64,000 nucleotides of DNA from Antennarius striatus (taxonomy: Eukaryota; Chordata; Actinopteri; Lophiiformes; Antennariidae), in the NCBI RefSeq assembly GCF_040054535.1, contig NC_090780.1, positions 12,705,001 to 12,769,000 of the forward strand, read 5' to 3'. The position numbers and the translations under genes were made by a program. Under the pieces are notes generated by a model. The model saw only the letters and a list, made by a program, of their open reading frames with translations, was not told the origin of the DNA and ran no database searches. Positions 1-64,000 of the stretch are shown here, one piece after another. How positions within the stretch are numbered: position 1 is the first letter of the stretch; each line of letters opens with the position of its first letter.

Positions 1-47
<47 letters not shown>

Positions 48-212
48 TATGTGCGTGTGTGTGTGTGTGCCTTTCTAGACAGTCCAGTTTTCCCTTCTAT
101 TGTGTGTTCTGATGAGTTTAGGAACCCACCATTCTTCATTTTGTCATGCTAGCCAGTACACACTGTTGTTCACAAGCTATATGCATGCACATACATAAAT
201 GACGCCACAAAT

Positions 213-276
<64 letters not shown>

Positions 277-983
277 GATGAGGGAATAGCAGACCTACTT
301 TGACGGTGCTCATGTGCTCATGTATGTCAGTCTACATTAACGTCTCTGAAGCTGTTAGAATAAAACGGTTGAGGTTTGACACCCGAGGCTTCAGATGCTT
401 CATATCATCCTGCAGGAATTTATCTTTATTCTGCTTTTTGATACAGTATTCTGTCTGATCATTAAGGTTACTACTCATATACTACTCAGATTCTTAGTGT
501 TACCTTCAGTGTTATCTTCAGTTTACTTTTCTGAAATTTTAATTGATTTATTTTGGCTGTGTCATCTTGTAATGATTCCATCCTCCTATTTCAGCTGGTT
601 TTTTTACCACAAGTTATGTAATTAATTAGTTTGTTTAAAAATTAATTTATTGTTTCAACGTCACTTTCATCACTGTAAAGAATATTTTTTTGTAGCAGCT
701 GCAGTTTCTTTTGAAAGACAGAACATTTCTGTTTGTCTAAACCCTGAATACAACAAAAAGAAGTGCAATAAATGTGAAACTATGTTGGTCAATGTTCTGA
801 ATTTAGGACACCTTCTGATTAAATAATGCTATATATGTTCTGTAGGCATATAAATTATGTTTACATATAGAAAGATTCTTAAGCTCCATTTTTGCTTTAG
901 TCTGTCATTTAGAGAACACATTGAACCTGTCATTGGGGTTATTCATCTGAAAAGCATTTCTCAATTGTTAAATTATTTTTCAG
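1..983. repeat. intron sequence with GT and CA microsatellites
   Basis: Probable intron of the alpha2/delta gene that continues to the left of the window. It holds a (GT)n tract at 1-72, partly GTGC, and a (CA)n tract at 214-275. I see no exon here. The first recognisable exon starts at 984 after a good acceptor (TTTTTCAG). Confidence 0.7.
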
Positions 984-3900
984 ATGAAAGAGAAATCTGG
1001 TCCCAGTCTGTCGACCACCGTGGCCATGCCTGTCTTTAGCACAAAGAATGAAACGGTGAGTGCCGCAGTTGTCGGGAATGATTAAGAACCTCAATAATTA
1101 CTTAATCACTATACTTAAGGGCAGTTTTGACATACATGTACAATTAACCTTAAACATCACTTCCAGTGCATTTAAAATACCACAGCTCCTTGTTATGTTT
1201 CAGACCTATAGCATAGTTTGGCTTGAAATCAGATAATGCATGCAAAAATAGTAAAGAAATGATTTTTTGGTTCCATATTTACAACCTCACAACTTATTTT
1301 ACACTCGCGTGGAGGAGATCTACATTTAGACTTTTAAACTACCTTATTATGATGTGATTAGATACCCTTGGTTAACTGCAGCAGTAAAATGCAAACATTA
1401 GAGAGAATATTTCTCACGGTAATTACTTTTTTGAACTTTTGTTTCTTTGATTACATTTTGATGATAAAACATGTGTGTTTTGAATTTAGAATGGGAGTAT
1501 TTGTACTTGTGTTTTAATCATGTGACGGATCTGAACATTTCCACCTCTGCTGAATGACTGAACAGTCTTGAAGTGTTCATTCGAAGCTATGTTAATGTGA
1601 TTTGAATCTATTCATGCAGAAGAACCAGGGGATTCTGTTGGGGGTCGTAGGAACAGACATTCCTCTGCAGGAGCTGATGAAGCTCATCCCCAAACATATG
1701 GTACAGTCAGCTGTTCCTGTACTTTTGCTTTAGAATAACTCTGGATATGCCTCACGTATCGCGTTTTGTGTCTGTAGTTGGGAATCCATGGGTACGCATT
1801 TGCGATCACGAACAACGGCTACATCCTGACACACCCAGACCTGAGGCCTTTGGTAACTCATTTTATTACAATCACTTTTACTTGAGTCTCACAGCATTCC
1901 CTCAATTTACCCTGTTTTTTTCTTTATGTTTTGTGGAAATGATGAATTTAACACCTCCATTATCAAATGCACACAGTGGCTAATGTGTTACCTGGGTATG
2001 AGGCTTAAAGGGCTCGTATAGTCTGTAATCCCCACCTTTTCCTTTGATGTATGCATGCAGGGATAAAGGCCACTGATAGGCTGACTGGCCTGAGATTTCC
2101 CAGAGGTAACTTAACACTCGCTGGCAGAGACCACAGCCCCTGGCCCTGGGACCACTGGTTCCTCAGGAGCTATGGCTGTGCTGGTGGATCTGTGTGTGCC
2201 AGTGTTAGTGCTATTCCTCTCTGTGCAATTGTGTGTTTGTGCATTGGTCTGTTTTACTTTTTTGTGTGTCTCTTTGTGGCTAAAACTGTGCTGTGGTTGT
2301 CGTCATTGACTTTCATGTTTCTTGTGGATCAGGCGACATGTAGTGGCAGCAGCAACAGAGTTTGACATGTTCAGTTTGATGCATTAATGTTGAGCTGTTT
2401 GATCGCAGATTAGGAAATTAGCCATCCTAATTGTACCTAATTCGCCCAACAGAATTCATTTCACAGATGGCTTGTTAAATAATTACACAGCAAAACCTCC
2501 AAAACAAGGCTTGACAATTAAGAGCATTCAGAAAGTTAAGGCTGACACGGACAACAGATCACAGAGGATACTTTCTTCACGGATCTGTAAATCCAGAGAG
2601 CGATAAAAGCTGGGACATGCTGTTAAATGGAAATAAGAACAAAAAGAAATGATTTGCAAATCCTTTGGGGAATTATTAAAAAGATATTTCAAACTAAGCA
2701 AAGTGTTATGAGTGATTATTTAAAATGTCTTAGAAAGACAGGAAGAGAGTTTTCAAATGTGTAAAGATTTAGTCGCCCTAATGTCGACTCCTTGGATGTC
2801 ATTGCTGTCAGGACTAACTGTAAATGTCGTAGATACTTGAGCTATGGGCACTAACAACCCCCCCATACCCCTCCATACCATCACAGATGCTGCAAACAAT
2901 CTGGATGCTTCATTTCCTCTTCAGGCCTGAGGACACAACATCCAGGGTTTCTATAATGTATTTAAAATGTGGATTTGTCCAGGACACTTCTAATCGATGT
3001 CAGTCTTTCTCAGGTCCAGAGAAGCCATTGGGTTTCTGTTTTCACTTGACATTACCGCATTTGCAGCAACAGACTGGGTTTGCTGGTTTACTGGAGTATT
3101 CTTTAGCAACAATACAATTAAATATCTGTATTGCTTAAAACTTTACGTCACAATATGTTATTTAACTGTCGGACTATTTCCAACACAGTTTTTCATAAAG
3201 TGGTGAACCTCATCGTATCCTTATTCACAAACAGCCATTCGACGATGTCCTTTTACACTCGATTAAGATGCAAATTTTCCTGTTTGTCTGTGAGCATGTG
3301 TTTTTCGTAATGTGCACAAGTTTTACAATTTTATATTACATCTGTTTAAAGTTGGAGTAAATTTATATTTTCAAAACAAATCAGTGTTAACATCAGGTTG
3401 AACATTAACATATTTAACATTATATTGTACTATAGTCAGATCAGTACGGGTTGGAAAGGATTTGCAAATCATTGCTTCCTGTTTATATTAAATGTTTGCA
3501 CAGAATCAGTGTTTATATTATATGTAAATTTTAAATTATGTGTTACATGCAGGTTTCCATCGTATCAGACCAGACTAGCAGACATATAAGAGCTGTGCTT
3601 AAACACTAGTCTGAAGGGACCATTTCATTGTGTACACTGTGTTCCTGTGTGCAGTATCAGGATGGTAAGAAGAGGAGGAAGCCCAACTACAGCAGCGTGG
3701 ATCTCTCTGAGGTGGAGTGGGAGGACAAAGATGATATAGTACGTGTTAAAGCTTTGGAAAGTAGTATTCTAGAAAAATCCTATTCTTCAGTGCACATTTA
3801 TTGTTCCCGATACATAACTGTCCAACACAATGCCTTGATTTGTCACTGTGACTAGGTTTGTGCAGTAAGCGTGGGTTATTACATAACTTTATTCAGTATA

Positions 3901-6900
3901 CTAGTAAAATGGTGGTGACAGGCATGCTGGATCAGTAAGTGACTGCCTTGACTTTCTTACGTTTATGTGTGCATTTTATGTTTTAGCTGCGTAATGCTAT
4001 GGTGAACAGAAAAACAGGAACGTTCTCTATGGAGGTGAAGAAGACTGTGGATCGAGGGGTGAGGCTGCACTTGAAGACATTTGGTGTCCTTTTCTCCAGT
4101 GACTGTTGTCGCATTTGTCTCAAGACAAATCCGTCCCATGTTTCTCTTCCCTCTCTTTCAGAGACGTGTCCTGAAGATGCACAACGACTATTACTATACT
4201 GACATCAAAGGAACACCATTTAGGTGCAGAAGATTTACGGCATTGCTTCAATGATTTTATGTCAGTTTATGTCTCGGTTGCGGTAAAAAATGTGCTCACT
4301 GGTTGGTCTCTGCTTTGCTTGTGTCTTCAGTGTTGGAGTGGCCCTCTCCAGAGGTCATGGAAAGTACTTCTTTAGAGGGAATGTATCAGTGGATGCTGGT
4401 ATTTAACTCCAAATCTGTTAATTATTTAAAAAATTTGACTAAAAAGTGATGTCCGCGACTTCGTCCTGTTTGTTTTTGGATTGCTTCTTGCATCTGACTT
4501 CCCAGACGGGCATTGCTGAAGCGTTACTGACATGTGTTTTTCAGGGCTCCGTGATCTGGAACAGCCAGATGTCGCCCTGGCAGATGAATGGTAACACTGG
4601 GGTTATGGCAGTGGGCACTCATGCATTATGTAGGTTATCCTTCTGTGTTCCATCAGGGATTTGGAGGCCTGTGATGTAACAGTGGTTCTCTGTTTGGATT
4701 ACAGGACGTACTGCAACACGGAAGAGCAGCATGAGCACCGTCACCTGTCTCAAATTCAAGCCATCAAAATGTTCATGACCGGCCGCAGACCCCACCTGAA
4801 ATGTACGAGACATCTGAGTCACCTTCTTTTGTGACCAGGGTTACCAATGTGGAGGAGAATGACAACTGTAATTTTCCATAATCAGGTCTTTAAACTGTTT
4901 TGTAACTCTGCAGGTGACAGAGAACTGATCCAGGAAGTATTGTTTGACGCTGTGGTCACTGCTCCACTGGAAGCTTACTGGACTGGACTGGCCCTCAACA
5001 AGTCAGAGTAAGAAAATTTGGTACCAAAGTTTTAAAAACGTGGAAGAAGTAAATAGACTTGTAATGACATAAAGTATAATATGATATAAAATTTGGAGGA
5101 TGAATCTCAAACATCTGAACCTCTATTCAGGGTTTAAAATTTCAGCTCTGATATAACTGTAGAAGAAACTTACAGAAAAAACAGATTCAAGGATCACCCT
5201 GGCCAACAACATAACACAACAACACAAAACAAGTAATATTCATATCTGAAAATCAGCAATATCAAAAAAGGGCCCTGAATGGAAAAGTCTTTATTTAATA
5301 GTTTTAGACATGAAAACATGCATTATTTAAAGAACCACCAAACTAATAACTCTTTAACCTTTAATCACAGTTTATTTTTAAACATTTCCTGACAGAAGTA
5401 CTGAAAAACTCTAACCTACATGGAACGTATTTTTGGTTGCTTCCCTCAGTTGTTCCACCTGAAAACAGAATCTTTCTTAAATCTTTTACCCTCTTCAAAC
5501 TCACCTTGAAGCACTTTGTGCTGTCCTTTAGTTGCAATGATAAAGGGGGATGTTTTCTACATTAACAACAGATACACACTTTATTTTACGTCAGACTCTT
5601 GAAGACTCACAGTAGCTTCAGCTCAACATTACACTCAATTAACTTTTTCACTGAAAGAGGATTGCAGGTGTTTTTTCTACATCTTACCAACAGGAACTCA
5701 GACAAAGGAGTAGAGATCGCCTTCCTGGGTACTCGCACCGGCCTGTCGAGAACAAATCTGTTTGTATCCGCCGACCACCTCTCCAATCAGTAAGTGCCGT
5801 TGCTCAATGTTTCTGTAATCATTATTTACAGCCAGAGGTGCAGCTCTGATTGTGCTTGACATCTATGATCATTTGCTCGTTGCCTCAGCTTCATTCTGTG
5901 TCCTTCCTCAGAGACTTTCTGACAGCAGAGGACAAGGAGGGTGTGTTCAATGCTGATCACTTCCCTCTGTGGTACAAAAGAGCGGCAGAGCAGGTCCCCG
6001 GCACATTTGTCTACTCCATTCCCATCAGCACAGGTATGCAAAGCCAGACGGGAGACAGGGACAGCTCAAGTGTGTATTGCATTGAATTTGCACAAGGCTA
6101 TACTAGTCTAATGCTCTATAATCATTTGCATCTTAATTCTACAAACCTCTTTCAGTATATTTTTAGTGATCAAATGCAAAATTTCTGTATCAGGTACGCT
6201 TTAAGGTACTTTTCTTTTCAGTCAACATTTTAGCATCTTAATCAATCTTTTTCCCTGTGTCTGTGATCTTCTATGGCTTTAACTGGGTTCCACTGATAGG
6301 ATTTGCACCACAGCTCACCTCCCTGCTTCTCTGCAGTTAACGTGGCCATTGTTCAGTCAGCTGGCAGAGAGATAGAATTAAGCATCAGTCTCCAGGACAT
6401 TTACCACATTTGCTCTAATAATGATAACTGTAACCATTCAAGCTCTGCCGTCATAACCTGAAATGTCCAATCACTGCACCCATTTCAGATTTATTAGAGT
6501 CGTGTGGTTGTGGAAAGTCCTTTTATTGGACTCCATTATTGTGAAGTAATGGACTGAACTGCGGTTTCTGAGCGTCTTGAGCCTGTTACCTGGGGTTGCT
6601 AAGTAAAAGGCACCATCTAGTGAGCAGAAAGTGCATTCTGATCTACTGACTTTATGCTCATCTCTTGCTGCCAAGCTTTAGAAAATAAAAGTGTGGTTTT
6701 GGCCAGCACAGCCATTCAGCTCCTTGATGACAGAAAGTCTCCAATTGTTGCAGGTAAAAGACCTCCAAACAATCTCTGTGCGTTTTTTTGGATGCTGGAT
6801 AGTTTATGTGTTTGGTCTGGTTCTCAGCTGTAGGCATCCAGATGAAGCTGGAGTTCTTTCAGAGGAAGTTCTGGACGGCCTGCAGACAGGTAGCTGCATG

Positions 6901-9900
6901 AGAATCACTGCAGTACAATAAAATGAACTGCTGATTAGGAGCAAAACTTCTTAAGTATTGATGTTTTGTACTCAGTGTACAGCACTAGATGGAAAATGTA
7001 GCATCAGCTGTGATAGCGAGGTAAGAACAATCACATAAGTCTGGATCTCAATTAGGTAGATTTTTTTTTTTGTTAAATAATCTATTTTCTCTCCCCTTTT
7101 ACAGGATGTTAACTGTTATCTCATTGACAACAATGGCTTCATTCTTGTCACGGAAGAACAATCTCAGGTACTGTTTACTTATTTACATGATGTCTCAGCC
7201 ATATAATATCAGAAAACTGAAACACATCTGAAATATTTTCCTGCTGTGATGTCATAATGCATAATACAAAGCGGTGATGTATTGTAATTGTCAGTGTTCG
7301 TGTGTTCTTCCGTCCGTTTGTCCACCAAATATCTTCGCAACCATTGCAGATAGAAAGATGACACAAAAAGCACATTACTCGGGAAGTAAAGGGGATGAAA
7401 ATGAGATGATGACCGTGACCTTGAGAAAAATAGGTCAAGGTCAAATTTCAACTTTTGTATACTCAGGAACCAGATAAGATCGAAAGATGAGGGAGCAGGC
7501 CAGTGTGAGTAAGACCGTAGATCAAAGCTAGTGCTTTGATCAATGACAGTAGGTCAGAGCACTAGCTTTGATCTTTGACCTATGCAAGTAGGTCAGGGTA
7601 AAATTTTGAATTCAGGGGTGTCGCAGGATGTTGCAGTCTGTGACTGCATTGGTTCTTGTTATTGTTGCAGCAATATTAATCCAAAAACATCAAATGTGAT
7701 GGTAAAACCATTTTAATGAAGATGAAATTCTCTCAGTGCACATATTTACAATACATTTTGATGATGTCTAAATGCTTAAAATACAAGAATTTTACTTGTA
7801 ATGCGGTGTTTTTACAGTGACGTATTACAACCTTTAATCTGTTTGCCTCCTGATACAACTTGTATAAGAAGATCATGAACTACAGAACTGTACGGATTTG
7901 CCTTCTTTTTCACTACCTGCGTCTGTTGGCTCTTCCTAAGCCATGTGCCTGTGTGCTATGACACACATTCTCTCTCAGACAGGGCTCTTCTTTGGAGAGG
8001 TGGAAGGTGCTGTTATGAACAAACTTCTGCAAATGGGGTCCTTCAAAAGGTCAGAGACTCAACATACCTGTGAGCATTACACTTATTTTAAATGCTTATT
8101 TTGAGGTCTTATGGCGTCTGCTACAACCTCTGCTGCTCCATGTGTGTTTCAGGATCACTCTGTATGACTATCAGGCTCTTTGCAGAGAGTACGCTGGGAG
8201 CAGCGACAGCGCACGCATATTATCAGATGTAAGTTTCAAGACACAACATTTAATATAAAGACACCGTGAGGTCGTATTTATCCTCTATGCTGCTCTACTG
8301 CACACATCAGCACACACACCTCAAGAGTTTAACACAATTTGCAATCTACTTGAACATCACTATACTGTGTAACAACAACTAAACTGAGAAACTTACTGTA
8401 TTTAAACAACATCATTTAATCACTGTTATTATCCTCTTCTCTCTTGTCATTCAGCCCTTCTCCGTTGTTCGGTGGCTCCTGACTGAACTCGTCATGTAAG
8501 AATAATACAAAATCCTTTAGAAGTATTTAGAATTTAGATGTCACGTTGTTCAATAATTGCATCATGTGATAATGTGGGTGATATTTAGAACAATCTTAAA
8601 TCATCATTCATTTTTAACTGTGTTTGTTTTTGACCTTAGCTTCCTGCTAGAATTTAACCTGTACAGCTGGTGGAACATTGATCTGACAGTTAAAGGTGAC
8701 CGAAGTGTTTGTGTGTCAAAGAGAGAGAGAGATGTGTTGTGTTGTGTTGTGTTGTGTTGTGTTGTGTTGTGTTGTAGGTAAGATGTCCTGAACTTGTAGA
8801 ACCCGTTTTCTTTGGTGTTATTAGTTTGATGAAGATTTCTCAACTTGTTGTGTTTCCTCTCCAGCTCAGAGACCTCGGGGTAAAACCATGATGGTGCCGT
8901 GTGACACCGAATATCCCGCCTTTGTCTCTGAACGCACCATCAAAGAAACAACAGGCAACATCGATTGTGAAGCCTGTGTCAGGTACAGCTTTACAACTGA
9001 AAGAGTTAATCAGGCCTCCTGATGTCAATATTTACCTAAAATTAAGTTTTACTGCAGACTAACTGTTCATAGAACAGCATTATAATTCCAGTTCCTGTGT
9101 CTTTTTGGCTGCAGATCTTTTGTCATACAACAGATTCCCAGCAGCAACCTCTTCATGGTTGTTGTGGATAATAAGTGTGACTGCAGCAGCGCTCCACCAG
9201 TAACAATGGATCCCATTGAGATCATGTATATCCTTTCAAAGTTTTGATATGTAGAAACTTGATCCATAAGCATGATTAGTTGGATCATACTGATAAATTA
9301 ATTGTGTGTGTGTTCATTCTGATTATATGTTCACACCCTTAACGCCTGTGAACACAACGAGTCACTGAAATGTGACAGATTGAAATTTCAGAAAGACAGA
9401 AAGAAGCCTGAATCATGTCATCCTTTCCACCCTGAGGTATGAGACTCTGTTTCTGTGAGGCGATTCAAGCTGAGTGAACATAAAGAAGTAGAATATCAAT
9501 TTTGGGTTTTGTATGAATTTAAAAAAAAAAAACCCAGCTACAACACTTTAAACTGAAAGTAATTTAAACGGAGAAGATTATTCCTGTTTGCAGTCTTTAT
9601 GGTAAGTTAATGATCTGTGCTAAACAATTAACAACGCTAAGAGTATGTAATTATAAATAACAGTAACATCATTTCAGGATTTCATAAATATCACAACCAA
9701 AGACTATAAATACTGTAGATCGATCAATAAGAGGATTGATAATTCAGCAAATCCAATGGAGGAAGGAGTCAAACTGTTGAACTTATTTACATGAAATCAA
9801 GTTTAAAATGAACCCCAAATTGTCTGTTTACAGATAGACATGCAGCTACATCTGTAAAGTTGGTGAACATGCACAGGAACTCTGAAATGAGTGACCAGCG

Positions 9901-10044
9901 TTGTTGTTTACATGAATTGGTTTTGATATTTTGACTTCATGTCATCTGCAGGAAAACGCCATGGAGTGTGGTTCAGCTACACGCCTGTCCAGCGCTCTGA
10001 CAGCAGCTCTGCTTCCTCTGATGTCAGTGATGATCAGCAGGTGA
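984..10044 (+). CDS. cacna2d1: voltage-gated calcium channel alpha2/delta subunit 1 (3' part)
   Basis: Extracellular, GPI-anchored auxiliary subunit that promotes surface trafficking and release-site function of Cav1/Cav2 channels. The 5' half (signal peptide, VWA/MIDAS) lies outside the window. Exons: 984-1055, 1620-1700, 1778-1852, 3655-3738, 3987-4058, 4162-4223, 4331-4398, 4545-4590, 4705-4802, 4914-5007, 5694-5789, 5912-6033, 6676 or 6682-6753, 6828-6889, 6976-7020, 7105-7167, 7979-8049, 8153-8228, 8455-8495, 8640-8695, 8865-8982, 9115-9227, 9354-9436, 9952-10044. Together they give about 620 in-frame residues. Seen: [17 protein letters not shown] and [17 protein letters not shown] (Cache region), [55 protein letters not shown] and the delta tail [16 protein letters not shown] followed by a hydrophobic end, as expected for a GPI signal. 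Residues such as [10 protein letters not shown] and the FFRGN block match CACNA2D1 better than CACNA2D2. The penultimate intron looks U12-type (see findings). Confidence 0.93.
1853..3654 (+). other. cacna2d1 intron of 1.8 kb
   Basis: The flanking exons join without a gap to the family sequence (DLRPL then YQDGKK), so no exon is missing here. The interval is AT-rich, with several short chance ORFs and no feature I recognise. Confidence 0.6.
7200..7978. repeat. interspersed-repeat-like sequence with inverted repeat, in a cacna2d1 intron
   Basis: This part of the intron contains GACCTTGA/TCAAGGTC-type motifs and a 16-bp perfect inverted repeat (7520-7535 with 7558-7573). Its texture resembles degraded fish interspersed repeats, but I cannot name the family. 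Confidence 0.35.
8732..8775. repeat. (GTTGT)n pentanucleotide microsatellite
   Basis: About nine tandem copies of GTTGT lie in the intron just after the cacna2d1 exon that ends at 8695. The ORFs read across it on both strands are repeat artefacts. Confidence 0.9.
9228..9353 (+). other. probable U12-dependent AT-AC intron of cacna2d1
   Basis: The intron begins ATATCCTTTC, the minor-spliceosome AT-AC donor consensus. It carries CCCTTAAC at 9336-9343, a match to the U12 branch-point consensus, and ends in AC at 9353, about 11 nt after the branch adenosine. No AG acceptor exists at the required place. These borders give IEIMYNESLKC, matching the family reading IEIRYNESLKC, and keep phase 1. Confidence 0.85.
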
Positions 10045-10984
10045 CTGGACCCCACTAAGGACTAATCCAACAAGACGCTTAAACCCACGTAGTGAACATG
10101 GCCAGTCTGAAATGAATTTACTCATAAAGGCAGCACTCTACTTTATATAACACCAAGACACACACATCCATTAACGCAGAAAACATACACAACATGATGT
10201 GGAAAAAGAAAATGAGAGTGAAAACAAATGCTGGGTGACTTTGCTCAGAGAATCACATGACTGATAGTTTGTCACAGAGTCTGAATGTGTGTGAAATTAA
10301 ATGAGAGGAATAAATGTAGAATGGTACCAGTATTTAAAAACAAAACATTTAAAAAATACTTGAGGAGTACAAGGATTTCCTGTCAAAGTGTGATGCAGGT
10401 CCAAAGGCCGATAGTAATGTTAGTTTCTTTGCTGTTAACAAGAATTACAGACGAAAGAAATCTGTTGATAAATAAATCTACGTAATAAGTCTGGAATGTA
10501 AAATGCAGTTTTGACATATAATGATGACGCTGGTGGTTTATATTTTTCCCAGTAACTTGATAAAAAGAGTTGACAATGCCATCATAGATTTATTTCTTTG
10601 AATATTATCAGTTTATTTTAGTACCATATTCTTTTAAATGTCATTAATAACATGATGAAGAAAAAAAAACCTTGGAAGTTGCTTTACTCTGCCAGTTTGT
10701 CCTTGTTTGAAAGCAGAAGACCTCAGACAAGCTGAAGATGCATGTAGATCACAGAACGTTATATTGATGTATCCATGAATCTGTCCAGGTGGCCACATAC
10801 TCTCAACCACATGTTAAAGAAGGCTGATGAATAAATACAAAGAAATATTTTCCTTCCTCCATTTACACCTTGAGTTGTTTTGTTTCTGCACGTATGTGTG
10901 TGTACCTTGCCTTTTAATGGTAAATTAAGGGTTTAAAAAAGGATATAAACGTATCAATAATGCAATTCAATTGCCCCTCCAGGG
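10045..10984 (+). other. cacna2d1 3' UTR and downstream intergenic DNA
   Basis: AATAAA-type signals occur near 10308, 10470 and 10829, so the 3' UTR may run several hundred bases. No coding potential is recognised. Confidence 0.5.
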
Positions 10985-11560
10985 CAGGGGTCACCAAATG
11001 GCCGTCCGCGATCCGGACCACGTGATGGTTCTGTCCGGACGCGTGACCACTCCATGATAAATTCGTGAGGGTAGATTTTCTCGGCGCATTTTTACTTACA
11101 GTTCGCGGCTACAGACAGCGGGTGCTGCTCCTCCAGTTCATACGGTAATAGCTCCACTCAGCCAATCAGATCATTTGTGTACCCTGCGCTGTCAGCGTAC
11201 CAGGAAGTGGGACAGCTCATATAGTCTGAACACGTAGCATTAATTAAAAGTGGTAACATGAAGCGCCACTATGAAACAAAGGACAGATCTTTTGCGCAGA
11301 ATTATCCCCTGAAGTCCGAGCTGAGAGCAAAATGAACGCAAAAAATGCAAACGAATGTTCACTAAAGGCATGGTGGAGTTTGGGGCAACATAAAAAATCT
11401 TTTAGTGATGGAACAGTTGTGAAGAAGTGCTTAAAAGCTGTTGTTGACATTTTGTTTGGGGGAAAACAGAAAGATGAGATGTGTGGAAAAACTCCCCAAC
11501 GTCAGCTTCAACAGCAACCAGAAAATCAGAAATATTAACAGCTCTATGCAGCTATTCAGA
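10985..11560 (+). mobile_element. degenerate hAT transposon (ZBED/Charlie-like transposase fragment)
   Basis: Starts with CAGGGGTCACC, resembling a hAT terminal repeat. A reading from 11259 gives MKRHYETKDRSFAQNYPLKS, then after a frame break NECSLKAWWSLGQHKKSF and VVKKCLKAVVDILF. These are the start of the transposase domain of domesticated and selfish hAT proteins (ZBED5/GTF2IRD2-like). The zinc finger, the catalytic core and the right end are absent or unreadable, so this is a dead fragment. Confidence 0.75.
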
Positions 11561-12744
11561 GAGCACCGTGCATATCTGTGGACATTGATGAGTTGTAGTG
11601 TTTGTGTGTGTGTCAGGTTCCTTCACAAAGATCAGGAGCTCTTTGCTGAGTGTAACACCACTATTAAACACACACAACGGGAGAGGACATACATGAGGCA
11701 ATAAAAGATGCTGATCAAGTCCAGTGGTCTCTGGCACCAACATTACAGAGACCACCACAAGGTGACCACCACAAGGTGTGCACAGGCACACCTTGTGGTC
11801 ATGATGGAAAAATCACTGTGGAAATTTAACACACGCGTGTTTCTCATTGCGTGTTTCTCATGAAAGCAAATATGAAGAGATTCAGTGTGCCAGCAGGCCA
11901 CAGACACACACACATTGGACCCAGAACTAAATCTGAAGTACCATCATCACCTCCTGCTCCAACTCAGGCCAGTTGGATCCAGACAGTGAAACCCAACACC
12001 CAGACCCGACCGGACATGGCACCAGCCCGCCAGCAGGGGGCGTAAACCCACCACATATCAGCCGTTCCACCGGAGACGGTTCTTCCCGCAGGAATTAGGT
12101 TTTGTCTCATTAATTAAACGAAGTGCTCAAATATTTAAGACGTGCTTGTATCACCTGTCAGAGGTACAAGTACCGACGTCCACGAAATCCTCCTGCCTTT
12201 TAGAGATGGATGTGTAGACAGGACCATTACTTATTCACATAAAATAAATTAATTTACCTATATGTGATGCTTTATTTACATATTTTGCCCATCAGCTGTT
12301 GTTTTTTTATCGCATCAAATTCCCTTTAGGGAGTATTATATTTATAAAAAATAACATTTACATTTTACAAACCTAAATATTTATTTTCATCCATACGTAT
12401 TTTCATCTTACATATTCAAATAGGTAATTATTATAGATTAAGAAATATTTAAAGGTTATACTCTTAAATAAACAGCAGGACAGTTTGATTTTAATGAACT
12501 ACATGGTGATGATGTCGTCTCTATTCCAGTGACCGTTCAGGGCGCCGGCGATACCCGGATGTGGTTCATTTACACCTGTAATGAAAGACACCTGCTGACA
12601 TCTGATTCACCTGGGCTCATAATCCCGGAAGCGACCGCTTAAAAACGGAACCGTGGACGTCCACGTGTCGCGTGTTTTTGGCCGTGACGCTGCCGTTGTG
12701 TGTGTGTGAGTGTGTGTGTGATCTGATGAAACGGGTCCTCAGCG
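11561..12744 (+). other. intergenic DNA upstream of h1-8
   Basis: Contains a perfect hairpin (11768-11799), an ORF at 11851-12045 that matches nothing I know, AT-rich DNA at 12230-12480 and the likely h1-8 promoter (12530-12744), which is GC-richer and has three CACCTG E-boxes. Confidence 0.5.
12573..12613 (+). promoter_or_regulatory. cluster of three CACCTG E-boxes upstream of h1-8
   Basis: Identical CACCTG hexamers lie at 12573-12578, 12589-12594 and 12608-12613, about 130-170 bp before the h1-8 start codon. E-box factors such as FIGLA act on oocyte genes. That these sites are used is inference. Confidence 0.35.
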
Positions 12745-14033
12745 ATGCCTCCTAAAAAGCCCGTGTCAGACCCCACCGCCCCGCCTGCACCGCCCTCCGG
12801 CGACGTCCCGGTGGAGAAGAAACCAGGTCAGAGGGCAATAAGTGAGAATATGAACCCATTGGGGGGTTTTTTAAACCGTAAAGTGTCAACGCTCACAACA
12901 TTTTAGTAAATTAACATGTGCGTAAATGTTTCTTCTCCAGGCGGTGTAAGAGCGCGTAAACCTGCCACCCATCCCTCCACCGCCATCATGGTCAAAGAGG
13001 CGCTGACCGCGTTGGATTCGCGCAAAGGCGTTTCGTTTATAGCGATCCAGAATTATATCAAGGACAAACATCCCACAGTCGATGAGTCAAGAATGAAGAA
13101 CTTGGTCCGGAAAGCCCTGAAGAAAGGTCTGGAGACGGGCACCTTAGTGCGTCCTGTCAAGTCCGGCGTGGTCACAGGCGCGGTGGGAAGGTTTAGGGTA
13201 AGATGTCAAGTCTACACATATCCCTATCGATTCAGATCGATCATAATCACTTCTCCCTCAATGTGTCAAAGCTTCCGCCTAAAGAAAAGGGGACAAAGCC
13301 AAACAGTGAGAATATAGACCCAAACGTGCAGAAAGCGCCTAAAACGGCAAAGGAGCGCGTCAAGAGGTCTCCAAAAGCAGGTACGAACGAACTGGTAAAA
13401 TGATCTCCAGTACGCCCTTCTGATTTTAATTCAGTGTGACATCTTTAAGGTGCAACTAAGAAGAAAGAGGCTGCTAAAGAACACAAGTCACAAGAGGTGA
13501 GAATGCTTGTGGTGGACAAATATTTATTTTCCCCTCAAATAAGTTATTTTACCAGCATTATTTTTCCTTTTGAAGGCCTAAAAATGATCTTTTACCTTTA
13601 GGCTAGGGTGGAGGTGGTTTTTGTCCATTTTAAGACGGCCCTTAGAACCCTGTTTTAATGGTGTGCACATCAAATCTGAAGTTTGATTTATAATAAAAGG
13701 GACTACAGGGTCTTAGATTAATATATTTACTCCAATTATCCTATTGAAGTCATGACCTGATGCTAAAATTGTAGTTCCAAGCGTGAGTGGTGTGCTTGAC
13801 TTTTCCATGTTCAGGATTCAAATCCTCCCAAAAAGTCTAAGAAGGAAAAAGAGGATGCTACCTCAAAAGATGCTCCAGCAAAGAAGCCAAAGGGTAAAAC
13901 CAAAGGAACTGCAGAGGAAGACGAGGGAGCCTCTGCTTCAGCCAAACCGAAAGCTGCATCCCAGAAGACTAGGGAAGGTAGTAAAGCCTCTGCTGCTAAA
14001 GCAACGGGAAGGGGGAAGAAGACTGCTGCATAA
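12745..14033 (+). CDS. h1-8: oocyte-type linker histone H1.8 (H1oo/H1M-like)
   Basis: Maternal linker histone that binds the nucleosome dyad and linker DNA in eggs and early embryos. Five exons: 12745-12826, 12941-13197, 13272-13380, 13450-13496, 13815-14033, giving 237 residues. A short proline-rich N-tail (MPPKKPVSDPTAPPAPPSG) is followed by an H15 globular domain at about residues 39-113 (HPSTAIMVKEALTALDSRKG, then IQNYIKDKHPTV and VVTGAVGRF) and a Lys/Ala-rich tail ending GRGKKTAA. Replication-dependent H1 genes lack introns and end in a histone stem-loop. This gene has four introns and an AATAAA near 14077, as polyadenylated H1-8 does. Linkage to tmcc1 supports H1-8 over H1-0 or H1-10. 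The start has a clean upstream context in a GC-richer promoter. Confidence 0.88.
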
Positions 14034-15737
14034 CTCTAGAGCTCTTAACTGATTTTATATGGATTGTCTGTGTTGCAATAAAATCTTTATTTTTGATTTG
14101 TATGATGCCTCTGTTCTATCAGAATGGGTTTGAACTTAATGTTGGGCCTCTCCTCCCAAATTTTGAGTGCTGTATCAGAACTTGTATTCAAACTAGAAAC
14201 ATTTTAATTTAAATCTAAAGGGAGGATTTAAAGTACTCAATTTGCAGACATTGACATGATGCTGCGTTCCACTTTCATGATATCCACCAACCTTTCATGC
14301 TGTAGTAACTCAAAATATCTGATCAGTCAGTTATGACCGTCAATGCGTTAGTTCTCTCCTTCACTAAAACCACTGGTCAAAACTGTCTCCATTAAACTCC
14401 TTTCACTTAAATTTAGAAGTTTTCATGACTTGTTCTCAAAACCACAAATGAAATCCCTGACCCCCTTTAACATTGTGCATAACTATGAAACCCAGAATAA
14501 AACCAGTCCTGCCCTCTACTGGTTGGAAAATTCAGACTGAAATTATTGCCCTCTTCACCCTTTATGAGCAATCTTGAGGGTAACAAGACCACACTGACCA
14601 TTTAAAGTTCCTAGATCTGAGGTGTGATCAAGATAAAGCCTCACTAGTGACTTTAAAACCTTTAAACACCAGTGTTCTTTTAAATGGATTATTTTCATTC
14701 GTCATGTACAACTTCTTGATTAAACTGAACTTGATCATTTTTAAAACAGCAAATTTATTTGTCTTAAAAAAACCTAGAAAGTATTACTATTTCATTGTCA
14801 CTAACAGAAACAGTACGGAAGCACTGAGTCTTTGAGCTTTTTGATTGCTCTTCAAGTATGTTAAGTTCATAGATTATTCTTCTGTGAAAAACCACCAGGA
14901 GAGAAGGATCCATTTGGCCTCGGGAACAGGGCCATAGCTCCGAAACAGTCTTGATAGTGATATCCTGGTTGTGGCAGAACCAGTGTTACTGACTTCACAC
15001 ATCCAAAGTACACAAGTCATGAACCTGCTCCTGCATGATCCAGTGACAAGTCTGGTTTGAAAGCAACGTCACCGATGTGCAAGCACCACATTCTTCAGAG
15101 GGTAGCGAGCAGGGAGATGAGTTGGTCAGACAGGCTGAACTATCAAACGATTGCAGCAAAACGGAAAGAAATCAGATCTGAAAAATTGAATGAACAAGAG
15201 TGGACTTACAAAAACAAGATGTGGTTGGCTCATTACAGTTAAAGGAACATTTAAAAAAAGAAACATCAATCCGTTCTATTAAAAATAGCAGTGAGTTCAA
15301 AACAACATGACTTAAACCAGTTCAAAAGTATTAAAACTGTTATCTGATGAGAAATAAATTTTCCACATGTAAACAAATTCACTCAGACCAGAGGAAAAAA
15401 CAAGGATGCAGTCCTCTCAGCCAATCCTTCACCCGTGCACCATTCACCCTTTTACAGCATGTGCTTGTGACACAATTGCACAAATAGAAAGTCAATACAA
15501 AACATCCTCCCCATTCTCCACCTTCTTCTTTACCTGTTTTACTCATCTCAAAACACAATTCATAAAGTGATAAAGTGGCAAGCCTCTGAGGCAATCCTCG
15601 TGAAAATTTTGAAAGCTGTGTAAGAGGAAGACAAGGTAGGACGATTGAGATTCATCTCCCTTTGTCAGTCAGCGTCCTGCCTTTCCACACCAGCTCAGTA
15701 CCCTGTCCCTTCACGACTACGAGCCACTCCAACTCGG
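14034..15737. other. convergent 3' UTRs of h1-8 (+) and tmcc1 (-)
   Basis: The h1-8 poly(A) signal lies near 14077. The rest reads best as the long 3' UTR of tmcc1 on the minus strand, with candidate minus-strand AATAAA signals near 14755 and 15352. ORFs at 14647-14835, 15057-15242 and 15379-15594 show no family resemblance. Confidence 0.5.
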
Positions 15738-18700
15738 TCATCTGGAGTGGAGAAGAAAACGATGCAGATATTCTGACATAGCATCCCAGTGCCTCCAGAG
15801 GAAGGCGAGGACGAGCAGGAGGAGCAGCGTGGAGAGCGTGCGGCTGCGCGTTTTCATCAGAGGGACGACGCAGTTCGCCACCGTGGACACAAACACTAAC
15901 AGGACCGCCATGACAGCTAGCAGCACGTTGATGAGTTTGCCAAGAAGAGTCCGTGCTGTGGCGTTCTCCAAACCCTCCAGCTGCACCACCTGCTGCTGCT
16001 GCTGCTGCAGCTCCATCTTCGAGATGCGTGTCTGACATGCCTCCAGCGCCTCCTACAGGTCACATGCAAAACTGTTAGTGAAATAACACCAAGGATAATT
16101 ATTTTATTTTGTTTTGGGGGTTTTTATTTTGGAGAGGCTTACCTGAATGTCTCTCGCTCTTTCATTTGACTGGTAGGCAATCTTCTCCTCCATGCTGGCA
16201 AGTTCCTGCTTCAAGTTCAGAATCTCATTCTGGTGGAGTTCTGTCAAGTCATTGAGCTGTTCTTCTAAACGTTCACACCTGCATAGCAGAGACAACGGTA
16301 CATCACAAACACGACGTGCAGACACCCACGAAAACAAACCATCCTGCAGTGCATGGGACGTGATACGATACCTGTATCCCGTGTCTTGCAGGACCTCCAT
16401 TATCATTGTGTAATCACGCTGATAATGGGCTTTCAAGTTTTCAAATGACTCCTTCAGTCGACCTTGGTTTTCACGGAGTTCTTGAATCTCGTGAACTATA
16501 GCATCGAAGCCTGTAGCCTGGTGATCTAGGGTATTGCCCTTGGAGCTGGGGGGTCCTAAAGGGGCTCCAGTCATGCTGTTGGCTCCTGCAGAGCCAGAAG
16601 TTGCACTAGAACAGTCGTCATCACTGCCATACTTTGGGCTGGACTGCAGCTGTCCCGTCCCGAGGGCTCTCGTCCCCCCGGCACCGACTCCTTCCTCTCC
16701 CTGGGATTCATCCATGGAGTCTTTCAGGGCTGTGATGTTGTCGGCGCTGCCAAACTTGTTGCGGATGAGGGACGCAATTTCCCTTGGCTTAGACACGACA
16801 GCTCCAGCTGCAGAGTGAGTGGCCTGAGAGAAACTGGAGAGACCACCCGTCACCTGAAAGGAACAAGAGCAGGTCAGCATACAGTGTAAAGCTGGGATTG
16901 TAGCACAAGAGCTATGGGTTTATGGCGTGTGGTTTAAACACGGGCTTTATGGAAAGATATATTTCAATGCATTACATTTATCTGCATCGGTTTCAAAATG
17001 TAATTAATGAGCTAAAATCTCATCACCATCAGCTAAATAGTCTCAAACAAACTTTGGATTTGGATCAAAGCGGGGTTTTTTTTGCATTAAATTAGAATTT
17101 ACAACCTGATTGACAAAAAAAAATTCTAACAGAAGCAAATAACTCATTGTAATAAAAATAAACACATGAATAAAATTCTTTATGTTGCTTTAGATAACTG
17201 CTACACTGCCTCCCAGTGTGTGTGTGTGGCAAGAAGTGGGATCACAAATTCGTCAGTGTATAACATATCCTCTCTTCCTCTAACAACCCAAGAGTTGTAT
17301 ACTATTTTGAGTGTAGACACCTTCAAATCATTGTTCCATGGAAAATTTAAAGAAATTGAAATTAAATAAACTGATCACCCCACACACTTTACATCATGGT
17401 TGATTTATGGGACAGATTTGGTAAAGCTAAGACTTCTAGTTTGTGAGACAGATTGTGCAGAAATAATCAGGGACGTAAGCACTGCCGGTGGGTATTGTCA
17501 GTCTGTCAGAATCATAATAAATCTGAAAACACCTAAAATTGTAGTTTTGCAAAAATTTATACAAATTTTATTCTGTTAATGGACAAAACTTTGTATTTTT
17601 GACCTCATGCTCCATGTAATGAATGCTTTTAACTGTGATTGGCGAACACCCTGACACATATTCATAAAAAACAGCAGCTTGCAAGCCTGATGAAGAGAAG
17701 AATACATACAGTTAGCTCTAAAGAAATAATAAATTACCTGTGTGTGTCCCAAAATGTCAACTGGCAGCACAGGTACCGCCACAGAAAGCCCCCTCACGTG
17801 TAACATTAGCATGAAAACTACACAAGGAGCACACAGCGGTACAGCATTACACCAGTAACAGAGGTATGTGTAACAGACCTGCTGTGAGTGACTCGGCACA
17901 GCGGTCTTTACATTAGTGGGATCTGGCAGCGGTAGAACAGAGGAGGCATTAAGAGCACAAACCTTGGCGCCAACATCTTTCAGCCCCTGGTGCATGTCTC
18001 GGAAAACGTCTTTGGGTTGGCGCGGTATGCCGTTGTGCTCCACCTCTCGCAGCTTCCTGTGGTAATGCTCCAGCTTCCTCTGCAGCTGCTGGATGGTCTG
18101 AGCCGACTTCTGGTTTTTCTTCTCAAACACCTGTTTGATGCGAGCACTCTGCTGTTTGTCTGCATTGTTAGCCAGCTTCAGGTATTCGGCCACGTTGTCA
18201 TCACGGGCAGTTTGTTCGATCTTGATTTGTTCTGTGAGCTTTAGAATCTTCTGTTGTAATTGGGCGATGGCCTGTTTGGTTCGCTGGGGATCCGGGGTGC
18301 AGTCGACTACGTCATACCCATCCTGAGCACAGGGGGGGGCGTTGGGTGACACAGCAGGACCTGAACCATCGACACGATCCAGCTGCTTAAAATAGAGTAA
18401 ACAGAGGAAATTTTAAGAAAGCTTAAATGGTAAGAATGCTATCTGTAGTGTGTATGGATCTATCTAATATGAACATGTCATTTCAAGGTAATGAGCTGTA
18501 CTGTACAAAAACATTTCATGTAGACAATCTGAAGACTCAAACTTTATTGATTGTCTAGTGTCTAAGATTTATCTGGTGGTGTGATCGCTGCTTTAACACA
18601 ACTGAACACCCCTCATCTCACCAACAGTTGTCACTAAAAACACTACAGGCCCCATCTGTCTCCCTCTCACTGTTTGGTTTGTCTGTTAGTGGTCCTACTG

Positions 18701-21033
18701 AAGCAATGCAGAGCAACATGGTGCACTCTGGAGAATACTAAAACCCTCTGCAAAAAAGGATTTGGGCGATTATTCACCAAAATATCACACGTCGTCTCAT
18801 TAGTATTTAAATAATAATGCATTCCATTCGTGCACCTCGATCCCTCTAAATCCTGCCTACTGGACAAGTAGTCCGCCATCAGTCAGTGCTCAGTCAGAAA
18901 GGCAGATGGTAATTCTAAAGACTTTTTTTTTTAAAACATAACTGACTTTTGTCTATTTTTTGAGCCACACACTCAGTCATCAGAGCCCGAAGGCACAAAA
19001 ACAGGACGAAGGACAGGTAGAACTCTTACAAATGAACACAAAGGGATTTTGTCTTTTCGAGACGCTGGGGATAGTGGAAGTTTTTTTTCCACAGATCAGA
19101 CTAGTTTGTGAACATAGGTGCAAGATTTTTTTAAAAATGTAACAGATCTGAACACTGTAGAGCTCTCAGAAATAGTTTTTGAACTCTTTTACAACAAGAA
19201 CAACTTTGCTATACTACTGATTTCCAGTCCTGTACTCCAGTGGCCCAATAGTGTAAAGAACATCCCTATTCCGTTCATGCCTCAGGTTTCGTTCACATCT
19301 TAACGTCTGATTGTTTTGAACCCCTTTAAATGAGGCCCTGTTTGAAATGGGTTTTTTAAACCAATACATCACGAGTATCTTTACCCGTCTTCCTGTCACA
19401 AAAATATCAATCATCCCATCATTTTGAGTTTGTTTAGCCCTGCAAGCATTCTCTGACCTGAAGTACTCTGAGACAGCAAAAGCTAAATTTAGACAGGCTT
19501 AAAGCACAGAGTGACCGACCACTCAAAGGCAATCTCTGACCTCCCACTGCCAACAGCTCCTCTCTTCACACAGCATCATCTGAACGACTAGCAGCCTTTC
19601 AACTCATTTACACTATTCACTTACTTTTTTACATTCTGGCACTTATTTTCATGCATGGCTCTGTTTTATCTTTAATTTGTAAAACCCAGTTGCAAACACA
19701 GTGCACTTGTTCTTAAATGGGTAATCCCTGAATGTAAGTTAGGATCAAATTCAATTAAATAATAACTTAGTTTGTGAAATGATTGGACTACGCATGATCT
19801 GGGAAAGTTCTTATGGCTTTACAATATGCTGAACATATTTCAATGACAGAGTTTGTCATTATTCTAGTGATCACTGTGAATAATGTATACGGCTGCTAAT
19901 ATTCATGGCTGACATCAGTTGTTGTTTTTGTCCTCTTTTTCCCCATCATGCTGTGTGGCGTACAAACAAAAATTACATTGGCGTAAGTGAATTAAGAGTT
20001 GTAACACATTAATCCACATTTTTAATCCGTATTTCAATATGCGGCATGTGAAGCTATAAAAGCAACTTTTTTTTCCTATGTTTTCTGAGCTAATGTTGTG
20101 TGAGACAGACAATGGAGAAGGTGAAGTCGTGCTGCTTCCAGGAGAGTGACTCATGTTTATGTGTTCAGATTTGATTCATCAGAAGAGGGTGATGGGAGAA
20201 TCGATATTTATTTTTACTGCATTTTAAAAGCCATGCCCACCTCCACCTACACGGTGGCATTCTAACAGCGTGTGCCACTATGTTAAAAGGAAAGCATACA
20301 GAACAGTTACATTTTCTTAATGCATCACTGATATCAGGCTGGAACGTGTCACCCTCTGTCAGGAATGTCTTGTTCCATGACTGTGGCTTAAATTCTCACC
20401 TGAACGACGCTGTGGACCTGAGATTCTCACCTTGTCCGGCTCCTCAGTTGAGTGGTAGCCAGAGGTCAGCAGCATGTCAGCTAGCGCTGGGCTGCTGGGC
20501 GTGTCTGTGGTGGAGGACGAGCGTGGGCGTCCAGCCTGCAGCAGAGCTTCATGGGTGCTACGTCGATGGATCTGAGGGCTTCCTTTCTGGGGTGGCTCCG
20601 CGCTACCCCCCACCTTACTGCGGCGGCTCTGCAGGCTGGTGCCTCGCTTCATAATTGGTGGCGCGCCTCTGATCTGCTGCAGAACACGGCTCAGAGTTGC
20701 AGGAGGGGCGGAAGTGGCAGTGCTGTCAGAATCCAAAAGGAGGAGAGAGGAGGCAGGAGCATCCCCTACTTCTGACCCTGCTTCATTGGGCTCGGAGGGA
20801 GGGGCGCCTGAACAGGACGAGATAGAGTCATGAGGGGAAACGGAGGAACGTCGGCGCTGTGGCTGGAAAAAGTGCTTCAGGCCGTGGCCCAATGCGCCCA
20901 TGTTCTCCAGGGCATTATGGGTGATTTTGGACAAGCCATGCTCCGACTCCGACGCCCTCCTGCCGACCTCAGGTTCCAGTCGGCCTCCTGCATCCGGCTC
21001 CTCTGGACTCTGCTCACTACTGCCCTGATCCAT
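15738..21033 (-). CDS. tmcc1: transmembrane and coiled-coil domain protein 1
   Basis: ER membrane protein; in mammals TMCC1 acts at ER-endosome contacts that support endosome fission. Coding exons in transcript order: 21033-20431, 18385-17963, 16853-16372, 16278-16143, 16052-15738, giving 652 residues against 653 in human. The Ser-rich N-terminal part is disordered ([15 protein letters not shown]). It is followed by [20 protein letters not shown] and a long coiled coil ([39 protein letters not shown]), a conserved [19 protein letters not shown], a second coiled coil ([18 protein letters not shown]), a polyQ run and two C-terminal membrane segments around [16 protein letters not shown] and [14 protein letters not shown]. 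Using the donor at 17962 gives the human length. Reading on to a second donor at 17878 adds 28 in-frame codons. Confidence 0.93.
18386..20430 (-). other. tmcc1 intron of 2.0 kb
   Basis: Separates the large first coding exon from the coiled-coil exon. It is AT-rich, and I see no exon, RNA gene or named repeat in it. Confidence 0.6.
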
Positions 21034-24000
21034 CAGAGACCTCCAGTTTCACAGTGAGGTTTATACTAGGGGGTGCAAGGGACTAGCTACGCCCCGTCAA
21101 CACCCCCCCCTCTCTCAGCGACTTGCTCAGAGTCGAGAAGCAGCGGGGATGGCGTTCAGTTGGGTCTTTTGAGTGCATATGCGTCTGCGGTTTGGCTCAA
21201 TGTCATGCTTGTCTACCACAAAAGGAAAATAAAGTGAACATGCAGCAGTGAATGGTGAACAGAACAACCAGCAGTACAATAGAAATAAACACAAAGCAAC
21301 AAAAACTGGGTTGACGCAGACGAGACCACCTTGTTTCGCTTTCTTGTTGATTTTGTCGACAATCCTTCACAGCCGACTATTCATGATTGAATGTTTTTCA
21401 TCATCTCTGCTCACGCAGTACAATTGCTATCCGTTTTATCAGAAGAGCGTGTGGTGTGTCTGACAGCGCCAAGCCGGTAATGCAAGAACACAAAGTCTAC
21501 AAAATAAACAAGCTTAGGGAACAGTTTCTGAAATGCCCTCATTTGTTACACAACACATCACTTTCTATCGCATGTATTTTTGAATATTTAATCCAAACTG
21601 CAGAAAAGACCACACAATAAGGGGAAATTACATTTCAGAAAGTATTCATTAATTAAATTGACAATCATGTGTGAGTGTTTGGATGGGGAAAATAAAGGGG
21701 CTACCAAGTGTGAAAAATGCAAATAATATATTAAATGGATAGTGAGCGTGAACTAATTCTCGTCTGAATAAGGTGTTAAAGGATCATCCGCAGCAGCAGC
21801 ACAGTCCACTTTTACATCACATTTCATAACAAGACTAATTCTTGAAATGTAAAGAACCAGTCCAGGTCTTTGGTTCTCAGACGACCAGTTGTATCAAAAC
21901 TTTTAGAAATACGGAGTTAGAAAGTTGGACAGAAGGAAGGTAGAACAAGAGACAGAGAGTGAGCAAGAGCTTACCATCAGTCCAGCTTCTCCTCCACTGC
22001 CTCACAACTCAGGGGTGGCTACAGCAAGCAGAAATATATAAAAATAAATAAATAATACTCACCACTGAAGTAAAAGGAAGGGATTCAAAACCAACACATA
22101 GAAATAATCAGACTTGAAGACAAATTTTCCCCTCTGTAAGAATGGATGTTTAAAGCAACAATACATCAGACGAGAGGCTTAAAGAGGAAGACGCTCCTGT
22201 CCTCCATTTGTCTTTGGTCATGCTATCCTTGAGTGCAAACGTATAGAGTTAAATTAGAGTTAAAAGCATGTGGACCTGCAGTTATTTCACTCTTATGGCC
22301 AAATAATATTATCAAAGTGAGATTAGCATCTCAAACCGTCATCTTTTCATTTACAGGTTTGCCCATTGTCTCCTGAAGAAATTCATTCTACTACAACATT
22401 AACACTAATAAATTGAATTTCATTCAACTTCACAACTCAAGCCTGAATAGTTTTAAGATGGATCAGACACTTTGTATGCTTGAGAGAGACAAAGCAACAT
22501 CAGTGCTCTCTGGTTAGTCATAAACAGTAAAAACATTCAAAGTTCATATTTGTTTGCAGTTTATACATCAGAAAAGATGTCACAGATCACACTGGTTTAC
22601 TATTATTTTTAATAAGGAAAGCCAGTCGCCCGCTTCGATATGTTATCATTTGTGATTAAGCGTTTCAATAAGAGGAAAAAGCTTTGAAGCTTTTCCTCAT
22701 TTAGTCTTTGAGCACCTAAACAGGCTCTTTCCCAAAGTGAGAAGTCGTCTCTGGAGCATCTCTGATAGAGATGCTCCAGAGACGGGATCAGAGACGGGAT
22801 CAGAGTTGGGATCACCGTTTTTAACCTGCCATCCCAGACTCATCCTTCCACTCTGGGGAATGTGACTTCCCATGCGAACTCACATGATAACTTCATGAAC
22901 CCCCCCCCCGAAAACAAATCTTACCATCACCACAATACACAGGTCACATTCAGTTTTTGTATACAGCCTATACCCTGACTCAACGCTGAGCTTCATCCTT
23001 TAAAACCTTCATTAGTTTGAAAATCATTCCTTCAGAAAACCATCCCGACAGAAGTAAAGGTCACAAAGACTGGGTGCAGTTTATCACTTAGTAAGATAGA
23101 AACTGTAGAAAAGACACGGCAGCAAAGCACCACACCGACACTGAACTACATCCTTCATCTACAATGATAACACAATGGAATCTGACTCCTCTGAGCTGAG
23201 GGCAGAGTGTTCTCTTCGAAGTGGGTCAGCCAACACTCGCATATCACTCTCTGTCCATGCAGTCCTCCAAGGTCACACATCTACATCCTGCATGTCTGTC
23301 AACATTTAGGCTTTCATTTGCATCACATAGAAACATATCTGCAAAACGGCAACTTGGAGTGGGTCTAAATGGTCACACTTTAACAGCACAACACGACTTT
23401 GTATTATCAGAAAATGTAAGTCAGTAGTTTTCTTATAGTAGATAAACATCCTTTATTATTTTTACTGATAAAGCACAAACAGGTAACAGAAGATCTGTTT
23501 AGAAAAATAGTTTTAATTTTTTTTTTAAAAACAAACTGCAGACCAACGTACCTTCAGATGGGGTCATCAGCAAATCATTTGACACTTCAGTAACACAGGA
23601 AAAGGCTTGACCCGCGCTGCTTCCCGACACGGTTTCCAATGGGTAAAGGTTACAGATGGAACTCTGGTGTGACACCCGTCAAACCGCATTCATCTCTGTC
23701 CATCAACATTTAGAAAAATCACATGCTGGAAAGAACAACACAAAAACAAAGGCAAGACATCATGAGATGCAGTTTGCTATGAACGCAGCTTTAACGGAGT
23801 CTCTCATAAATGTTCTTGTCTGTAATATGCGGCAAAATGTCTTTAACAATCCAGTAGTGGTGCTTCGCCATTTGAACCCCAGGCAGACTGGCGGTTTGGC
23901 TCATGACAGCGACGAGGACCCAAATAAACAACTGTCAATAAAGACTAATCTGTTGATCTGGTACTCAGTAGCCAGTAATTGAGCTTTGATGATGCTCTCA

Positions 24001-24860
24001 TGACAGGACAGTCTACTAGAAAGCATTAGAAAGCTTGATCTCAGCATTAGTGCTTTGTATAAAAAATTATATGTGCTGATTAAATGACCTGAATGCTGGG
24101 CCTGACAATAAACAAATGTAAACTTCATGATGCTTCATGGCTTACACATGGAATTCATACACTGACAACTACAACTACCAGATATAACATGAAGCTGATG
24201 AGCAGCATGTGTGCTATTTTCTAAATATATCCAACCTGATAAAAGTCACAGAAAATCACATGAAACAAATAAAAAGCATGTCCAAATCAACATCAACAAC
24301 AAAAGCGCAGGTCGAATCAAAATATTATATTATTGATCCAAGATGGGAGCCGAGTCAAATATTTTCCATCATGCCTTGCAGTGGAGTTTGATTCTGAAGC
24401 CTTTCTCCAAATACTGGAGCTACTTTGTCAGGTTACGTTGGTACAGATACGCCTTGGGCTCCTCACAATAAAAGCCCTGTCTAAAATGTGCAGTATTCAG
24501 TACATAAAAGACATTTATTAGGTAATATATTAAAAACTTCACATGCAATTCAAGTAAGTCAATGACATGTGACCACATCTATTTGACCACATGGGCAATA
24601 ATTTTCTCACAATTTAAGAATCAGCATGTGGACATCAAACACTGAACGTCTCATCAGAATTAAATGAATGAAGACACACACTGAATGAAAAGATCCAATG
24701 GTTACAAACCCAGTAAGGCATTTTTACAAGCGTATGGTTCATAGCGTGAGTGAGAACACTTGTCTTTATGGGGTAACAGCTACATGACAGGCCTCAGCAG
24801 CCTTTAAGCTTAATTAATTGTGCAATGTTTTAATTAATGGTTTCAAATATCTCCTGGGTA
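21034..24860 (-). other. tmcc1 5' flank / possible 5' UTR intron
   Basis: The first 100 bp above the start codon are GC-rich and could be 5' UTR. The rest is AT-rich DNA without a gene I can support. A perfect 18-bp-arm hairpin followed by a short GACGGGATCAGA tandem repeat lies at 22746-22810. ORFs at 22609, 23221, 23656 and 24209 match nothing known to me. Confidence 0.45.
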
Positions 24861-24865
24861 TGTCT

Positions 24866-25060
24866 CTGTAGGTTCTCAGTTATCTGGGTCGAGGTAAATC
24901 AAGAAGAAGAAGAAAAAAAAGAAAAACAGAACCAACTGGACTTGTTTCAGACTGGATGGAGGTGAAACATCTGAAGCCTCCTGAAGCCCCTGAAGCAGGT
25001 CCAGCTGGCTCTCTGGTTCCTGTGGACCTCCTGAGTGATATCTAAAGGACACGACCCATT
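24866..25060 (-). repeat. interspersed repeat fragment common in fish
   Basis: On the minus strand this reads GAAGCCTCAGATGTTTCACC-like sequence, then CAAGTCCAGTTGG and a T-rich run. That arrangement recalls a repeat fragment seen throughout teleost genomes (translated ASDVSPPSSLKQVQL). The element class is not determined. Confidence 0.45.
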
Positions 25061-27385
25061 TCCCGTTTTTTGTAGAATCAAAACAAGGATATGCGACATG
25101 ATATCGATCTATCGATACAATGTCAACAACAATGTAAACGAATGAGCCAAACGCAGTCACGTGTTTTCTGATCTGGTCAACAACAACAACACGCGCTGAA
25201 ATGAAGTGGAGTTAGCAGTGAAGTTAGTTCCATAACACTACTACGTGTCACAAAAGCTTTCCATTACCTAAACAAATCGCTCACTAGCCAACAGGTGTAT
25301 TCGTTGTGATTAGCTGTGGCCTTACTGTGATAGAGCGTTGCTTCTGTACGGGATACGCAGAAATCCTGGGTGTATTCATGAGGTTAACGACGGAAATAGT
25401 CTGAGCCCGAAGGTTTAACGCAGATCAGAGGAGGATGAATTAGCACCTCGCTAACTGACGTTCTTAGGCCTGGTCAATGTAACATTCGCCTGTGGGGCAT
25501 AGTTACTGAAAAAGTCAATGTAGTTTAACGCTTCATTGTAGAGTGGTTGTAATCGTTCGAGTTGATGACGTCAAAAAACATCTTTAATTGATCTCTTTCC
25601 TGTTCTGCTCATGTTTAGCTAGCCACACAAGCTAACGCTGCGCACCACGGGGTGTTCATTTTACTCCACAGGACACACCGGTGCTGCCGAGCGGGGCGGG
25701 GTAATGGTGTTAATTACTGTATGTCGGATGCTTTGCTTTCATCACTCTCTCCCTTATTTCATGGCTTTTTTGAAGATGAGCGACTTTTAAAGATGTGTGG
25801 ATTTTAACATCTAACTGAATCAGCACACATTCTGTTACAATTTCTCCATAGCTGCAAATGTTTTGGATTAAAATTTCTTTACTCAAGGGAGTGAGTAGTT
25901 TTTTTAATGTCTTCACATTTTAATATTCTGGATCACCAGACCTGGACACTTATTCATATTTATGTATGTCTTATTTCTCAGTTCAGTGTGTTGTACTTTA
26001 GATCTTATTGGTATGTTATCTTTAAAATGCAACCTCAGCATTGTAGATAGTATCCATGCAGTTAGAACCAGAAATGTGTAATGGTCTCTGCCTTGCAAAG
26101 GTTTAAAACAATCCATTACAAAATCTGATTCAGATCACCACCAGAATCTAATGCATTGATTCCTAGCATTTATCCTCTCTCTCCACAAAAATCAACCAAA
26201 AAGTACTTTTTCCAGTGATCCTGCTTAAAGGAAAAACACAAGACAAACCACTGATGGCAAACACATGCCCTCCATTGCAGTAGGTTTAAAAGAAATCTGC
26301 AAAAAGCCCATTAACATTTTAATACAATGACCAACATCACTAATTTTAATGTATAAATAAAAGTATGATCCAGTATGTTTACAGTACTTGTTTTGGTTAA
26401 CTTGTCATTTTAAATTTGTCTCATTTGTTTTCAAGGATTAGAATCAGAATCAGAAGAAAATATCTGAAACTCATCACATGTGAGGAGTTAGATGTGTTAG
26501 ATGTGTTACAGCCGTAGGGATGGATTCAGGACAAGATATCTTCTTACACCTGTTCGATCATCAATCTCAAGCATTTGTCAAATATTTCACTTTCAACGAA
26601 CACAAATAACATATTAAGCCAGTAGCCATTTACTCATAATACGATAATAACCCTAAAAATTGAAGTCTGTCTGACAAAATACTGTCCAGCTGTCAAGACC
26701 ATCAGAAAAAGACCCTCACAGGTGACAAGATGTTTAAAATACTGGAATGAATTCAGACAGAAGGAAGAGAGGAGCCATCAGTCGATCTCTTAATCTCACT
26801 TTGGGCATTTAATGGTGGCGTTTTGTCTCAGAATGACTAAATTATAGGATTACAACAGCATGCAGTTGATTCTTTGTACTGGTAACGTAAAACATTCAAT
26901 GATGACAGTAAAAATAGCCATCTAGAAATATCGCTGCTTAAAATTTTAGCATATCCTGTTCAAGCCTGTGAGAAAATATCATTGCATCCGGCCTGGGTGT
27001 TGTCTCCAAAGTTCATCCTTTGCAAACCCTGTCGCTACCGCCCGAGCTTTATTTCGTTTTTTGTAATTACAGCATTCAGATGAAAACAGGCTTAACATCG
27101 CCCGTCCAGACTACGCCGGGTGCCAAAACAGGCGCCCGTCCACCGCCTAGTCACTCCGACCTGTCAGTTAGCTCGCTAAGGAGCGTAGCTCGAAAACATC
27201 GCTCCGGCTCAGCCGCGGTTCGCTCCAGGCGGACCGGGCGCGTCGCCAGGCGGCGGTGACAACACGACAGACATCGCTAATCAAAGCCAGCTCCTCCTCA
27301 GATCGGAGAACAACAATAACAACTGGAAACGCGTTTCCTTCATAGAGCGGCTCGTAAAATGTGCGTTTTATTGGTGTGAACTTAC
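25061..27385. other. intergenic or 5' intron DNA without a recognised gene
   Basis: There is a GC-richer patch near 25600-25720, AT-rich DNA to 26950, then a CpG-rich stretch at 27030-27300 that probably belongs to a promoter. The plus-strand ORF at 27020-27259 is a by-product of that composition. Confidence 0.4.
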
Positions 27386-27421
27386 ATGAGCGCTGAGAGG
27401 ATTGTGTTGATGACCATTCAT
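27386..27421 (-). other. candidate alternative first exon (minus strand)
   Basis: Within a CpG-rich region, a minus-strand ATG at 27421 opens 12 codons (MNGHQHNPLSAH) that end exactly at a strong GTAAGT donor. It could be an upstream first exon of tmcc1 joining across the 21-27 kb interval. I could not identify the matching acceptor. Confidence 0.3.
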
Positions 27422-30252
27422 TTCTCCCGACGGTGTGACACGCCCACGGTGACGTCACATAGCGTGCTCGACGTCGAAGCAGCTGAGTCCACGCAGCTCA
27501 CCATAAAGCACGGGGACTGCTCGTGTGAGTAGTGAAAGTCCTCTTTGAAGACATAAATGGATGTCCTGACTTTTATCAATTATTTTTAAAGACGAATGTA
27601 TTGTTAAATTCAAAATACAGATATGTAATTTGATTTTGATGAATAAAACACTTGTAACCAGTCGGCTTTTTGCTTATTTGTTTTGATGACGGTTTTGAAG
27701 TAAAACTGGTTGTTCAGCAATTTTTTGAGAATTTTTATAATTAACAACTTTTTTTGGGGTCATTTGAAGCAGCGTTTGGGTTCTGCTATTGTGATTTTTT
27801 TATATTTTCTAATTTTGTAACACTTTTAATTGACCAGAATCTATTAATACTATATAGAAAAATGACTGGCTCCTTAACTGATAATGGAAATACATTAATC
27901 TTGATCTCAGCCTTAGAAAAAGCCTTCACCCTGACAAACAAAACAACATTGCTGACAATTAGCCTTGTCCTTTATTGTTAGTAAGTACATTTATATTTTA
28001 AATCTTTCTTGACAAATTCAAAAAAGTAATTCCTTTGCTGTTAGGGTTAGAGTTTAATAAAAGTTAGCTTAATAGTTAGTTATAGTTTTGTAAGCCTGTT
28101 ATATTAACTTCACCGGTCTGTGATGTTACTGGGGCTCATCAGTAGAACCTCTAAAATCTAATTTTGCCTATAAGAAAATGGAAGTGATGAAAGGAATGCA
28201 TGGCACAACAGACAGGGTTGGGGTGGTGCTGATCAGGTGGAGCTTGTTTTGCAGAAGGTGTTATGGGAGGATCAGGATATCCTGGCCTGAGGGCCCAATG
28301 AGAACATGAGTTTAAAGCAGCAGGCTTAATGGTAGTAGACACACTAGTTGTCGTGAGAGGAGCAGGAGTTTCAGTTTCAGGAGTTTGTAACTGCGAATAA
28401 CACTTGAGGGGGAGGATGCAATGCTGGGATCTGATCAAACAGTGCAGATGATATGGCTTTAGATTATGGATTGCAGGATTGCAGTCTTGAAAAGTTTGAG
28501 TCTGACCTTCTGCAAGCAGTAAACGTTTTAGGAATGACAGAATGGGCTAATCAGGAGATGATGGAAACCTAAATTTGTAATATGTTATATTCCACATGTT
28601 CTGTGTTAGAATCTGTAGAAGCACCTGAGCTGTGGCTGTGGCTGTTGTCGATGTGCCTGCAATAGGGACAGGAGTGTCTGCAAAAGGAAGGGGCCTAGGA
28701 AATATGATAATAATATATTTATTAAATTCATCATGTTTTAAATGTTTCATGACTTGGCCACAAACTCTCAGTTTTCATTGCCAGAGGACATTTTCGTGTG
28801 TGAAGGACATGTGACTGAAGACTAAACATCCACAAGACAAGAAAGAGTAAACACTCATCCTACAAGCAAACACACCGAGTAAAAAAGCATGACGTGCAGT
28901 GAGTGTGCTTAAATCGAATGGCTCACATTCAAAAGTATAAAGCAATGGCATAGTACATACCTCCATGTACACCACAATCCCCGATGAGTTAAATCAGTCA
29001 CTCAGAGCATAGCAGACGCCTTGTTGTCATGGTGACTTTGTTTTGTCCTCAAACTCAATATACCAAAGGGAAAAATAAGGTCTCCCAGCCATGAGATGCA
29101 TTTAAAAAAAATCAGGGGCAGACAGGGCTACCAATGCAAGAACTTTCAATACTTAATGTATAATTCATTCAATATATTACAGCAAGAGGTGCAAGATATT
29201 ATAAAAAAATATGAGCCTAATATATTTGGAATATGAATCCCTTCAGTCTGAATATGCTGTTGAACATTATTCATCTGGTGTACTGTACCTGAATCATGTA
29301 GGAGGAGATGATCTATATATTCTATGTTTTATTATACTGACAAATACGGTGTGTTAAAAACATATTTGTCATTGATAGATGAACTTTATTGATCCCAAAC
29401 TGGGAAATTCACAATTCACATTGGACAGACAACTACATAAATGCATAAATAGGAAAAGGCTTAATGAATGAATGTTTTGATAATTTTCTTGGATTCAATC
29501 CAGTGTCCACAGCCTTTGACATACAATATAAAAACATGACTAGGCCATTAGAATTCACGAGGGCACAAATCATTTATATAACAGTCTTATTTTTATTTTA
29601 AGAGATATGACTTTACTTCCTACCGGATGAGTCCTACTAGATCCCTTTAATTCAGAATGAAAGCATCCAATGATAATATTTTTTTAAGATGTAACAGTTC
29701 TGTTTGACATATTATAAAAAATAAACAAAACAAATGTTCAAATGACCTTTGGCTATTGATTTTCCAACAGGGATCTGAATGAAAAATTGGAGCCAGGTAT
29801 TGACACAGGTGATACAGTAGGAATTTTATATTACTGACTAAAAACTGGTCTGTCTTGTGTGAACAAATAAAGCTGATACACAGAGGCAAACTGTATAATT
29901 CTGTAATACTCGTAATATTCATAGGAACAACTTCAACGCACGTATAAACATCACAGTATGTCAGAAGACTCAATGTACGTCAAATCACAATGAACAGACT
30001 TTGTGAATTAGAGAAGTATTTTTTCTTCCAGCTGTCAGTAGTATCTGTTCTGTAACACATTCATCTTACAGAAAGTGTGTTTGTCTGATAATGTCTTCTC
30101 TATGGGTTTTTGTACTGACTACCTATAATTTCATTGCTATTAAGAAAAGCAATTTTATTTATCAGACGTCTCTTCCAAGAGCATGACTGTCCGTGTTACG
30201 TGATTGTGGAATTAAATGAAAGATGAATGAGATTAGAAGATCAGTGGTCATC
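27422..30252. other. intergenic DNA between the tmcc1 5' region and the PRRT-type gene
   Basis: Mostly AT-rich. A LINE-tail fragment is at 29378-29430. Two Pro/Thr-rich minus-strand stretches (28625-28694 and 28151-28430) have splice-like borders but conflicting frames. ORFs at 27754 and 29647 match nothing I know. Confidence 0.4.
29378..29430 (-). mobile_element. LINE 3'-tail fragment (L2-like)
   Basis: GATAGATGAACTTTATTGAT followed by CCCAAACTGGGAAATTC is the reverse complement of the fish LINE 3' end GAATTTCC...GATCAATAAAGT(ATCT)n. Only the 3' tail remains. Confidence 0.55.
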
Positions 30253-32935
30253 TTAGAGGTTTGTAACGTCATCATGAGGCCAGTCATGCTGATGGATCAC
30301 TGGCGATAACCCAGGGTTAAAGGTTTCTCTTTGATATGTAACAGCTGGAGACCATTTGTCACTGTTATATTCTGTGGCAGTACTGGGGAACTGTATAGAC
30401 TCTGGATCCATCTTCCACTGGTAGCCATCATAAACTGGAGGTAATGCAATTGTTCCACATTCTCTGTCAGTGGTGTCTCTGGCCACGGGGTAAGTCCAAC
30501 AGAGTGGTTGAGGTGTGAACAGACCCCCAGCTATAAGCTGTTCATGAAGGGCATTGTCAATGCTGCGTCTGAGGTTAATAGGAGATGGTGGCCACATGTC
30601 GAGCTCTACAAGTGAAAAAATACATTCACGTTCACCAACTTTTTGACAGAGTAATGCAGCCTGGGATTGTGAGCTGATATTGCCGACAGGATCCGAGGTG
30701 TATTCTAGCACAGTGGTAGATGGGGGATCATCATAGGGACACATTACATTGTGGCTGAAACCAGTTCTAGATAGTTTGTACTTTGCCCAGTTGTTTGGCA
30801 TCAGGTCATCCCAGGTTTGCTCTGTTTTCTTAAGTGGTCCTTTCTGTATCCTGCCCAGGATGCTACCCCACAAGCTTATCACCCCTTTAAACATTTTACT
30901 TCTCCTCTGCCAATGATTGCCCCTTAAATGACCCCTAGATGGTATCCAGAAGATCCTGGATCCTAGGACAAGTAATGAGAATCCCCAAGCTAACTCAAGA
31001 ATTCTAGCCCAAAACTGACTTAGCCACCAGCCCCAACCAAAACGCCTCCAGTTCCCCAGTAGCCCATAAAGCCAGAGGAGACTAAACATGTGAAGGCTGC
31101 AGCAGAGGACCCCTAATAAGGCACACACTGCTGTGACTCGTTTTGCACATTTCTCAATTCTTTGTGAGGGAACCCACTGAGGTACAGGGGACCTGAGAAA
31201 GGGATGTACATGAGAAAAAGATTTAGTGAGAATTCCTAGACAGAACGGGAGACCACAGCAGAGGGAGAGGGTTTCTAGCAGCAGAGGGAGTGTGGGAGGC
31301 AAAGGTGGAGAGAAAAGATCTGCAAGAAGTAAGGGGGTACAATGTGATATAGACATCACTCCAACCACCCAGGGTTGCTGCAGCTTCAACGAGAGGATAA
31401 ATAAGTTCAGCCCTCTGAGTGTGACTAGAGCTAGGGAAATCTGTGCCCACAAAAGGAGCTGTAGGGGAGCATTATGTAGGGCCGCTAGCATAGCATGAGA
31501 CAGGATTTGACGGGTTCCATAAGGATCAAGAAAAAAGAGGACCCCACGCAGAGTACCACTGAGGATCAGCAAACTATTTGCCAGAGTAAGGGCATCACAG
31601 ATAGGATGAGGGAGAGCAAATACACCAGTGATTCCTATAACTGCCAGGACTGCCATCAGTATGAAAAGACCGGCAGACCCAAAGACATGTAGTTCCCAAG
31701 CAAAAGCCAGTGTTCGCCTCATGTCATCCCAAAGCAGACTGGTGCCATTAAAGTTTGGAAGAACACAAGGATTCAGGCCGAGCACACAGGGATCTCCAGG
31801 TCTGGGCCGGTTCTGGTTTGTCATGAATTTGAAGACATGGGATTTAGGGCTCTCCAGACCTGACACAGAGAATGGCAGAAAAAAAAGGAAACGTTATGTT
31901 ATGTGTGATATTAACAATTACCAATATCAGCCCCAGAGTCTACACGCCAATGTATCCTTGAGGAAGACTCTTAAACCTAACTTGCTCCCTGAACTGTCTC
32001 TCCAGGATGGGTTAAATGCAGAGAATAAATTACACAATGTTGTACTATGTGTAAATGTGACTGACAAAAATGCATTTTCTTCAACAAGAAGCAGCCTTTA
32101 ATTGCCGATTCTAACAAGAGGATTATTCTGTCATCAATGAGGAAATTCAACTGATTTTCATGAGAAAATGAGTGTTGGTATGTCAACAGAACACAATAAT
32201 GAATAACAAAACACAATAATGAATAGGTGATTTGAGATAATGACTTTATAATTGTACCTACAACTGTTCCTGCCCTCCATGGTTGTGAGTTCTAATGGCA
32301 GAGAATGTTTAATGTTTATCACATGTACAACCTAGTTATTGTTCATGTAGCATGTATATACCCTATATAAACCTTTTGTAAGATATCATGTCCATGTCAT
32401 GTCTTAGCTTCAAACAATCTCATGTTCACTTACCATCCAAAAAAACAGGCTTCACCCCAGACATGCGATTTTCTTCTAACTGGTCCTCAGGTGTTGTGTG
32501 AGTGAGGCCCTCCTCTGAGATAACATGCACACTGGAGTGACTGTATACTGTAACTGAAGTGTTTGTTCTGTCAGGTCCTTGGTCTGGAATCTCTTCCTGA
32601 TATGGAGTAAGTGCTGGTAATGTAGTCGATACAGATCCTGATCCAGAGGTCTTCCCATCACTGCCTCCCTCAGGGTTTTTTAAGATGGCAGTCCGATCGA
32701 CATGTTTCTGCAAAGCTGCACTGTCCACATTCTGTCCACTGCCCTCCAAAATGTCACCGCTGCTCACCGAATGGGAGATTACTTGACTGAATGAGCTGTT
32801 CACAATGTTGTTTCTGCTTTTTCTCTGCATAATTTGAAATGGACCATGGTTATTTAGTGTGTGTGAAGTAAGAACGAAGGTCTCAAGTGAAAGAAAAAAC
32901 ACAGTCAGTGTGACTAAGAGTAAAGATGAAGCCAT
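30253..32935 (-). CDS. prrt3: proline-rich transmembrane protein 3/4-like, multi-pass membrane protein
   Basis: Poorly characterised vertebrate membrane protein family. Coding exons in transcript order: 32935-32434 and 31859-30253, about 702 residues. Chosen start: MASSLLLVTLTVFF, a clear signal peptide downstream of an acceptor at 32974, so the upstream in-frame ATG at 33043 falls in the intron. Residues 25-170 are a Ser/Thr-rich extracellular part. Next come PCVLPNFNGTSLLWDD and RRTLAFAWELHVFGSAGLF, the family signature, then about seven hydrophobic segments, a cytoplasmic tail with PPSPINLRRSIDNALHEQ, and the end DDVTNL. A 5' UTR exon probably lies near 33760-33900 (donor CTCATG/GTATCT). 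PRRT3 and PRRT4 are hard to separate from memory. PRRT3 is preferred because the other neighbours map to human chromosome 3. It is shorter than human PRRT3. Confidence 0.75.
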
Positions 32936-35030
32936 TTCTGACACTTTTTTACATGACGTTGAAATCCTAGCACCTGTGGAAAAACAAAGAAGATCAATCA
33001 TGAAATTATTTTTGGGCTGCAGACTGATAATTCCTATAGACATGACTTTTTAGCATTAATTTAACTATTCTACACACTAATTCCTGTAATTAAGAAAGCG
33101 TTAACAGTGTGAGTGTAGGGTAGACGGAGATAACAAGTCATACAGCTTGCCAGATAATTAATCTTTTGTTCAAATCCTGTAAAGGGCATAATTCCCCTGT
33201 ATGATCCAGTAACTTTGCACACTCAACAACATCTGTGGATGGTTTGTCTCAGCAAAAATACAACAGACCTTCGTAGAAACATTGCACATTATGAGTCAGT
33301 CAGATTGGCCTCAGTGACTGACTATCTGGGTCACAGGTGTCAAGCTGCCTGTCTGAATTATGTGCAAATCACATATCATATGAAAAAATATACATGATAA
33401 ATTGTTGAAAATATAAAAATGACACCTAGAACAAGCCAAATTCATAGTAACTGCATTTTTGGTAGGACAAAGATATTTTTCATAGGTTATCATATTTTTA
33501 AATGCATTCTCTGATGAGTTCAAATGATAAATGCATTCTATTTTTAGATTTTGGTCCTGACTTACTCTACGTAAATTTACTGTTTAGTAAAATCAGGATC
33601 AAATACAAAACAAGTGTTTAGAGTATGCGGGACTAGTTGCAGTCACTTGAACTTGCAGATTTTTTACCTCTAGATATTTCACAACACCACTCACAAAAAA
33701 CATTACTTCTATAAGATAAGATAAAGATTTTAACAAGCTGAGTAAAACAGATACCATGAGATGTCCCTGCGGTTCCTTGTGTTCTGCTTTCTTTCAGTGC
33801 ATAACATGTAGCACTCTGTCTCCCACTGTAGTAACAGCCTGAGTAAGGGCTGGTTTGTGATGTAGGTCCACAATGAGGGCTGAACACATTGGATTTACTG
33901 ACATGCCAATGCCCATCTAGCTTTCAACCTGCGATGTCTGATTCCTGTCACTGCACCTGCTGTTCACTTGTTTACTTGGCAGCCTAAATGTCAGTCACAG
34001 AAACATTTCCTCAATTGTAATACCAATCTTAACTGGAAAATGAATAAATCAACACTTTGTGGATTATTATCTTTTCATGTGTAGATTTGAGAAAGAATTA
34101 CTTGACCATCAGACATTGCTCATCTCTTTCTCCAACAGTTATGTTAGGGTTAAGGTTAACTCCCTTCTCTACAGGATTACATTAAGATTCTTTAAGTAGC
34201 ACAAAGTCAAATAAGCAATAAGGTTTGTTCAACTAGACACGAACAGTCTGGTAATCTTTCATGCCAATATAGTATTTGTTTTTTTACTTTGAAAAGCAGT
34301 CATATGTCAAGACTTCTGTAAAACATGACTTAAAATATTAACAGTAGATAAGTAGATGTTATGTATGATGTATGGTCTGTATCATAAGAGGGTTGTCATA
34401 TGATTTCAGAAAGTCTTGTTAACATACATGCAGTATGTATATCTACTATCGACACTTCAACCAGAAATCTCTTGCAGAATCCCCAATTTGTAGTGAGTGT
34501 GGGAATTAACTCTTTCATATACCGAGTGTATGGAGTGTAGTCTATGCACACATCACTTTTGTGCCAGTCCACCTTAAGACGCGTAAGAGGCAGCTTGTTG
34601 TGGCGAGAGCAGGGGGAGGCCTCCAGTAACACATGCCTGGCTCTTTAAGGCAGACTGGGGAAGTTAAGTCTCGTTAAAGGTACATGCATTCAAATCTGTG
34701 CCAGACATCACCAAAGCGTCTTGGGGAGCGTTCTGGACATGTGTGTTAAGTTTAAATGACTGAACCTGGAGCCTGGTGTAATGGGGTCTGGTTCTTATTC
34801 CAGAGATCTAGACGCCATCACATATACATGTAGAAATTATGTAGATCAATAGATAGATGAATGGATTAATAGTTTTATTGGTCCCAAGGGAAATTTAGAG
34901 ATTCAGCCATTCTTACAAACATAAATTTAAAGTCAAACAGCAGAAAATTTTAAACATAAAATGGCATAAAGTAAAAACACAAAAATGGTAAGCGTAATAA
35001 GAAAAAAATACATATTAGGTAGATATTCAT
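32936..35030 (-). other. 5' region of the PRRT-type gene and intergenic DNA
   Basis: Holds the acceptor at 32974, a possible untranslated first exon near 33760-33900, and a LINE-tail fragment at 34840-34915 (TTTTATTGGTCCCAAGGGAA). The minus-strand ORF at 34396-34632 is unrecognised. Confidence 0.4.
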
Positions 35031-35045
35031 GACTTACAGTATCAC

Positions 35046-35201
<156 letters not shown>

Positions 35202-35259
35202 TTGATTTAGTGACAGATACATGTTCTGATGTGAACCCGTGTTCACACACGGGGGCAGG

Positions 35260-36317
35260 CCGTCATTTGAGAGTCCAACCTAGAGAACAGTCGCGTTGTT
35301 TGGGGCCTAGACTTCCGTCACTCTATATCTCATTGGATAAACACAGTCGCGTTGTCTTCTATGTAGGCGTCTGGTTCAAGCTGTAACCAACTAATATCGA
35401 TTTGGATCCAACTGGATGAATATTATCGTTATTGTTTCGCAGGTGCTGGGAAACTTGTTTTTGGAGCGAAGCTTCCACCCTGTAACAACAAGCAGACGTC
35501 AGACCTCGCTTGCTCGTCGCTGCTGTTAATTTTTTTTTAATCGCAATCTAATCACACCATAGTTTGCGGGATTGCGCTGCTGTTACGTGTGCTATGTAGC
35601 TCAGTAAAGTGTGTGCTGGTGTTAGCTGTTTGACGTTTATTGGCGTTTTAGTTTTGAACACCGAGCCTTGGCGGAAAGAGAGGATTTCCTTTTATTTAAG
35701 GTAGCATGACGGGATCCACAGCCGACTGCTAGCTAGCCAGCTAGCGTCCTCACAGTCACTAGCTACCGTCATGTAAACGCAATTCATGGACTATAGATTT
35801 TATATTTGTTATCACGTGAACAAACTGTGACGCTAAAGAGCTAAATAAACAATTCATAGCTGATATCAAATTAGTGTTCAATTGTGTTAAATATACTTAA
35901 TGACATCGGTTGCTAGCTAGCTAGCTAGCTAGCTATCCATAGGGGCTACAGCAGCACTGCCGTGTTAGCATGCTAACCACGTAGACACTATTATCACCAG
36001 GGACGTGAAGCCAACATGTTGGGAGTCTGGATCCGTGTTTTATCACTTATTTTATTACATTGTGGTGTTAATTGTGAGCTTTACTTTACTGGGAAGTTTT
36101 GAAGTGTAGCAGTCATCACATTAACTTGTGAACCTAAATGCACTTTGTCCCGTACGCTTTCACTGTTATTCCATCACCCCGCTTTTGAACTAGCGGTGAT
36201 TTTTATTCTCTAATATTTATAACCGATGCGATCGTAAATCGCTGCCCTCTCTTCATGGCTTATGCGTGTTGGAGCATAAATGTCACATTTGTGTAAAAGT
36301 TATTCTCATCTTCGCAG
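35260..36317 (+). promoter_or_regulatory. qrich1 promoter and 5' UTR region
   Basis: GC-richer DNA with several CpGs. A likely untranslated first exon ends at TTTATTTAAG/GTAGCAT near 35700. A (TAGC)n run at 35911-35935 lies in the first intron. The first coding exon begins after TTCGCAG at 36317. The exact transcription start cannot be set from sequence alone. Confidence 0.45.
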
Positions 36318-36328
36318 GTCCATTGACG

Positions 36329-39300
36329 ATGAACGAGCAGGAAGGTGGGGTGGTCTCGTTTGATGAGTATGTGCGGCAGAAAGCCCGCACCGTCCCCCAG
36401 CACAGGATGAAGGACTTCCTGGAGTCTCTCACTAAGGGCCCCGAGGTGCTGCAGGAGTTCACCCAGCAGGGAGGGGCCTCCATCCCCGCCACAACAACCA
36501 TGGTGTATCAGCAGCAGGGCGCCAACTGCATCTACACCGACAGCACCGAGGTGGCGGGCTCCCTGCTGGAGCTGGCCTGTCCGGTGAGAGCTGCTCCTGT
36601 TGGGGTTCATTTATTCCAGATTTTATTCATGTTGATCTCCTGAAGTAATCAAACATTGTTTCGGTTTCAGGTGACCACAGCAGAGATTTCACCTCATCTG
36701 TCTGTTCATCATGAGTCTGAACCACAACTTCATGTGCAGGTTAGTTTATGCAAAGCCATTGTTCCATTATTTAGTTCAGAAATGAATCTTGTTTAATGTG
36801 AAAGTAAGATATTCTGCTCTTAGATCCTATTAAATCTGCAGTATTAAAGATGAGAACATGTAATGTGTATTTTTTTAATGAAATATAAAAATGCATATTT
36901 TGTATCTATGTATTATATTCAGTTACACACATTTAGTCTATCCTGTATTGATGTCCTTGTAGTTATTAGACCTCCTGCTCCTACAAGATGACATATCAAA
37001 CAGGATCATTCATTCAAAAAACAAAAGATGCAGTTGTCAAATGTCACATTTTCTGTTTAGGAGAATTTTTTCTGTTTACTGTTGACTATCTTTCATTCTG
37101 TCCTCCTTTGCCAGGTCCAGATTGAGGAACAGCAGGGCCAAGCCGTTGGCCAGGTTCTTCAGGTGGCCTCTCCGTCTCAACAGGACCTGCAGGGAATCTC
37201 AACAGCCCAGCTTGTCCAACATGGACAGCTAACGGAGGAGCAGCAGCAGCAGGTCTTGTTGAAGTAGTTGTACACATTAAGTGCTTTCCTGCTATGCATC
37301 GTTGCTGGTTTGTGATTATTTCAGCTGTGTTCCACAGATCCAGGCACAGTTGGTTGCAGCTGTGGCTGGAGGTCAACAAACACAGTTGTCAGGTGGCCAA
37401 CTACAAGGGACGCAACACATTCAACTCACAGGGGGCCAGCAAATTCAACTCCAGGCTGGCCAACAGATTCAACTGCAGAGCGGTCAGCACATTCAACTAT
37501 CAGGGGGACAACAAATTCAGCTACAAGGAGCCCAGCCAATCCAGTTACCAGGGGGGCAGCATATCCAGCTACAAGATGGACAACAGATCCAGATCCAGAC
37601 CATAGAGGCCATATCTCCATCACAGCATCAAGACTCCCTCAGGGATGCAGAGAAGAGGTCGGCCTCTGTGTCTGTTCTTCAGCCTGCCAAGAAGCGTAAA
37701 GTGGACGTCCCTCTTGCTGTGTCTTACGCTGTTCAACAAGGCCAGCAGGTGGCTACAGTTCTAACCATCCCTCAAGGGCAGCAGCAAAGCTACGTTTCCC
37801 TAAGGCCAGATTTGCTCACGGTTGACAGCACTCAGTTGTACAGCACTACAGGAACAATCACAGGCCCCTCTGGAGAAACCTGGACCATCCCTGTGTACTC
37901 CACTCCACAGCAGCAGGGTGTAACTCACATCGCCATACCACAGGAGACATACAGCACAGTGCAGGTTACCACCACCAATGGTAAGGATAAACTGTCCCAA
38001 AGCCCCTCATTGAGGTCTACAGAAGGGCAGTCGGCCTCGTCTGGGACACAAGAAGAAATAGTCCAGACCCTGTTCCCAGCACAGTTCATGAATGGGAACA
38101 TTCACATCCCCGTAGCGGTGCAGACTGTAGGAGGGACTTACAACACGACACAATCAGTGCACATATGGGATCCGAACCAACAGCAGGACCAGGGAGAAGA
38201 GGGACAAGAACAGCAGCTCCATTTGCAGGTTTGGACACACTTCTCCCTTCTAGCTGTATTGCAGACCTCTGTCAGTATGCTTGGAACTAAATGTATTCTG
38301 TGCTGACCACCCTGTTTTTAATAGTTCCATTACTCAGTTCATGTAAAAATTGATGAAGTGTCAGGGGAAATAGAAATAGTCATCTTTAGTTAATAATTTT
38401 GAAAAAGTATGGATTACAACTTGTATCAATGTCCTTGTTAATAACAGAAGGTCCTCTGGCATCCCGACTGAATGTTATTCACTCAGGTTACTACAAACGT
38501 GTTCTGTAAATAGTACTTATGTCGTTTGAAATATTGACTTGACTTATTAACTAAATAGGATTGTACTCAACAGACTGTATACTTCCATCAAGGCTGAACA
38601 AACCTACATATGTCAGTTAGGGTTTATGGTTTTGCTCTATCCTGCTGCAAACTTTCATTGAAATCAATTGTTATCTTGCAAAATTTGTAAATTGCTGCTA
38701 TCGAGCTGCTTTATCATCATGATGCCCTCCACCACAGTAAGCATTGACGTTGACTTTCTTGTTTATTTGTGAAGGCTCACATAGAGACAGAGGCTCAGGC
38801 TGAACCACCGGCAGAGATTCTGGTTCCTGTCTGTCTGAAGCCCGACGAAGGCCTGGAAGTTTGGCGTCTGTGGGCGCAGCGAAAAAATGCTGAGCTAAAC
38901 AAGCAGGAAAAGACAATGCTTGCTCCAATAGGACGTTAGTCAACTAATTATTATGTGAAAACAAGAGGAAATGTTCCAGCTCACAAACACTGATTACCTG
39001 TCATCACATTTCAAAATCTGCTTTCTTTTTTATTCCTGGTCATTGAATAGCACAACATATTCTGTTTAAAAATGGTAAAAATGCAACTTCCCAACACTAA
39101 TAAAACTCCATCTGTGCTTCTGTCCAGGTCGTCAACCCCTTCGTTTTCAAGAGGATTTGGTGTCTAGTGCAGTTGCTGAGCTGAACTTAGGACTTTCCCT
39201 GATGACGCAGGAGGCGCGAGGAGCAGATAAAGAGCAGTTTGCATCCGATGTTTTATATTATGTTTTCTTGTGTATACAAAAGGTTAGTATCCTGATTTTT

Positions 39301-40367
39301 TCACTATATGTCATACCAAAAGATTTGTTTTTTGTCTTGTGCCACAGACTACATTTCTTTTTTTTTAGTACCTCTGTGAAAATGGACGCGTGGATGATAT
39401 TTTTTCTGATCCATACTATACACGTTTTTGTGAGAGTTTACACAAAATCCTGGATGGCTGGAAACCCGCCGTCCATCCTTTAGGTAAGAAAGTATGACCA
39501 TGTTCAGTGTTTGTAATGGTTTAATAAAAACAACCAACTCACCGTGCATTCTCATCGTAGGCTACATCATTCCCAGTCACGTGACAGAGGAGATGCTGTG
39601 GGAGTGTAAACAGCTCGGTGCGCATTCGCCAGCCACATTGCTCACAACTCTAATGTACTTCAACACTAAGTGAGTGACGACCTCTCAGCACCGATTGACC
39701 TGAGTCCGTTCTCCTTAACTACTCAAAACAATATTTTAGACATGTTTTAAACGCATCTGTGTTCCAGGCATTTCCGTCTCATGACACCTGAGCAGCACCT
39801 GAAAGTAGCCTTCACAAAGGTTGTGAGACACACACGGAAGAACCCTGCTAATACCAAGGACAAAGCAACCAGTATCCGCCTTCTCAAAGGACAGGGTCCA
39901 CATAGCGCAGGACCCAAAGGTACTCAGGGCAGTCAGCCTTACGTTAATGTTTTGCTTTAGAATTGCTTTTGCTGACCTGATGTGACATCTGTTTCAGGAA
40001 TGGACGAAATGTTTGAAGAACAAGTCGAGGATGCAGAAAATCCTCTCCGCTGCCCCATCAAGCTTTACGATTTTTATCTCTTCAAATGGTGAGCGATACT
40101 CACATTAATCCTGTGAAACTGGACAAATCCTCACCACATACTGTACTTTAAATGAATGTATCTCCGATTTCCTTTTCCAGCCCTCAAAGTGTTAAGGGAC
40201 GCAACGACTCCTACTACATGACTCCAGAGCCTGTGGTTGCACCGAACAGTCCGATGTGGTACTCGCCTCAGCCCCTCACCAGTCAGCAGATCGAGCACAT
40301 TCTTTCCCGCATCATCGTAGTCAGAGAGATCCAAGAGATCATCAGTGCCAGTTCAGACATTAGCTAA
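36329..40367 (+). CDS. qrich1: glutamine-rich protein 1 (QRICH1)
   Basis: Nuclear transcription regulator of ER-stress and translation outcomes; its C-terminal domain belongs to the Crypton-recombinase-derived (DUF3504) group with ZMYM2-4 and KIAA1958. Exons: 36329-36583, 36671-36739, 37115-37252, 37338-38228, 38775-38934, 39128-39282, 39369-39483, 39561-39669, 39768-39919, 39998-40088, 40181-40367, giving 773 residues (human 776). Seen: the N-terminal helical module [20 protein letters not shown], the signature [20 protein letters not shown], a Gln-rich centre with an octapeptide repeat, the nuclear signal [29 protein letters not shown], and the C-terminal domain [16 protein letters not shown] to [19 protein letters not shown] and [13 protein letters not shown]. 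Near-complete agreement with the vertebrate family leaves little doubt. Confidence 0.96.
37372..37600 (+). repeat. coding minisatellite: GGQQIQLQ-type octapeptide repeat in qrich1
   Basis: Seven to nine tandem units of about 24 nt encode variants of [G/A/S/D]GQ[Q/H]IQLx. The units differ mostly at synonymous sites and at the first and eighth residues, which points to an old, selected repeat rather than a recent slippage tract. Confidence 0.85.
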
Positions 40368-41485
40368 ACCCAGAGGACTTGTGGGATTTGATCGTCAGTC
40401 GCTGGTCATGTGGTATCCATCCTGAGTCATTAAACATCATTGACTTTCTGGAATAACATCGAACAACTTCTAAAACAGTTGCCATTTCTCCTGGGAAAGT
40501 GTGTCATGACATCAAAGATTTTTTTTGTGTTTTTGTCGGATGTTCGGGGCTGCTCCTCGTCTCAGCTACCTTTGTAACCCTAAAACTGTAAACTGAGGGA
40601 GGTGCAGGTTCCACCACTGCTGGACCATGATTGTGCTCCTGGGCTGCTTTTCTCTAAGCAGTGGTAAATGTTGCCGAGTCTTATTACTCTGAAATGAATA
40701 TATTTAACCCTTCACTAGTAAACATCACACATCTTTAAGCTTCCAGTATAATGTGTCACACTATACTGGACGGTGACCTTTTTTTTGTATACTGACTGCA
40801 TTTTGGATCATCTATGTATGTATGTTCAAAGCTGAAGAACTTGTGCCTGTTTTTCAAAAAAGACAATTTACATTTGTGGATTATTGAGTGAGCTGAATCT
40901 CAGATACTCTTTAAGGTCAAGTGCTATTTTATAGTCAATAAGGAAAACAAACATTTTTCTCAGGTCAAAGCTTGTTATTGGAAAACAAAGTAAATATTTG
41001 CCAACATATTCCTGTATGTAAAGTTTAAATATAGATAATTAAACAGGATATACAAACATCTTGTTTAGCCAATGCAGTAGTAATCCTTGGATCAAAAGTA
41101 GAAAAATTCAAAAATGAAAATATGTCGGTGGAATTAAGACCTGAAGTCAGGATTAGTTGTTGGTCTTTCTAAAACTGGCGTGCAGTATTCTCAGCCTGGA
41201 GACGTCTGCCTTTTAACTGAAGTACATTCTCATTAACAGTACTGGCAAAAGTAGTCACTCCATTTGGATTTGTTTGTTAATATGACTGATGCAATGCTGA
41301 ACAGCCATTCCCACACTGTCCTCAGGTAGATCATTTTATATAACATCACAATAACACAGATGAATTTTTAAATTCGCATTTAATTTAAATGATATACTGT
41401 ACAAGGAAAACATTCTTACATGTAAAATTTTGACATCATTCAACAGAATTGCAAACATTTAAGCAAAACAGCAGGAGTTGGTTAT
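40368..41485. other. convergent 3' UTRs of qrich1 (+) and rpusd4 (-)
   Basis: The qrich1 3' UTR follows its stop at 40367. Minus-strand 3' UTR of rpusd4 precedes 41486. No further gene is seen. Confidence 0.55.
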
Positions 41486-43995
41486 TCACGGTCCTTTTTT
41501 ATCATAGGTGAGCTGCAGTCGTCTCAGTGCTTGTGTGAAATATTTAGGTAAAGGACAGGACACGTTGATTTCAGTTTGACGTGTTCCTGACAGCGTCAGC
41601 TGCTGAGCAAGAGCATGAAGAGGAAGATATCGAGCCTTACTTTGTTCCAGCCCAAGTTTTTCCAGAACACGATCTGGTAATTTCTGTTGCAGAAACCAAA
41701 CGACAAAAAAAAATGCCATTGAATAAAAGTCAGTCCTATCCCACACATCTAATACAAACAGATGCCAGTAACAATATGCTCTTTTCTTAATGCACATGTT
41801 ATAGCAAAATGAAAAAGCTGTTTGGTTGGAGAATCAGCATATGGCATAAGACACAAAACGTTTGCTGCCTTCCTTGATAGAGATGGAACTGCATGATGCT
41901 AATTGGATCAAGCACCACTAAGGAAACCCTAAAGCTCAGACTGACATTTCAAACTACAGTAGATTTATGAAGGGCAAGCTTTGACAACAGTCACACCGCT
42001 GCCCGTTGATTAGAGTTGAAACAAAACCAAGCATTACAGCTTAAATTTGTTCTGATTACTGATTCAATTAGATATGAGACCAGGATCAGTGCATCTTCTA
42101 CAGTCAGGAATTGTGTAAAACTGTTAGCCTATGTTGTGCTGGAAAATAATGACTACCTATAAGCAGCTTGATGCCAGGAAACAAATCACTATTCAAAGTG
42201 GCACACCAATAAGATTTGTTATGTCACAGAAAAGCAAGTATAGCAAACTTATTTTTCAATAGTGGTGCTGCTTTCATCATACATGCTATTTAAACCTTTT
42301 ACAGCCATATGAAGTTGTAAACATCTTACCTGGGGTGACAGCTTGTTCCAGTTGGAATATTTGTGGTCACCAAGAATGGGACATGCTAAAGCTAATGCCA
42401 TGTGGACCCTTAGCTGATGTTTCACGCCTGTGGACACAAGAAGACATGTAGAAAACATCTCCCGTCCTTTTAAAAAAAGTTTAAAAAATTGATTTGGGAG
42501 TCATTTCCTGTGGAAGGTCCCATAAAGGTTTCCTTACTGGTTAAAGGCTGAAGCTCAACAAGGCTACAACCACTGCTGCTATCCAAGACCCGATACTTGG
42601 TCACAGCAGGATGGGACTGCCGATGGGCTCGGACTCTAGTCAAACCATCGCCTGAATCCTTCATTCTGAAAACAGGACTTAAAGCCATCTGAAATTAAAA
42701 AAAATGTATAGAGATATAATACAGTCCAATAATAACACTAAAACTATTACCTAACTAGTAACTACTTTTGTATGCAACTCCACATTTAACAGTTTAATGA
42801 CAAACAACTAGCTGCAGCAGAGGGGGCACCTTGTAGTGTGGACGAGAGCCAGTGACCTCTCTCTCTATGACAGGAATGTCAATCACTCCTACAGACTGCA
42901 CTGGCACGCCGACTGTGATGACCCTGAGGAGGAAAACGGAATATGTTAAACGAAGCATGGGAAATAAGGACACATGTTTCAGTATTGTCTTTAAACCCTG
43001 CTTCTACTCGATACTGTAGCTTACCAATACTTCCTCTGTATCTGGTTATCCCTGTTAAGGTTGAGTATGTGCTCCACCACTTCTTCCCTCCTGGCCAGCA
43101 GAAGAGCTCCAGGTGTGTCCTTCTCCAGTCCAAGAGAGGGGAACAGCTTAGAGCTAGACTTGACCTTTGACCCATCCATCATTTTAGAGAGAACAGGAAG
43201 CACAGAGCAGATGGATGTGCCCCCACCGTCATCTAAGAGATGGGGACAGCACCAAATGTACACCTATTCACATCCAGGCACATCCCCTTTTGTCAAACTG
43301 CACCAGTATATAGCTAGCATCGTCAGAATAGATGGATATATTAATACACCAAAGTTATTGCTCACTCTTAGCAAAGTAGCAGTATGCTGATACTTTTTTT
43401 CAAAGTATTTTTGATCTCTGAAACTTTTACTTCATAAAACGATTAAAATGTGACAAAATTGATCTTCTTTTCTTTGCAATTTTTCTCAGTTGCATATCAT
43501 TTCTAGATGTCTGAGTTGTGGTTTGAGAAAAGACATGTCATTAGGCAATATTCCTGATTCTGTTCTGTTCAAACTCAGATCGGTATTCAGTACATTAATA
43601 ACGTTTTGTGAGCCGTGACCTCGTGTTGGTTTACCTCGAACAGGAACGCCATAGGGTTTGTTTATAACCACTATATCGTCATCCTTGTACAGCACGCCTC
43701 TGTGGAGGTGCTTGGCCAGTACGTTGGGATGAACATTTTGAAGCTGCTGACTGAACTGTTTTAGCTCCATCACCCTCTTCTGTTGACCAGACAACGGAGG
43801 CTCTGCCTCTGTCTGGGTCTTCGAACGCTCCCGCCGAATCTTCTGTGCAAGATCGAGCGCAGTGAGCCGACGTTTCTCTCCCGTGCATGGAGGATCTTCC
43901 TCGTCGAGGGCCTGACTCCTACTGATGGATGATGCCGTCCCCATGCACCGACCATGTGGTGCTCTTAATCTGACCAGAGAGAAGATGGTGTTCAT
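41486..43995 (-). CDS. rpusd4: RNA pseudouridine synthase domain protein 4 (mitochondrial)
   Basis: RluA-family pseudouridine synthase that in mammals acts in mitochondrial RNA granules on 16S rRNA and mt-tRNA-Phe. Coding exons in transcript order: 43995-43635, 43232-43025, 42923-42830, 42688-42538, 42427-42330, 41683-41486, giving 369 residues (human 377). The start chosen gives [20 protein letters not shown], a basic presequence; two further in-frame ATGs lie upstream. Seen: [35 protein letters not shown] (fold motif I), [40 protein letters not shown] (motif III) and [16 protein letters not shown], all RPUSD4-like. The catalytic HRLDK(D/E)T(T)G motif is changed to LGLEKDTPG (43123-43134), so the usual aspartate is absent. 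Exon phases are intact, so it is not an obvious pseudogene. Confidence 0.92.
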
Positions 43996-44870
43996 AATGT
44001 CACTACATGCAATACGTTTGTAATGATTCATAACGCCGATCTTGTAGGCTATCTGGCTCTTGTTAACGCGGTGATACAGAAACAAGCTCTACCGGAAGTG
44101 TCACTAATCAACAAGGGCTCATTTAATACCGGAAGTATAACTTGTCGACCTCGTCTCATATGAACTACATCCGGATCGCGTCTTTATTGATAAAAGAGTA
44201 GAAACTGTATTTTGTCACAATTAAAAGAAAATACAAATATTACAGTTTCAAAATTCCGTGTTAGGTTTAACGTAAATTCATATATCAAAATAATCCTAAA
44301 GTGATGTGTGGTTATTTAAACTTAAAAATATGCCAGCATAATTATTTTAGCGTGCTGCTATGACATTTTGAAATAAAGGCCGCTTCCTGGCATAACTAAA
44401 CATAATTTTTTTTCAATATATCTCTCTTAATTTCCCTTCGGGGATCAAACCAGTATATAAAATTAAAATTAAAAAAAATATATATATACTTTTTGGGTGT
44501 TCAACAAACTTCCGGTTAACGTGTGTCGTCATTTCCTTTTTCTAACAAACGATGTGTTAGTTTCAAGCTTCGGTGCTGCCTGGTCTGCTTGACCCACTGA
44601 ATATAATTATGACTGCATAGCACCGCCCCCCCCGAGGTGGATTTTAATTAAATTACATTCGTTCACGGTAACTTCGCCTTACTGAATGGCTGCACATAGT
44701 AAATAACTCCCAGCGCCTGGTACTATTGTCGTTCTCAGAAAACGAGCTTTTAAGTGACGCAACTCAACGGCTCAATTAACTGTCATGCACTTACTCAATG
44801 GAGGTTTTTGCTACAATTAAAGGCAGCGGATCAGGACAACGGTGAACATTATAGGTGTGTCGCGGCAGAC
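43996..44870. promoter_or_regulatory. bidirectional rpusd4 / wdr82-type promoter
   Basis: The two start codons are 875 bp apart on opposite strands. The interval holds ETS/GABP-type sites: ACCGGAAGTG at 44091-44100, ACCGGAAGT at 44128-44136 and its reverse complement ACTTCCGGT at 44508-44516. A LINE-tail-like scrap lies at 44428-44460. GABP control would fit a mitochondrial gene. Function is inferred. Confidence 0.55.
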
Positions 44871-47800
44871 ATGAAGATCACAGACAGCGTGTTGCGAAGT
44901 TTCAGGGTTGCTAGGACATACCGAGAAAATTCAATGAAAGTCAACTGTGTGGACTTCAGCTCTAATGGTGAACATGCAATATCAAGTAGCGACGACGACT
45001 GCATTGTGTTGTATGACGTCCGGGACGGGAAGTAAGTAATCAGTGTTGTTATACATGGTATTAAAATGAATGAATATCTGCAAATGTGGTGCAAGAATGA
45101 AAGCAGCAATGAAAGCCAGCATTGTTTGACATAAATCAAAGAATTGTTTACTACATGGACTCAGGAAAACACAGTTTGGTGCTGCACCAACAAAATCAAG
45201 TTAAGCTTCTTCTAGCATGTGAGACACAAGCCATGTATGAACAATATCTAGAAATCCTGATGATTTTTATGGCCCAAGCTTTTTATGAGCTGAAACCAAA
45301 TGTAAACGTGTCCTTTGGTCTGATTAGTCTGTATTTCAAGTGTGTTTTGGAAGTTGTGGATGCTGTGTCCTCTGGAACATCCAGATGATAACCAGACTAG
45401 AGTTCAGGAGTGGACACTGGTGATGATCTGGGGGGTGTCCGGGCCTGTAGCGTGGATTACTGTGCATACTGGTTTTGGATCAATACTGCCATCAAGATGA
45501 CGTCTTCTATTGACCACCCACATTCTACACTGTCCTACTATACTGCACTAGACTGGCCTGTGTCCATGCCAGACTTGTCCCCTTTGAAAAAGTTAAGTTT
45601 GAAGTATGACAGCAGACACTTTGCATTGTTGAGCAGCTGAAATCACATATTAAGAAAGGATGGATCAGAATTCGACTTGTGTCCTCTCTTCATAATGCCT
45701 AATGAGTTAGGAGGTGTGGTGGTGTCTGCTGTGTTTCAGGAGGTCATGCAATGATTGACTGGTGTGAATTTTCTTCCCATTCTCAGACCTAAAAGGACCC
45801 TGTACAGCAAGAAGTATGGGGTAGACCTCATCCGCTATACACACGGGGATACACAGAAGGTGGTTTACAGCTCCAACAAGAAGGATGGTAATGACTCTGT
45901 ACTGACAGATGTTGGCAAAAGATTCACACAGAATGTGAAATAGATTGTAGAGAAATGTACCTCGAAACTGACGTATGGTTTTCATTCTTGTAGATACCAT
46001 TCGATACCTTTCACTCACTGACAACAAGTACATCAGGTATTTCCCAGGTCACACTGCAAAGTAAGAAAAAGCACCAGTTGTGTGTCTCTTGTTGCCTAAC
46101 ACTCATTTATTGGACTGCTGAACTAAGTTGAATCCCGTTGTCTTTAAGACAAGTTTTTATGAATTTCGTTTTTGAAGTTTGAAACATGATAATTTATGTT
46201 TGTAATTTTAATATTACAACATGCTAATAAAAGCAGAATCTATGTTGCCATCGACACTCAGTGTTTCACAAGTACCTCCTAGGTTGATTCTGAAAACACA
46301 TTTCTGCACAATGTTGTTCTCCTCAAACTGGTTATGTACTGATATACAGACATCATCAAACTGGTTTTGTCCTCTCCTCATTTAATTCTACTTCATTTTT
46401 ACTCATGGCATATGTCTTAATGCTTAAAGTTACTAACTTACTTTATAATTGGATTTATTTATTATATTTTAGAGTGATTGCTCTGTCCATGTCACCGGTG
46501 GATGATACATTTATCTCAGGTTCGTTGGATAAGACAATCCGGATATGGGACCTGCGTTCTGAAAACTGTCAAGTGAGTGGTCAGTGAATAAACAGAATTT
46601 TTTTCTGTATGGAATCTTTCAAATATGACACAGCAGCTTTTACAGTTGACACTGCTTTGGATCTGGATTTCCTAGATCACTGCCCCTGGAGGTTTAAGTA
46701 ACCACCAAACACAATGTGATTTTTTAAACACTTGTCCTTTAACCACTGGGTGTCCCCAGACCTGCTTTAAAGCCACTGGGACACTTGCATCTTCCCTGTT
46801 AGATAAAACTAGAGTAACGTGCAGTGACTGAAACACAGTATTGTAATTATAATCCTATAAATAAAGATTAAATGAAAGGAGAAACCTATTAATTAGGAAA
46901 AATATGACACACACCTCTGCCATAAATTAGGAATACATGAATTAGATGATAAAATCCAGATTTCTGATTGTCATGTTTTGAGTTTATGCGAGTGTGTTTT
47001 TGTTTCAGGGCTTGACTAATCCACTAGGAAAGCCTGTCTGTTCTTTTGATCCTGAGGGGCTGATTTTTGCTGCTGGAGTGGAATCACAGGCCATCAAATT
47101 ATACGATCTTCGTGCTTTTGACAAGGTAAAGTATTATTTACTTGATTCATCCCAAACTGAGAATTTTGTATGTATCAGCAGAATGTGAAGCAAGGCATAC
47201 TAAATACACGTATAAATACATTTATAAATACACCAGCTTGCTTGTTTTCCATTTTATAACATTCGTATTTTGGTTAAAGGGTCCATTTACCTCCTTTGAG
47301 ATGATGTTCAATCGGGTCTGTGATTGGACTGGACTTAAATTCAGTAATGATGGGAAACTGATTCTCATTTCCACCAATGGAGGGATGATCCGGATCCTGA
47401 ATGCTTTCAATGGATCTGTGCTGTACACCTTTTCTGTAAGACTCACACATTAGTGAATCCTGACTTTCCTACATCTGTTGTCATGTTAGCACGATGACTT
47501 TGGAGTAGCTTAAGGTTTGTCCCGTCTAATTTTTAAGGGCTACAATAACAGTAAAGGTATTTCCTTGGAGGCATGTTTTACTCCTGACTCGCAGTTCGTC
47601 ATGATTGGTGAGTCTACACATTTTTTTATTTTTGTTTCTTCCTATGAGATCTGTGTAAAAATACATATTTTTCCCCAGGCTCAGAGGATGGAAGAGTCCA
47701 TGTGTGGAGCACCGAGAGTGGCATGAAGGTGGCAGTGCTGGATGGCAAACATCCAGGCCCCATCAATACTCTGCAGTTTAACCCTCAATATATGACGTTT

Positions 47801-47956
47801 GCTAGCGCCTGCAGCGTCATGGTGAGTTCAATTGCATGACATCTGACAATATGTACAATAGCTAACAATGGACAGACTGGTGTGGACAGAAGCTCATCCA
47901 TCATTTCTTCTTCTCCTCTCCAGACGTTTTGGCTCCCATGTATTGATGACTTATAG
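44871..47956 (+). CDS. wdr82: WD repeat protein 82 family member (diverged paralog)
   Basis: WDR82/Swd2 recruits SET1 H3K4 methyltransferase to Ser5-phosphorylated RNA polymerase II and also works with PNUTS-PP1 and ZC3H4 in termination. Exons: 44871-45031, 45787-45887, 45994-46060, 46473-46572, 47009-47125, 47280-47435, 47538-47607, 47679-47821, 47924-47956, giving 315 residues (human 313). Seen: [105 protein letters not shown] and the end FWLPCIDDL. All exons keep frame and WD propeller signatures. By hand alignment to remembered human WDR82 it is only about three-quarters identical, whereas the canonical vertebrate protein barely varies, so it is probably a second copy. Confidence 0.9.
45125..45730 (+). 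mobile_element. possible Tc1/mariner transposase relic in wdr82 intron 1
   Basis: One frame reads [17 protein letters not shown], and a shifted frame shortly after reads [15 protein letters not shown]. These resemble the end of a Tc1/mariner transposase (LDWPSQSPDLNPIE..., then ...EEWxxI). No terminal repeats were found. The match is short, so this is tentative. Confidence 0.35.
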
Positions 47957-49891
47957 AAGGATGTTATTAAAGTGAATCCTTGTTGTGAAACACGTCAGTC
48001 AAGCAATGCTGTAAAACACAATGAGGACTCCGACGTATTTTAATTTAAGAAAAGACATGTTATTTTAACATTTTATAGTGAAAATTGTACCTGGTGTATT
48101 TTTTATTAAAATGTTTCATGCAGCTTTTTTACACATAGTTGTTGAATGCAACTGGGTTGCTTGTTCGTGTTCTATTGAAGTATTACTACATTTCCTGATG
48201 TTCCATGTATTGTTTTACCGATTCACAGAATTTGTATTTTGTAAGTATTTTATAATAAACTGTTCATAGATGACTGTTGGGCTTCTGTTTTTTTTTTCTC
48301 TTTTGACATCCTTTCTTCACAAACATGCTCACAAACTGAGAAGTTGTGGCCTAGTAAAGTTCAATTTATTACAGAAAAATATTCATTTGATTGACTTATC
48401 TAATGGCTGCAATTCTAGTTCATAAGAAGATTCATGTTTTGCGTACTACTAATAATAATAATCCACACTTTATTGATCCCTCATGGGGAAATTCTCTTTA
48501 CACTCTCACTCTCACACAAGTACATACTGTATATGTGCTAATTGCAGCATGTGGTTAAAGGTTACAGGCCCCTGAAACGGACAGCACACTAGGGGCCTGT
48601 AGGCATGCAATTAGTATTACAGAGAGGTACATATAGAGGCACAGGGGACAGGTACAAGTACACACAGTAATGTCTGCAAAAAAGCCTTTCATTGTGAACT
48701 TTTCAGTCTATTACCAGATTTATTTACCTGTTTTATTTACCTGTGTTTCTCAGAATTGACAATAAGTTCAATTAAAAATACAAAGAGTAAACTAATCTGA
48801 AAACATTTGAGAGCCTGTGAGAAATGCTGGCAGGTTTAATCAAATGGATGAACGGATGTTTATTTTTGTGCGTATAAAGTGTGTCTTCCTGAAGGGGGGG
48901 GGGTGGTTCTATTGAATAATGTATAGATGCTTGGGTTATGTACTCACCACTGAGTGAATAATGGATGATCCCATCACAGGTAGGTACACACTTATCTTTC
49001 TCTCACCTACAGTATCTTGGCATGGGTGAGAAGCAGAGACACAGAAAAAATAAGGAGTGGCTGTTCAAGCTTTTGATTTGTAAAGTACACACAGACCAAC
49101 ATGTTTAACCTAGACTCCCTCCCCCTGCGGTGCAACTGAACTGATTCGGTTCTTTTTGTCAATGGCCAGTTCCATTATTACGACTCCAGCAGTCATTTTG
49201 AGCTCCTGACCTACCACTTTAGGATAAAAGGTGTGAATATTTTGTCATAAGAATCCCATCATTCTCATATTTCCTAAGGTATCGATTTAACATTTCATGA
49301 AGGATTAAATGAAACCTTGCTCATCAAAATGAGCATTAGGCACCCTTCCCCAAACACATGAACCTCCTCCCGTTCTTGCTCCATTCAACGATGTTGAAAT
49401 GACGCAGTAAGATTCTTACTTAGCGTCACCTTTCCATGACCAGCTGGCTGGAATTTGAGATCATGCCTGTGCTGATTGGCCACTATGTGAAAGAGTAATA
49501 AAATGTTGTTGCATGTGGCACACTGGCAGCATCTGCTTACACATCACCGACACAACTGATGTCAGGAGCACTACAGTTCTTCAGAGCAGAATGAGGTTCT
49601 CCCACCGAGACTTTTCAAGTTGTGGTCATCGATACGCAAAGTTCTAGATCAGTGGTTTGGGTGGCATATCCACTGACAGACACGTTATTACTCATCAGCC
49701 ACAGTTCCGCAGATTGTATTTCAAGTGCTAGGAATCTCCCGAGTCACCCTCGTGGCGTTTATGTCACTGGTGTGCGTGGGTCCATCTGTCTGCCACAGAA
49801 TAGAGGCAGCACCTGCTGAGGGAGAAGACTGAGGACATAGATCTGGACCTGGTCCTTCTTGTGTGAGGAGTGTAGAAACGACTGCCAAAAG
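47957..49891 (+). other. wdr82 3' UTR, LINE-tail fragment and twf2 upstream region
   Basis: A poly(A)-type AATAAA lies near 48252. A LINE 3'-tail fragment in minus orientation (TTTATTGATCCCTCATGGGG) begins near 48468, and related repeat sequence runs to about 48670. A G-rich run is at 48894. The twf2 promoter and 5' UTR must lie in the last few hundred bases. PPM1M and TLR9, which sit nearby in human, are not seen. Confidence 0.5.
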
Positions 49892-52800
49892 ATGTCACAC
49901 CAAACTGGAATTAATGGTAAGGGGTTTTTTTGTTTTTCAAAGGAAAACATTTTCGGGCTTCTGTGTTCATGCTTGGCTGACTCCAAATTCAGTTTGTGTT
50001 ATTTTAAAATGATTATTTCTTGAGCAATTCAATGACAGACAACAATCAGCAAAATGTATATTCACTGATTTCTCCCAGAAAAAGGTGGATGTATAAATCA
50101 TTGTGGACCAAAACATACCCTTATAATATAACTAGATCTCTGTACTGAATAATGTCAAGAAAGTGAACTCAATAATGTCAGCTATGTCTTAAAAAGCCTC
50201 TTGAATGAGAGATGAAACATTTTCAATACAGGTCTACATAACCTGCATGTCTTAGAATTTCCAAATTAAAATACCTGTAAGACCTAACACCACTCATGCA
50301 TGCTTAGGATGTCTTCGCTCTCATACAGCTTTTGATATTTAGCACATTTTGTTCTTAAATATTATAAGGAGTACCCATAAATGTATGTAATGGCATTTGG
50401 TAATCGGAGCAGAGCAGCAGGGGTTGGCTGATAAGTACCTCTCTCGCCTTTCTCACCTGGTCTTACATCATTTATGAGTCTGCCGTGTTTGGTAACGATG
50501 GTGAGAGAGAAGATAGGAGGGTTATAACAGAATAACTTCGTTTTCAGTAGCAAACTATTAACCATGGGTCTGATCACTGTGAGGGGATGACGTTGTCTTA
50601 TCCCTCTGACTCAAATCCAGACCTTTTGGTGCACATGTCCCCCGCCTGGGTCACTTCAGGCGCTGGTGTGACTATGTGGCCATGGATCAAGTTTTCTTTC
50701 TGAAGTGGAGTCTCAGGTTCTTACCTAACCTCTACCTCTGTCCTGTCTCATTTGCTTTCAACCCCAATCCTCAGTTTTGACATGTCTGCCTTATATCTGG
50801 TTACTACAGCAACATTTGAGCTGAAAGAGTTTTTGGCCCGAGCAAGGGGAGGTGCCATCAGATCAATGAAGATAGTCATCAGAAATGGTAAACACGAGAG
50901 GTTACTTGTCTTCGGAAATATTTGATTACAAGTGAGTTTTAAACTGACTCATTCTGAACTCAAATGTGAGTAGCTGATGCACATTTTTGTCCACAGAGGA
51001 GTTGGTGCTGGATTGCTACAGAGAGCCGGTGCAGAGCTGGGACAAAGACTACGACCAGTTTCTGCTTCCTCTGCTCACGCCTCAGGAACCCTGCTACATT
51101 CTCTACCGTCTGGATTCCCAGAATGCACAAGGATACGAATGGATTTTCATCGCCTGGTCACCTGACCAATCACCAGTACGTCTGAAGGGCTTTCTGACAT
51201 TTGAATGCTCAACTGTAGTCTCAAATTTAGTCACTGAAAGGTTGTAGCCAAAATGTAAATAAATGCAAAAATATCATTAAAAATAAAACAAATAAAGCGA
51301 TTTTAAATATCCTCATAAATTAAGTAATATAAATAAGAACCTGTATACAACGTACATCAAATTGAGTTAATTTCTTGGGCAAAATGGAACTAATTTGTGA
51401 TAACTTATATTTAGGAAAGAGCTTTGCAATTAACTGTTATATTATATTTTCAATCTTGCAGGTTACAATGGAGTTTGGCTTGTTATAATACAAAACCTGT
51501 GTAAATGTCATTCACATGCGATTTAACTTGAATTATTCCAATATTCATATTACAGTTCCCATAAAACAAATACTAAAATAAGACATAAATTAATAGCAAG
51601 TCAGCATGTACAGAAAAAAGTCACCATATTTAGAGTCCACAGTTATGTTTTAAGACTCAAAAATTTTGTCTTAAAAATACGTGAAAAAATAACAATTGAA
51701 AATTATTTTTAAAATTTCCTCAGTGAAAAAAATAGTCTCTGAAGATGAAAACATTGTTAAATTCAGTAGTTTAGTTGGATACAAGATGCTGCTACTTCAC
51801 CGTGAGGCTTCTGTTCACTGACTGATTCCACATCACACGAGGAAGATTAAAAACGAGTAGAGAACAATGATTCGAATTAAAATTCAAACTACAGATGAAC
51901 ACATCAAACCAAAATAAACTTTAAAAAAAAAAAAGATTCTGTTCATTCCATCCTCTTGTGTGGTGGTACGTATTAGGTGAGGCAGAAAATGATGTATGCA
52001 GCCACCCGTGCCACACTGAAGAAGGAGTTTGGAGGAGGACACATTAAAGATGAACTCTTTGGCACAGTTGAGGTTTGTAAAATTCCTGCAACACAATAGA
52101 TGGTCAGTAAGTCTTGAACTGCTGGTGATTATAGACCATTTTTGCATATTTTGCAGGATGACCTGTGCTTTCAGGGTTATCTGCGACACACGTTGTCGTG
52201 CTCAAGCCCAGCTCCTCTCACAGCGGCCGAGCAGAAGCTGCAGCAAATTAAAGTCACAGAGGTGAAGTTAAAAAAACACAGAACTGCTTGAATATATGTG
52301 AATTAGATGGATTGTGTGTTAATTCTACACATTTCCACATTTTATTCCCACAGGATAAAGTTGTATGGGTATGTAAAAATTCTCCACAAATTTAACTGTG
52401 TCCATTAAACAATGCAAAAAGGACTGATTGTAAAACCGTCCTATGTTCACAGGATGAACGTAGAAGAATTGGGACTCCAACAACACGAGCAAGGGTTGGT
52501 TCAATCTGATTGATTCACTTGCTTTTCATGTTTTTGTAATATGTTGAAACATATGAGCACTCAGGTTGTCAAGTTAATGTATTATTTTTTCCGTCTTGCA
52601 GGTTACGATGGAGTTTGGCTTGGACAAACGGGCACAGACTCTTCAAGGTCTGGCATTTCCATTACAAGAAGAGGCCAAACGAGCTCTGCAGCAGCTCAAG
52701 CAGAGACGCATTAACTACATACAGCTTGTGAGCAAAGTGGCAACAAACACAAATACTTGTACCCAGTAAACTTGATTGTGCATAATGCAACCTAAACAAA

Positions 52801-54124
52801 ACTTGTTTTTGTATGTTGCACTACAGAGGCTGGATGTAGATAAAGAAACTATTGAGCTGGTTCACACCAAACCTACAGAAACCCAGGAGCTTCCCTACAG
52901 GATTCCCACAGATTCCCCAAGATACCATTTCTTCATCTTCAAACACTCCCACCAGGGTCAGCTGCAGGAGGCGCTGGGTCAGTGGACAGTTTCACTTTAT
53001 CTTTTCATGTTTGCTTTGGGAGTGCTTCACTTAAATTATACAGAAATCAAACATTGCTTGATATGAATTTGTCTTAAAACATTTTTCCAGGATGTCATAC
53101 CCACCATGACACCATGTAGGGCCCCAACTCCAAGTTTATTTTGACCTCAAATAACATTAATTAATTACTAATTAGCAATATTATATTTATTAATGATCAT
53201 ACACTGACTAGCCTATGTGATGGATACAAGGTGTCATTAGTTTAGTCTAGAGCCAAAGTCACAGAAATTTATGTTTGTACATTGCCTTAGCTTTATCAAG
53301 CATTTGTTTTGTTTTGTTTTGTTTTGTTTTGTTTTGTTTTGTTTTGTTTTGTTTTGTTTTGTTTTGTTTTGTTTTGTTTTGTTTTGTTTTGTTAGGGGTT
53401 TTGTTGTTTGGATCACCGTCACTGGTCATCATCTGCAGCAATTTACAATTTTAGTTGTAAAAACAAACTCGGATAAACTCAGTAAACTTTCAAATGAAAG
53501 GTATCCTGACCTGTCAACACGATGCAACAGCACTTTGTGTCACATTTAAATGAAGCTGAGGAAATATATCTGGATGAGCTACACTTTGTCCACCTTTGAC
53601 TTAAAGGTAGTGATTGTGAGTTCAGAGTCTGAGCAGTTTATTGTCATAGATCAATGAGATTCAACAACAGAAATGATTGGATGAAGGAGCAAAATTCATC
53701 ATGACCTCTTTGTGTCTAGTGTTTATATACTCGATGCCCGGCTACACCTGCAGCATCAAGGAGCGGATGTTGTATTCCAGCTGTAAGAACAGGCTACTGG
53801 ACGAGGTAGAGAGAGACTACCAGCTAGAGGTCACCAAGAAGGTACAAAAATAATTCTGTTGTCGACATTATTTTTCTTTACACTGTAATGATGTTGATCT
53901 CAACTGTATAGTAATTAACTGTCTTTTATGGTATTTTATCGTTTTTATCCGAGTAGATGGAGATTGACAGTGGTGATGGCCTGACAGAAGACTTTTTGTA
54001 TGAGGAGCTCCACCCAATGGAACACACCTTAAAGCAGGCTTTTTCTAAGCCCCGGGGACCAGGAGGGAAGAGGGGCAACAAACGCCTCATTAAGGGCGCC
54101 GGGGAGAACGGAGAAGAAAGTTAG
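49892..54124 (+). CDS. twf2: twinfilin-2
   Basis: Binds ADP-actin monomers and capping protein and caps or uncaps barbed ends, in cytoplasm and cell protrusions. Exons: 49892-49916, 50810-50887, 50997-51175, 51977-52072, 52157-52261, 52602-52727, 52827-52977, 53720-53841, 53957-54124, giving 349 residues, the human length. The 25-nt first exon encodes MSHQTGIN and is joined at phase 1 to [15 protein letters not shown]. First ADF-H domain at about 5-140 ([39 protein letters not shown]), linker ([17 protein letters not shown]), second ADF-H domain at about 175-313 ([51 protein letters not shown]) and the basic capping-protein/PIP2 tail [17 protein letters not shown]. An ATG at 50783 also reads into exon 2, but the spliced first exon matches the family better. 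Poly(A) AATAAA is near 54244. Confidence 0.95.
53303..53393. repeat. (GTTTT)n pentanucleotide microsatellite
   Basis: About 18 copies lie in twf2 intron 7. It creates long artefact ORFs on both strands ([10 protein letters not shown] and [10 protein letters not shown]). Confidence 0.95.
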
Positions 54125-55216
54125 GCCTTAAACGTTACACACAAGAGCACGAGCAAACCAACTCCCCTGGAGTGACTTGTTATTTGACTGTTAAGCTTCT
54201 CGCCATTTCTTCTGTGTATCTGCAGACATAGAAAACAGGACACAATAAATCCTCTTTAAAGAAGATTTCAGATAAGTTTCCCACCAGTGAAAGATGTGAG
54301 GAAAAATATAGTTGGAAGTTTGATTTAAATAAAAATATTTCAAAAATTAAAGTATTTATTATTTTTATTGAACGGCCAAACTTTTTGCTCCCCAAAGAAC
54401 TTTATTCCAACTTGTCGTGAAGATTCAAATTGTTTAAAGTGATATCAAAATGACAAGTGCAAACAAAATTAAATGTTTAGAATATTTTCATTTCATGCTA
54501 TGGCGAAAGGATGAAATGAAAGGCGTGAGCTGACTGATATTTAACAATGTGGAGTTGGATTAGGCATTTGATACCAGTCTGTAATTATTATCCCCCATCC
54601 ACCATCCATCCATCCATCCATCCATCCATCCATCCATCCATCCATCCATATCCAACAAAATATGCCTACCAGCATCTCAACCATATTTAAATGTTTACTG
54701 ACACATTTTAGCTTATTTGATTTAGTCCATAGAAAAACAACTGTGTAAAAACAAGTTGAGCAGATTTTTCCCTTTCACCAGGCAACCACCAGAGACTTTG
54801 CATAAAACCAATCACTTTACGCTGAAGTCTGGAATTATTTTTATATTACAATAGTTACATTTATTTATGTTTGCGAATTGCTGTCCAAGGCAAAATTCCT
54901 ATCTGACTGTTCTCTTGTCTTTACTCTTGAATTCATAGTTTCACAGTCAATGGAAATGACTATGAAAGTTCTACTTTACCCTGCCTGTACACCTACACTG
55001 TAGCCACGAGTAACTCCTGGCCACATACACATGTACACAGTACACATGACAGTTAAAGGTGCCTTTGCCTTCTTCGGTAACTTGAACAAGGTTTGGCTGC
55101 ACATCTATGCAGCCTAATGTTTTACATTGTCCCACAATAAAATGTTTTCTTTAATTTTGATACCTAGTGGCCTTATTCCACTCTGATTGTGCTTGAGTGT
55201 ACGTGTGCGTGTGCGT

Positions 55217-55273
<57 letters not shown>

Positions 55274-55585
55274 AGAGAGATAGAGAGAGAGACATACATA
55301 TAGGCTGGTGGAGGCAGCAGGGATCAGGGCTCAGCAATAGAGGTCATTTTGCAGTGTGCCTGTTTTCCAGGAAGCGTTTTACTGAGAGGCTTTCAGCCAT
55401 GCTGTTCTGCTGCTGTCATGCCACACAAGAGATTTAAGGTGGATATGTTTTCTTGGAAATGGAGCTGAGGGCTGAATATAAGCATTCCAATGGTCTTTGT
55501 GCATGGAAACTGTTGACTTTCAGGATCCGGACAAGATCATGTCTGAAACCATCACATTTTTACACATTGTTCTATGAAATAACCG
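54125..55585 (+). other. twf2 3' UTR and intergenic DNA with microsatellites
   Basis: Includes a (CATC)n tract at 54602-54650 and a (GT)n tract with GTGTGC interruptions at 55202-55271. No gene is recognised. Confidence 0.6.
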
Positions 55586-55744
55586 AAAATTAATTCAGTA
55601 TTTCAGAAGCTCTACGATCAATCCGGCTTGCAAACAGTTTTTTTGTTGTCTAGCATTGCGAACATTTTATTATCAAAACAAACAAAAACAAAAACATGTA
55701 TGGTTATCCAGGACAAAAACATAAAATGAATGTAAACGGGGAAT
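55586..55744 (+). repeat. left arm of a 159-bp inverted repeat
   Basis: Reverse-complement copy of 56530-56688. By direct reading the arms have the same length and differ at only two positions. The spacer is 785 bp. See findings. Confidence 0.93.
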
Positions 55745-55749
55745 CCTCC

Positions 55750-55782
55750 GGGATTATGCAATTTCCTCCGGGATTAATAAAG

Positions 55783-55816
<34 letters not shown>
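55750..55816 (+). mobile_element. LINE 3' tail with (ATCT)n microsatellite
   Basis: TTTCCTCCGGGATTAATAAA followed by GTATCTATCTATC is the common fish LINE 3' terminus running directly into an ATCT repeat. It lies just inside the left arm of the inverted repeat. Confidence 0.65.
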
Positions 55817-56529
55817 AAGTAATTATAATAATTTACAGTAGATAGATAGAGAGAAAGAGAGAGAGAGTTGATTTGATTTGATTTGATTGATTTTTAACAT
55901 CACTGTTATGCATAAATGTCAAATTACAAAATAATCACGTTGACACAAAATCCAAGAGATTCACATGAAGAGGATTTTCAATGATACTGTAGGTTTTCTG
56001 AACAAAGGTAGTATGAGAATAAGCTGGGGAAATATAATACCTGACTAAGTTAATAATAATAATAACATCAACCGATTGTCACCCTTAAAGTGAATTTAGT
56101 ACTGAAAGTACCAAAATGTTATGACAAAAGGCGTTGTGTTGAAACCACATAAGCACCATATTATGTAACTTAAATACCTTAAAGCGGAGAAGCGGAATTT
56201 GTGTTGGACCTGCAGCTTCAGGTTTTACTGCCAGCAGCTGCATCAAGACACCCAGAAAACACAAGCATCACCGGACGTACTGCTGCTGGACCGCAATGTA
56301 AAAGGTTGTAAAAATTTGAGGGCAAAACGAACAATATTTTAATTTAATTTAAGAGTGCAATCATTCACATTTAGTTATTCGTGAAAGTTAATAACTAATA
56401 ACTAAACATGGTTTTCACTGAATAATAAATCAATATATAATAAATAATCATTTGAAACATTATTTAAAGACAATCGCACAGAAAACACATTTATTGCCGC
56501 ACAATACAGTACACAAGGCTTTAAAAAAA

Positions 56530-56688
56530 TTCCCCGTTTACATTCATTTTATGTTTTTGTCCTGGATAACCATACATGTTTTTGTTTTTGTTTGTTTTGA
56601 TAATCAAATGTTCGCAATGCTAGACAACAACAAAAACTGTTTGCAAGCCGGATTGATCGTAGAGCTTCTGAAATACTGAATTAATTTT
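56530..56688 (-). repeat. right arm of the 159-bp inverted repeat
   Basis: Partner of 55586-55744. An ORF at 56452-56679 runs through it and has no recognisable product. Confidence 0.93.
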
Positions 56689-57049
56689 AGCCAAGTGAAG
56701 CTAATAGAATGGCAACACAATCTGTGTATCTGTGAAATTTAATTAACCAACGATATTCTAAAATCAACCTATCTCATTTGACATACGTTGCCTCCTCTGA
56801 TAGTGAATATATATTAAAAACAGTCGCTTTATTTTAAATAAATGTAGTCAAAGTCCGAATCACTTTCACGAATTTAAAATGTTTTATTTTGATTATATGA
56901 TTTGGATTATAGCACACTACAATGTAGAGCTTCAGGATTTATAATATTTGCAGACATTGGAGTGATTATTGCAGCAGCATTAGAACTCATGCTCCTGTAT
57001 GATTTCATCCTGTTGTGTCCCCATGAAGTTGGAGCTCTTTGCCGTAGAT

Positions 57050-57411
57050 GGACGTCACTCCGTCTTATTTTGAAGGGTCACAGGAAGTGATGTCAGACGC
57101 CGCGCTGAGGCGCTGACGGCAGCAGATTGTTTGTCTCTCCGGGCGCTGAAACGCAAAACCTTTCTTGGAAACAGATTCCTGGAACCGTGAGACCAAACTG
57201 AACCGAGCTGTTTTCTGTCCTGAATAAAGAGCTTACATTCCTCAGTCTCTCTCGGCTTCGCTCACACGGATTTGACATTTTTTTTCACGACAACAATTTT
57301 CTTTTTCTTTTTACACGTCGTTCGAGAATCGACTACGATTATTTATTATTCACTGTAAAGAACTGCTGGAATAATTCCTGTACTGTTGTTTTTCACTTGA
57401 TCGCGACCCGC
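57050..57411 (+). promoter_or_regulatory. cish promoter with paired STAT sites
   Basis: TTCTTGGAA (57162-57170) and TTCCTGGAA (57176-57184) both fit the STAT consensus TTCNNNGAA and are 5 bp apart. STAT5 acting on tandem promoter sites is the established mode of CISH induction in mammals. A third match, TTCACTGAA, lies at 56414-56422. An ETS-like CAGGAAGTG is near 57080. Confidence 0.7.
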
Positions 57412-58082
57412 ATGATCTTCCTTGATTCAAGGTAAGATCGAAACACATAAATATTTATGCGTCTGTTGTCTCATAGTCACATGAATTCTTTTAGTATATA
57501 GCCTAGATAATAATAATAATAGTGTCGTGTCGGTGTGAATGTACTGTACGACAATCAGCCGTACATTCAACATTTCTGTCAGTTTTATTCTGAAGTTGAC
57601 TTTCCTTGTGGCATTTTTAGTTCAAGGTCTAATAACCCTGGCAGTGTAGTTTTTGAGGTTAATTGATCCTATAAAGGTTTTCTTTTTATTTCAGTCGTTA
57701 ACTTATGTTGAATGTTTCTTCTCTCGCACCCTAATCTCTTCATATATTTAATTGTTATAAATATTAATTAATGGCAATATTTCTGTTTGATATAAGTTGC
57801 TTGAGTTTGTTTAAATAAACAATATTTTAATGCTTTATAGCACTTAAACACAAGGGAAGATAAATCCACAAATACCCATAATAAACAATGATCACAAGAA
57901 TTGCACTTTTTGTCCATATTAAACAGTATGATGTATACAGCACATAATAGCACATGCACTCTCAGAAAATATCTTAACAGTATCTCGCTGCAGATAGATG
58001 ATCTTGAAAATTATTATTTATTAATACTCTAATGTTTGTCTATAGGGCTGCACTTAATCAAAAATGGTTGCTCGAGCAGTGA
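57412..58082 (+). promoter_or_regulatory. spliced upstream ORF overlapping the cish start
   Basis: An ATG at 57412 near the end of the untranslated first exon (donor at 57432, GTAAGA) continues after splicing at 58046. It reads 18 codons, beginning MIFLDSRAAL, and stops at 58080-58082, 19 nt past the main ATG at 58064 and in another frame. Confidence 0.65.
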
Positions 58083-58908
58083 CAGAGTTCCACGATGAGC
58101 AATGTTCAAATTCCTCTCCTCCACCCTGGGATCCAGCTCAGGACCTCTGCTCTATCACCACCACCTTCCAGTATCTACAGACCTCAGGTATGGCAACAGT
58201 TTTCTTTAACACATCTGACTGTTTGAGTCCATATTACACAAGCATCATATATTTGATTTATGATATTACTGAAATAAATTAATGAAATCCAGAATTAAAT
58301 CTAATTTCAATCATTCCTGGATAAATTTTTAATGGATATATTCACCAAAAGTACATTTATGTGAAATATAAACTACTAACCCAACTGTATGTCTGGTCTT
58401 AGGCTGGTACTGGGGTTCCATCTCAGTGAGCGATGCTCGAGATGCCCTCTTAAACAAACGAGAAGGCACCTTTCTCATCCGGGACAGCAGTCATCCTCAC
58501 TACATGCTGACCTTATCGGTACAGACCTGCTGTGGGCCTACCAGTGTGCGCATCAAGTACATCAAGGGCTCTTTTTGGCTGGACTCCATTTCCCCCAACA
58601 TGCCTCACCTGCAGTCCTTCCCAGATGTTCTCAGCCTCGTGCAGCACTATATGAGCTTGGGCCACGCCCCACATGGACAGGCATCCACCGACATCCATCC
58701 AAAAACTAAGCCTGACCCTGCAAAGCAAACGGCCAAGGACAACGGAGTGCCTCTGAAGCTGATGCACCCTCTGTACAAACTGGAGTCCTTCCCTTCTTTG
58801 CAGCACCTGACACGCCTCAATATCAACAAACATACCAACTGCCCGGAACAGCTCCCCCTCCCAAACCCTCTTCTGCGCTACCTACATGACTACCCGTTCC
58901 ACATATGA
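58064..58908 (+). CDS. cish: cytokine-inducible SH2-containing protein (CIS, SOCS family)
   Basis: STAT5-induced feedback inhibitor that binds phosphotyrosines of cytokine receptors through SH2 and recruits Elongin B/C-Cullin 5 through a SOCS box. Coding exons: 58064-58187 and 58403-58908, giving 209 residues. A short N-terminal extension is followed by TTFQYLQTSGWYWGSISVSD opening the SH2 domain (about 42-140), with the phosphotyrosine-binding arginine in GTFLIRDSSHPHYMLTLSV, and PDVLSLVQHYMS. The C-terminal SOCS box includes SLQHLTRLNI (BC box) and LPLPNPLLRYLHDYPF, close to CISH rather than SOCS1-3. The N-terminus is shorter than in human, and the spacer between SH2 and SOCS box is Pro/Lys-rich. 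Confidence 0.95.
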
Positions 58909-60339
58909 GGGTGTTTGTCCTTCTGATGCAGGACACAGAAACAAAATAATTGCTCAGGGTTACTCACATTATGAGCATGCACTGTCTACCTGGGACAAAC
59001 TGGTACTGGAGGCAACAAGACACATTGAAAAGCTTAAGTAAAATAAATCTCAATCTTACTGGTCATAAAGTAATTATTATGTCAGTGCTACAGTCTCCTT
59101 ATTTTTTTTCTGTGTTTTATGACCTACTATGAATTTCTCCTATTTCTATAAATATTTGATGACTTGGTTTTTGTTTTTCGTAATTTTCTTCATGTCTAAA
59201 AGTAATAAGAAAACCACATACAGCAGGTTTATTTATATTTTACATCCAAAGGTCCCAATAAATCATGTAAAACTGCAACTGTTTTTTGTTTGGAAACAGT
59301 ACTGAACAAAGTAATGTTTATTCACTCTATATGAAAACAATGAAACTGAATTGTTTTGGATTAGATAACAGTAATGGTAGCGTTTGAGCACTTTTTGGCT
59401 CAGTTAGGCAAGTCTTCATCTTATTTTTTCAGACTTTAAGCCAATGAGAAGTTTGTTCCACGATGAGTGTAATTCTAATCATTCTCTCATGATTAGGTTT
59501 TACTGGTCAAATCCAATTTCTGTATACGAAATCCAAATTTTAACAGTTGATGGTACAATGATAAGGCACTTGTTACGTAAAGTTTGAATGTGAGAGGAGT
59601 GGAGTTCAGAAACACTGTATGACATGAGGACTGGAGATCCAGTAGTGGTTGACTGAGCACAATCTCCTGTAAAATCAGACACCTTCCATTTTAGGAGGCA
59701 AAACAACGTCTTAAAAAGAGTGAGCGCATCAAAAGCTCACATTGTAAAATCTTTTGTAAAGAATTTCTGTTCTGTAAACGGAGCTCTTTTTTTCTCCAGA
59801 AGAGTGTCATACATACCTGTTGATATTCATATGTCCAGAAAAATAAAATATTTTTAAATACTTAACTTTTTTAATTGTTGGATGATGATTGCCACGTCAG
59901 CATGTAGATGTTTGTCAGGTGTTTCCATCAGTTTGCGATGGTACTGAGCATTGCTAAGAAAGCTTATCAGGATTAGACATCCACTTACTAATACCCTGCT
60001 GCATCAACTGGGACAAGTTCCATTTTATCGGTCTTAAATATTTTAAAGTATTTTTGATCTATATTTAAAAAGCACATTCATTGCGACACTTTCCACATAA
60101 TTTCTATCAGATTATAAAAACTAGAGGTTTGAGACCTGAAGTCAACATTATTCCTGAACCACATGTAACAGACTTTCATGTCTGTGATCGCTCACGATGG
60201 AAATACATAAAACAAAACATTTTATATTGAAGTACCCGTTTTACAATTTAAAGTCAGCAAAGTATTTTAAGAAGCTAAAGTATTAAGTTGATTCCAAACT
60301 TCTCATCACACCATGGTGCCTGTCAGCATTATATTCTTT
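58909..60339 (+). other. cish 3' UTR and intergenic AT-rich DNA
   Basis: AT-rich with many ATTTA-like and TATTTAT motifs near 59140-59260, compatible with an unstable cytokine-response mRNA. No further gene is recognised; the minus-strand ORF at 59500-59706 is unassigned. Confidence 0.45.
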
Positions 60340-60640
60340 TTCCAGTTGGGTTCTTCTGACTCAGTATTACCATGTTCGCCAAAGTCCAACCTACTGCTTT
60401 CACCCAGATCCTGGGAAATGAGAGTGGATGTGAGAAGAAGGCTGCAATTCCCAGACGTAGTGCGCATAACCTTTTGCCCAGATATTGTACTAGTTGACCA
60501 CATTTTCCATGTCAAGAGGAAGTTAAAGCAAACAGTCCAGATCAGGGAGGAATTCACAAGGTGGCATTGCTGGAAAGTCTGCAAAACCATCAGCAAACAT
60601 CATCTTAAAGGGGAAAGCATGAGCTGCCCGAGGTCCGTGC
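60340..60640 (+). mobile_element. degraded retroelement polyprotein fragment
   Basis: The frame from 60313 reads RVDVRRRLQFPDVVRITFCP then DIVLVDH. This resembles the C-terminal LxFPxEIxxTxLRPDxVLWS segment of polyproteins repeated across fish genomes. The downstream PWE and GCRGF parts are lost. Confidence 0.4.
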
Positions 60641-61450
60641 AGAGTCCTTTATAAGGTGTAGAAAAAAATGTCCAAAACCTCTATGGTGGCCAAGGAAGAT
60701 GATCAATAAGATCTTGTCCAAGGACACAATGCTTTCAAGTTAGACATTAGCAGAATAATGTGTTGTTTGAAAAAAAAGAAAAATCCTCCACCATTGCCCC
60801 AGTGTCAGACAATTTCCCTCCTGCACATGTCAGATTACAAAATCTTCTCTGGAAGTGTAAGAATGATTTTCCAATCTAACATGGATGCCTGCATACATGA
60901 ATACAAGCATCCAGAGCAGCTGTATTGATGAGGCCAAGGAGAATAAATGGACCACAGAGTTGTTTTAAAATATTGCAAATGCCAATATCTCAGTTCCGCA
61001 CAACCTCATATATACAGTATGAAGGACTTGACCAAACTCAGGATGACCTCAGCCCAGCTCATAAACAACTGGAAGCCCCTCCAAAGTGGCATTCAAACAC
61101 GATACGCCAACTCTCTCATTTTATTTATGAGGGCACGAACCTTCTAATAACAGAAGTAGAAGGCAAGAACCATGGCACCACTCTAGAGTGGGATCACGAG
61201 GGCTGGTTCTTAAGTGACATCATGCTAAAGTTGTGTCAAGATAGATGCTGGAAACCCTCAAGAATGTTGATAGAACAGAATGTATTTGAGTTCAGAAAGT
61301 CCAAACAGTGTGGTGATCATTGTTGCAAATAATGCATTTATGGATGGTTGAATTGAATTACTTACTTCACTGTTGCTGTCCTCACTGACTATGATGCCTG
61401 AACTACAGTACATGTTATTAGTACCTGTGTTTTTTTCACAATGGTTACCT
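60641..61450. other. intergenic DNA, unassigned ORF
   Basis: The ORF at 60925-61332 (135 codons) has no family I recognise. It sits among retroelement relics, so it may be a repeat remnant. Confidence 0.3.
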
Positions 61451-61559
61451 ACCTTATATTAAAAAGACACATGTCTTTGAATCCTACCTGTTTCCACAGT
61501 AATTTTTGTTTTGTACAATCCATAACCAGTTACAGTGAGCCTGTAATCATCCCATTTAA

Positions 61560-61680
61560 CACCATCTGACTGTGTCTGAAGAAGGCCACCGGGATTATTA
61601 GAGACCCACATCACTTCAGCCACAAGCTGCTTTGCCTTCAGTGAGTGCATTAGCGGTAGGACCACTAAGTAGTTTGTCAG
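61560..61680 (+). mobile_element. LINE reverse-transcriptase C-terminal relic
   Basis: A plus-strand frame reads KKATGIIRDPHHFSHKLL, resembling the (K/R)KATxIIRDPxHPxH block near the C-terminus of several LINE ORF2 proteins. Confidence 0.45.
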
Positions 61681-61759
61681 TCATGTTACCTCAAAATTAC
61701 ACTTTAATGCAGAACATTGCTAAATATTACTTTACTTACTGCATACCTGCCTAATCTTC

Positions 61760-62960
61760 TAAATGTCAGACGAAGGACTTTTCTCTGTACTGTTATTAGA
61801 GTTAAGTGCTTGGGTCTCACCACTGACCATCAGATATTATTAGAGACTTAAATATTCAATTGCTGTTAAAGAAAATGCATTAATCAAGTCCAATTTATGG
61901 AATAAATCTCAGTTTGTACATGTTAACAATGAGTCTGTACGAATCAGATTTATTAAACAGAGTTCCTCAGGGTTCCGTGGTTGGACAAATATTCACATTA
62001 TATGATCCCTTCAGCAAATATTACTAGGAAACACTCCATCAATTTCCATTGTCATGCAGAGTTATACAGCACTTATCAATAAATCCAGGTAGAGCTAATC
62101 AAGTACTTAAGCTTGATGCTTATCTTATGAACCAGATGATGTCCAATTTATGTGTAATTCAGACACAACTGAGGATACTGCACTGGGCTATGTCCTCCAA
62201 CTTGCAGAATTTTTTTTTTAAAACAGCTCTTTTCACCTCCGTAATATCTCAAAAACTAGGCACATTCTATCTCAAAAAGATGGGCAAGCTGTGGTGGCAT
62301 TCCACTTACCATAAGGCCAGTGATTCAATCAACAGCCTTTACATTCAACAGGTCAAAGTGTCCCTATAGTCACGATACTGACCATTGTGTGGATGATTGT
62401 ATTTATGGTTACTGATGTCAATGAGCAGGTGGTGCTTTGCATGGTATGGATTCCACCATTGTGCAAGTGTTTGTATGAATTGGTGAATTTTTGTTTCAGT
62501 TATATGGTCAGTTTACTTTATATGGTCAGTTTCACAATATAAATACTGTCGATTTAACATTTAGGAAAAATTAATCCACACAGTTGTTGCTTCCCAAATG
62601 GATTGTTGTGATTTCCAATCATCAGACTGTCCCTGTAAGTCTCAAAAGGCTGGTGATCCAGAATGCTGCTGCAAATGTACTGACCAGAGCTAGTGTAAGA
62701 GATCTCCCGTATTAGCCTCTCCTTAAAGAGCTTGTAGATGCACTACCCGTGTAGAGTATTATGTTCCCAGGATGAACGGTTACTTGTAATCCTTAGAGTC
62801 CGAAACCAGAATGGGAAACAGAGTCTTCAGTTATCAGGTTCCTTCATTTTCCAACTTCAGTGTGAGAGGCAGACACTCTCTATATCTAAGAGCATCTTAA
62901 ATATTTCCTTTTTAGAGAAACAAAATTTGTACTGTAATTAAGGCTGACCTCAGATAAAAC
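61760..62960 (+). mobile_element. degenerate non-LTR retrotransposon (RT palm to C-terminus)
   Basis: In broken frames this shows RVKCLGLTTDHQ, RKHSINFHC with a decayed YADD box just after, RLVIQNAAANVLTRA (as in QLVQNAAARVLTRT), and ETRMGNRVFSYQVP with RGRHSLYL (as in SRAFSYQAPLLWNQLP and ADTLSTFKSRL). The order matches a fish LINE ORF2 from the RT palm to the C-terminus. Many stops and frameshifts make it inactive. Clade (L2- or Rex-like) is not resolved. Confidence 0.75.
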
Positions 62961-63389
62961 TTAATTATGCTGTTCTAGCCTTGGACTCCTGGGAGACACG
63001 ACTAGTAATCAGACTTCTTCCCCGGAGTTTATGAATTGCAGATTAAATGCAGATTACTGTGGATTGTAATTGGATCTATTGATGGGACTATAATGCCATC
63101 ATTATTATAGTGTGCTTTGATTATTATTATCATTATTTTTATTTTATTATGAGTATTATTATGAGTGTTGTTACCACAGTGCTATGAAAATGCAAGCTTT
63201 CTATTGCTGTCTATCTCTATCTCTCTCCCTCCCTCTTTTTCTCTCCATCTACCTGCACATCTTTCTCTCTACCAGTGTCTTTCCATCTTCCTCTCTGTGT
63301 ATCACCTCTACCGGTCAAAGCACACATTCAAAAATAGTTTTTCTTCGCCTCTACTGCCAACATCTTTCAATTGTTGAGTCTCTGTAGAG

Positions 63390-63780
63390 CAGTGCTTCTC
63401 AATTATTTTCTGTTGCGCTCCCCCACTCTCCGCCGTGACTATAAATAATATCAATTGTCTATAAAATTGTTAAGTACACCTCTGCATAACATTGTATCCT
63501 TATAAACGTTAAAGAAAACAAAAGAGGACAAAAAGAAATATACCTCAATTTATAACAAGGAATAATTTTATTAACATTATTTTTTAGTCTACAACAGAAA
63601 AGTTTTAAGTGCATCAATTTGCCTGAAATAAAAAAAAACGTCGTTTAAAATGTAGACATTTTTCAACAACTTATTGGACTTATAATAACCATTTGAACTG
63701 AAAAATAAAATTGAATAAAATCAATAAATAATAAGAAATTAAAATTCAGTTCAGCAACATTAACTGAGGGGCACAACATA
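63390..63780. mobile_element. possible hAT-type non-autonomous element end
   Basis: CAGTGCTTCTCAATTATTTT followed by CTGT and C-rich DNA resembles the terminal repeat of hAT/Charlie elements (CAGTGxTTCTCAA). The other end was not located, and the rest is AT-rich. Confidence 0.3.
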
Positions 63781-63825
63781 TAAAACACCTAAACCTTCTT
63801 CTTTTTCTCCTTTCGGCTTTTCCCT

Positions 63826-64000
63826 TCAGGGATCGCCACAGCAAATCAGTTGCCTCCATCTAACCCTGTCTTCTGCATCCTCTTCTCTCACACCAACTGG
63901 TCTTCCTCTAGGTCTCCTGGCTGACAGTTCAAAACCCAGCGTCCTTCTACCAATATATTCTCTCCTCTGGACATGTCCAAACCATCTCAGTCTGGCCTCT
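63826..64000 (-). mobile_element. RTE-like LINE ORF2 C-terminal end (continues beyond window)
   Basis: The minus strand reads ARLRWFGHVQRREYIGRR, then RRPRGRPVGVREEDAEDRVR and WRQL before a stop at 63826-63828. LRWxGHVxRR...KRxRGRPxxR is the C-terminal signature of RTE/BovB-like LINEs. It is cut by the window edge, and this piece is uninterrupted. Confidence 0.75.

Follow-up and report, generated by a model that had tools for sequence, protein, structure and literature searches.

A conserved AT-AC intron, very probably of the U12 type, in an alpha2/delta calcium-channel gene of Antennarius striatus

Introduction

How are the two coding exons that face each other across positions 9228-9353 of this stretch of DNA (64 kb in all, called the window below) joined in the messenger of a calcium-channel gene? 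The original prediction, made from the letters of the window, was that they are separated by an intron of the minor class, beginning with AT and ending with AC. In the minor spliceosome, U11 and then U6atac pair with the donor ATATCCTT, and U12 pairs with the branch motif in such a way that the adenosine is bulged out.

Results

We compared the 66 aa encoded by the joined exons with Pfam and observed a match with the VGCC_alpha2 family (PF08473; E 2.1e-4), whose score of 20.7 bits is below the 22-bit cut-off and whose alignment covers positions 359-419 of the 431 of the profile. Three peptide pieces were scanned in this way; one of the other two had no match in Pfam and the other had a weak unrelated match only. 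A phmmer search of PDB with the 66-aa peptide returned 0 chains at E values up to 10. The gene is probably alpha2/delta-3 or -4 like, a subtype that we presume from C-terminal sequences. The window also contains, just downstream of the calcium-channel gene, a linker histone H1/H5 domain (PF00538, E 2e-22) at 12910-13317 (+) and, at 15738-16052 (-), the C-terminal region of a member of the Tmemb_cc2 family of transmembrane and coiled-coil proteins (PF10267, E 3.2e-39).

The upstream coding exon (9115-9227, +) lies inside an open frame extending from 9086 to 9247, follows a CTGCAG acceptor ending at 9114 and contributes only the first base of the Tyr codon with which it stops (phase 1; ...DPIEIM-T). 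The downstream coding exon (9354-9436, +) encodes 27 aa and is followed by a GT donor (GTATGA); the last coding exon (9952-10044, +), with CTGCAG before it and TGA after it, encodes 30 aa plus the stop, and its hydrophobic tail may be a putative GPI-signal-like segment. Between the first two of these exons, we read in the window an AT-AC intron of 126 nt at 9228-9353 (+), which was assigned to the U12 type from its motifs, a junction scan and the reading frame. The exon edge GAGATCATGT (9227) is followed directly by ATATCCTTTC, and the intron end CACACCCTTAACGCCTGTGAAC by the exon edge ACAACGAGTCACTG (9354). With the intron ending at 9353, the downstream exon starts with ACAACGAG and not with AACGAG as first proposed, a small correction.

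The 5' splice site, ATATCCTTTC at 9228-9237 (+), is identical to the U12 consensus ATATCCTTT at 9/9 positions. It carries at +1 to +8 the exact ATATCCTT published as the U12 donor motif (PMC2831892). The branch-site-like sequence ACCCTTAAC at 9335-9343 (+) agrees with TTCCTTAAC at 7/9 positions, and when CCCTTAAC is compared with the TCCTTAAC of published U12-type AT-AC introns (PMC2831892) there is one mismatch (two of the nine scored). From its second A, at 9342, to the final base of the intron the distance is 11 nt, which fits the reported optimal branch distance of 11-13 nt (PMC6717393). The terminal AC, placed by the sequence and by the junction scan, is at 9352-9353 (+). The donor, the branch site and the AC about 11 nt further on that had been predicted were all recovered.

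Taken one by one, these motifs are not rare. Based on Markov simulations of the first and of the third order (200 of each), ATATCCTT occurs 3 times in the window for 2.5-2.7 expected and CCTTAAC 7 times for 4.8-7.0 expected; in the whole genome we counted 14,846 exact occurrences of ATATCCTT, that is 1.35e-5 per base per strand, with 11,340 for the backwards control motif. The 7/9 branch score is also weak when taken alone, since among 20,000 pieces of 40 nt drawn at random from the window 5.2% score at least 7/9. In contrast with the single motifs, the joint motif ATATCCTT...CCTTAAC...AC is present once in the window, both strands considered, for an expectation of 0.025 per 64 kb. Another U12-like pattern of donor and branch, under relaxed criteria, spanning 145 nt at 10802-10946 (-), was rejected as a chance occurrence, 0.17-0.2 such patterns being expected per 64 kb.

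We then scanned the junctions with a donor at 9200-9329, an acceptor end up to 9419 and an intron longer than 40 nt, for GT-AG, GC-AG, AT-AC, AT-AG and GT-AC ends, the frame being checked from 9086 to 9436. Among the 519 pairs, 89 leave the frame open and only two restore the peptide IEIMYNESLKC: the AT-AC junction 9228-9353, with its terminal AC and intact frame, and the two-base slide 9230-9355, which gives an identical protein with TAT as the Tyr codon instead of TAC. We prefer 9228-9353 since it begins with the U12 donor motif, unlike the slid intron. The predicted spliced junction is ATCATGTACAACGAG for the former and ATCATGTATAACGAG for the latter. The phase and the peptide claimed for the AT-AC reading are thus found again.

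An intron of the major spliceosome with GT-AG ends, such as 9241-9378 or 9226-9378, would move the exon edge and yield a shorter protein in frame, and an open frame is indeed kept by 15 of the 82 GT-AG pairs of the scanned range. However, not one of the 82 places YNESLKC after IEIM, as the original prediction had held in saying that there was no GT-AG solution, and even the two mildest, those just cited, delete NESLKCDR. The AG dinucleotides that start within 9228-9365, all of which were listed, are at 9240, 9253, 9269, 9278 and 9360, the last one (9360-9361) being the downstream exon's own; from 9279 up to that exon there is none, and the AG-free stretch said to extend from about 9280 is therefore real. 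A GT-AG intron is in addition at odds with the conservation of the peptide described below, and we regard it as very improbable.

To look at other genes of this kind, we searched the whole genome at the protein level and obtained eight exon matches, two each in the window gene and in three paralogues, named here after their contigs C2, C22 and C4; the paralogue set is made of these three genes, with cacna2d1/2-type copies not among them. In 3/3 paralogues, we observed that the same Tyr codon is interrupted by an AT-AC intron, in phase 1 and with the exact ATATCCTT donor (ATATCCTTCT in C2, ATATCCTTTG in C22 and ATATCCTTCC in C4). With the AC acceptors placed by hand, by homology, the introns measure 625 nt in C2, 310 nt in C22 and 295 nt in C4, for 126 nt in the window gene. 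Their branch-like motifs score 7/9 each and are situated 12, 11 and 11 nt from the end, respectively, with cores that are off-consensus in C22 (CTCCTTCAC) and C4 (TTTATTAAC). Under AT-AC joining, the spliced peptides of the genes include IMYNESLKC, VKYNASVKC and IKYNATFKC, and Y-N-x-S/T-x-K-C is kept in 4/4 genes, the window gene counted. Since ATATCCTT has a density of only 1.35e-5 per base per strand, three coincidences at homologous places are not credible. Judging by the sequences, the fact that four alpha2/delta-like paralogues have this intron in common, in the same phase and with a near-constant branch distance, points to an origin before the duplication of the genes.

In the C2 paralogue, we also noticed an AG six bases upstream of the AC end (C2:27123585-27123586; TTCAG followed by CTGCAC). 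An AT-AG splice at this place is a possible alternative acceptor, which would add two residues in frame.

The genome contains a U12 snRNA gene at C16:7030644-7030797, the single match among 44 candidates scored, with 123.1 bits for a cut-off of 53; this gene carries GAGTAAGGAA near its 5' end. No U12 snRNA match was obtained in 14 control genomes. The unconstrained duplex energies calculated between the AAGGA region of U12 and the branch motifs (-5.3 kcal/mol for the window gene, -5.0 for C2, -7.4 for C22, -3.4 for C4 and -7.4 for the consensus) are uninformative.

AT-AC introns that are removed by the major (U2) spliceosome exist, and an intron cannot be classed from its terminal dinucleotides alone (PMC6717393). 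Such a removal could be envisaged for 9228-9353, whose branch motif reaches only 7/9. Yet the donor fits the full U12 motif at 9/9 positions, the CCTTAAC core is 11 nt from the end, the 3' end has, by eye, no long pyrimidine run upstream and the ATATCCTT donor is kept in 3/3 paralogues; excision by the U2 machinery thus appears highly unlikely.

The motifs, the frame, the conservation in three paralogues and the U12 snRNA gene are the basis of the explanation that we retain: 9228-9353 is almost certainly a conserved AT-AC intron of the U12 type, and the calcium-channel subunit gene that contains it belongs to the alpha2/delta family, probably -3/-4 like. The U12 reading first proposed is supported in that position, phase and ATATCCTT are kept in 3/3 paralogues and that the genome has a U12 snRNA gene. 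We infer from these features that the intron is actually spliced and that it depends on the minor spliceosome. U11 and then U6atac would bind its ATATCCTT donor and U12 its branch motif, and the minor spliceosome would join ...ATG T to AC AAC..., by which the Tyr codon would be restored.

Discussion

The original prediction doubted whether a minor intron had been described in an alpha2/delta subunit. This point was already settled in the literature: according to the human minor-intron database, minor introns are present in each of the four alpha2/delta genes (PMC6865273), and CACNA2D1-4 are named as minor-intron genes in PMC8767276. Because all four genes are known in this respect, the intron of the window is an expected, conserved example, an ordinary member of a known set and a kind of feature already described. 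The window gene has its gene family in common with CACNA2D1-4 (PMC6865273, PMC8767276), and its intron is very likely orthologous to a human CACNA2D minor intron, a likeness that is drawn at the level of genes, the available parts of these sources giving neither the human positions nor the terminal dinucleotides. It is also like the U12-type AT-AC introns of PMC2831892 in its ATATCCTT donor, its branch sequence close to TCCTTAAC and its AC end. The minor introns of Scn5a and Cacna1c are likewise in voltage-gated channel genes (PMC8767276). These two genes encode pore subunits and the retention of their introns after U6atac knock-down was demonstrated by experiment, whereas the intron of the window is known from sequence alone.

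If the intron were retained, translation would meet a stop at 9245-9247, ahead of the conserved Cys-containing tail and of the C-terminal hydrophobic segment. Counted from the Tyr codon, the retention stop is reached after 6 residues in the window gene, 7 in C2, 10 in C22 and 58 in C4. Retention would then cause the loss of the C-terminal anchor and possibly the decay of the message. However, decay of a retained message should not be assumed, because blocking decay did not further increase retention in the case of Scn5a and Cacna1c (PMC8767276). That the AT-AC intron acts as a shared switch, a low activity of the minor spliceosome truncating several alpha2/delta subunits at nearly the same point with loss of their membrane anchoring, is a speculative idea that we consider improbable.

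The practical use of the finding is modest. Gene predictors that accept only GT-AG introns would misplace the exon edge at this locus, and the four alpha2/delta-like genes may serve as readouts when the minor spliceosome is mutated.
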